A DNA stretch of 40,385 bases from an uncultured Opitutia bacterium. Lineage in GTDB: Bacteria > Verrucomicrobiota > Verrucomicrobiia > Opitutales > Opitutaceae. How positions within the stretch are numbered: the first letter of the stretch is position 1; every line of letters begins with the position of its first letter. Shown here in pieces: positions 1-40,385 of the stretch. The DNA is taken from contig CAITWF010000008.1 of NCBI GenBank assembly GCA_903896015.1, positions 1 through 40,385 on the forward strand, in the 5' to 3' direction. The position numbers and the translations under genes were made by a program. A model generated the notes under the pieces. The model was not told where the DNA came from and searched no databases. It saw only the letters and a list, made by a program, of their open reading frames with translations.

Positions 1-117
1 GCTGACCCCGACCACCCGGAGCGCACGCATCTCCTCGAGTGGCTCGGCCAGCCCTTTGACCCCGACGCTTTCAGTCCCGCCTCTCTGAGCAGTCTTCTCA
101 AAGCATTGAAACTTTGA
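1..117 (+). CDS. C-terminal end of a pRiA4b ORF-3-like protein (partial)
   Basis: The first frame is open from base 1 to a TGA at 115-117 and gives the last 38 residues of a protein whose start lies outside the window. The segment reads DPDHPERTHLLEWLG followed by FDPDAFS. It resembles the conserved end of the plasmid pRiA4b ORF-3 family, where an acidic/His stretch leads into LEWLG-x-x-FDP-x-x-F. The family's function is poorly known and it is often found near mobile elements. The assignment rests on one short motif, so it is moderate. The next gene follows on the same strand with about 110 bases between. Confidence 0.55.
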   Translation, partial: ADPDHPERTHLLEWLGQPFDPDAFSPASLSSLLKALKL

Positions 118-226
118 TGATTTCTATGGGACGCCTGTGAACGCAGATTTCTCTTCACGCCGCCAAATCCGTAGGCCGAGTCACCGCTTGACCCGTCCTG
201 CACGGCGAGAGAGTTTTTTTCGTTCC

Positions 227-1633
227 ATGTCCAGCATCACTGATCCCAACGCGTTTCCGCCGCCCGCCTCGCCGGCGCCGTCGGTGTTCATCAGTTACGC
301 CTCGGAAGATCGGCCGGCCGCGCGGGCATTGCGCGATGCGCTGACGGCGGCGGGGCTAGAAGTCTGGTATGACGAGAACGAACTCACCGGCGGCGACGCC
401 TGGGATCAAAAAATCCGCCGCCAGATCCGCGACTGCGAATACTTCATGCCGGTTATCTCCGCGACGACCGAGGCGCGCAAGGAGGGTTACTTCCGCCGCG
501 AGTGGCGGCTCGCCGTCGAGCGCTCGCTCGACATGGCAGACGACGTCCTATTTTTGCTCCCCGTCACGATCGACGGTACAGGCGAGCAAGGCGCAAGCGT
601 GCCGGACAAGTTTCTCACCGTGCAATGGCTGCGGCTCCCCGGCGGCCAGCCCACGCCCGCGCTGCACCATCTCGTCCGCCGCATCCTCTCCGGCAACCAT
701 CACGCGCTCACGCGGCCGCCGATGTCCTTCTCGCGTCCGCCCGCGATCGATCCGACGGCCGCGCCGCCGCCGCTCGTCCCCGGGAAAACTGCCGCCGCGC
801 CGCACCACGACGCGCCGCCCGCCATGCCGCCTTTCCCCGCCGTCCCGGAAAAAGGTGGCTTCCTCCACGGGATCAAATACCTCGCCGAATCATTCTGGTG
901 GTTGCTCACCGCCGGCTGGCTGCTCTTCAAACGTCTTCCGAAGTGGGTCCGCGTCGTACTCACCATCTGGGCTGTGTTCTGGCTATTTTCGGTGCGCAGT
1001 TGCGAGAAGCCCAGGGTAACCGTGCGGGATACCGAAACAAAAGAGTCCGTAGATGTGCCGCTCGAGAAGGTCGCGCAATCCGTCCGCGAGGCGCGCAAGA
1101 AAGGCGAACCGATCGATCTCACGCGACTCAGTCAGGAAGTGGCCAAGCTCGTCGCGGCCGCCACGCCCGAAAATACTGCGTCGGCTAAGCGGCTTCTGCT
1201 GGTGCCGTTCACCCGCCTGAACGCCGAAGACCCCGCGGGCAAATTCGCCAACGATTGCTTCGCGGCGCTCTACGGCCGGCTCACGCTCACGCACGGGCGC
1301 GAGATCGGCCTGCTCCGCCAGCCACCGCAAAACTTCAACGAACCCGCTCTGCTCACCCGCGGCAAAGCCCAGGCCGCGAGCTACGTGCTCGCCGGTCACC
1401 TTACCGGCGAAGGCGACGCCCGCGCGCTCACCGTCAAGCTGCTCGTCACCGAGGACGGCAGCACGAAGTGGACGGAAAGCTTTCCGCTCGCCACCTCCGA
1501 ACCCAGCGATGCCGCCGACAAAATCGCTGATCACCTCACTGAAGCGCTGCCGAAGCGCGAGGGGCCGCCGCGGAAAAATTCCGACGCCGGCCCGACGCCG
1601 CCGCGCCCGCCGGACGCCAAGCCCACCCCCTGA
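227..1633 (+). CDS. TIR-domain membrane protein with C-terminal TolB-N/FlgO-like domain
   Basis: This 468-residue protein has three parts. Residues 19-153 form a TIR domain: it begins SVFISYASEDR, continues with GLEVWYDENEL, and has FRREW, where Glu92 aligns with the conserved glutamate that is catalytic in NAD-cleaving TIRs. A proline-rich linker follows (about 160-210). Residues 223-256 are hydrophobic and contain one or two membrane segments. Residues 322-440 resemble the N-terminal TolB/FlgO-like domain found after membrane helices in signalling proteins (LLLVPF, then an alpha/beta pattern). The ATG at 227 was chosen because it directly precedes the TIR domain; an in-frame GTG at 137 would add 30 Arg-rich residues with no domain. 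The TIR side should be cytoplasmic and the C-terminus periplasmic. A signalling or defence role is possible, but no defence partner gene is visible. Confidence 0.8.
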   Translation: MSSITDPNAFPPPASPAPSVFISYASEDRPAARALRDALTAAGLEVWYDENELTGGDAWDQKIRRQIRDCEYFMPVISATTEARKEGYFRREWRLAVERSLDMADDVLFLLPVTIDGTGEQGASVPDKFLTVQWLRLPGGQPTPALHHLVRRILSGNHHALTRPPMSFSRPPAIDPTAAPPPLVPGKTAAAPHHDAPPAMPPFPAVPEKGGFLHGIKYLAESFWWLLTAGWLLFKRLPKWVRVVLTIWAVFWLFSVRSCEKPRVTVRDTETKESVDVPLEKVAQSVREARKKGEPIDLTRLSQEVAKLVAAATPENTASAKRLLLVPFTRLNAEDPAGKFANDCFAALYGRLTLTHGREIGLLRQPPQNFNEPALLTRGKAQAASYVLAGHLTGEGDARALTVKLLVTEDGSTKWTESFPLATSEPSDAADKIADHLTEALPKREGPPRKNSDAGPTPPRPPDAKPTP

Positions 1634-1645
1634 TTTCCGGCTACC

Positions 1646-2002
1646 ATGCCGCGCACTGCGCCCGAACTTCAGCCGCGCCTCCGCTTCCCGCACGCGGGTC
1701 ACGACGCGTTTGGCCCCGGCAAGGCCGAGCTCCTCCGCCACATCGCCGCCACCGGCTCGATCCGGACTGCTGCCGCCGAGATGGGCCTCTCCTATGATCG
1801 CGCGTGGAAACTCGTCCGCGCCATGAACGAGCTCTTCCGCGAACCGCTCGTCGTCGTCGCGCGCGGCGGCGGCACCGGCGGCGGCGCCGCGCTCACGCCC
1901 AGCGGCGTAGACGTGCTCACACGCTACACTCGCATGGAGGCCGCCTGTCGCACTGCCACGCGGCCCGACTGGGCCGCGCTGCTCAAGCTGCTGGCCCGTT
2001 GA
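1646..2002 (+). CDS. ModE-type winged-helix regulator lacking molybdate-binding domain
   Basis: The 118 residues match only the N-terminal DNA-binding domain of ModE. They include the helix-turn-helix GSIRTAAAEMGLSYDRAWKL, then MNELFREPLV, the glycine-rich wing GGGTGGGAALTP and a closing helix. ModE represses molybdate transport when it binds molybdate through C-terminal TOBE domains. Those domains are absent here, so this protein either senses through another protein or does not bind molybdate itself. It begins 12 bases after the TIR gene and ends 2 bases before a perfect palindrome that precedes the molybdate transport genes. That context supports a role in controlling the modA-modB-modC operon, possibly autoregulated. 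The family call is firm; the target is inferred from position. Confidence 0.85.
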   Translation: MPRTAPELQPRLRFPHAGHDAFGPGKAELLRHIAATGSIRTAAAEMGLSYDRAWKLVRAMNELFREPLVVVARGGGTGGGAALTPSGVDVLTRYTRMEAACRTATRPDWAALLKLLAR

Positions 2003-2004
2003 CG

Positions 2005-2032
2005 GGCGTTATCGTTGACAAACGATAACGCC
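2005..2032. promoter_or_regulatory. Perfect 12-bp inverted repeat, probable ModE-like operator
   Basis: The arms GGCGTTATCGTT (2005-2016) and AACGATAACGCC (2021-2032) are exact reverse complements around a 4-base centre, GACA. The outer CGTTAT...ATAACG pattern resembles the known ModE box. A consensus -35 hexamer TTGACA lies across the centre (2015-2020), although no good -10 is seen at the usual spacing. No T-tract follows, which argues against an intrinsic terminator. The site lies between the ModE-like gene and the first gene of the molybdate operon, 16 bases before that gene's ATG. Confidence 0.7.
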
Positions 2033-2048
2033 TGGCTTGACTCGCCGC

Positions 2049-2561
2049 ATGGAACGACTGTTGCGCTGGCTGGTCCCGCTCTGTGCCCTCGCCGTCCTCG
2101 GCCGTGCCGCCGCGCCGATCGTGCAGCTCAGCGGACTGGAAAAATCACTCACCTTCACAGCGGAGGAATTCGCAGCGCTGCCTCACACCGAGATCAAAGT
2201 GCTCGAACCGCACGACAAGAAGGAACGCACCTACTCCGGCATCTCCCTGCACGATCTGCTTGTGAAGCTCGGCGCGCCGGTTGGCGAGAGCTTCCGCGGC
2301 CCCGCGCTGCAACTCGGCGTAATCGTTCGCTCGAAGGACAACTACGCGGTGCTCTTCTCTCTCGCCGAGTTCGATGAAAATTTCAGCACGCGGACGATCC
2401 TCTTGTGCGATCGGGAAGAAGGCCAGCCCACGCCTGACAACGCCGCGCCCCTCCGCCTTGTCGTGCCGGGCGACAAACGCGCCGCCCGTTGGTCGCGCCA
2501 CGTCGCTTCGGTTGAAATCATTTCAATCGGTGAAACTGTCACGCGAACCCCGAAAAGTTAA
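2049..2561 (+). CDS. Small exported protein with sulfite-oxidase-type (oxidoreductase molybdopterin-binding) fold
   Basis: The protein has 170 residues. A signal peptide (MERLLRWLVPLCALAVLG, cleavage near RAAA) is followed by a domain like the short stand-alone relatives of the sulfite oxidase molybdopterin domain. Recognisable points are the FTAEEFAALP stretch, YSGISLHDLLVKLG, a central region on reading a dYavlFsLaEfD pattern, and a closing LVVPGDKRAARWSRHVASV. No obvious molybdenum-ligating cysteine sits where sulfite oxidases have one, so catalysis is doubtful. A periplasmic role linked to molybdenum is inferred from position: it is the first gene after the palindrome and ends one base before modA starts. 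The ATG at 2049 was preferred to the TTG 12 bases upstream. Confidence 0.75.
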   Translation: MERLLRWLVPLCALAVLGRAAAPIVQLSGLEKSLTFTAEEFAALPHTEIKVLEPHDKKERTYSGISLHDLLVKLGAPVGESFRGPALQLGVIVRSKDNYAVLFSLAEFDENFSTRTILLCDREEGQPTPDNAAPLRLVVPGDKRAARWSRHVASVEIISIGETVTRTPKS

Positions 2562-2562
2562 C

Positions 2563-3312
2563 ATGCTGCTCCGCTTCGTCCTCCCCTTTCTCGCCGCTTT
2601 CGGGCCGCTCTGGGTCCGGGCGACCGATCTCAACATCTACGCCGCCGCGAGCCTCTCAGACGCGCTCAAGGAAATCGCCCGGACCTACGAGCCCGCCGGC
2701 GGCGACAAGCTCGTCTTCAACCTCGCCGCGTCCAGCGCGCTCGCCCTCCAGATCAAAAACGGCGCGCCCGCCGACGTGTTCTTCTCCGCCGACGAACCAA
2801 AGATGGACGACCTCGCGAAGGGCGGCTTCCTCGCTGACGATACGCGCCGCACGCTTCTCTCCAACACGCTCGTCATCGTCGTCAACGCCACCGAGGGCGC
2901 CAATGTTTCCGCCCCTGCCGATCTCGCCGCGCCCGCGATTCGCCGACTCGCGCTGGCCGAGACCACGACCGTTCCCGCCGGCGTTTACGCGAAAGCATGG
3001 CTCGAAAAATCCGGCCTCTGGGAAAAAGTCACCGCGCGCGTCGTCCCCACCGAAAACGTCCGGGCGTGTCTCGCGGCCGTCGAAGCCGGCAACGCCGACG
3101 CCGGCATCGTCTACAAAACCGACGCGCTCATCTCGAAAATAGTGAAGATCGCCTACGAAGTGCCCGCCGCGAGCGGCCCGAAAATTTCCTACCCGCTCGC
3201 CGTGCTGAAAGATGCGAAGCACGCTGAAGCCGCGCGGAAATTCGCCGCTTACCTCGCCGGCCCCGAGGCGGGTGCGGTGTTCAGGAAATTCGGGTTCTTG
3301 CCTGCACCATAA
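2563..3312 (+). CDS. modA: Molybdate ABC transporter periplasmic binding protein ModA
   Basis: This 249-residue protein has a signal peptide (MLLRFVLPFLAAFGPLWVRA) and the ModA fold. It has LNIYAAASLSDALKEIA at the mature N-terminus, then FNLAASSALALQIKNGAPADVFFSAD split across the first lobe, and later VRACLAAVEAGNADAGIVYKTDA and a tail ending FRKFGFLPAP. The two serine-containing loops (AASLSD and AASSAL) are those that hold the oxyanion in this family. The ATG at 2563 follows the upstream stop by one base; the reading frame is open further upstream, but that part overlaps the previous gene and carries no signal peptide. It delivers molybdate or tungstate to ModB and ModC. Confidence 0.95.
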   Translation: MLLRFVLPFLAAFGPLWVRATDLNIYAAASLSDALKEIARTYEPAGGDKLVFNLAASSALALQIKNGAPADVFFSADEPKMDDLAKGGFLADDTRRTLLSNTLVIVVNATEGANVSAPADLAAPAIRRLALAETTTVPAGVYAKAWLEKSGLWEKVTARVVPTENVRACLAAVEAGNADAGIVYKTDALISKIVKIAYEVPAASGPKISYPLAVLKDAKHAEAARKFAAYLAGPEAGAVFRKFGFLPAP

Positions 3313-3333
3313 GCGCCCCGCACGCTGCTTCGC

Positions 3334-4002
3334 ATGTCTGCCGAGGCGTGGCAAATCACCTGGTTCACTGTCGCAATCGCGGCGGCGAGCACGCTCGCGA
3401 TCCTGCCGATCGGCGTCGCGCTCGCCTGGCTGCTCGCGCGCCGCGACTGGCCCGGCAAATCGATCGTTGAAACGCTCGTTGCGCTCCCGCTCGTGATTCC
3501 GCCGGTCGCGACGGGACTGATCCTGCTGAAATTCCTCGGCCGGCGCGGCCTGCTCGGCGGCTGGATCGAGCGGACGTTTGGCTGGGAAATTGTGTTCACG
3601 TGGCGCGGCGTGGTCGTCGCGACCGCGGTAATGTCCTTTCCGTTGCTCGTGCGCACTGCACGCGTGGCGTTTGAAGGCGTGAGTCCGCGACTCGAACACG
3701 TCGCGCGCACGCTCGGCGCCGGGCCATGGCGCGTGTTTGCCACGATCACGCTGCCGCTCGCCGCGCGCGGACTCATCGCGGGCGCCGTGCTGGCTTTCGC
3801 CCGCGCGCTCGGCGAATTCGGCGCGACGATCATGGTGGCCGGTTTCATCCCGGGCAAAACGGCCACGCTCGCACTATCGATCTACAACCTCGTGCAACTC
3901 GGCCGCGACTCCGAAGCGCTCGCGCTGCTCGGCGTGTCGCTCGTGATCGCGTTTGGCGCCGTGTGGTTGAGCGAATCGTTTTTGCGGAGGCGCACTCCAT
4001 GA
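3334..4002 (+). CDS. modB: Molybdate ABC transporter permease ModB
   Basis: This is a 222-residue inner-membrane permease with about five hydrophobic segments, the usual size for ModB. The typical early sequence LPLVIPPVATGLILL is present. The cytoplasmic EAA loop that contacts the ATPase reads EHVARTLGAGPWRVFATITL, and a downstream GEFGATIMVAGFIPGKT stretch is highly characteristic of ModB. It starts 21 bases after modA. Its TGA overlaps the ATG of modC (ATGA at 3999-4002), so permease and ATPase are probably translated in a coupled way. Confidence 0.95.
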   Translation: MSAEAWQITWFTVAIAAASTLAILPIGVALAWLLARRDWPGKSIVETLVALPLVIPPVATGLILLKFLGRRGLLGGWIERTFGWEIVFTWRGVVVATAVMSFPLLVRTARVAFEGVSPRLEHVARTLGAGPWRVFATITLPLAARGLIAGAVLAFARALGEFGATIMVAGFIPGKTATLALSIYNLVQLGRDSEALALLGVSLVIAFGAVWLSESFLRRRTP

Positions 4003-4706
4003 GTGTCGCACTCCACGGCGTGCGCATGCCGCTCGCACACTTCACGCTTGAAATCGATGCGGTGCTCGACGGTCCCGTCACGGCGATCTTCGGTGCGTCG
4101 GGCGCGGGCAAAACCTCGCTGCTCGAACTCATCGCCGGGCTGCGCCGCCCCTCCGTCGGCGCGGTGCGGATCGACGGCGTCGAACTGACCGACGTCGCCG
4201 GGGACGTGTGGGTCCCCCCGGAGTGGCGCGCGATCGGTTACGTGCCCCAGGAGGGAGCGCTGTTCCCCCATCTCTCGGTGCGGAAAAACCTGCTCTACGG
4301 CCACGACTCAATCCGATCACGACCCGCCGGCTTGAACTTCGAGCACGTCACCGACGTGCTCGAAATCACCGCACTCACCGACCGCGCGATCGGCACGTTG
4401 TCCGGCGGCGAGAAGCAACGCGTCGCACTCGGCCGCGCGCTGCTCGCTGCGCCGCGACTGCTGCTGCTTGACGAACCACTCGCGGGCCTCGATGCACCGT
4501 TGCGCGAGCGACTGATCCCCTACCTCGCGCGCGTGCGCGACGAGTTCGCGATCCCGATGATCTACGTCACGCACTCGCCCGACGAAGTGGTGGCGCTCTG
4601 CGACGCCGTGCTCGTGCTCACGAGCGGTCGCGTCACCGCGCGCGGCCGGCCCGCGGACTTGTTCACGACGGCGACCAGGCCGCGCTACGAGCTGAGGGAG
4701 CTATAG
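3999..4706 (+). CDS. modC: Molybdate ABC transporter ATP-binding protein ModC, short form without TOBE domain
   Basis: This 235-residue ABC ATPase has Walker A GASGAGKTS, a Q-loop in YVPQEGALFPHLSV, the signature LSGGEKQR, Walker B LLLLDEPLAGLD and an H-loop in YVTHSPDEV. It powers ModB-dependent molybdate import. Classical ModC has about 350 residues because a molybdate-binding TOBE (MOP) domain follows the ATPase; here the protein stops soon after the nucleotide-binding domain. The upstream ModE-like regulator also lacks TOBE, so this cluster has no visible intracellular molybdate sensor. The start is fixed by the ATGA overlap with modB. A weak stem (AACGCT/AGCGTT, 4737-4756) lies downstream but lacks a T-tract. 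Confidence 0.93.
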   Translation: MSVALHGVRMPLAHFTLEIDAVLDGPVTAIFGASGAGKTSLLELIAGLRRPSVGAVRIDGVELTDVAGDVWVPPEWRAIGYVPQEGALFPHLSVRKNLLYGHDSIRSRPAGLNFEHVTDVLEITALTDRAIGTLSGGEKQRVALGRALLAAPRLLLLDEPLAGLDAPLRERLIPYLARVRDEFAIPMIYVTHSPDEVVALCDAVLVLTSGRVTARGRPADLFTTATRPRYELREL

Positions 4707-4791
4707 GTCGCGAATAAACCCCGGACTACAACGACAAACGCTTCCCCAGCAGCGTTGCAGTTGCTCCGGATTCGGCTACGCTCTTGCCTTG

Positions 4792-6276
4792 ATGAACCGC
4801 CGCATCGCCTTCGCCGTTGGCATCGTCCTCGCTGCCGCTCTGCGCGCCGCTGAAACACCGCCGCCACCCACGATGGCCCGCGAGATCGCTTCGCCCGCTG
4901 CGACCGGCGCAAGCGGCGCCGCGCTTTGCTCCGGCGCCGACGGCACCGTGTGGCTGACCTGGATCGAGCAGGGCGACGGCCCCCCCACACTCCGCTTCTC
5001 CACGTTCGATGCCGCTGCGAAGACCTGGCGCGCTCCGCGCACGATCGCCGCTGGGGCGAGCGTCCATGTAAGCGCGATGGATTTCCCGCAACTCGCCGCC
5101 GACGCGCACGGCCAAGCGACCATCGTCTGGACCGACGGCCGCGGCGGCGCCCTCCTCAGCCGCACGACCGATCGCGGCGCCACGTGGTCCGCCCCGGCGC
5201 CCGTCACCCGCGAGAGCGAGGCCGTGGAGAAATTCTCTCTCACCGTCCTCGCCGACGATCGCGTGCTCGTCGCTTGGCTCGACGCGCGCGCCAAAAAATC
5301 CGGCGGCAAAATGACCGCGCTTTACGCCCGCGTGCTCGACGACTCTGCGCCGGATGCCCTCGTCGATCCGTCCGTCTGCGATTGCTGCCAGACGACGCTC
5401 ACGCCGTTTCTCGATGGCGGCGCTCTGCTTGCCTACCGCGCGCGCACCGACGACGAAGTGCGCGACATCCGCACGGCGCGTTACCGCGGAAAATCGTGGG
5501 ACGAGCCGCGCCCGCTCGGTCGCGACGACTGGCGCATCAACGCCTGCCCGATGAACGGACCGCGCCTCGCGAGCGACGGCGGCCGCGTCGCAGCCGCGTG
5601 GTTTACCGCCGCTGACAACGATCCGCGCGTGCTCGCATCGTTTTCCCCCGACGCCGGCACGCGATTCCTGATGCCACTCCGCCTCGATCGCGGTCGCGCG
5701 GCGGGGCGCGTCGAGACGCTGCTGCTCCGCGATGGCGCGATGCTCGTCACTTGGCTCGAGGCCGACGGCAGCTATTGGTTGCGCCGGCTCACACCCGAGT
5801 TTTCCGCCGACGAGCCGCTCGCGCTCGCGCCCGCCGGCGCGGTGCCCGTCAAAAATTTTCCGCGCGCGGCACTCGTGCGCAACTACGCCGGCGGCGACGG
5901 CACCGCCCAGTTCGTCACGGCCTACGTTGGCAGCGGAAAGGACGCGCCGCTGAAAACCCTGCTCATCACGGTGCCCGAGGGCGCTCTGATTGCGGCCGCA
6001 AAAAACTGCGATTGCGCTCCCACGCCCGAACAACTCGCCGGCTTTCCGCTGCGCGGCGCGGTCGAGAGCCTGAGCGCCCCCGACGGCACGCTGCGCGTCG
6101 CGCACGGCGAGATTCCCGGCATCTTTGCGCCCGGCACCCACACCTTCCGGGTCGCGCCGGCGACGCTAACCTCCGTCACCGCCGGCCGCCAGTTCCTCGG
6201 CCGGATCGAGCGGCGAGACGGCGCGTGGTGGCTCTACGATGTGCGCCTGCTCGCCGCGCCGCTCGAAACAAAATGA
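4792..6276 (+). CDS. Exported sialidase-like (BNR) propeller protein with Cys-rich motif and CusF-like tail
   Basis: The protein has 494 residues starting at the ATG at 4792; a TTG lies just before it. A signal peptide (MNRRIAFAVGIVLAAALRAAE) leads into repeated propeller-blade motifs such as SRTTDRGATWSAPAPVT and the pattern t-V-W-l-t-W-i. It resembles BNR/sialidase-like proteins, but sialidase catalytic residues were not identified. Midway is VCDCCQTTL, a cysteine cluster seen in a subgroup of these proteins and suited to metal or redox binding; a second pair, NCDC, occurs near residue 405. The last 90 residues (GAVESLSAPDGTLRVAHGEIPG and on) resemble the small beta-barrel copper-binding CusF-like domain, but the Met residues that bind copper there are not evident. 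Neighbours are a small exported protein and a TonB receptor, so a role in metal acquisition or handling is an inference. Confidence 0.7.
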   Translation: MNRRIAFAVGIVLAAALRAAETPPPPTMAREIASPAATGASGAALCSGADGTVWLTWIEQGDGPPTLRFSTFDAAAKTWRAPRTIAAGASVHVSAMDFPQLAADAHGQATIVWTDGRGGALLSRTTDRGATWSAPAPVTRESEAVEKFSLTVLADDRVLVAWLDARAKKSGGKMTALYARVLDDSAPDALVDPSVCDCCQTTLTPFLDGGALLAYRARTDDEVRDIRTARYRGKSWDEPRPLGRDDWRINACPMNGPRLASDGGRVAAAWFTAADNDPRVLASFSPDAGTRFLMPLRLDRGRAAGRVETLLLRDGAMLVTWLEADGSYWLRRLTPEFSADEPLALAPAGAVPVKNFPRAALVRNYAGGDGTAQFVTAYVGSGKDAPLKTLLITVPEGALIAAAKNCDCAPTPEQLAGFPLRGAVESLSAPDGTLRVAHGEIPGIFAPGTHTFRVAPATLTSVTAGRQFLGRIERRDGAWWLYDVRLLAAPLETK

Positions 6277-6349
6277 GTTTTCGACCGTCTGTCTGACTCG
6301 GAACGCCGCCTGCTACTTGACGCGTCCGCTTTCCTGACAACTTTCCGCC

Positions 6350-6673
6350 ATGCTCCGCTCGCTCCGCCGCCACGCCGAACTCCTCCGCCGCCTTCTCGCG
6401 GGCGGGGCCGCTGTGTTGGTGTTTGCGCTCGGAGTGTTCGCCGCGAGTCCCGCGCTGCACGATTGGCTGCATGGCACGGAGGCTACGCCGGCCGACGACG
6501 GTTGTGCTGTCGTGCTGTTTGCGAGTGGCGTCTCCGTCCCGCTTGAAGCAATCGCGCTCGCGCCGCCGGTGGAGTTGGGCCGCGAAACGCGCTGTGTCGT
6601 CCCGCAGGAAATTTTCTTGGCGTCGCCACGTTATCTCCGTCGGCCGGAGCGCGGGCCGCCAGTATTGGGTTGA
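6350..6673 (+). CDS. Small exported or membrane-anchored protein of unknown function
   Basis: This 107-residue protein has an Arg-rich N-terminus, one hydrophobic segment (about residues 17-33, LAGGAAVLVFALGVFAAS) and a short exported part with HDWLHG and CAVVLFASGV. The His pair and single Cys recall small uncharacterised proteins often encoded beside metal-related genes, but no function is established. It lies 73 bases after the sialidase-like gene and 111 bases before the TonB receptor, all on one strand, so the three may be co-transcribed. The start is the only ATG before the hydrophobic segment. Confidence 0.6.
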   Translation: MLRSLRRHAELLRRLLAGGAAVLVFALGVFAASPALHDWLHGTEATPADDGCAVVLFASGVSVPLEAIALAPPVELGRETRCVVPQEIFLASPRYLRRPERGPPVLG

Positions 6674-6784
6674 AGTTGTTCTGCGACCGGCGCGTGCGCG
6701 CGTCCGGTTTTTAAGCCCGCCGACACGGCGCCCGGCACCTGCGCCACGCGCGGCCGCTTTCGTTCAAACTGATCCCACCGTTCC

Positions 6785-8881
6785 ATGTTTAAAAAAGTTT
6801 CTTTTCCCATTCTTCTCCTTTCCGCTGCGGCGATCGCCGCGCAAACCGTTCCATTGCCCGTCGATCCCGCGCCCGTCCTCCTCGATCGCATGGTTGTCAG
6901 CGACAAGCTCGACAAGGCCCGCGAAGACATCGTGCCCAGCCTCGGCGCAACCGAGTTCCGCATCGATCGCGCGCAGATCGATGCGCTCGCGCTGGGCGCC
7001 GCCGCCGGCTTCAACGAAGTCCTCCTGCACGCGCCCGGCGTCGCGCAGGATTCTTACGGCCAGGTGCACGTGCGCGGCGAACACGCCAACCTCCAGTATC
7101 GCATCAACGACGTACTCCTCCCCGAGGGCCTCACCGGTTTCGGCCAGGAGCTCGACACGCGCTTCGTCGATACCGTCAACGTCCTCACCGGCGCCCTGCC
7201 CGCACAATACGGCTACCGTACCTCGGGCATTGTCGACATCCACACGCGCAGCACCACACGCGACACCGGCGATCTCTCGCTCTATGGCGGCAGTTTTGGC
7301 ACCCTGCGCGCGAGCGCCGAGGCCAGCGGATCGATCGATCGGCTCGCCGGCTACGTGACGGCGAGCGTCGAGCGCAGCGATCTCGGCGTGGAAAATCCGA
7401 CCGCCGTCCGCGATGCGATTCACGATCACAAGGACCAGTTCAAGACCTTCGGCTCGTTCGCCTACGTGATCGACGATTCGAGCCGCGTGAGCCTCATGCT
7501 CGGCCTGTCGTTTGCGCGTTTTCAGATTCCGAACAATCCCGGCCAGGATCCTGCCTTCACGCTGAAGGGCGTGCCGGCCTTTGACTCCGCCGCGCTCAAC
7601 GAAAACCAGCGCGAGGAAAACCACTACGCGATCGTCGCCTACCAAAAATCCTTCGGCGAGTTCAACGCCCAGCTCTCCGCCTTCACCCGCTACAGCCTCG
7701 TGGCCTTCACGCCCGATCCCGCCGGCGATCTTATTTTTAATGGCACCGCCAGCCGAGTGCACCGTGCGCTCGTTGGCAACGGCCTCGAGTCCGATAACAG
7801 CTGGGCGCTCGCCAGCGCGCACACCCTGCGCTTCGGCGCGCTCGTCACCTCGACCAACGCCGGCACGCGCACGACCACCTCGGTATTTTCCACCGACGCC
7901 AACGGCAACCAGACATCCACCGTGCCCTTCGACATCGCTGACAACCAAAGCAAACTCGGCTGGCTCTACGGCGCCTACTTGCAGGACGAGTGGAATCCCC
8001 TCGCCGGCGTTACGGTCAACTACGGCGCACGCGCCGACGCGTCGCTGGGTTACTGGCACGAGGGCCAGCTCAGTCCGCGCCTCAACTTCGTCTACAAGGC
8101 CACCGATGCACTCACGCTCCACGCCGGCTACGCGCGCTACTTCACGCCGCCGCCGCTCGAGCTCGTCCAGACGACCACCGTCGCCAAATTCGACGGCACC
8201 ACCAAGGCCTCACCGAGCGACACCAGCTCCCCCGTCCTTTCCGAGCGCTCGCACTACTTCGATGCCGGCGCGTCGTATAAAGTCTCCTCCAACTTCACGA
8301 CATCGATCGACGGCTACTACAAGCGCGCCAAGAATCTCCTCGACGAAGGCCAGTTCGGCACCGCGCTGATCTTCTCCCCCTTCAACTACCGCCGCGGCGA
8401 AGTCTACGGCGTCGAGTTCAGCGGCAACTACTCGCACGGCGGCTTCACCGCCTATGCCAATGTCGCCACGAGCCGCGCGAAAGCCCGCGAGATCATCTCC
8501 GGTGAATTCCAATTCGATCCCGCCGAACTCGCCTATATCGCAAGCCACGACGTCCACCTCGATCACGATCAGCTCTACACGGTGTCAGCCGGCGTCTCTC
8601 AGAAATTCGGCGACACGCTCGTCGCCGCCGATTTTCTCTACGGCAGCGGCCTGCGCCGCGGCTTCGCCAACACCGGGCACCTCGCCGAATATCACCCGGT
8701 CAACCTTAGCCTCGATCGCGCGTTCAAGTTTTCCGCGCACCGCGAACTCCACGCGCGGCTCGATGTGGTGAACCTCTTCGATCAAAGTTACGAACTGCGC
8801 GACGGCTCCGGCATCGGCGTCGGCGCGCCGCAGTTCGGCTCGCGCCGCGGCCTCTTCGGCACGCTGTCGTGGAATTTCTGA
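6785..8881 (+). CDS. TonB-dependent outer-membrane receptor
   Basis: The protein has 698 residues. After a signal peptide (MFKKVSFPILLLSAAAIAAQ) comes a plug domain (about 30-170) containing APGVAQDSYGQVHVRGEHAN, YRINDVLLPEG and VNVLTGALPAQYGYRTSGIV, which match the conserved plug sequence around RG and the GALPAQYG strand. The rest is a beta-barrel of alternating aromatic strands ending in a C-terminal Phe (TLSWNF), as required for barrel insertion. Such receptors bind a ligand outside the cell and import it using TonB energy. The substrate cannot be read from the sequence; adjacency to the Cys-rich propeller protein makes a metal or metal complex one option. A strong terminator follows. Confidence 0.92.
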   Translation: MFKKVSFPILLLSAAAIAAQTVPLPVDPAPVLLDRMVVSDKLDKAREDIVPSLGATEFRIDRAQIDALALGAAAGFNEVLLHAPGVAQDSYGQVHVRGEHANLQYRINDVLLPEGLTGFGQELDTRFVDTVNVLTGALPAQYGYRTSGIVDIHTRSTTRDTGDLSLYGGSFGTLRASAEASGSIDRLAGYVTASVERSDLGVENPTAVRDAIHDHKDQFKTFGSFAYVIDDSSRVSLMLGLSFARFQIPNNPGQDPAFTLKGVPAFDSAALNENQREENHYAIVAYQKSFGEFNAQLSAFTRYSLVAFTPDPAGDLIFNGTASRVHRALVGNGLESDNSWALASAHTLRFGALVTSTNAGTRTTTSVFSTDANGNQTSTVPFDIADNQSKLGWLYGAYLQDEWNPLAGVTVNYGARADASLGYWHEGQLSPRLNFVYKATDALTLHAGYARYFTPPPLELVQTTTVAKFDGTTKASPSDTSSPVLSERSHYFDAGASYKVSSNFTTSIDGYYKRAKNLLDEGQFGTALIFSPFNYRRGEVYGVEFSGNYSHGGFTAYANVATSRAKAREIISGEFQFDPAELAYIASHDVHLDHDQLYTVSAGVSQKFGDTLVAADFLYGSGLRRGFANTGHLAEYHPVNLSLDRAFKFSAHRELHARLDVVNLFDQSYELRDGSGIGVGAPQFGSRRGLFGTLSWNF

Positions 8882-8909
8882 ACACCAGCCGATTTTCCGT
8901 TTGTCCTGA

Positions 8910-8937
8910 CGGCGGCCCGCGGAGGCCGCCGTTTTTT
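8910..8937 (+). terminator. Rho-independent terminator after the TonB receptor gene
   Basis: The stem CGGCGGCC (8910-8917) pairs exactly with GGCCGCCG (8924-8931) around a 6-base loop and is followed at once by six T residues (8932-8937). It begins 28 bases after the receptor stop codon and closes the 4792-8881 transcription unit. Confidence 0.9.
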
Positions 8938-9029
8938 GTGGGTAGGCGCCGCACAAAAAGGAGCTTTAAAACTAGGTAATTCACCTCAGTGTTTGCGCCT
9001 TAGGATTCGCGGGACCAGCCCGATGGAGA

Positions 9030-9044
9030 AGGAGGGCTTTTCTG
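9030..9044 (+). promoter_or_regulatory. Shine-Dalgarno AGGAGG placed for a CTG start codon
   Basis: AGGAGG (9030-9035) lies 6 bases before a CTG at 9042-9044 that is in frame with the giant repeat protein. There is no in-frame ATG between the upstream in-frame stop (TAG at 8973) and the repeat domain. The next conventional start, GTG at 9108, would remove the basic part of the signal peptide and has no comparable ribosome-binding site. Confidence 0.6.
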
Positions 9045-12000
9045 AAGGCGTTCACACCGGCCAAGCTGCCATTTTACCGCAAGTGCATTTCAACCGGTGC
9101 GCTATGGGTGTTGCTTGCGCTCACGGCGACGATCGGACGCGCCACGATCATCGTGTGGAATGGCGCCTCCACGACTTTCTCGCTCGGCACGAACTGGAGC
9201 GGTAACGTCGCTCCAGCCAACGACACGCTCACGGACATCGCCTCTTTCGGCACCGTCACCGTGCAACCCGCGCTCGTCGCGAACACCAGCGTCAACGGTG
9301 TGCAGTTTACCGCTTCGAACGCGGTCACGTTGTCGGGCGCGTTCACGCTGTCGCTCGGCAACAGCGGCATCAGCAACACCTCGACGAGCGGCACAAAGAT
9401 GATCAGCTCCAATCTCACGCTCGCCGCCTCCTCCGCGCCAACGTTTACCAACAACGGCGTCCTCACTCTCTCCGGCACGCTCGCCAACGGCGGCAACCTC
9501 CTCACGCTCTCCGGCAGCGGCGCCGCCGGCACGCTCAGCGGCATCATCAGCGGGACCGGCGGCATAACGGTGAACAGCACCGGCACGTGGACCCTCTCAG
9601 GCGTGAACACGTTCACCGGCCCCGTCACGCTTTCGTCCGGCACGCTCAACGCCACGACGAGCGCGCAGGCCCTCGGCACCGGCGCCGCGACGCTCTCGCT
9701 CGGAGGAGGCACGCTCAATCTCGCCAACAACACCGCGCTTTCGTTCGCCCGCAACACAACTGTCACCGCCGCGAGCAACATCGTCTCCGACCTTCTTACC
9801 ACCGGCGCCGGCGTCACTCACACGCTCGGCACGCTTTCGATCGGCGCTTACACGCTCTCGGTCGCCGCTGGCGGCAACGTCACTTCCGGCACCGCCGGGA
9901 TCACATTTGGCGCGACTACATTGAGCGCCACCGGCTCAATCTTCTCAGCCGGCAGCGGCAGTCTTCTCACGCTGGGCGCCATCAGCGGCGCGACCAATAG
10001 CTTCACCGTCACCGGTGCCGGCAATTCCACCATAACCGGCATCATCGGCACCACCACGGGCACAATTACCAAAGCTGGCTTGGGATTGCTCACGCTCTCT
10101 GGCGCCAACACTTTTTCCGGCGGTCTCACCATCCAAGGCGGCACTGTGAGCGGCACGGTCGCTGCCGCCTTTGGCACCGGCACCATCACGCTCGGAAATA
10201 CTACTGGCTCCACCAACGCCACGCTCAATGGCGGCTTCGCCGGCACGCACACCAACGCCATCTCCGTCGCCTCCGGCAGCAGCGGCACCCTTAGCATCAC
10301 CAACTCCGCGGCGAGCATTTTCAGCGGCGCCGTCACGCTCGCGAACAATCTCCAGCTCGCTCCCACGCTGACGAATCTCCTCACCCTCAGCGGCGGCATC
10401 ACCGGCACCGGCAACCTCACTATCAACGGCTCCGGCACCACCGCCGCCGTCACGCTCTCCACCGCCTCCACCAATTTTTCCGGCACAATCACCAACCAAG
10501 GGACGAACACCGGCACGACCACGATCAGCGGAGGTATCGGCACCAACGTCACCGCGCTCACTGAAAACAGCGCAACCTCCCCGCTTACCGTCAGCACCAC
10601 CGCTCTCACCGTCAACAGCGGGGGCACCACCCTCACCAACAGCAACGCCAGCGGTGCCGCATTGTTCACTATTTCCGGCGGCGCGTCGGGCACCGGCAAC
10701 CTCATCCTCAAGAATAACAGCAGTATCGCCGGCGGCCTCACCCTCGCCACCACCGCCATCAATCCCACCGGCACGATCACCAACAACGGCACCGGCACCG
10801 GCTCCACGATCATCAGCGCCGTCCTCGGCACCAACGTCACCGGCGTCGTGCAAAACAGCGCCACCTCCCCGCTGATTCTCAGCGGCGCGAACACGTTCAC
10901 CACTTCCACCACACTTACCGCCGGCACGCTCAAGCTCGGCTCCGCAACCGCGCTCGGCGCGACCAACGCCGCCCTTTCGATTGCCGCAGGCACCACCCTC
11001 GACGCTTCCGCCGCGACCACGCTCACCAACATCAATCCCGAAACCTGGAACGGCAATTTTAACTTCGGCAGCAACTTCGCCCTCAACCTCGGCACCGGCG
11101 CCATCTCCCTCGGCGCCGCCAATCTCCAACTCACCAACGCCGGCGCCAATCTCCTCACCCTCGGCGGCGCCGTCACCGGCGCCAGCAATCTCACGCTCAA
11201 CGCCACCGGCGCCGGCGGCTTCACCTTCTCCGGCTCCATGAACCCCACCGGCACGGTCGCCAACAGCGGTGCCGGCGCCGGCACGACGACCCTCAGCGGC
11301 GGCGTCGGCAGCAACGTAACCGCGATCAATGAAAACAGCACGACCTCCGCTCTCACCGTCAGCGGCGCGCTCACCGTCAACTCCACCAACACCACGCTCA
11401 CCAATACCGTCGGTACAAAAGCGCTCACCCTCTCCGGCGGCGTCGGCGGCACCGGCAACCTCACGCTCAACAACAACAGCTCCACCGCCGCCGGCATCAC
11501 GTTCACCACCACCGCCGTCAACAACGCCGGCACGGTCACCAATTCCGGCTCGGGCTCCGGCTCGGTCACGATCACCGCGCCCGTCGGCGCCGCCGTCACC
11601 GGCGTTTCGCAGAACAGCACCACCTCCGCGCTCACCCTCAGCGGCGCGCTCACCGCCAACGCCACCGCCACCACGCTCGCGAACAACAACGGCACCGCGT
11701 TGCTCACGCTCTCCGGGGGCGTCGCCAATGCCGCCGGCAACCTCGTGCTCCAAAACAACAGCTCCACCGCCAGCGGCGTCACTCTCTCGACCACTGCCGT
11801 CAACCCAATCGGTACGATCACCAACAACGGCACCGGCACCGGCTCGACGCTGATCAGCTCCGTCATTGGCACCAGCGTCACCGGCGTCACGCAGAATAGC
11901 GCCACCTCTCAGCTCACGCTCTCCGGCGCGAATACATTCACCGGCGGCAGTGGCCTCACGATCAAATCCGGCACGGTGCTCGGCACCGTCGCCACAGCCT

Positions 12001-15000
12001 TTGGCGCCGCCACCAACGTGATCACGCTCGGCGACAGTGCCGGTGGCAGTAACGCTGCCACGCTGCTCGTGAGCACCACCGGCCTCACTTATGCAAACCC
12101 CCTCGCGCTCGCGCCGACGACGACCGGCACACTCACCGTCGGCAACAGCGGCAACATCGCCGCGCTCACGTTCAGCGGCGGCGTCACCGGCACGAATAAT
12201 CTCACCGTCGCCAACAACAGCACCGGCGCCAGCGCGATCACCTTCTCCACCGCAACGATCAACCTGACCGGCAACTTCACCAACACCGGCAACAGTACCG
12301 GCGCGACCACCGTCAGCGCCGTCCTCGGCACCAACGTCACCGGCGTCGTGCAAAACAGCGCCACCTCCCCGCTCATTCTGAGTGGCGCAAATACGTTCAC
12401 CAGTTCCACCACGCTCTCCGCCGGCACGCTCAAGCTCGGCTCCGCCACCGCGCTCGGCGCGACCAATGCCTCCCTCGCCATCGCCGCTGGAACGACCCTC
12501 GACGCCTCCGTCGCCACCACGCTCACCAACGTCAACCCCGAAACCTGGAACGGCAATTTCACCTTCGGCAGCAGCTTCGCCCTCAACCTCGGTACCGGCA
12601 CCATCTCCCTCGGCGCCGCCAATATTCAGCTCACCAACGCGGGCGCCAGTCTCCTCACCGTCGGCGGCGGTGTCTCCGGCACCAGCAATCTCACCCTCAA
12701 AAACAACGCCGCCGGCGGCGTCACGTATTCCGGCAGCGTGAATCCCACCGGCTCGATCACCAACAATGGCACCGGCGCCGGCACGACGACCTTTACCGGA
12801 GGTATCGGCACCAACGTCACCGCGCTCACCGAAAACAGCGCCACTTCGCCGCTCACGCTCAGCGGCCTCAACACGTTCACCGGTTCCACCACGCTCACTG
12901 CCGGCACACTCAAGCTCGGCTCCGCCACCGCGCTCGGCGCGACCAACGCCTCCCTCTCCATCGCAGCCGGCACCACCCTCGACGCTTCCGCCGCCACCAC
13001 CCTCACCAACGTCAACCCCGAAACCTGGAACGGTAATTTCACCTTCGGTAGTAGTTTCGCCCTCAACCTCGGCACAGGCGCCGTCTCCCTCAGCGCCGCC
13101 AATCTCCAACTCACCAACACCGGCGCCAGTCTTCTCACCGTCGGCGGCGGCATCACCGGCACAAGCAACCTCACGCTGAAAAACAACGCCGCAGGAGGCG
13201 TGACATTCTCGGGCTCCGTGAATCCCTCCGGCTCGATCACCAACTCCGGTAGCGGTGCCGGCACGACCACGATCAGCGGGGTCATCGGTGCCAATGTCAC
13301 CGGCGTCACCCAGAACAGCACGACGTCCCCGCTGAGTTTCACGACCGCCGTCAACACCTACAATACCGGGCTCACGATCAAGGCCGGCGCCGTGTCGGGC
13401 ACGCTCGCGAATTCCTTCGGCGCCAACACTAACATCATCACGCTGGGCGACATCACCGGCTCGGCATCTGCCACGCTCATTGGTGCCGGCGCGGTCACGT
13501 TCGCCAACCCCATCTCTGTAGCCTCCGGCAGCAGCGGCACCCTCAGCATCACCAACTCTGCCGCCAGCGTCTTCAGCGGCAATGTCACCCTTGCCAACAA
13601 CCTCACGCTCGTCCCTACGCTCACAAATCTCCTCACGCTCTCCGGCAACATCACCGGCACTGGCAATCTCGTCGTTAGCGGCTCCGGCACCACTGCCGCC
13701 GCCACCCTTTCCACTCATTCGGTGAACCCGACCGGCACGATCACTAACCAAGGGACGAACACAGGCACGACAACGATCAGCGGCGGCGTCGGCACCAACG
13801 TCACCGCGCTCACCGAAAATAGCGCCACTTCGCCGCTCACCGTCAGCACCACCGCGCTCACCGTGAACAGCGGCGGCACCACTCTCACCAACAGCAACGC
13901 CAGTGGCACCGCGCTCTTCACCGTCTCCGGCGGCGTCTCCGGCGCGGGCAATCTGATTCTCAACAACAACAGTAGTATCGCCGGCGGCCTCACTCTCGCC
14001 ACCACCGCCGTCAACCCCACTGGCACGATCACCAACTCCGGCTCCGGCTCCGGCTCCACGATCATCAGCACCGTACTCGGCACCAACGTTACCCGCGTCG
14101 TGCAAAACAGCGCCACCTCTCCGCTCACACTGAGTGGCCTCAACACGTTCACCTCCGCCACATCGATCACGGCCGGCACGCTCATGCTCGGCGCCGCAGG
14201 CTCCGGCGCCAACGGCCCCCTCGGCACCATCGCCGCCGGCACCACCGTCGCCAGCGGTGGCGCGCTCGATCTCAGCGGCTTCTCCCTCGTCACCGCCGAA
14301 CCGCTCTCCCTCGCCGGCTCCGGCGTGGGTGCGAAAGGAGCACTCACCAACTCCAGCGGCACCGCCGCCACTTTCCTCGGCCCCCTGACACTCACCGCCG
14401 CCGCCAGCGTCGGCGGCACGGGCAACATCGCGCTCTCCGCCGCGCTCGCTGGAAATTTTCTCCTCACCAAAACCGGCGCCGACGTCCTCACGCTCTCCGC
14501 AGCCAGCTCCCGCACCGGCGGCACTCAAATCGACGCTGGCACGCTCATGCTCGCCAACGCCACCGGCCTCTCCGCCGTTTCCCAAACCGTCACGCTCAAC
14601 GGCGGAACGCTCGATCTAGCGACCGACACCTCTGCGAGCGCCTATCCCACCGCCATCACGGCCGCCTCAACGATCGCTTCCGACAAATCCACCGCCGCCT
14701 CCGCGGGCATCACGCACACCCTCGGCACACTCGCGCTCAGCGGCACCACCCTCACGATCAACTCAGGCGCCAACGTCGCCGCCAACTCCGCCTTCGGCGT
14801 CACCACACTCTCCGGCAACGCGATCGCCTCCGTCGCCAACAACGGCTCCGGCACTGGCACGCTCACGCTCGGCACCGTCGGCGACAGCGGAAACGGCTAC
14901 ACGCTCACGAAGCAGGGCGCCGGCGCGCTCGTGTTCACTGGTGTCAATACCTTCACCGGCGGCGTCACGCTCTCCACCGGCACCCTCACGGTGAATTCCG

Positions 15001-15713
15001 GCGCCGCGCTCGCCGCCGTCACCGCACCGCTCGTCGTCAACGGCGGCACCTTGAATCTCAACAACTCCGCGCAAACCGTCTCGTCCCTCAGCGGCTCCGG
15101 CGGCACGATCAATTTCGGTTCGGGCCATACGCTTACGCTCAATCAAATTGGTAGTGCCACCTACGCCGGCGCCCTCGGCGGTGCCGGCGGACTCGTCAAA
15201 TCCGGCGCGGGTTCGGAGACGCTCAGCGGCACCGAAGGCTACACCGGCCCGACCATCATCAGTGGGGGCACCCTCGTCCTCGGTGCCAACACCGCCCTCG
15301 CCCCTGCCTCCGCACTCACGCTCAACGGCGGCACCCTCGCACTCGCCGGTTTCACCGCCAACGGCTCCACCCTCACGCTCGGCGCCAGCGGCGGTACCAT
15401 CGACTTCGGTAACTCTGTCGCGAGCACGCTCGTGCTCGCTGACAGCCACGCCTTCACTTGGAGCGGCAACCTCACCATCACCAACTACACGGTCGCAAGC
15501 GGGGATTCTCTTCGCTTCGGCTCCGCCTCCTCCGCGCTCACCGCCGGCCAGCTCGCCTCCATTGCGTTCGCCGGCTACGCGGGCGGCGCCGTGATCGATT
15601 CGCTTGGGTTCGTCTCACCGTCAGCAATCCCCGAACCAGCGACCGTCGCCGCCCTGCTCGGCGCCAGCGCGCTCTTCGCCGCCACGCGCCGCCGCCGCAC
15701 CCCCCGCCCATGA
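9042..15713 (+). CDS. Giant autotransporter-associated beta-strand repeat protein with PEP-CTERM tail
   Basis: From CTG 9042 the protein has 2,223 residues (2,201 from GTG 9108). The N-terminus has a basic stretch (KAFTPAKLPFYRKC) and a hydrophobic core (GALWVLLALTATIG), a plausible signal peptide. Nearly all the rest is Thr/Ser/Gly/Ala/Asn-rich beta-strand repeat of the PATR type, such as LSGANTFTGGLTI or GTLKLGSATALG, predicted to form a long beta-helix. A motif like VTGVVQNSATSPLTLSG occurs ten times. The end, IPEPATVAALLGASALFAA followed by RRRR, is a PEP-CTERM sorting signal, so exosortase processing and surface or matrix location are expected. There is no autotransporter barrel. Large internal DNA duplications are listed separately. 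Its stop overlaps the start of the next gene (ATGA, 15710-15713). Confidence 0.9.
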   Translation: MKAFTPAKLPFYRKCISTGALWVLLALTATIGRATIIVWNGASTTFSLGTNWSGNVAPANDTLTDIASFGTVTVQPALVANTSVNGVQFTASNAVTLSGAFTLSLGNSGISNTSTSGTKMISSNLTLAASSAPTFTNNGVLTLSGTLANGGNLLTLSGSGAAGTLSGIISGTGGITVNSTGTWTLSGVNTFTGPVTLSSGTLNATTSAQALGTGAATLSLGGGTLNLANNTALSFARNTTVTAASNIVSDLLTTGAGVTHTLGTLSIGAYTLSVAAGGNVTSGTAGITFGATTLSATGSIFSAGSGSLLTLGAISGATNSFTVTGAGNSTITGIIGTTTGTITKAGLGLLTLSGANTFSGGLTIQGGTVSGTVAAAFGTGTITLGNTTGSTNATLNGGFAGTHTNAISVASGSSGTLSITNSAASIFSGAVTLANNLQLAPTLTNLLTLSGGITGTGNLTINGSGTTAAVTLSTASTNFSGTITNQGTNTGTTTISGGIGTNVTALTENSATSPLTVSTTALTVNSGGTTLTNSNASGAALFTISGGASGTGNLILKNNSSIAGGLTLATTAINPTGTITNNGTGTGSTIISAVLGTNVTGVVQNSATSPLILSGANTFTTSTTLTAGTLKLGSATALGATNAALSIAAGTTLDASAATTLTNINPETWNGNFNFGSNFALNLGTGAISLGAANLQLTNAGANLLTLGGAVTGASNLTLNATGAGGFTFSGSMNPTGTVANSGAGAGTTTLSGGVGSNVTAINENSTTSALTVSGALTVNSTNTTLTNTVGTKALTLSGGVGGTGNLTLNNNSSTAAGITFTTTAVNNAGTVTNSGSGSGSVTITAPVGAAVTGVSQNSTTSALTLSGALTANATATTLANNNGTALLTLSGGVANAAGNLVLQNNSSTASGVTLSTTAVNPIGTITNNGTGTGSTLISSVIGTSVTGVTQNSATSQLTLSGANTFTGGSGLTIKSGTVLGTVATAFGAATNVITLGDSAGGSNAATLLVSTTGLTYANPLALAPTTTGTLTVGNSGNIAALTFSGGVTGTNNLTVANNSTGASAITFSTATINLTGNFTNTGNSTGATTVSAVLGTNVTGVVQNSATSPLILSGANTFTSSTTLSAGTLKLGSATALGATNASLAIAAGTTLDASVATTLTNVNPETWNGNFTFGSSFALNLGTGTISLGAANIQLTNAGASLLTVGGGVSGTSNLTLKNNAAGGVTYSGSVNPTGSITNNGTGAGTTTFTGGIGTNVTALTENSATSPLTLSGLNTFTGSTTLTAGTLKLGSATALGATNASLSIAAGTTLDASAATTLTNVNPETWNGNFTFGSSFALNLGTGAVSLSAANLQLTNTGASLLTVGGGITGTSNLTLKNNAAGGVTFSGSVNPSGSITNSGSGAGTTTISGVIGANVTGVTQNSTTSPLSFTTAVNTYNTGLTIKAGAVSGTLANSFGANTNIITLGDITGSASATLIGAGAVTFANPISVASGSSGTLSITNSAASVFSGNVTLANNLTLVPTLTNLLTLSGNITGTGNLVVSGSGTTAAATLSTHSVNPTGTITNQGTNTGTTTISGGVGTNVTALTENSATSPLTVSTTALTVNSGGTTLTNSNASGTALFTVSGGVSGAGNLILNNNSSIAGGLTLATTAVNPTGTITNSGSGSGSTIISTVLGTNVTRVVQNSATSPLTLSGLNTFTSATSITAGTLMLGAAGSGANGPLGTIAAGTTVASGGALDLSGFSLVTAEPLSLAGSGVGAKGALTNSSGTAATFLGPLTLTAAASVGGTGNIALSAALAGNFLLTKTGADVLTLSAASSRTGGTQIDAGTLMLANATGLSAVSQTVTLNGGTLDLATDTSASAYPTAITAASTIASDKSTAASAGITHTLGTLALSGTTLTINSGANVAANSAFGVTTLSGNAIASVANNGSGTGTLTLGTVGDSGNGYTLTKQGAGALVFTGVNTFTGGVTLSTGTLTVNSGAALAAVTAPLVVNGGTLNLNNSAQTVSSLSGSGGTINFGSGHTLTLNQIGSATYAGALGGAGGLVKSGAGSETLSGTEGYTGPTIISGGTLVLGANTALAPASALTLNGGTLALAGFTANGSTLTLGASGGTIDFGNSVASTLVLADSHAFTWSGNLTITNYTVASGDSLRFGSASSALTAGQLASIAFAGYAGGAVIDSLGFVSPSAIPEPATVAALLGASALFAATRRRRTPRP
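10269..10905 (+). repeat. Long internal repeat A, copy 1
   Basis: This segment of the giant repeat gene recurs at 13521-14157 with a constant offset of 3,252 bases (1,084 codons) and no net insertion or deletion between the two ends checked. It encodes the run beginning ASGSSGTLSITNSAAS and ending near NSATSPLILSG. Differences are mostly third-position changes. Confidence 0.8.
10813..11280 (+). repeat. Internal repeat B, copy 1
   Basis: This unit contains the block that encodes NPETWNGNF. The matching blocks lie 1,500 bases downstream and a further 480 bases downstream, all in frame. Copy 1 overlaps the end of repeat A copy 1, showing a mosaic of overlapping duplications. Confidence 0.75.
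12301..13260 (+). repeat. Internal repeat B, tandem copies 2 and 3 (480-bp period)
   Basis: Two adjacent 480-base units (12301-12780 and 12781-13260) encode near-identical 160-residue blocks. Each has NVTG or NVTA, NSATSPL, GTLKLGSATALGATNASL, NPETWNGNF and a closing GTTT stretch in the same order. The exact multiple of three keeps the frame. This looks like a recent tandem duplication that could change copy number by recombination. Confidence 0.8.
13521..14157 (+). repeat. Long internal repeat A, copy 2
   Basis: Second copy of the segment at 10269-10905. It begins with the same GCCTCCGGCAGCAGCGGCAC stretch and keeps the reading frame throughout. Confidence 0.8.
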
Positions 15714-17347
15714 GCGATCTCTCCAAGGACGAACTCTTCCCGTTCGACCCCGCCGCCCCGGCTTACCGCGGCAAACTCTGGGTGCGCATCGTCCGGCCCG
15801 ACTCGGTGAGTCGGCACTTTTTCTGGCGTCGTATCGCGTGTGCACTTTCGGTGCTCGCGCTCGCACTCTGGTTCGGCAGCGCGGCAGCCGTGTGGAGTTT
15901 CGTAAAGTTTCAGCGCGGCTATGCCGACGCCCGCTACCTCGACCTCGCGTTTTACCCGCTGCGCGCCGCGCACTATCGCGCCGGCCTCGGCCAGCATTAC
16001 CTCGCCCTCGGCCGCACCGAGATCCAAAATAAAAATTACCTCGCCGGCTACCGTCTGCTTCTCGCCGGCCTCGCGCGCGTGCCCGACGACGTCGCCGCAC
16101 GCCGCCTCGTCGCCTACACTCAGGTTCGCCTAGGCCGCGCCGACCTCGCGCTCAAGACCCTCTTAGACGGCGCGTCGCACGCGGCGAACGACCTCGACTA
16201 CCTCAAGCTTCTTTTCGGCCTGCTCCACGAATTGCACGAAGACGATCGCGCCCTCGCGCTTGCGCAGCAACTCCTCCCGTCCGTCCCCGATTCCTCGCTC
16301 ACCCATCAGTTTGTCGCCCTCCAAGCCGCCACCGCCCACTTCGAGCGCGGCCGTTACGATACCGCCGAGCATCTGCTCGGGAGCTGGCGGCTCACCGATT
16401 CGCTCGACGGCGAGATTCTTCTCGCCCGCTGCGACTGGGAACGCGGCTATCCCGACTTCGCGCTCGCCCGCCTTGAGCGCGAACTCGCCCGCTTCCCCGC
16501 GAGCGACGAACTCTACGTTCACCTCGTCCGTTTCTACCGCGAACTCGGCCGGTTCGGCGACGCCCGCCGTGCCGCCCTCCTGCGCCAGTTCCACGATCCC
16601 ACGAGTCCCGGCCCCCGTATCGATCTGCTCCACGCCTACCACTCCGGCGCCGATCGCGCGCTCGCGGATCGCGAACTCGCCGCCTACCTCACCGCGTTTC
16701 AAACCGATCGAACCGCGCTCCTTCTCCTCGCGTGGTTCGCCGCCGACACCGCGCAGCCCGCCCTCGCCGCCCGCATCCACGATCTGGCGGTCACTCAAAA
16801 TTTTCCGCTCAACGCCTTCAACCTCGCCCGCATCCAGACCGCTCTCGCCGCCGAAGACTACCGCGCCGCCCTCGCCTTCACCGACTCCGCTCTCCTCGAG
16901 GAAAACGAAGACAACTCCACGTTTCTTTCCACCGTCAACGGCCTCCGCGCCGTCGCCTATTTCGGCCTCAAGGACACCGCGCGCGCCCAGCTCACCCTTA
17001 CCGCCTTCCTCGATCAGACGCGCCTCCGCGCCGCCGACGCGCTCGTCCTCGCCAAACAACTCCGCCTCCTCAACGCCAACTCCTCCGCGCGCGATGTCCT
17101 CGCCCGCGCCTGCGTCACCGACCCGCTCAATCAGGGCGCCCTCGCCGAACTCATTCGCCTCGACGCCGAGTCCGGCAACCGCACCGCCCTTGCCACCAAC
17201 CTTCCGAAACTTTTTCAGCTCCGCAAACCGTCGCGCCCCGTCCTCGAGGAAACCCTCCTCCACCTCGACGAACCCCGCGATGCCCCACTCCGAAGTCAAA
17301 TCCGCGCCGCGCTAAGTCAACTGACCGCGACCCCGGCCCCCGGCTGA
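15710..17347 (+). CDS. Membrane-anchored TPR-like repeat protein
   Basis: This 545-residue protein starts at the ATG that overlaps the stop of the giant repeat gene. Residues 41-66 form one membrane helix (ACALSVLALALWFGSAAAVW) after a short cytoplasmic N-terminus. The rest is alpha-helical with tetratricopeptide-like pairs, for example AHYRAGLGQHYLALGRTEIQ, LLLAGLARVPDDVAARRL, LARLERELARFPASDELYVH and LARACVTDPLNQGALAELI. No enzymatic motif is seen. TPR proteins of this layout hold protein partners in the periplasm. Translational coupling to the PEP-CTERM repeat protein suggests help in its export or assembly, but that is inference. A hairpin separates it from the convergent ftsY gene. Confidence 0.8.
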   Translation: MSDLSKDELFPFDPAAPAYRGKLWVRIVRPDSVSRHFFWRRIACALSVLALALWFGSAAAVWSFVKFQRGYADARYLDLAFYPLRAAHYRAGLGQHYLALGRTEIQNKNYLAGYRLLLAGLARVPDDVAARRLVAYTQVRLGRADLALKTLLDGASHAANDLDYLKLLFGLLHELHEDDRALALAQQLLPSVPDSSLTHQFVALQAATAHFERGRYDTAEHLLGSWRLTDSLDGEILLARCDWERGYPDFALARLERELARFPASDELYVHLVRFYRELGRFGDARRAALLRQFHDPTSPGPRIDLLHAYHSGADRALADRELAAYLTAFQTDRTALLLLAWFAADTAQPALAARIHDLAVTQNFPLNAFNLARIQTALAAEDYRAALAFTDSALLEENEDNSTFLSTVNGLRAVAYFGLKDTARAQLTLTAFLDQTRLRAADALVLAKQLRLLNANSSARDVLARACVTDPLNQGALAELIRLDAESGNRTALATNLPKLFQLRKPSRPVLEETLLHLDEPRDAPLRSQIRAALSQLTATPAPG

Positions 17348-17356
17348 GAGCGCGGA

Positions 17357-17388
17357 TAAAAACGGAGGGACGGCTCCCCGAGCCGTCC
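17357..17388 (-). terminator. Hairpin between convergent genes, probable terminator for ftsY
   Basis: GGACGGCTC (17368-17376) and GAGCCGTCC (17380-17388) are perfect 9-bp arms with a 3-base loop. Read on the minus strand, the hairpin follows the ftsY stop codon and is followed by CTCCG and then TTTTT (17357-17362 region). It could serve both convergent genes, although the plus side has no T-tract. It may also be a copy of a dispersed palindromic repeat. Confidence 0.5.
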
Positions 17389-17399
17389 GCCTCGGGCGA

Positions 17400-18320
17400 C
17401 TATGCATCGATCCCAAACACGGCCTTCGCGTAGTTCTCCACGCTGAACGGCTGCAAATCCTCCGCCTGCTCTCCGAGCCCGAGGAAATATATCGGAATCT
17501 TTAGCTGACGGTAAATGCCCACGAGCGCCCCGCCCCGACTCGTCCCGTCGAGCTTCGTCACGACGAGCCCCGTGAGCCCAAAGCTCTGGTGAAACGCCTT
17601 CGCCTGCTCGATCGAATTGCTCCCCAGCGAACCATCGACGACGAGCCAGCGGTGCTGCGGCGCCATCGGATCGTTTTTTTGGAGCACGCGGCGAATTTTC
17701 GCTAGCTCCTCCATCAAATTTGATTTCGTGTGCAGCCGGCCCGCCGTGTCGACGATCAGATAGTCGCGACCGCGCGACTTCGCCGCCTGCCACGCATCGA
17801 ACGCGACCGCCGCCGAATCCGCGCCCGTATGGCTCGCGATTACTTCGAGATCGAGCCGTGCGCCCCACGTCTTGAGTTGCTCGACCGCCGCCGCACGAAA
17901 CGTGTCGCACGCCGCGAGCGTGACCGACTTCCCGTCCTGCTTGAGCCGCCACGCAAGTTTCGCCGAGGTCGTCGTCTTGCCCGAGCCATTCACACCGATC
18001 ATCGCAATCACGGTCGGCGGACTCGCCGCCGGCGTGAGCTGGCCCTCACAGCCCGCCAGCACGCGCTTCAGCACCGTCGCCCCGATCGCCGCCGCCTGCT
18101 GGCCCTTGAGCGTCGCGTCGTTTTTGTAGGCCGCCTTGATCTCGCTGAGAATTTCCTCGGTCGTCTCGACGCCAAAGTCCGCCGTAATTAGTGCCTCCTC
18201 TAGCTCGTCGAGCGACGACGCGTCAATTTTCCGTCCACCAAACAACCCCGATGTCTTCGCCGCAATCGCCGAGACGGTCTTCGCGAACCCGTCCTTAAAT
18301 TTCTTGAACAACCCGAACAT
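17400..18320 (-). CDS. ftsY: Signal recognition particle receptor FtsY
   Basis: This 306-residue GTPase docks ribosome-SRP complexes at the membrane for co-translational insertion. The N-domain (about 1-95) is short, without the long acidic A-domain of E. coli FtsY. The G-domain has G1 GVNGSGKTTT, the insertion-box stretch ACDTFRAAAVEQLKTW, DTAGRLHTKSNLM (G3), TKLDGTSRGG (G4) and the closing FLGLGEQAEDLQPF. The ATG at 18320 shares one base with the nusB stop (TGATG), which is why it was preferred over the GTG one codon upstream. It is the last gene of the ribBA-ribH-nusB-ftsY run. Confidence 0.96.
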   Translation of the reverse strand: MFGLFKKFKDGFAKTVSAIAAKTSGLFGGRKIDASSLDELEEALITADFGVETTEEILSEIKAAYKNDATLKGQQAAAIGATVLKRVLAGCEGQLTPAASPPTVIAMIGVNGSGKTTTSAKLAWRLKQDGKSVTLAACDTFRAAAVEQLKTWGARLDLEVIASHTGADSAAVAFDAWQAAKSRGRDYLIVDTAGRLHTKSNLMEELAKIRRVLQKNDPMAPQHRWLVVDGSLGSNSIEQAKAFHQSFGLTGLVVTKLDGTSRGGALVGIYRQLKIPIYFLGLGEQAEDLQPFSVENYAKAVFGIDA

Positions 18321-18763
18321 CACTCCGCCTTCCGCGCGTCCCGCCCGAGCTGATCCTTCAACCGATCGAGGATGCCGTTGATGAAGCGCTTCGAATCGGA
18401 GTTGGAAAACTGTTTCGACAAATCGATCGCCTCGTTGATCGAGACGACCGGCGGGATATCCTTGCGATAGACCATCTCGAACATTGCGAGCCGCAGAATC
18501 GCCAGATCGATCTTCGCGATGCGCTCAAACTCCCAGTTATGCGCAAGCCCCTTGATGCGCGCATCAAGATCGGCGATGTGCTCGATCACGCCATGAATTA
18601 GTTCCTCGCCAAACGCGTAGTGCTCGCGCGGCTGCTCGCAACTCTCGAAGAACGTCACGAGGTCATTCGCAAGGTTCGCCGGCGGGTTGATGCTCCACGC
18701 GTAGATATACTGGAGCGCGGCCACGCGGCCATCACGGCGTTGGGCAAACTGGGCCTTGCTCAT
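18320..18763 (-). CDS. nusB: Transcription antitermination factor NusB
   Basis: This 147-residue all-helical RNA-binding protein acts with NusE (S10) at boxA RNA in rRNA antitermination. It starts with the basic RRDGRVAALQYIYAW segment and ends with the conserved pattern IDLAILRLAMFEMVYRKDIP, VSINEAIDLSKQFSN and KRFINGILDRL. Its start overlaps the ribH stop by 4 bases and its stop overlaps the ftsY start by 1, so the three are translationally linked. Pairing of ribH with nusB is common across bacteria. Confidence 0.96.
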   Translation of the reverse strand: MSKAQFAQRRDGRVAALQYIYAWSINPPANLANDLVTFFESCEQPREHYAFGEELIHGVIEHIADLDARIKGLAHNWEFERIAKIDLAILRLAMFEMVYRKDIPPVVSINEAIDLSKQFSNSDSKRFINGILDRLKDQLGRDARKAE

Positions 18764-19233
18764 CGGGAAAGCTCCTTTTTCAGCGCCGCCATCGCGAGCG
18801 CCGCGCGGCCGAACTCCGCGCCACGGTTGATTTTCCCGATCGTGCGCGCCTTCGCCTGCGCCAGAGTGTCAGTCACAATCACGCCGTTGATTACCGGCAC
18901 GCCGGTCGCGACCGCGATGCCCTGCAATGCCTGCGACACACTCTGGCCGACCATCTCGTGATGGTTCGTGTCCCCCCCGATCAGCACGCCGAGCGCGATG
19001 ACGGCGTCGCGACCGCCGCGAGCGGCGAGTTGCTGTGCAGCCCACGGGACCTCGTGCGAACCCGGCACACGAACAACCGTGAGATTTTTTTCCTTCACCC
19101 CGGCGGCGCGCAGCGTGGCGAGCGTGAGGGCCACCAAGGCGTCCACGAGTTCCTCGTTGAAGCACGCCGCGACGAGGCCGAGCTTGAGCGCGGCACCGTT
19201 GACGACGGCGAGTTTGGGCGAGGAGAGACTCAT
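18760..19233 (-). CDS. ribH: 6,7-dimethyl-8-ribityllumazine synthase RibH
   Basis: This 157-residue enzyme condenses 5-amino-6-ribitylamino-uracil with dihydroxybutanone phosphate to lumazine, the penultimate riboflavin step. Family points are ACFNEELVDALVALTLATL (the FN substrate loop), VRVPGSHEVPWAAQQLA, IALGVLIGGDTNHHEMV with the catalytic histidine region, and PVINGVIVTD. Small departures from the usual sequence (VPGSHE for VPGAFE, NHHEMV for xHFDYV) are tolerable but noticeable. The start ATG at 19233 gives the normal length; the open frame continues upstream without family similarity. Confidence 0.93.
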   Translation of the reverse strand: MSLSSPKLAVVNGAALKLGLVAACFNEELVDALVALTLATLRAAGVKEKNLTVVRVPGSHEVPWAAQQLAARGGRDAVIALGVLIGGDTNHHEMVGQSVSQALQGIAVATGVPVINGVIVTDTLAQAKARTIGKINRGAEFGRAALAMAALKKELSR

Positions 19234-19295
19234 GGAAGGGTCAGAGCACAACCTCCCGCTGCCAATCCGCAACAGGAAATCTGCGATTCCTTCTT

Positions 19296-19326
19296 CGTAG
19301 GGCGTCAGCAAGACTGACGCCCTACG
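19296..19326. repeat. Perfect 13-bp palindrome between ribBA and ribH
   Basis: CGTAGGGCGTCAG (19296-19308) and CTGACGCCCTACG (19314-19326) are exact reverse complements around a 5-base loop, CAAGA. It lies in the 101-base gap between ribBA and ribH. There is no T-tract on either side, so it looks like a REP-type dispersed element or an RNA processing/stability hairpin rather than a terminator. Confidence 0.75.
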
Positions 19327-19334
19327 GCAGACCT

Positions 19335-20438
19335 TTAAATCGCCACCTGCTCGACGATCTCGAGGCCGTAGCCGTCGAGGCCGACGACCTTGCGCGCGCT
19401 GTTCGAGAGCAGTCGGATTTTTTTCAGCCCGAGCGCCGAAAGTATCTGTGCGCCGATGCCATAGTCACGGAAACTCATCGGTGGCGGCGCCTCGCCCGGT
19501 TTGGCGGTCAGGCGGCGAAGCAAGACTTCGCTATAATTCGACGGCTCCATGTAGAGCACCACGCCACGACCGGCGCGCGCGACCGCTTCGAGCGAGGCAT
19601 TGAGTGAGTGCCCGCTCGCCATCCCCTTCGCGCGAAACACGTCACTTAAAATATTTTCGCTATGCACACGCACGAGCGTCGGCTCGGCGCCGAGCGCACC
19701 CATCGCCAGCGCGAGGTGGTGCCGTCCATCCAGCGTGCTGCGGAACACGTGCAGCGTAAACTCACCAAATTCCGAAGGAAACGGCTGCGCCGTCACCCGC
19801 TCGACCAGATGCTCTCGCTGCGCGCGATACTCGATGAGCGCTGCGATCGAGATCATCTTCAGGCCAAATTTATTTTTGAATTCCACGAGCTGCGGCAGGC
19901 GTTGCACAGTGCCGTCGTCATTGACGAGTTCGCACAGCACGCCCGCCGGGGCGAGGCCCGCCAGCGTCGCAAGATCGACGGCCGCTTCGGTGTGACCGGC
20001 ACGCTCCAGCACGCCGCCGGGACGCGCCCGCAACGGAAACACATGGCCGGGTTGCACGAGTTGCTCCGGGCGCGTCGCCACATCGGCCAGCAACTTGATC
20101 GTCTGCGTGCGATCGTAGGCGCTGATGCCGGTCGTGATACCCTCGGCGGCGTCGACCGTCACCGTGAAATCCGTGCGCTGCACCTCGCGGTTCTGCTGCA
20201 CCATCGGCCCGAGCCCGAGCCTGCGGAGTTGGTGCTCGACCGTCGGCACGCACACGATGCCGCTGCAATAGCGGATCATCATGTTAACCGTTTCCGGTGT
20301 CGCCTTCGCCGCAGCCATGATGAGATCGCCCTCGTTCTCGCGGTGCTCGTCGTCCGTCACGATCACGAGCCTGCCCGCTGCGATGTCCGCGATGGCGGAC
20401 TCGACGGTATCAAAGGGCGCTGAAGCGAAGGAAGTCAT
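19335..20438 (-). CDS. ribB: 3,4-dihydroxy-2-butanone 4-phosphate synthase with degenerate GTP cyclohydrolase II domain
   Basis: This 367-residue protein has two domains. The RibB domain (about 8-205) is intact: DDEHRENEGDLI (29-40) with its acidic metal and substrate residues, ISAYDR, GHVFPLRARPGGVLERAGHT and ELVNDDGT. It makes the four-carbon unit of riboflavin from ribulose 5-phosphate. The C-terminal half aligns with RibA, but the three zinc cysteines are gone: where RibA has ECLTGD and RCDCG, this protein has ENILSD (261-266) and KGMASG (271-276). The EGRGIGL loop is also absent. GTP cyclohydrolase activity is therefore unlikely, and a true RibA should be encoded elsewhere. It is the first gene of the ribB-ribH-nusB-ftsY run. 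No FMN riboswitch fits in the 78 bases upstream. Confidence 0.92.
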   Translation of the reverse strand: MTSFASAPFDTVESAIADIAAGRLVIVTDDEHRENEGDLIMAAAKATPETVNMMIRYCSGIVCVPTVEHQLRRLGLGPMVQQNREVQRTDFTVTVDAAEGITTGISAYDRTQTIKLLADVATRPEQLVQPGHVFPLRARPGGVLERAGHTEAAVDLATLAGLAPAGVLCELVNDDGTVQRLPQLVEFKNKFGLKMISIAALIEYRAQREHLVERVTAQPFPSEFGEFTLHVFRSTLDGRHHLALAMGALGAEPTLVRVHSENILSDVFRAKGMASGHSLNASLEAVARAGRGVVLYMEPSNYSEVLLRRLTAKPGEAPPPMSFRDYGIGAQILSALGLKKIRLLSNSARKVVGLDGYGLEIVEQVAI

Positions 20439-20516
20439 GGCAACACGAAGACCGCCAACGTCTCGTGCCCCGCATCCGCTGTCAACTCGCGCGACCGGCG
20501 CCCGCCACCCGCGGGA

Positions 20517-21026
20517 TCATTGATGAAAATCGACGCTGAAATTTTCGGTCGACGCCCCGTCGCCCTCGCCCTTCACCAGCGTGATGGAGAGGTTGAACGT
20601 GTAGGGCGGCTTGACGATTTTCGGCGAGGTGAGCGCGGCGCCGTCCGCGTTGAGCACGACGCGCTCGGGGAGCGACTCGGTTTTTACCGTCCAGCGCAGG
20701 TTGGCACGATCGACGTCGGGCGCGACCGGCTTTTTCTTCGCATTGTAGAACGCGAGCTTAAACGTGCCGTTGACGAGTTGGATACCCAGAAACCCGCCGC
20801 CGCGCGGAATTTCGATCCCCTCGATCTTCCCCATCTCCTCGTCCTTTTTCTTTTTCGCGTCGTCCGTCTTTTTCGCATCGGAGTTCGACGTTGGCTTGCT
20901 GGGATCAACTTTGCCGTTAGCGGGCGCCGCCGGCTTGGGGTCGTCGAGATTTATCCTTACCTGCGCCCGCGCACCGGGGGTCACGAGTGCCGTCACGGCC
21001 CACGCCGCCGCGATTCGAAGTTTCAT
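20517..21026 (-). CDS. Secreted protein of unknown function
   Basis: This 169-residue protein has a signal peptide (MKLRIAAAWAVTALVTPGARA), then a Lys/Asp-rich low-complexity linker (about 40-65, with KKTDDAKKKKDEEMG) and a C-terminal beta-rich domain of about 95 residues (from IPRGGGFLGIQLVNGTFKLA to NFSVDFHQ). No named family was recognised. It lies 78 bases upstream of ribBA on the same strand and 93 bases downstream of rarA, so co-transcription with either is possible but not shown. Confidence 0.65.
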   Translation of the reverse strand: MKLRIAAAWAVTALVTPGARAQVRINLDDPKPAAPANGKVDPSKPTSNSDAKKTDDAKKKKDEEMGKIEGIEIPRGGGFLGIQLVNGTFKLAFYNAKKKPVAPDVDRANLRWTVKTESLPERVVLNADGAALTSPKIVKPPYTFNLSITLVKGEGDGASTENFSVDFHQ

Positions 21027-21119
21027 GCGATCACTTTAAACGCGCCTCCACCACGCGCAAGTCGCAAGCCGGCCACGGCGGAATTTACGCGTGCTTCGCA
21101 GGTCAACCAGCGATGTAGA

Positions 21120-22466
21120 CTACTTCGCCCGCATCTGCACCTTCAGCTCCTTCCACCGCGCAAGGCGATCGGCGATTTTCGATTCCCAGCCGGCGGCCTT
21201 CGGCGTGTAGAGCGCGAGCGGCTTTTCAAGGTAATCCTGACCGGAGATATTTTCGGGAAAGTCGTGCGCGTAGTCGTAGTCCTTACCCTGGCCGATGCGC
21301 TTGTTGGCCTGGCCGGTCTTGCTCCGGAGCGCGGACGGAATGGTTTGCACGGGCTGCTCTTTCAGAACGCGGTGTGCCTCGCCGAGCGCGAGGGTGGCTG
21401 AGTTGCTCTTCGGTGCGGTGGCGATGTAGAGCGTGGCATGCGCGAGCGTGAGTTCGGCTTCGGGAAGGCCGATGAAATCGCACGCGTGGTGCGCGGCGAC
21501 AGTGAGCGGCAGCGCCTGCGGATCGGCGAGGCCGACATCTTCACTCGCGAGGATGACGAGACGCCGCGCGATAAAGCGCGGGTCCTCGCCGCCGGCGAGC
21601 ATCTTCGCGAGCCAATACATCGCGGCGTCCGGATCGCTGCCGCGGCAGCTTTTGATGAACGCAGATATCGTATCGTAATGCTCGTCCTCGTCGGCGTCGT
21701 AACGGATACGGCGCTCGCGCGCAAAAACCTCCAGTTCGGATGCGGTGAGCGCGGCATGCTCGGGCAGACCGAGCACGAGGACCTCGAGGGCGTTGAGCGC
21801 GCGACGGAGATCGCCGTCGCACAGCACGGCAAGGTCGGAGAGAATTTTGTCATCGGCGGAGACGCCACGCGCACCGAGACCGCGCTCGGCGTCGGTGAGG
21901 GCATGTTTCAGCACTAAGGTAATCTGCACCGGCGTGAGCGGATCGAGTCGGAAGAGATGGCTGCGCGAGAGGAGCGGCGGGTTGACGTAGAAACCCGGGT
22001 TGTGCGTAGTCGCGCCGATGAGACGGACGTTGCCCTCCTCGACGTCGGGCAGGAGCAGATCCTGCTGTGATTTGTTGAAGCGGTGCAGCTCGTCGATGAA
22101 GAGGATCGTCGCGGCCTCGGGCCGGCGGCGCGCGGCGGCGAGGATTTCGCGCAGCTCGGCGACGTTGGACATGACGGCGTTAACGCGCACGAAGCGGCTC
22201 TGCGTCGCGCGCGCGATCGCCTCGGCGATCGAGGTCTTGCCGCTTCCAGGCGGGCCGTAAAAGAGCAACGAGCCAAATCGATTTTGCGCAACGAGTCGCG
22301 GCAGCAGCGAGCCAGCCTTGAGAATGTGCTCCTGCCCAACCACCTCGCTGAGGTTGCGCGGGCGCATCCGCGCCGCGAGCGGTTGTTGCGCGGGCTTCGT
22401 GGCCGCCGGCCAGTCGGCGCGCGGGGCGTCGTCAGCAAACAGGTCGGACTGGTCGGGAGCAGGCAT
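21120..22466 (-). CDS. rarA: Replication-associated recombination protein A (AAA+ ATPase, RarA/MgsA)
   Basis: This 448-residue AAA+ ATPase acts at stalled replication forks. It has the family N-terminus LAARMRPRNLSEVVGQEHIL, Walker A GPPGSGKTS, Walker B ILFIDELHRFNKSQQD, sensor 1 LIGATTHNP, an arginine-finger region PLLSRSHLF, sensor 2 GDLRRALNALE and the RarA-specific C-terminal half (YDTISAFIKSCRGSDPDAAM, EDVGLADPQAL, YDYAHDFPENISGQ). The length equals the E. coli protein. ATG 22466 gives the usual short N-terminus; the open frame upstream codes nothing family-like. Confidence 0.96.
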   Translation of the reverse strand: MPAPDQSDLFADDAPRADWPAATKPAQQPLAARMRPRNLSEVVGQEHILKAGSLLPRLVAQNRFGSLLFYGPPGSGKTSIAEAIARATQSRFVRVNAVMSNVAELREILAAARRRPEAATILFIDELHRFNKSQQDLLLPDVEEGNVRLIGATTHNPGFYVNPPLLSRSHLFRLDPLTPVQITLVLKHALTDAERGLGARGVSADDKILSDLAVLCDGDLRRALNALEVLVLGLPEHAALTASELEVFARERRIRYDADEDEHYDTISAFIKSCRGSDPDAAMYWLAKMLAGGEDPRFIARRLVILASEDVGLADPQALPLTVAAHHACDFIGLPEAELTLAHATLYIATAPKSNSATLALGEAHRVLKEQPVQTIPSALRSKTGQANKRIGQGKDYDYAHDFPENISGQDYLEKPLALYTPKAAGWESKIADRLARWKELKVQMRAK

Positions 22467-22838
22467 CAAAACGAAAAGCCTGCGTGCACTGAGCGCAGAA
22501 ACAAGTTTGAAGCCGCGGCGCTCGCCCGCTTCACTATGCCATGTCCAGCCGCACGCTCGGTCACCGAGCGCCACTGCTTCGGCTACAAACTGGCGTGCGC
22601 CGCGGCTGGCGTCCGTTACTCTCGCACTGCTCATCGCCACGATCCTCGGTGGCTACGCCCTCTGGTGGAGGAAGGAGCTAGGCGGTTCGCGGCTGCGGTG
22701 TATCGCCAATGCACTTGGCTTGCTGTTCGGCGTAATACTCGACAGACGGAAAGGTGGACCGCAGGAAGGCAGGAAACAATCGCTCTTTATCCTGATTTCC
22801 GGAGTTCCACATTCACTGGCCTTCACTACCTTCCCCAC
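22467..22838. other. Intergenic region between divergent genes
   Basis: These 372 bases separate rarA (leftward) from the small coiled-coil gene (rightward) and must hold promoters for both. No RNA gene or convincing protein gene was found. One plus-strand frame around 22610-22680 encodes a hydrophobic stretch (VTLALLIATILGGYALWW) that could be a decayed small membrane protein. It has no start in a sensible context and continues into unrelated sequence. Confidence 0.4.
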
Positions 22839-23123
22839 ATGAAAAGCGCCTACGAACTCGCTATGGAGCGTCTCGCCAAGTCCGATCCCAGCTCCGCCCG
22901 TCCCCTCACTGCCGAGCAAAAATCCCGGCTCGCCGAGGTCGACCGCGTTTATCAGGGCAAGCTCGCCGAGCGTGAAATCTTCCTCAAGCAGCAGCTCGAC
23001 GCCGCCTATGCTGCGCAAAAGGCGGAGGACGTGGAGAAGATCGCGAAGCAGCTCGTGAGCGAGCGGGCGCGGCTCGAAGAGGAGCGCGAAGACGAGAAGG
23101 AACGCGTGCGGCGCGGCAAGTAG
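22839..23123 (+). CDS. Small highly charged coiled-coil protein
   Basis: This 94-residue protein begins MKSAYELAMERLAKSDPSS. From about residue 25 it is a Lys/Glu/Arg-rich helix (LAEVDRVYQGKLAEREIF, then EDVEKIAKQLVSERARLEEE), predicted as a coiled coil. It has no Cys and no signal peptide, so it is likely cytoplasmic. No named family was recognised. It converges with the endonuclease-fold gene, the two stops being 9 bases apart. Confidence 0.7.
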   Translation: MKSAYELAMERLAKSDPSSARPLTAEQKSRLAEVDRVYQGKLAEREIFLKQQLDAAYAAQKAEDVEKIAKQLVSERARLEEEREDEKERVRRGK

Positions 23124-23132
23124 CGCGCCGCC

Positions 23133-23906
23133 CTAGCCCACGAATTCGAAATCGGCCACGACCGCGTGATGATCGCTCGCGGGCGTCGGCACGACTTGAT
23201 GGCCAACCGGGCGCAACTGCGCGTTGTGGAAGATGTGATCGAGCACGAAGGGCCTCCGGCGCCACGTGACTTCCTGCTGCTGAACGGTTGAAAAACCGCA
23301 TTCGCCAAATTGCGTGACGAGGCTCTGGTGCCTGCTAACGTTGAAGTCGCCCGTGAGGATCGTGGGGCCACGAGTCGCCGCGAGCTGCTCAGCCACGAGA
23401 TTGCGCTGAAACGGATTCGCCGTGCTACTCGAACCGAGCATGAAAAAAGCGAGGAGGTGGACGTTGAGCAACTGCACCTCGCGCCCAAAAATCGCCGTCG
23501 TTGCCCCGATCAGCAGGCGATCGGTGGGCGTGGTTTTCTTGCCAAAAAACTCAAATTCAATCGGCGGCGAGGGCAGATCGATTCGGATCGTATCGTGTAG
23601 CGGCGACTTGGAAAAGATCGCAAGCCCGATGCCGAACGGCAGCTCACGCGGATCAGCCTTGGGGTAGGAAAACCAACTGTCGTAGCCGACGAGCTCGGCC
23701 TTGAGCCGCGTGTAGTTGGGGGGCGGGTGAAACTGCACGCCGCCGGGGAGCGCCTGCTCGACTTCCTGGAGCAAAATCACGTCCGCACGGTGGCGGCGGA
23801 TTTCCGCGATCGTCTCCTCGATCCGCACCGGCGCGCGGTCGGGATAGGTGTCATTCCAGACCTGGCCGAACTGCATATTGAACTGGAGGACGCGAAACGA
23901 ACTCAT
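23133..23906 (-). CDS. Endonuclease/exonuclease/phosphatase family protein
   Basis: The 257 residues fit the EEP metal-dependent phosphodiesterase fold (DNase I and exonuclease III relatives). The N-terminus FRVLQFNMQFG carries the metal-site Asn, ADVILLQEVE the metal-binding Glu, ILTGDFNVSR the Asp-x-Asn pair and ASDHHAVVADF the catalytic His near the end. Substrates in this family range from DNA to phospholipids and nucleotides, and nothing here decides among them. No signal peptide is evident. Confidence 0.88.
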   Translation of the reverse strand: MSSFRVLQFNMQFGQVWNDTYPDRAPVRIEETIAEIRRHRADVILLQEVEQALPGGVQFHPPPNYTRLKAELVGYDSWFSYPKADPRELPFGIGLAIFSKSPLHDTIRIDLPSPPIEFEFFGKKTTPTDRLLIGATTAIFGREVQLLNVHLLAFFMLGSSSTANPFQRNLVAEQLAATRGPTILTGDFNVSRHQSLVTQFGECGFSTVQQQEVTWRRRPFVLDHIFHNAQLRPVGHQVVPTPASDHHAVVADFEFVG

Positions 23907-23922
23907 CGGTGGCGGGCGCGGC

Positions 23923-24489
23923 TCACTTTGACACCGGCGATCCGCCGCCGGCGGGTGTGACGGGCGCGTCGCCCGTCACCCGCGTGGAGTCGGGCGCGTT
24001 TTTGCGGAAGACGAAGCGGTTGATCTTTGCGGAGGTCGCATTGCTGACCGCGGGGAAACGCGCCAGCGTCGCCGCGCTCGCGGCCGTCATGCTGTCTTGG
24101 TATTTAGCGACGATCGGCGGCTGGGCGGTCTTGGTCTCCGTGGTTATTGACGATTCGCGGTGGTTGAGCGCACTCATCGGCTGCTCGACTGAGGCCGGGC
24201 GCTGCGATTTTTTTTCGCGCACGTTCTTGTCACGCGTTTCCTGCACATCGATCGCCGCCCGGCGATCGCCAACAGCGGCGGGGGTCTTTTCGATCGTGGT
24301 CTTCTCGACACGCTTGCCTTGCACCGCCTCGTCAATGACGGGCGACTTCGCTTCCGGGACGATCGTCGCAGCGGGAGAAAAAGGCGTGTTGCGCAGAGCG
24401 GGATCGACCGGGGCCGTCGGTTCGGCCCACGCCGCCGTAAGACCAAGGACGCTCACACTTGCGGCACGAATGAGGCTGGGCAACTTCAT
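23923..24489 (-). CDS. Secreted protein of unknown function
   Basis: This 188-residue protein starts at ATG 24489 with a signal peptide (MKLPSLIRAASVSVLGLTAA, cleavage near WAE). The mature part is hydrophilic, rich in Thr, Ala, Lys and Glu, and apparently without compact domains. No family was recognised. The last 20 codons contain a perfect palindrome (23957-23979), so the C-terminus may have been extended by a repeat element. The open frame extends 30 codons upstream of the chosen start without a signal sequence. Confidence 0.55.
   Translation of the reverse strand: MKLPSLIRAASVSVLGLTAAWAEPTAPVDPALRNTPFSPAATIVPEAKSPVIDEAVQGKRVEKTTIEKTPAAVGDRRAAIDVQETRDKNVREKKSQRPASVEQPMSALNHRESSITTETKTAQPPIVAKYQDSMTAASAATLARFPAVSNATSAKINRFVFRKNAPDSTRVTGDAPVTPAGGGSPVSK
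23957..23979. repeat. Perfect 10-bp palindrome inside the end of a coding region
   Basis: GTGACGGGCG (23957-23966) and CGCCCGTCAC (23970-23979) are exact reverse complements around CGT. It lies within the last codons of the secreted-protein gene at 23923-24489. It resembles short GC-rich REP units and could act as an mRNA 3' hairpin. Confidence 0.6.
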
Positions 24490-24598
24490 GTGGAACGCAG
24501 AGGCAAGGATGCCCCGCCAGTTGTTTGCGGCAACCCTATTATTGGGCGGAGGGACGAACCGAGGGATTTTTGTGGCCAATCCGTCAACGCCCGCCGGC

Positions 24599-25945
24599 TC
24601 ACTCTGGCTCGGCCGTGCCTTCGACCACCCAGCCCCGCGCCTCGGGAACGTGTTCGAAGAATTTCCGCAGCGCCGCGCTTAGGTGCTCCGCGTAGCGGAA
24701 ATGAGCGCCCATGCCGGTGCGCAGCTCAGCCTCATAGATGAACTTATCCGCGTGCGTGCTGTGCTCGAACGGTGTCTGCGCGCCGAGCAGCAGAGAATAA
24801 ACGTAGGCCGGCGAGCCGCGTTCAAGGAGTTCCCGCGTGAGCGCAAGCTGCTCGGCGAGCAAGCCGGCATGCGGCGCGCGATCGATTTCGGGCGGGAGGT
24901 AAAATCCGGCTTGAATCAGCGGTGTAAAACGGTGGCCCGTGCGGTGGCGGTTAAGATCGCGGAGTTCGGCGAGCGCCATGTTATTCCATGCAAAAGAAAC
25001 CCGCATGCGGCGCGTCGCGGTGCCCTGCTGACCGTAGCGGTTCGCGCGGTGGCGGAGCGACTCGGCGATCGGCTGCGTCTCGCCGAGAAACGGCGGCGTC
25101 ACGCGATCCACATGCACCCAGACGTCGTCGGCAAGCGGCGCGGACGAGAGCCGCGCACGGCCGAGCGCGATGGAGGCAGCGAGTTCCTGCGCGGTCTGCG
25201 CCTCGAAAGATCTTTCCGCGGAGCTATGGCGCATGAGGCGCGGCGACTGTTTGAGGAGTTCGTCGCGGATGAGCGTCGCCGCGGCGCGCGCCTCAGGGTG
25301 CGGCAGCGAGTCGAGATGCTTTACGGTCGTCGCCCACATGCGCGAGGACTGGACGAGGCCGAGGTTTGTGCGTGTGGCGAAAGGAATAAAATAACGTGCG
25401 CGATCGAGGGCGTAATTTTTGCGAAGGCGCGCGACGACGGCGGGCTTCGCATCGGCGGGCAGGCGCACGCGCTCCGGCTCGGCGATCGCAAGCGCGTCGA
25501 GCCGCGCATACTCGGCGTGATAAGCGGCGAACGCCCGCGCCATCACGTCGCGCCAGAGTTCCGCAAGATCAGCGGGGATACCGAGTCCTTCGGGCGACGA
25601 AAGATTCGACGCGTCCATCGTGATGTAGCGCGTGCTGGATTCCTGCCCGTCCGCCATCGTCGCGATCTCGAAAATTTTATAGGCGAGCCACATCGAGACA
25701 TCGTCGAGCGCGATCGCGAGGCCGCCGGTGAGTCCGCCGATCGAGGCGTGGCCGTAGTCGACGAACTTAAGAATGCGATCAATCGAGGCGTCGGGGTTGT
25801 TGACGTCGACTTTGGAGAGGATGTTGGCGAGGCCGTCGTTGCTGCGCGAGTAGCGCGCGAGGACCGATGCGAGCAACTCGGGCGTGACCTTCGGAAGGTC
25901 GGCGGCAGTCGGGGGCGGAACGAGGGCGAGGCCGGTGATTCTCAT
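24599..25945 (-). CDS. Tandem ThyX-like (FAD-dependent thymidylate synthase family) protein
   Basis: This 448-residue protein looks like two ThyX modules in a row. The first half has GHASIG (65-70), MWLAYKIFEIATMADGQESS leading to TRYI (108) and ARYFIPFATRTNLG (183-196). These match ThyX GHxSxxEH, the QSQRY substrate motif and the LP/T segment, but the RHR motif is missing. The second half has LAELRDLNRHRTGHRF (325-340), retaining RHR but lacking the usual Ser-containing continuation and QSQRY. Canonical ThyX has about 220-260 residues, is a tetramer, and makes dTMP from dUMP using FAD and methylene-tetrahydrofolate. Whether this double form is active, or works on another substrate, cannot be told from sequence. 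It lies 73 bases from the end of the complex I operon. Confidence 0.75.
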   Translation of the reverse strand: MRITGLALVPPPTAADLPKVTPELLASVLARYSRSNDGLANILSKVDVNNPDASIDRILKFVDYGHASIGGLTGGLAIALDDVSMWLAYKIFEIATMADGQESSTRYITMDASNLSSPEGLGIPADLAELWRDVMARAFAAYHAEYARLDALAIAEPERVRLPADAKPAVVARLRKNYALDRARYFIPFATRTNLGLVQSSRMWATTVKHLDSLPHPEARAAATLIRDELLKQSPRLMRHSSAERSFEAQTAQELAASIALGRARLSSAPLADDVWVHVDRVTPPFLGETQPIAESLRHRANRYGQQGTATRRMRVSFAWNNMALAELRDLNRHRTGHRFTPLIQAGFYLPPEIDRAPHAGLLAEQLALTRELLERGSPAYVYSLLLGAQTPFEHSTHADKFIYEAELRTGMGAHFRYAEHLSAALRKFFEHVPEARGWVVEGTAEPE

Positions 25946-26018
25946 GCGTGCGCTCGGAAGGTCTCGCGCAAACGCCTCGAGCCGCCAAGCACGAAGCGGA
26001 AATTTTTAGCAAGTCACC

Positions 26019-27557
26019 TCACCGCAGCGCGAGCAACTGGCCGAACGTGCCCGGGTAGAAACCCAGCGCGAGTGAACCCAGCGCGAGCGCGACGAGGGCA
26101 ATGCCGGCGGCGAGCTCGACAGGCGTGCGTGCGGGGCGCGCCGGCGTATTCGGTGAATCGACTGGCGACGTCCACGTCTCGAAGAACGCGGCCTTGATCC
26201 AGCCGAAGTAGTAGTAGATCGAAATCACGACGCCGGCGACGGCGATCACGAGGAGCCAGCGCGCACCGGCTTGGAATGCCGCGATGAAGACAAAAAGTTT
26301 TCCCATGAAACCCGCGAGCGGCGGGATGCCGGCGAGCGAGCCGAGGCCGATCGCGAGGATCGCGGCGAGGAACGGGCTTTCCTTCGCGAGGCCCGTGTAG
26401 TGATCGAGATCCTGATCGGAGTCGTCGGCGCCCGCGAGGTGCGTCATCACGCCAAAGACCGCGAACGACGCGAAGAGATAGGCGAAGAGGTAAAAGTAAA
26501 CCGCGCCCGTTGCCATCGCCGCCAGCGGAGACGATGCGGCGATCACACCGAGAAGAAGGAAGCCCGCGTGCGAGACGCCCGAGAGACCGATCAGGCGTTT
26601 GACGTTGTGCTGCGTGAGCGCGGCAACGTTGCCGAAGAGAATTGTGGCGGCGGCGAGCACCGTGAGCACAGGCGTGACGAGCCAGCCGTAGGAGGCGAAT
26701 ACGCCATCCTTGCCCGCCAGCGCGAGCAGCACGGCGAATCCGGCGGCCTTCGAGGCGACGGCGAGAAACGCAGTCACCGGCGTCGGCGCGCCCTGATAAA
26801 CATCCGGGATCCAAATCTGGAAGGGAAACGCGCCGATCTTGAAGGCCACGCCAGCCAGCACGAGCACGATGCCGATGCTGGCAAGAAACTGGTGCGGGTT
26901 GGCTGCGAGGAAAATGGCCAGAGAGCCGAAGTTCATCGACTCGGCGGTGTGGGCCTTCAGCGCGGGGTTTCCCGCGATGCCGTAGAGCAGCACGATGCCA
27001 AAAAGCAGCATGCCAGAGCTGAGCGCGCCCATCACGAGGTATTTCAGGCCGGCCTCCAGCGAGGCGGCGCTCGTGCGAAAATAGCTGACGAGAATGTAGA
27101 AGCCGATCGTGACCGTCTCGAGTGCGACGAACAGCATCACGAAGTGCGCCGACTGCGCGAGGAGCATCATCGCCGCCGTGATGATAAGCACGAGGTGGAA
27201 AAACTCGATGCGCGGCATCGCCTGTTTCGCCAGGCTCACGCGGCCGAGAAGACAGACGAGCAGCGCCGCGAGCAGGAAAAACGCCCGCATGATCTGCCCG
27301 CCCATCGTGTGGTGAAGCAGACCGCTAAACGTGTAGGCGCCAAGCCAAGCCGATTGAAAATTGATCAGCAGTCCGATGAAGGTGCCCACGATGCCCGCGA
27401 TCGCGATCGACGGGATCAGCTCATGGAATTTTTTCGGCAGCACGATTTCGGCGACGAGCAGCAGGAGCGCGACACACGCAAGCATCAGCTCCGGGAAAAT
27501 GGCGGCCCAGGTGTTGTCCGAAGCGGCAGCGGCGACTTTGACGAGTTCAGGAGTCAT
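26019..27557 (-). CDS. nuoN: NADH-quinone oxidoreductase subunit N
   Basis: This 512-residue antiporter-like proton-pumping subunit of complex I has about 14 hydrophobic segments. Typical points are VMLFVALETVTIGFYILVSY with the buried Glu and AFKIGAFPFQIWIPDVYQGA followed by PTPVTAFL, carrying the channel Lys and the broken helix. It is the last gene of the operon, 9 bases after nuoM. No clear terminator was seen in the 73 bases beyond its stop. Confidence 0.96.
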   Translation of the reverse strand: MTPELVKVAAAASDNTWAAIFPELMLACVALLLLVAEIVLPKKFHELIPSIAIAGIVGTFIGLLINFQSAWLGAYTFSGLLHHTMGGQIMRAFFLLAALLVCLLGRVSLAKQAMPRIEFFHLVLIITAAMMLLAQSAHFVMLFVALETVTIGFYILVSYFRTSAASLEAGLKYLVMGALSSGMLLFGIVLLYGIAGNPALKAHTAESMNFGSLAIFLAANPHQFLASIGIVLVLAGVAFKIGAFPFQIWIPDVYQGAPTPVTAFLAVASKAAGFAVLLALAGKDGVFASYGWLVTPVLTVLAAATILFGNVAALTQHNVKRLIGLSGVSHAGFLLLGVIAASSPLAAMATGAVYFYLFAYLFASFAVFGVMTHLAGADDSDQDLDHYTGLAKESPFLAAILAIGLGSLAGIPPLAGFMGKLFVFIAAFQAGARWLLVIAVAGVVISIYYYFGWIKAAFFETWTSPVDSPNTPARPARTPVELAAGIALVALALGSLALGFYPGTFGQLLALR

Positions 27558-27566
27558 CGCGGGTAA

Positions 27567-29117
27567 TTATTTAGCCAGCGCCACGGCGGCGGGCGCTGAC
27601 GGGACGGCGGAAATCATCGTTTGCACGGCGATCCGCGGCCGGGTGAGCTCGGCGTTGAGCGCTGTGGTGATCGACTTGGGCCAGAAGCCGACGAAGAAGA
27701 GCGCGGCGAGGAGGATGAGCGCGGGAATCTTTTCGCTCCAGTTGAGATCGGCCGGCGGGTGCTTCGCGGCAACCTGAGAAAAATGCTCGGTCGGCGGGCC
27801 AAAGAACACGCGCGCCGCGGAGCGCAGTCCGTAGATCGCCGAGATGATCACGCCGGCGACAGCGAGTGAGGTAATGAGCGGAGAGAATTTCCAGAGCGCG
27901 ACAAAGATGGAGAGTTCGCCCCAGAAGTTGGCGAAGCCCGGCAGGCCGATGCTAGCGAGCGTGCCAGCGACGAAAAACGCCGCGAGCACGGGCGTCTTTT
28001 GCGCAAGGCCGCCCATCTCATCGAGCGCGAAGGTATGCGTGCGGTGATGGATGCTCGTCGCGAGCAGGAAGAGCATCGCGACGGAGAGGCCGTGCGCGAC
28101 CATCAGCAACACGACGCCACCCGTGCCGAGCACCGAGGCGCACGCGATGCCGAGAAACGCGTAGCCCATGTGCATCACTGAACTGTAACCGATCATCTGC
28201 TTCAGATCGCGCTGCGCGATCGTGATGAGGCCAACGATCAGGACGTTGCCGACGACGGCGACCCACGCGAGCGGGTGCGCCCAGTGCGCGAGGCCGGCGG
28301 GCAGCAGCGGCGCGGCGATTTGGATGAGGCCGTAGAGGCCGAATTTTTTCAGAACGCCGGCGTGCAGCATCGCGGCAGAGCTCGGCGCGGCGCCATAGCC
28401 GAGCGGCGCCCACGTGTGCAACGGCCAGAGCGATACGAGCACGCCGAGGCCGAGGAGGATCAAGCCGGCAATGTTGTTCTGCAACGTGACCGCGAGCGGT
28501 TGCGCGCCGAGATATTCACGGAGCGAGATGAGATCAAAGGAGTGCGCGCCGCTTTTCACATAGAGCGCAATCAGGCCGACGAGCGAAATCATCGCACCGA
28601 GCGTCAGGTAGATCGTCATGTTCATTGCCGCGTAAGCGCGGTCGCGTCCGCCCCACACGCCGACCATAATGAACGTCGGGATCAGCGCGAGTTCGTGGAA
28701 GAAATAGAAGAAAAACACGTCCACGCTCGCGAACACGCCCATCAATCCGCTCTGCATCACGAGCAGGAGCATCAGGTAAATCTTGAGGCGCTCGGCGCCG
28801 GTTTGCAGCGCATAGAGACCGGCGGCGAAACCGACGAGACCCGCGAGGACGAAAAGCGGGAGCGAAATGCCGTTGAGTCCGAGATGGAGCGAGATGCCGA
28901 CCGGTTCGAGTCCGGTCGAGTAACGGGTGACGAAGCCGTAGCCGTGATCGAGTGTCTGCTCGGAGAAATGCCACCATGTGTGCAATGCCATCAACGCCGG
29001 GATCGCGAAGACCACGTAGGCCAGGCGCACCGAAAGGCGCTTCGGCAGGCCGCACGCGATCGCCAGCGCGAGCGCGAGCGGGGCTACGATGGAAATGAGA
29101 AGAGGGTCAAACGGCAT
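27567..29117 (-). CDS. nuoM: NADH-quinone oxidoreductase subunit M
   Basis: This 516-residue antiporter-like membrane subunit of complex I pumps protons. Family signs are VFFFYFFHELALIPTFIMVG with the conserved Glu, LWPLHTWAPLGYGAAPSSAA, MLHAGVLKKFGLYGLIQIA with the channel Lys, and MIGYSSVMHMGYAFLGIA. ATG 29117 follows the nuoL stop by 2 bases. The longer frame from 29153 would overlap nuoL and was rejected. Confidence 0.96.
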   Translation of the reverse strand: MPFDPLLISIVAPLALALAIACGLPKRLSVRLAYVVFAIPALMALHTWWHFSEQTLDHGYGFVTRYSTGLEPVGISLHLGLNGISLPLFVLAGLVGFAAGLYALQTGAERLKIYLMLLLVMQSGLMGVFASVDVFFFYFFHELALIPTFIMVGVWGGRDRAYAAMNMTIYLTLGAMISLVGLIALYVKSGAHSFDLISLREYLGAQPLAVTLQNNIAGLILLGLGVLVSLWPLHTWAPLGYGAAPSSAAMLHAGVLKKFGLYGLIQIAAPLLPAGLAHWAHPLAWVAVVGNVLIVGLITIAQRDLKQMIGYSSVMHMGYAFLGIACASVLGTGGVVLLMVAHGLSVAMLFLLATSIHHRTHTFALDEMGGLAQKTPVLAAFFVAGTLASIGLPGFANFWGELSIFVALWKFSPLITSLAVAGVIISAIYGLRSAARVFFGPPTEHFSQVAAKHPPADLNWSEKIPALILLAALFFVGFWPKSITTALNAELTRPRIAVQTMISAVPSAPAAVALAK

Positions 29118-29119
29118 GA

Positions 29120-31009
29120 TCAGAAGGCGAGCGCGCCGGTGGCATAGGCCCACAGCAGCACGGCGCCAAAGAGGAACCAGTAAACGTAGGCGTTGAGATT
29201 GCCGACATGCAGCGCGCGGGCGCCGAGGCCGACGAGCCCGACCAAGCCCGCGAGCCCGCGGATGATCACGCCGGCGAGGAAGATCTGCTCGAGGAAATTG
29301 AGCAGCATCGCGAAGCGCTGCTGAATTTTCGCGACGTAGTAGTCGTAGACACGATCAAAGGAATTCTTGAGCGCGACGAGCGCGGCGAAGAGGCCGGGCG
29401 ATTTCTGCTCCAGCGAATCGGTCACGGCGGGATTGTAGAGCGTCAGGGCCAGACCGGATCCGACCAGCATCACGACAAGGCTCGTCGCAAAAATCACGGT
29501 GTGTGCGGAACCGTGTGCCTCAGGAATGAGTTCGAAAACGCCGTTGAAAACCTTGGGATAAATTCCCGTGTAGCCGCCAATCACCGAGAGCACGGCAAGC
29601 AAGACCAGCGGTGCGGTCAGCGTGAGACCGCCTTCGTGCGCGTGCTCAGACGCTTCGCTGCGCGGCGTGCCGAGGAAGGTGAGTTTCCAGAGCCGCACCA
29701 TGTAAAACGAGGTCAACACCGCTGTGAAAACGAGCACGGCAAAGACGGCGCGATTGTTGGCATAGGCGAGATAGAGAATGGCATCCTTCGAGAAGAACCC
29801 GGCGAGGAACGGCATGCCGATAATCGCGGCGACGCCAATCGTGAAGGTCGCAAACGTCAGCGGCATTTTCTTCGCAAGGCCGCCCATCTTGAAAATATCC
29901 TGCTCGTGATGGCACCCGTGGATAACGGAGCCCGAGCCGAGGAACATGAGCGCCTTGAAGAAGGCGTGCGTCGTCAGGTGAAACATCGCGGCGCCGACGC
30001 CCGCGGCGACTACCATGGTGCGCCCTTCCTGATCGGTGGCGAGCGATCCCAGTCCAAACGCCGCGACCATGTAGCCGAGTTGCGAGAGCGTGGAGTAAGC
30101 GAGCACCTTCTTAATGTCCCGTTGCGTGACGGCACACAGCGCAGCGTAGATCGCGGTGACGGTGCCGGTCCACATGATGACGTTGAGCGCCTGCGGGACC
30201 ATGAGGACGTTGATGCGGCAAAGCATGTAGACGCCGGCGGCGACCATCGTCGCGGCGTGGATGAGCGCGGAGACGGGCGTCGGGCCCTCCATCGCGTCGG
30301 GGAGCCAGACTTGCAGCGGCAGTTGCGCGGACTTGCCGACGGCGCCGCAGAAGAGCAGCAGCGGAATCGCGGTGGAGAAGACGAGGGCGTGTTTGTCGCC
30401 GAGGGCGGCGAGTTCGGTGAAGTTGACCGTGCCGTTCGCGTAGTAGCACCAGATGATGCCGAGTAGGAAGCCGAAGTCACCGACACGGTTCGTGATGAAC
30501 GCCTTCTTCGCCGCGTCGCTCGCGGACTGCTTTTCGTGCCAATGCCCGATGAGCAGATAGGAGCTGAAACCAACGAGCTCCCAAAAGATGAACATCATGA
30601 AAATATTGTCGGCGAGCACGATGCCGATCATCGAAAACATGAACATCGAGAGGCCGCCGAAGTAGCGCGCTTTCGCGTGGTCGTGACTCAGGTAGCCGAG
30701 CGAAAACACATGCACGCACAGTCCGACGACGCCGACGATCACCAGCATGAGCGCTGCGAGATCGTCGTATTTCACGCCGAGCGAAAGGGCAAAGTCGCCG
30801 AGCCGCAGCCACTCGAAGCCGCCCTCGAAACGCAGGCCGGTGAACGCCAGCTTCAGCGCGCGGAAGCAAATCAGCGCGGCGGCAAGCACGGAGATGACAG
30901 CAGCGATATTGTGCCGGCGGCGCAGGAACAGCGCGATGAGCGCCGCAGCGATGAGCGGCTCCATCAGGATGTAGGGAACGACGACGATATGGTTGACTGT
31001 GGTTTCCAT
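29120..31009 (-). CDS. nuoL: NADH-quinone oxidoreductase subunit L
   Basis: This 629-residue distal proton-pumping subunit has some 15-16 hydrophobic segments and ends with the long lateral helix and final membrane segment typical of NuoL. Motifs include MFIFWELVGFSSYLLIGHW with the conserved Glu, QLPLQVWLPDAMEGPTPVSA, LIHAATMVAAGVYMLCRI and KVLAYSTLSQLGYMVAAFG. It sits 7 bases after nuoK. Confidence 0.97.
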   Translation of the reverse strand: METTVNHIVVVPYILMEPLIAAALIALFLRRRHNIAAVISVLAAALICFRALKLAFTGLRFEGGFEWLRLGDFALSLGVKYDDLAALMLVIVGVVGLCVHVFSLGYLSHDHAKARYFGGLSMFMFSMIGIVLADNIFMMFIFWELVGFSSYLLIGHWHEKQSASDAAKKAFITNRVGDFGFLLGIIWCYYANGTVNFTELAALGDKHALVFSTAIPLLLFCGAVGKSAQLPLQVWLPDAMEGPTPVSALIHAATMVAAGVYMLCRINVLMVPQALNVIMWTGTVTAIYAALCAVTQRDIKKVLAYSTLSQLGYMVAAFGLGSLATDQEGRTMVVAAGVGAAMFHLTTHAFFKALMFLGSGSVIHGCHHEQDIFKMGGLAKKMPLTFATFTIGVAAIIGMPFLAGFFSKDAILYLAYANNRAVFAVLVFTAVLTSFYMVRLWKLTFLGTPRSEASEHAHEGGLTLTAPLVLLAVLSVIGGYTGIYPKVFNGVFELIPEAHGSAHTVIFATSLVVMLVGSGLALTLYNPAVTDSLEQKSPGLFAALVALKNSFDRVYDYYVAKIQQRFAMLLNFLEQIFLAGVIIRGLAGLVGLVGLGARALHVGNLNAYVYWFLFGAVLLWAYATGALAF

Positions 31010-31016
31010 GCGCGCG

Positions 31017-31325
31017 TCAGTTCTTCAGCGAATTGAGTTCGTCCACCTGGATCGTGTGGCGCTTGCGGAACAGCGCGACGATGATGGCGAGACCGACCGC
31101 GACCTCGGCGGCAGCGACGGTGAGAATGAAGAACACGAAAACGTTGCCGTCCATCGTGCCGTTGAACCGCGAGAACGTGACCAGGGCGAGCGTCGAGGCC
31201 ACGAGCATCAGCTCGAGGCACATGAAGACGACGAGAGTGTTGCGGCGGATGAGCACGCCGAGAAAGCCGAGCGCGAAAAGCAGCGCGCTGATCGCAAGAT
31301 AGGCGTGGAGCGAGGGACCGATCAT
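31017..31325 (-). CDS. nuoK: NADH-quinone oxidoreductase subunit K
   Basis: This 102-residue subunit with three membrane helices forms part of the proton path next to NuoJ. The two functional glutamates lie in [18 protein letters not shown] and [19 protein letters not shown]. The start ATG overlaps the nuoJ stop (ATGA, 31322-31325), which fixes the start inside a longer open frame. Confidence 0.96.
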
Positions 31326-31837
31326 TTGATGTCCTCCAAGCCGTCGAACTTCTTGCTGAGCACGATCACGCCGAGCATCGCGATGAGGAGAAGAAAGCCG
31401 ATCACCTGCACCGGCAGCAGGTAGGTCGTGAAGAGCTGGTAGGCGTAGAGTTTCAGCTCGGCGCCGAGCGCGGGCGTCGCGCCGAGTGATGGCTCCGGCA
31501 AGCGGCTCCGCACGAAGAACGAGACCACCCCACCTGCCACCAGCGCCAGCGCGATCGCCCGCGCGATGAGCGAAAGGTGCTTCAGGCCAGGCCGCTGATC
31601 GCCCTTCGTGTCGAGCAGCATGATGATGAAAAGGAACAGCGCGACGACCGCGCCCGCGTAAACGAGCAGCAAAATGAAGGCGAGGAGGTAGGCGTTGAGC
31701 GCGACGAACAAACCCGCGACGCCGACCAGCGTGAGCAGCAGGCACATCGCCGCATTGACGACATTCTTGTTCAGCACCACGCCCGCCGCAGTGACGAGCG
31801 TGAAGACTGCAAAGAGGTTGAACAGGAGCTGGGCCAT
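31322..31837 (-). CDS. nuoJ: NADH-quinone oxidoreductase subunit J
   Basis: This 171-residue subunit has five hydrophobic helices. The third contains [20 protein letters not shown], the conserved YAGAVxVLFLFVxMLL signature whose pi-bulge region couples quinone chemistry to proton pumping. It starts 4 bases after the nuoI stop and overlaps nuoK by 4 bases. Confidence 0.96.
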
Positions 31838-31841
31838 GGAA

Positions 31842-32384
31842 TCAGTGCGCGTTGCCGTGTTTCTCGGCGTCGAGTTTCTTATCCCACTTGAAATGCTCGT
31901 CAGGCAGCGTGCCTCCGAGTTCGTAGAGCCGGTCCTTGTGGTTGACCATCTCCTCGCGGGTGTAGCCCGTCATCGAGTATTGATTCTGAAGAAAGATCGC
32001 CTCCTCCGGGCAGACCTCCTGGCAAAGCCCGCAGTAAATACACCGGAGCATGTCGATGTCGAAGGCCTGCGGGCCCTTCTCGACGTGCGCGCGCTCGGGG
32101 GCGTCGGCGGGAATCTCGCCCGGCGTAATGCGGATCGCTTTCGGCGGGCAGACAAATTCGCACAGCTGGCACGACACACATTTTTCGCGGCCGTGCGGAT
32201 CTTTCACGAGCGTGGGCACGCCACGATAGCCCGGCGGAATCGCCGGCCGTTGCTCGGGATACTCCATCGTGATGTTCGGCGCGAAGAGGTGCTTGAGCGT
32301 GGTCTTCAGGCCGCTCGCGATCGCGGGCAGGTAGGTGCGCTCGGCGAAGGAGAGGGGTTTGCGTTCGAGAGGGATGACGGCCAT
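31842..32384 (-). CDS. nuoI: NADH-quinone oxidoreductase subunit I (two 4Fe-4S clusters)
   Basis: This 180-residue ferredoxin-like subunit carries clusters N6a and N6b on the path to the quinone site. It has two classical motifs, CVSCQLCEFVCPPKAI and CIYCGLCQEVCPEEAI. The N-terminal amphipathic region (AIASGLKTTLKHLFAPNIT) and the EYPEQRPAIPPGYRGVP stretch are typical of the family. It lies 19 bases after nuoH. Confidence 0.97.
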   Translation of the reverse strand: MAVIPLERKPLSFAERTYLPAIASGLKTTLKHLFAPNITMEYPEQRPAIPPGYRGVPTLVKDPHGREKCVSCQLCEFVCPPKAIRITPGEIPADAPERAHVEKGPQAFDIDMLRCIYCGLCQEVCPEEAIFLQNQYSMTGYTREEMVNHKDRLYELGGTLPDEHFKWDKKLDAEKHGNAH

Positions 32385-32403
32385 AGCGCGAGGTGGTTGA
32401 CGG

Positions 32404-33552
32404 TTATTTCTGAATCACCGCGATGCCGATCGCGTAGGCGATCAGGTTGGCAATGGCGAGCGGCAGGAGCTTCTGCCAGCCGAGCTTCATGACTTGGTCG
32501 TAGCGGAAGCGCGGGACGGTCCAGCGCACCCACATGAAGAAAAAGATCAACGCGATCACCTTACCGAGGAAAATGCCGATCGAGAGCAGACCGACGACGA
32601 GCGGAAGCTGTGCGACGTGGAGCAGCGCCGCAAACTGCGCGAGCGTGACCCACGGGAGCGGATTCCAACCGCCGAGGAAGAGCAGCGTGAAAACACCCGA
32701 ACCGATCAGCATGTGCGCATACTCCGCGACGAAGAACAGGCCCCACTTGAACGCGCCGTATTCCGTATGAAAACCGCCGACGAGATCAGCTTCGCCCTCG
32801 GCCATGTCGAACGGATGGCGGTTTGTCTCCGCGAAAAGCGACACGAGAAAAATCAGTGCCGCCACCGGCATGATGAAAATAAACCACGCACCACCAAAGA
32901 ATCCGGGCAGGCTCTGGAATTCGACGGCGCGCGCGAGGCTCATCGTGCCCGGCATGCCGGGAGAGTTGATCCAAAGAAAAACGGGGACCACGGAGAGCGT
33001 CATCGCGAGTTCGTAGGAGATGAGTTGCGCCGAGGCGCGCACGCCGCCGAGGAAGGGATACTTCGAGTTCGATGCCCAGCCCGCGAGAATCAGCGAGTAA
33101 ACGCCGAGCGACGACACCGCGAAGACCGCGAGCAAGCCGATATCAACGCGCGCCAGCCCAAGTGGGATCACCTGACCGGCGGCGTCGAGATACGCGCCAA
33201 ACGGCACCGTCGTGACGGTCGTGAGCGCCGGCATCATCGCAACGATCGGCGCGAGGATGAAATAGAACTTGTTCACGTGGCCCGGCAGCGAGTCTTCCTT
33301 AAACAGCATCTTGCCGCCGTCCGCCATGAAGTGGAAAATGCCGAGTCGCTGCAGAAATGGCCCAAGCACGGGCACCCACGCGATGAAGACCGGCAGCGCG
33401 CGATTCGGACCGGGCCGGCCCTGGATCCACGCCGACACCTTGCGCTCCGCGAGCGAGCAAAAGCCCGCGATCGGAAACACGACCATGATCACGGCGAAGC
33501 CCTGCACCAGCAGGCGAAACCACAGCGGAAGGTTGAAATAAAAGTCGGCCAT
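32404..33552 (-). CDS. nuoH: NADH-quinone oxidoreductase subunit H
   Basis: This 382-residue membrane subunit forms the quinone chamber with NuoB and NuoD. Family sequences are ERKVSAWIQGRPGPNR early on, the acidic loop FAETNRHPFDMAEGEADLVG followed by GFHTEYG, and about eight hydrophobic helices. It starts 4 bases after the small membrane protein gene. Confidence 0.96.
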   Translation of the reverse strand: MADFYFNLPLWFRLLVQGFAVIMVVFPIAGFCSLAERKVSAWIQGRPGPNRALPVFIAWVPVLGPFLQRLGIFHFMADGGKMLFKEDSLPGHVNKFYFILAPIVAMMPALTTVTTVPFGAYLDAAGQVIPLGLARVDIGLLAVFAVSSLGVYSLILAGWASNSKYPFLGGVRASAQLISYELAMTLSVVPVFLWINSPGMPGTMSLARAVEFQSLPGFFGGAWFIFIMPVAALIFLVSLFAETNRHPFDMAEGEADLVGGFHTEYGAFKWGLFFVAEYAHMLIGSGVFTLLFLGGWNPLPWVTLAQFAALLHVAQLPLVVGLLSIGIFLGKVIALIFFFMWVRWTVPRFRYDQVMKLGWQKLLPLAIANLIAYAIGIAVIQK

Positions 33553-33556
33553 CGAA

Positions 33557-33781
33557 TCAGGAGGCGAAGAAAAGGATCACTCCGAACACAAAGAAAATCA
33601 GTCCCGCGAGACGCATCTTGCCCGACTCCGTCCGACGCTCGGCTTGCTCGCGCAGCTCAGCTTTTTTCGGCGGGTTGGAAACGGGCTTCGATTTCGGCTG
33701 CTTGAACGCGAACAGGAAAAATACGACGCCCACGACAATGAAGAATCCAGCGAGCGCAGCGAGGGGAACGGAACGGTTCAT
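33557..33781 (-). CDS. Small two-helix membrane protein within the complex I operon
   Basis: This 74-residue protein has a hydrophobic segment at 7-27 (LAALAGFFIVVGVVFFLFAF), a Lys/Glu/Arg-rich middle (KPVSNPPKKAELREQAERR) and a second hydrophobic segment at about 57-73 (LAGLIFFVFGVILFFAS). It is not a standard Nuo subunit. It is packed between nuoG and nuoH with gaps of 5 and 4 bases, so it is surely co-expressed with them. It could be an accessory or assembly factor for complex I; that is inference from position. The missing NuoA has three helices and different motifs, so this is not NuoA. Confidence 0.75.
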   Translation of the reverse strand: MNRSVPLAALAGFFIVVGVVFFLFAFKQPKSKPVSNPPKKAELREQAERRTESGKMRLAGLIFFVFGVILFFAS

Positions 33782-33786
33782 GGGGT

Positions 33787-35475
33787 TCAGGCGGTGGCCG
33801 CAACGGGAGCGGTGGGTTTATAGTGAAGCGTCTCACCCTCAACGAAGGGCAGCGCGGCGAACGGCGTTGCATCCAGCAGCAGACCGGTCTCGGGAATGTT
33901 CGCGTAGCTCATCGTGGTGAGCGCGGGGACCTCGGCAGCGATCAGCTTCCAGACGGAGGCGATATCGGTCGCGGCGACGCCCGCGAGCTTCGCGAGCACC
34001 ACGGTGTCATCCGTTGCCCCAGCGGGGGCCGGGACGGCGCGGGCAAATTTCTGGATGCGGAACTGCTGGTTCACCAGCGTGCCGTTCTTTTCAAACACGC
34101 TCTGCGTCGGAATCACGACCTTCGCCGCGACGCTCGTGGCGTTGGCATGCGTGCCAAGATAAACGATCGAAATTTTCGCGAGCTGCGCGGCCGACAAACC
34201 GGCCGCCGCGAGATCTTCGCCCACGGAGACGACTGCCTTGATCTTGCCGGCGTCGATCGCGGCGGCGAGGTCCGTGAGCTTTTGCGATGGAAGCGATTTG
34301 ATTAGGCCCGTGACGAGCGCGCCGCGGACGTTTGGATTGCGATCGGCGGAGACGAGGAGTTTGTCGCCCTCCCCCACCCGGCTGACAAGCGAAACGGACG
34401 CCTTGAGCGCATCGGCGAGTTTCTTCGTGAGAAACTGTTCTTCGACGCTGCTGCGACCCGAGCCGACGACGGCGGCGCCGCCTTCTTTGAAGAGCTGCGT
34501 CGCGGCATTGATTGCGATGTCGAGCGCGCTATCCGCACTGTTGACTTTGACCGCGGTGAGCCGATCGGCGGACTTCACCGATTTGAAAAGTTCGCGGCCG
34601 CTGTCGGCCATCCACGTGTCGTTCACGTCGTCGTTGCGGCGCGGCGTAATCCGGTAAATGGCTCCCTCGCGCGACCAGACGACGGTGTTGGCTCCGACGG
34701 ACGACTCGGTGTCGATCGAGTTCGTCTGTTTCAGGAACCAGACGCGCATCTTGAAACGAAAATCCGTGCTCGTGAGGGCGCCGACGGGGCAGATGTCCAC
34801 CGTGTTGAGCGAGTAGTTGTTCGCGAGCGTCTTGCCCGGATAGCACGTAAGCGTCGAATAGCTGCCGCGATCGATGAAGCCGAGGACGTCGTCCTTCGCG
34901 ATTTCCTTCGAGAAGCGGATGCAGCGCGAACAGAGGATGCAGCGCTCGTCGTCGAGCGTGACGCGCGGCCCGAGCTGCGTGCGCTTCGGCTTCACGTTTT
35001 TCTGCTCCACGAAACGCGAGTAGCCGCGTCCGTAACCGGTCGACTGCTCCTGCAGCTTGCACTCGCCGGCTTGATCGCAAATCGGGCAGTCGAGCGGGTG
35101 ATTAATCAGGAGAAACTCCATCACGCCCTCGCGGCAATCTTTTACCATCGGCGACTGCGTGCGGATATGCAGCCCCGACGAGACGTTGGTGCCGCAGCCG
35201 ATCTGCGGGCGCGGGATCCAGTTAATCTTCTGCTTGCCAGTCGCCGGATCCATGATCGGCGCCTTAGTGGCGGGATCAACGGCGGGCATGCCCATTTCGA
35301 TCAGACACATCCGGCAATTGCCCACGATTGTCAGTTTCGGGTGGTAGCAGTAATGCGGGATGTCGACGTTGATCAGGCGCGCAGCCTCAATGACATTTGT
35401 GCCCTTCGGCACGGCGATGTCCTTGCCGTCGATATTGACGGTCACGAGGTCAGCTGGTTTAGCGGGTTGAATCAT
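33787..35475 (-). CDS. nuoG: NADH-quinone oxidoreductase subunit G, short form
   Basis: This 562-residue iron-sulfur subunit has an N-terminal 2Fe-2S domain with IPHYCYHPKLTIVGNCRMC and a later Cys in QIGCGTNV. HPLDCPICDQAGECKLQ (with an upstream His) is the N5-type cluster region. DERCILCSRCIRF with later TVDICPVGALTS provides 4Fe-4S ligands. A remnant of the molybdopterin-oxidoreductase domain follows (NSIDTESSVGAN, ITPRRNDDVNDTWMAD). Canonical NuoG has about 700-900 residues; here the C-terminal domain is strongly shortened. The electron-transfer clusters are intact, so function in complex I is expected. Confidence 0.93.
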   Translation of the reverse strand: MIQPAKPADLVTVNIDGKDIAVPKGTNVIEAARLINVDIPHYCYHPKLTIVGNCRMCLIEMGMPAVDPATKAPIMDPATGKQKINWIPRPQIGCGTNVSSGLHIRTQSPMVKDCREGVMEFLLINHPLDCPICDQAGECKLQEQSTGYGRGYSRFVEQKNVKPKRTQLGPRVTLDDERCILCSRCIRFSKEIAKDDVLGFIDRGSYSTLTCYPGKTLANNYSLNTVDICPVGALTSTDFRFKMRVWFLKQTNSIDTESSVGANTVVWSREGAIYRITPRRNDDVNDTWMADSGRELFKSVKSADRLTAVKVNSADSALDIAINAATQLFKEGGAAVVGSGRSSVEEQFLTKKLADALKASVSLVSRVGEGDKLLVSADRNPNVRGALVTGLIKSLPSQKLTDLAAAIDAGKIKAVVSVGEDLAAAGLSAAQLAKISIVYLGTHANATSVAAKVVIPTQSVFEKNGTLVNQQFRIQKFARAVPAPAGATDDTVVLAKLAGVAATDIASVWKLIAAEVPALTTMSYANIPETGLLLDATPFAALPFVEGETLHYKPTAPVAATA

Positions 35476-35486
35476 CGCGCGAAAAA

Positions 35487-36848
35487 TTAAATGAGCGTCT
35501 GCGCTTCGGCCGGCTTCACGGCCTTCTTCGATTCCGGGTAATTCTTAAACTCGTCACCGAACTTCGCGATGAAGCTCTGCGTCGGCCACGAGCAAGCCTC
35601 TCCAAAAGCGCAGATTGTGCGGCCAGGGATTTGGTCGGCCACGCTCTTGAGCAGCGCGGCGTCCTCGGAACGGGCGTTGCCGTGCACCATGCGCGTCGTG
35701 ATTTTTTTCATCCACAGCGAGCCTTCGCGACACGGCGTGCACTGGCCGCAGCTCTCGTGGGAGTAGAACGCGTTGATGTTCGCGAGCGCCTCGACCATGT
35801 TGACGGTATCATCCATCACGATGACGCCGCCGGAGCCGCCCATCGTGCCGACCATGCCGAGTGAATCGAAGTCCATCGGGACATCCTCGACGCCCCAGTC
35901 GTAGTCGACCATGTCGGCACCGACCTTGCGCTTCCCCTTGTAGCGTTCGCCGAAGCGCAGGATCTTTGCCGACGAACCGCCGGGGATCACGGCTTTGAAC
36001 TTACGACCGGGGAGCGGGCCGCCGCACACGTCGTTGAGCAACTGCCCCATCGTGATCTTGCCCGCCTCGAACTCGTAGTAACCCGGCCGCTGCACGTGGC
36101 CGCTCACGCAGAAAATGCGCGTGCCGGTGTTGTTGGGCGTGCCGATCTTCGCGTATTCGATGCCGCCGAACTCCGCGATATACTTCACGTGGCACAACGT
36201 CTCGACGTTGTTAACGATCGTCGGGCACTGGTAGAGACCGAGGACCGCAGGAAAATACGGCGGCTTGATGCGCGGGTTCGCGCGCTTGCCCTCGAGCGAC
36301 TCGATCAACCCCGTCTCTTCACCGCAAATGTAGGCGCCGGCCCCGCGGTGGACGAAGATGTCGCACGAGTACGTCGTGCCGCAGATGTTTTTGCCAACGA
36401 AACCCGCCGCACGCGCCTCGGCGAGCGCTTTTTCGAGGATGCGCGCGCCGTGCGGCATCTCGCCGCGGATGTAGATATAGGCCTGCTTCACGTTGTTCGC
36501 AAAACACGAGATCATCGTACCCTCGATCAACTGATGCGGGTCCTGATGCATGATGTAGCGGTCCTTGAACGTGCCCGGCTCGGACTCGTCCGCATTCACG
36601 ATCAGGTAAATTGGCTTGCCGCTCTTGCGGTCGACGAGGCCCCACTTCACGCCGCACGGGAAACCCGCGCCGCCGCGCCCACGCAGGCCGGACTTCTTAA
36701 CTTCATCGATCAGTTCATCGGGCTTGCGCAGCACCGACTTCTTCAGGACTTCGTAACCGCCATTGCGCACATAGCACGCGATGTCGTTCGAGTAGCCCGG
36801 CTCGTCGATGTGCTTGAAAATAATCCGGCGTTGTTCGAGATCGGCCAT
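35487..36848 (-). CDS. nuoF: NADH-quinone oxidoreductase subunit F (FMN and NADH site)
   Basis: This 453-residue subunit oxidises NADH through FMN and passes electrons to cluster N3. The glycine-rich GLRGRGGAGFPCGVKW and the GAGAYICGEETGLIESLEG stretch form the NADH/FMN site. HESCGQCTPCREGS with a later Cys in GRTICAFGEACSWP ligates the 4Fe-4S cluster. It starts 4 bases after nuoE and ends 11 bases before nuoG. Confidence 0.97.
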   Translation of the reverse strand: MADLEQRRIIFKHIDEPGYSNDIACYVRNGGYEVLKKSVLRKPDELIDEVKKSGLRGRGGAGFPCGVKWGLVDRKSGKPIYLIVNADESEPGTFKDRYIMHQDPHQLIEGTMISCFANNVKQAYIYIRGEMPHGARILEKALAEARAAGFVGKNICGTTYSCDIFVHRGAGAYICGEETGLIESLEGKRANPRIKPPYFPAVLGLYQCPTIVNNVETLCHVKYIAEFGGIEYAKIGTPNNTGTRIFCVSGHVQRPGYYEFEAGKITMGQLLNDVCGGPLPGRKFKAVIPGGSSAKILRFGERYKGKRKVGADMVDYDWGVEDVPMDFDSLGMVGTMGGSGGVIVMDDTVNMVEALANINAFYSHESCGQCTPCREGSLWMKKITTRMVHGNARSEDAALLKSVADQIPGRTICAFGEACSWPTQSFIAKFGDEFKNYPESKKAVKPAEAQTLI

Positions 36849-36852
36849 GGGT

Positions 36853-37338
36853 TTAACGCTTCTTCGCCTCCGCCTTGATCTGATCGGAAATCTGCTTTGC
36901 CTTCGCGCAATCGACCTTCTCGTGGAGATCGTCGTCGATCAGGACAACGGGTGCGGTACCACAGCTCGCGAGGCACTCGACGAACTCGATCGTGACATTG
37001 CCGTCGGGCGAGACTTCGCCGCGATGGGTGTTGAACTCCTTCTCGAACTGCTCGCAGGTCTTGTAGCCGCCCATGAGCGCGCACGAGAGGGTGCGGCAGA
37101 CCTTGATGTGCCGGCGGCCGATCGGCTTGCGGCGAAACATCGGGTAAAACGTGACGACCTCGTAAACGTTGATCGGCTCGATCTCGAGCTTGGCGGCGAT
37201 CCACTCCTCGGCTTTTTCCGGGATGTAGCCCATGTCTTCCTGAATGAGGTGCAGCAACGGGAGCGTGGCACTGCGCTTCACCGGGTAATGCGTGATTACC
37301 TCGTCAATCTTGGCCAGCGTTTCGGCTTTGAGATTCAT
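36853..37338 (-). CDS. nuoE: NADH-quinone oxidoreductase subunit E (2Fe-2S)
   Basis: This 161-residue subunit has the thioredoxin-like 2Fe-2S fold (cluster N1a). The cysteines are in CRTLSCALMGG and, about 35 residues later, CLASCGTAPVV, the standard Cys-x4-Cys and Cys-x3-Cys pattern. The N-terminal helical bundle (LPLLHLIQEDMGYIPEKAEE) is typical. It begins 16 bases after nuoD. Confidence 0.97.
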   Translation of the reverse strand: MNLKAETLAKIDEVITHYPVKRSATLPLLHLIQEDMGYIPEKAEEWIAAKLEIEPINVYEVVTFYPMFRRKPIGRRHIKVCRTLSCALMGGYKTCEQFEKEFNTHRGEVSPDGNVTIEFVECLASCGTAPVVLIDDDLHEKVDCAKAKQISDQIKAEAKKR

Positions 37339-37354
37339 CGCACGGTTCCAGGAA

Positions 37355-38587
37355 TCAGCGGTCGCACTCGCCCATGACGAAGTCGAGCGAGCCGAGGATT
37401 GAGACGACGTCGGAAACGAGGCTGCCGACGCAAATTTTGGGAAGGATCGAAAGGTTGCAGAACGAGGGGGCGCGGATCTTCAGGCGCCACGGCACGCCGC
37501 CGCCTTTGCTCACAACGTAGAAGCCGAGAATGCCCTTCGGATTTTCCGCCTCGAAGTAGACTTCGCCGGCCGGCATCTGCGGGCCCTCGGTCACGATCAT
37601 AAAGTTTTGGATGAGCTCCTCCATGCTCGTGAGAATCTTGTCCTTTGGTGGCGCGAAAATCTTGCGTGCATCCTTTGCATACCAGTCGCCGCCGGGAAAT
37701 TTTGCGATGGCCTGCTTGATGATGCGGACCGACTGGCGCATTTCCTCACCGCGCACGAGATAACGATCGTAGCAGTCACCCTTCGTGCCGACCGGCACGT
37801 CGAACTCATACTGCTCGTAGCCAGAGTAAGGCTTATCCTTGCGCAGATCGAGGCCGACGCCGCTGCCGCGAAGATTCGGACCGGTGAGCCCGTAAGCGAT
37901 CGCATCTGCCTTCGAAATGACGCCTACGTCGACGGTGCGATCCATGAAGATCTTGTTGCGCGTGAGGAGCGCGAGGATCTCTTCGAGAATCGGCAGAAAT
38001 TGATCACAGAACGCGTTCACGCGGCCGGTCCAGCCCTCAGGGACGTCACGCGACACGCCGCCGATGCGGGTATAGCTCGTCGTGAAGCGTGCGCCGGTCA
38101 GTTCCTCGAAGAGCTTGTAGAGCTTTTCGCGCTCTTCGAACGCATACATGAACACCGTCCACGCTCCCGTATCGATGCCGAACGCACCGAGACCGAGCAG
38201 GTGCGCCGAAATGCGCGCCATTTCCGCCGTGATCACGCGGATCGCCTGACAGCGGGCGGGCACTTCGAGTTTTACAAGCCGCTCGACCGCGATGGCGTAC
38301 GCCATGTTGTTCGCGAGCGGCGCGATGTAGTCCAACCGATCCGTGTAGGGCACGAACTGGTTGTAAGTCATGTTCTCCGCGATCTTCTCGTCACCGCGAT
38401 GCAGATAGCCAATCACCGGGTCGCACTTCGTGAGGATTTCGCCATCGAGCTCCATTTGGAGGCGCAGCACGCCGTGGGTGGATGGGTGCGACGGGCCCAT
38501 AGAGAGGGACATCTTCTCGGTCTCGAAGTCGGGCTTGGCGGCCGCAGATTTGGCCGCGGCGTCGGGAAATGAAAAGTCGGTGGCCAT
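37355..38587 (-). CDS. nuoD: NADH-quinone oxidoreductase subunit D
   Basis: This 410-residue subunit forms the quinone-binding pocket and descends from the NiFe-hydrogenase large subunit. Signatures are MGPSHPSTHGVLRLQMELDG, GYLHRGDEKIAENMTYNQ, ARISAHLLGLGAFGIDTGA, GDCYDRYLVRGEEMRQS and the C-terminus SILGSLDFVMGECDR. NuoC is a separate gene here rather than fused as in E. coli. It starts 4 bases after nuoC. Confidence 0.97.
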   Translation of the reverse strand: MATDFSFPDAAAKSAAAKPDFETEKMSLSMGPSHPSTHGVLRLQMELDGEILTKCDPVIGYLHRGDEKIAENMTYNQFVPYTDRLDYIAPLANNMAYAIAVERLVKLEVPARCQAIRVITAEMARISAHLLGLGAFGIDTGAWTVFMYAFEEREKLYKLFEELTGARFTTSYTRIGGVSRDVPEGWTGRVNAFCDQFLPILEEILALLTRNKIFMDRTVDVGVISKADAIAYGLTGPNLRGSGVGLDLRKDKPYSGYEQYEFDVPVGTKGDCYDRYLVRGEEMRQSVRIIKQAIAKFPGGDWYAKDARKIFAPPKDKILTSMEELIQNFMIVTEGPQMPAGEVYFEAENPKGILGFYVVSKGGGVPWRLKIRAPSFCNLSILPKICVGSLVSDVVSILGSLDFVMGECDR

Positions 38588-38591
38588 CGCG

Positions 38592-39236
38592 TTATTCTTT
38601 CACTTGGCGCAGCGGGGTCTGGCCGGGTTGGCTGGAACGCTCGCCCCAGCTTTCGTCCTTCGCGCGTGGCTCAGCCTCCGTGAGATTCATCTCGCCCACC
38701 GACGCGACAAACGGTCCACCCGCCATCGGGGCAGCAATCGCTTTCGTGCCGGTTTCTGCAGTAATCTCGTCGTCCGGGAGCGGCGTCTCGATGCCGGCAA
38801 GCGGGAACTCCTTCCGCAGCGGGTGATACGGGTAGCCGTCCCACATCAGAATTCGGCGAAGATCGGGGTGTCCCGAGAACGTGATCCCGAACATGTCGAA
38901 GCACTCGCGCTCGTGCCAGTTCGCACCCGCCCAGAGCGAGACGACGCTTGGTGCGCTCGGCTGGGTGTCATCCGCGCAATTCGCGGTCACCCGGATGTAG
39001 CCATGAGCGGTCGTAGAAAACAGATGATAAACCACGGTGAACCGCGGCGAAACGCCCTCAGCCCAGTCGACCGCCGTGAGATCGGCCAGATGATCGAAAC
39101 CGGCTTCGGTGCGCAGATATTGGAGCACGGCGACGAGGTCCGCGATCGGCACGTTCACCGCCGCGTGATCGGCGCTCGCGCGGCCGGTCACCTGCGGGAA
39201 TTTAGCTTTGAGGGCGCTCGTAGCGTCGGCAGACAT
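38592..39236 (-). CDS. nuoC: NADH-quinone oxidoreductase subunit C
   Basis: This 214-residue peripheral subunit of the hydrophilic arm has the conserved stretch SLWAGANWHERECFDMFGI followed by FSGHPDLRRILMWDGYPYHP and LRKEFPL. The N-terminal half (LVAVLQYLRTEAGFDHLADL) matches the family alpha/beta fold. About 60 residues after LRKEFPL are a poorly conserved tail. It lies 23 bases after nuoB. Confidence 0.96.
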   Translation of the reverse strand: MSADATSALKAKFPQVTGRASADHAAVNVPIADLVAVLQYLRTEAGFDHLADLTAVDWAEGVSPRFTVVYHLFSTTAHGYIRVTANCADDTQPSAPSVVSLWAGANWHERECFDMFGITFSGHPDLRRILMWDGYPYHPLRKEFPLAGIETPLPDDEITAETGTKAIAAPMAGGPFVASVGEMNLTEAEPRAKDESWGERSSQPGQTPLRQVKE

Positions 39237-39259
39237 GCGTCGTGGGAACGGGGCGATAA

Positions 39260-39769
39260 TCAGGCCGAGAGCAAATTTTTCGTCGACGGCTCGCGTTTCA
39301 CCTTGGCCTGCAGCTTCATCAGGCCATCGAGCAGTGCCTCGGGGCGCGGAGGACAGCCACTAATATAGACGTCCACGGGCACGATGCGATCCACGCCCTG
39401 GAGAGTCGCGTAGCTGCGATACATGCCGCCCGAGCTGGCGCAGGCGCCCATCGCGATGACCCACTTCGGTGCTGCCATCTGATCATAGATACGGCGCACT
39501 TGCGGGGCCATCTTGTAAGTCACGGTGCCGGCAACAATCATGCAATCGGCCTGACGGGGAGAAAAACGCATCACTTCGGCGCCAAACCGCGCGATATCGA
39601 ACCGGCTTGCGCCCACGCCCATCAGTTCGATGGCGCAGCACGCGAGGCCCATGGGCATCGGCCACATTGAGTTAGTGCGGATCCAGTTAATGACGGAGTC
39701 CAGCCGGGACACGATGACTTCGCCTTCGATCTTGCTGTCGTAGCCGAGTTCACTGTTGGCGGTGACCAT
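39260..39769 (-). CDS. nuoB: NADH-quinone oxidoreductase subunit B (cluster N2)
   Basis: This 169-residue subunit carries the terminal cluster N2, which reduces quinone. The ligands are the vicinal Cys pair in [10 protein letters not shown], the Cys in [10 protein letters not shown] and the Cys in [14 protein letters not shown]; an additional Cys lies in [10 protein letters not shown]. The ATG at 39769 precedes the family N-terminus; the frame is open further upstream but encodes unrelated basic residues. It is the first gene of the operon, with no nuoA before it. Confidence 0.96.
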
Positions 39770-39974
39770 GATATGGGAGTGGTTGGAACGAAAAAATCCT
39801 CCGCAGGGTTGAGAGCGCTTCCCGCCCCTGCAAGATGGTTTTGGAAAAAGTTTTTTCGCTACTAAGCATGTGAAGCGCCAGCTCACGGGTTTTCCGTTGA
39901 CCGACCGCGGCCCGCGCGCTTTTTTATCCGTTCGTCCATCGGCAGGCCGCGATTGAAGTGGCCGGTCGAACACC
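39770..39974. other. Divergent intergenic region between nuoB and tRNA-Ser
   Basis: These 205 bases must contain the promoter of the complex I operon (leftward) and that of the tRNA (rightward). They include AT-rich tracts (AAAAAGTTTTTT near 39845-39856). No open frame resembling nuoA, normally the first gene of the operon, is present on either strand. Confidence 0.6.
39897..39927 (+). promoter_or_regulatory. Possible sigma-70-type promoter for tRNA-Ser
   Basis: TTGACC (39897-39902) and TTTTAT (39922-39927) are spaced 19 bases apart, slightly longer than ideal, and lie about 50 bases before the tRNA. The hexamers match the consensus at five and four positions. No other candidate upstream of the tRNA looks better. 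Confidence 0.35.
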
Positions 39975-40337
<363 letters not shown>

Positions 40338-40385
40338 TCAGGCGGCTTTGATGTCTTTCGGTTGTTGTTGTATTTCGTAGGCCAC
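40338..40385 (-). CDS. Possible C-terminal end of an unknown gene (partial)
   Basis: In the same minus frame, the final 48 bases read VAYEIQQQPKDIKAA and then TGA (40338-40340). This may be the end of a gene entering from the right, or the interrupted upstream part of the recombinase. It is too short to identify. Confidence 0.25.
   Translation of the reverse strand: MAYEIQQQPKDIKAA

Follow-up and report, generated by a model that had tools for sequence, protein, structure and literature searches.

ThyX (Thy1, PF02511), as known from Thermotoga maritima (TM0449), Mycobacterium tuberculosis and Helicobacter pylori, is a homotetramer. Each subunit is one domain of about 220-250 amino acids that carries the RHR motif and the dUMP loop together, and the tetramer has four equal active sites. 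In the M. tuberculosis enzyme, a site is built from subunit A with RHR 95-97 and R199, subunit B with S71 and R190, and subunit C with the Q103 backbone, R87, S105, R107 and the Y108 lid (PMC6514825). Passages on a viral ThyX agree with this division, Q75 and R182 coming from monomer A and S88/Q89 from monomer B (PMC3498832), and passages of another study support R174 as the dUMP activator and also a role for S88 and Y91 (PMC8316439). In titles and the first lines of abstracts of the open-access literature, a tandem ThyX with split motifs was not named among the matches listed.

The window analyzed here, a stretch of 40,385 nucleotides from an uncultured bacterium of the family Opitutaceae, contains a gene in which these roles are divided over two halves of one chain. 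Its coding part without the stop codon (24602-25945) starts with ATG and specifies 448 amino acids, about twice the length of a normal ThyX, as the initial annotation had stated without giving the strand, which is minus. The gene and its parts are as follows.

24599-25945, minus strand: whole tandem ThyX gene including the stop codon (from the ORF list and Pfam; full length kept in relatives).
25148-25945, minus strand: N-half, residues 1-266, a ThyX domain without RHR that has roles B and C (Pfam Thy1 stretch 22-235; fold comparison of the N-half).
25742-25753, minus strand: GHAS, residues 65-68, equivalent to H69 and S71 of M. tuberculosis, FAD site, role B (codons checked).
25661-25669, minus strand: E93-I94-A95 at the degenerate RHR position (register read from strands that correspond in the model).
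25625-25648, minus strand: dUMP loop GQESSTRY, residues 100-107, role C (conservation in 34 tandem proteins).
25394-25396, minus strand: R184, equivalent to T. maritima R147 and M. tuberculosis R172 (alignment to M. tuberculosis ThyX; kept in 34 of 34 proteins and 80 of 80 loci).
24602-25147, minus strand: C-half, residues 267-448, a putative ThyX-like domain of divergent sequence that carries RHR and R409 and has role A (strand and helix order of the model; weak second Thy1 stretches).
24941-24949, minus strand: R333-H334-R335, the RHR motif with FAD and dUMP contacts (34 of 34 proteins, 80 of 80 loci).
24905-24916, minus strand: I344-Q345-A346-G347 at the loop position of the C-half, with S, R and Y lost (alignments).
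24719-24721, minus strand: R409, equivalent to T. maritima R174 and M. tuberculosis R199, dUMP activation (34 of 34 proteins, 80 of 80 loci; passages of PMC8316439).
24602-24619, minus strand: conserved C-terminal tail GTAEPE (26-row alignment and 80 loci; low pLDDT).

All of the T. maritima catalytic residues (H53, R78, H79, R80, S88, R90, Y91, R147 and R174) are present in the chain, S104, R106 and Y107 of the loop being the counterparts of S88, R90 and Y91. The initial annotation had assigned GHxS and STRY to a first half lacking RHR, and RHR to a second half lacking the substrate motif. Both assignments proved correct: STRY occupies residues 104-107 behind GHAS in a half that has EIA in place of RHR, and RHR lies in the context N-R-H-R-T-G (332-337) in a half without a dUMP loop, with I344, A346 and G347 at the loop position. 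We further noted that R409 is kept only in the C-half and R184 only in the N-half, and that the protein ends in an EPE tail, none of which had been reported in that annotation. The ThyX signature RHR...S.R.Y does not occur within one domain, RHR (333-335) and S/R/Y (104/106/107) lying in separate halves. The protein scored 49.8 bits with Pfam Thy1 (PF02511; curated cut-off 24.8), two Thy1 stretches being found at the permissive limit, with E-values up to 1. No NCBIfam family matched it up to an E-value of 1, and the profile of PHROG 36506 (thymidylate synthase, 491 positions) matched with an E-value of 5.1e-18 over residues 25-211 only. Because it has neither the single-domain signature nor an NCBIfam match, we placed the protein in a divergent branch of tandem proteins within the Thy1 superfamily and not in ThyX in the strict sense.

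To follow the split in relatives, 34 tandem proteins from Verrucomicrobiota, phages and Thermomicrobium were compared. They consist of 26 aligned proteins and eight more distant ones and are 17-89% identical to the window protein (17-27% for the eight); five of the 34 (L210, L211, L212, L243 and L244, from named phages) were first met after the idea of a composite site had arisen. H66, S104, R106, R184, R333, H334, R335 and R409 were invariant in all 34, Y107 was present in 33 (F in L244) and S68 in 32 (T in two), and R202, the counterpart of M. tuberculosis R190, was lost in five. Within the 26-row alignment, H66, S68, S104, R106, Y107, R184 and R202 are located in the N-half of every protein, and R333, H334, R335 and R409 in the C-half of every protein, their N-half equivalents never being R or H. 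At the C-half positions equivalent to the N-half residues we found H306 in 3, S308 in 2, S344 in 2 and R346 in 2 of the 26 rows, and none at 347, 382 or 400. R87 of M. tuberculosis, which has role C, is not retained in the tandem N-half according to the alignment. An RHR motif at the N-half position was found in 0 of 26 rows and 0 of 80 loci, the latter being the best 80 of 311 relatives from a scan separate from the alignment, though some genomes are common to both. All eleven motif residues are kept in these 80 loci. In 21 of the 80, position 306 of the C-half is H, so the loss of GH there is not absolute. The EPE end was present in all 26 close-family proteins, bacterial and viral, and AEPE followed by a stop codon in 79 of the 80 loci, the remaining one (L081) ending at a contig edge. 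In an 11-row alignment only 13 columns were invariant, nine of which are ThyX catalytic residues. With the motifs taken as five units, a tetramer of two classes would likewise accommodate 6 of 32 random divisions; the partition alone is therefore weak, and its conservation over 17-89% identity is the stronger point.

When these residues are set against the subunit roles of ThyX, all residues of role A fall in the C-half, and the N-half holds those of roles B and C with the exception of R87. Partly from alignment, we take R182 of the viral enzyme and R174 of T. maritima to be the counterparts of R199, and R147 (here R184) to lie with the dUMP loop. We propose that four ThyX-like half-domains, contributed by two chains, would form a pseudo-tetramer in which the C-half would provide the FAD/dUMP side (R333, H334, R335 and R409) and the N-halves the FAD-phosphate contacts (S68 and R202) together with the dUMP loop (S104, R106, Y107 and R184). 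With three two-fold axes, C-halves as A and D and N-halves as B and C, the combinations A/B/C and D/C/B would contain only kept residues. A live site would thus require both N-halves together with a single C-half, so that a dimer would have two such sites and each chain one FAD, and the remaining two symmetry-related sites would be dead, having lost catalytic residues on both sides. As in ThyX, FAD in a live site would be reduced by NADPH, take the methylene from CH2-H4folate and hand it to dUMP activated by R409. The fold of the C-half, the dimer, the two sites and the catalysis are what we infer from these comparisons. Since a site would need three half-domains, activity is expected from two tandem chains that dimerize and not from a single self-sufficient chain, which refines the composite site suggested in the initial annotation.

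An AlphaFold2 model of the single chain based on 26 rows, which superseded one built on 13 rows with a low-quality C-half (pLDDT 71.3), had a pLDDT of 87.9 and a pTM of 0.86, with only the last four residues below 50, and a strand-helix order that is alike in both halves. Residues 1-244 aligned with H. pylori ThyX (3ah5/3n3y) with a VIA-align Z of 14.6 and an rmsd of 2.7 over 187-188 residues; PolB gave a Z of 11.1, and the first row that is neither ThyX nor PolB had a Z of 3.5. The prediction for which the initial annotation had called thus places a ThyX fold in the N-half, and the FAD-contacting residues, which might have been lost from both halves, are kept and spread over the two. For the C-half, no ThyX structure was present among the matches listed with a residue range, an outcome that could arise when one domain takes up the whole list. 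Profile comparisons of the close-family C-half with normal ThyX, with the C-half of a second tandem kind (see below) or with the N-half were not significant. In the register taken from the model, strand 75-84 corresponds to 315-324 and strand 191-200 to 389-398, and the two halves share no more identical residues than chance would give (3/48 and 3/58). The indications that suggest a ThyX fold for the C-half consist of the weak Pfam stretches and the model. As judged from sequence profiles, the second tandem kind partly bridges this weak link, because its C-half (two-row profile) matches ThyX with an E-value of 3.6e-13. A stretch GAQTPFEH (388-395), picked up in a profile comparison as a counterpart of GHxSPFEH, was judged to be a chance match because it is located after RHR, at the strand equivalent to 191-200 of the N-half. 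A single-sequence search of the PDB with the window protein gave no match, and a profile search gave only weak ThyX matches. Among viral models, the best by E-value was the Ma-LMM01 thymidylate synthase (491 aa, 489 columns), with a TM-score of 0.63 by query length and an rmsd of 11.0.

Next to the protein itself, we examined its distribution. Of 57 genomes searched, 31 encode the tandem, the genome of the window included. They comprise 30 of 37 genomes of the same family (29 with the full-length gene, again including our own, and one with the gene in two contig pieces) and one genome from another family of the same order. The frame is full length in 19 other aligned genomes at 63-89% identity, and the best 80 of the 311 relatives in the genome collection are, by their titles, from Opitutaceae and other Verrucomicrobiota. 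In a sample of the phylum, 40 of 387 genomes matched a 13-row profile: 34 of the same family, five from four other families, and one with a weak match to the second tandem kind. The four full-length proteins among the five from other families were 44-47% identical to the window protein. A plasmid search with this protein gave no match. The gene nuoN lies directly upstream in 27 of the 77 loci with enough upstream DNA, and gene order is a weak clue. Other Thy1 proteins were encountered in the phylum as well. In L036, L037, L041, L051 and L060, from other Verrucomicrobiota, an ordinary single-domain ThyX continues in frame into a 3'-5' exonuclease domain at the C-terminus (PF01612, E-values 5e-23 to 3e-26, 5 of 5 proteins tested), and L174-L178 (G269, G381, G308, G121 and G145) and L173 (G190) are divergent, non-tandem Thy1 matches in open frames of 239-323 aa from two families.

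The initial annotation had recommended a genome search for thyA or a normal thyX. We found that the tandem is the sole Thy1 gene of its genome, in which a ThyA search gave no hit. Full-length ThyA was found in 7 of 47 genomes searched, all without the close-family tandem; it was present in none of the 36 tandem genomes, as against 7 of the 10 genomes of this family that have no tandem, the other three of these ten being 80-84% complete. Two of the 36 tandem genomes (G004 and G007) have a partial ThyA-like match. Such matches (profile 93/104-222) lie in open frames of 348-365 aa at G004:C1:1635553-1635984, G007:C20:343682-344086 and G011:C138:25999-26403, and these frames perhaps represent a ThyA-derived enzyme of another function. 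The search for DHFR and thymidine kinase (Tdk) covered 21 genomes, among them 11 with the tandem. DHFR was found in all seven ThyA genomes, within 200 bases of ThyA in six of them, and was undetected in 5 of the 11 tandem genomes, as would be expected if ThyX chemistry spares DHFR, which is stated in passages of PMC9931769. Two of the 11 have Tdk, and since one of them is the window's own genome, salvage is possible in the latter; Tdk was undetected in the other nine. G005, a single contig rated 100% complete, had no ThyA, DHFR or Tdk match. The genomes compared are related, and the ThyA, DHFR and Tdk counts are therefore not independent events. This genome content fits a supply of dTMP by the tandem where ThyA is absent.

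Tandem genes are also found in phages. Eighteen IMG/VR loci, on contigs of up to 379 kb, encode tandems with 34-50% identity, as does Microcystis phage Mvi-JY20, and more distant forms are encoded by Microcystis phage Ma-LMM01, the Vibrio phages BONAISHI and Yong MS32, Tunturiibacter phage Tunturi_5 and Microcoleus phage My-WqHQDG. According to passages of PMC7824862, the genomes of most jumbo phages encode either TS or ThyX, and the ThyX of a related cyanophage is named in passages of PMC9927357 that do not comment on its structure. In Tunturi_5 (L212:1-3940) the annotated genes run from dUTPase through a helicase and dCMP deaminase to the tandem thymidylate synthase, the dCMP deaminase adjoining the tandem, which suggests a dUMP-supply set. 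Among 23 neighbor proteins tested at other viral loci, five function in replication or recombination (5'-3' exonuclease, two clamp-loader parts, RuvC and RuvB), nine had no family match, and none was an enzyme of dNTP synthesis. An RtcB RNA ligase with an intein domain (L192:6638-9040) is encoded near one viral tandem thyX gene. In the phylogenetic tree a single group (97/95) unites the Opitutaceae-type rows, and a supported larger group around it also contains ten viral rows, the other viral rows being placed elsewhere. Viral scans with L212, L067 and L211 returned no relatives. The second tandem kind is represented by L067:517-2109 (minus strand) from a Verrucomicrobiota genome and L191:2905-4575 from the Thermomicrobium roseum megaplasmid. 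These two proteins have in common a C-terminal stretch with three cysteines (PPC...CPEG.RYCG) that possibly binds metal.

Several other explanations were weighed against these data. An assembly or frameshift artefact or a decaying gene fusion has practically no chance of being correct: artefact, frameshift and decayed pseudogene are ruled out by the conserved relatives, with the full-length frame in 29 of 37 same-family genomes plus the one in two pieces, 311 relatives in the genome collection and 18 viral loci. We also consider it very improbable that the N-half is an enzyme in another way and that the C-half is a structural pseudo-domain with RHR used otherwise. The weak resemblance of the C-half to ThyX would suit such an arrangement, but RHR and R409 are invariant there in all 34 proteins and missing from the N-half, and the C-half of the second kind (L067, L191) is clearly Thy1 and keeps the same residues. 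Little credence is given to a ThyX-derived enzyme with another product (a PolB-like uridylate methylase or a dUMP hydroxymethylase), the dTMP then coming from salvage. PolB, a UMP/dUMP methylase, does share the fold of the N-half (Z 11.1), phages make modified pyrimidines according to passages of PMC7824862, and the window's genome has Tdk. Against this, the nine ThyX catalytic residues are all present, full-length ThyA is absent from 36 of 36 tandem genomes and takes the tandem's place in seven of the ten genomes of the family that lack it, Tdk is absent from 9 of 11 tandem genomes tested, and G005, complete on one contig, lacks matches to ThyA, DHFR and Tdk alike. The new flavin-dependent activity that the initial annotation had offered as its alternative is not needed to account for any of the evidence.

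The composite active site, in turn, is strongly supported by the subunit roles in solved ThyX structures, the invariance of the split residues and the replacement of ThyA in the family. It is very likely that the tandem protein works like ThyX, and very probably the two halves with their complementary residue losses act as one enzyme. We regard it as highly probable that this fused, asymmetric ThyX with a composite site is the thymidylate synthase of the Opitutaceae bacterium and of its tandem-bearing relatives. A more far-reaching interpretation, that the tandems form a separate, phage-spread class of thymidylate synthases in which the fusion broke the tetramer symmetry, leaving two composite live sites per pseudo-tetramer, and the two dead sites and the EPE tail were reused, for example to form a lid or to bind nucleotide, folate or NADPH for regulation or docking, seems unlikely.

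If the fused, asymmetric ThyX is confirmed, it would be a natural asymmetric variant with a single copy of each catalytic residue per chain. In an enzyme that otherwise has four-fold symmetry, the part played by each residue, for example in the reduction of flavin by NADPH, could then be examined site by site. A likely thymidylate synthase would then be named for most sampled members of a bacterial family in which the NCBIfam library misses it. The tandem ties this family to jumbo phages and cyanophages, and complementary loss would represent a route by which a duplicated enzyme reaches obligate asymmetry. The tandem is a widespread variant of ThyX, its design being shared by bacterial relatives and numerous phages.

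The closest counterparts in architecture are Ma-LMM01 gp020 (YP_851034.1, 491 aa) and the proteins of the jumbo phages Tunturi_5 and BONAISHI, which have the same tandem and the same split residues. They are 21-24% identical to the window protein and lack the EPE tail; they are annotated as thymidylate synthase(-like), and a split site is not mentioned in the annotation lines and passages of papers that concern them. PHROG 36506, which the window protein matches, is a model of 491 positions, and gp020 is likewise 491 aa long. In the second kind, T. roseum WP_012643046.1 (557 aa, FAD-dependent thymidylate synthase) and L067 divide the catalytic residues as in the window protein, to which they are 17-21% identical, but both of their halves are clearly Thy1, with GHHT and SEQVSQRY motifs and a Cys-containing C-terminal tail. 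The Chlamydia ThyX (about 530 aa) may belong to this second kind as well. Bimodular QueF and the herpesvirus dUTPase are also fused duplicates of an oligomeric enzyme with motifs shared between the halves, but their folds and reactions are unrelated to those of the tandem ThyX. With ThyX itself, the window protein shares the fold of the N-half, all nine catalytic residues somewhere in the chain and a distribution in which it replaces ThyA. Unlike ThyX, it is a tandem of two unlike halves, with the motifs split between them and two active sites expected.
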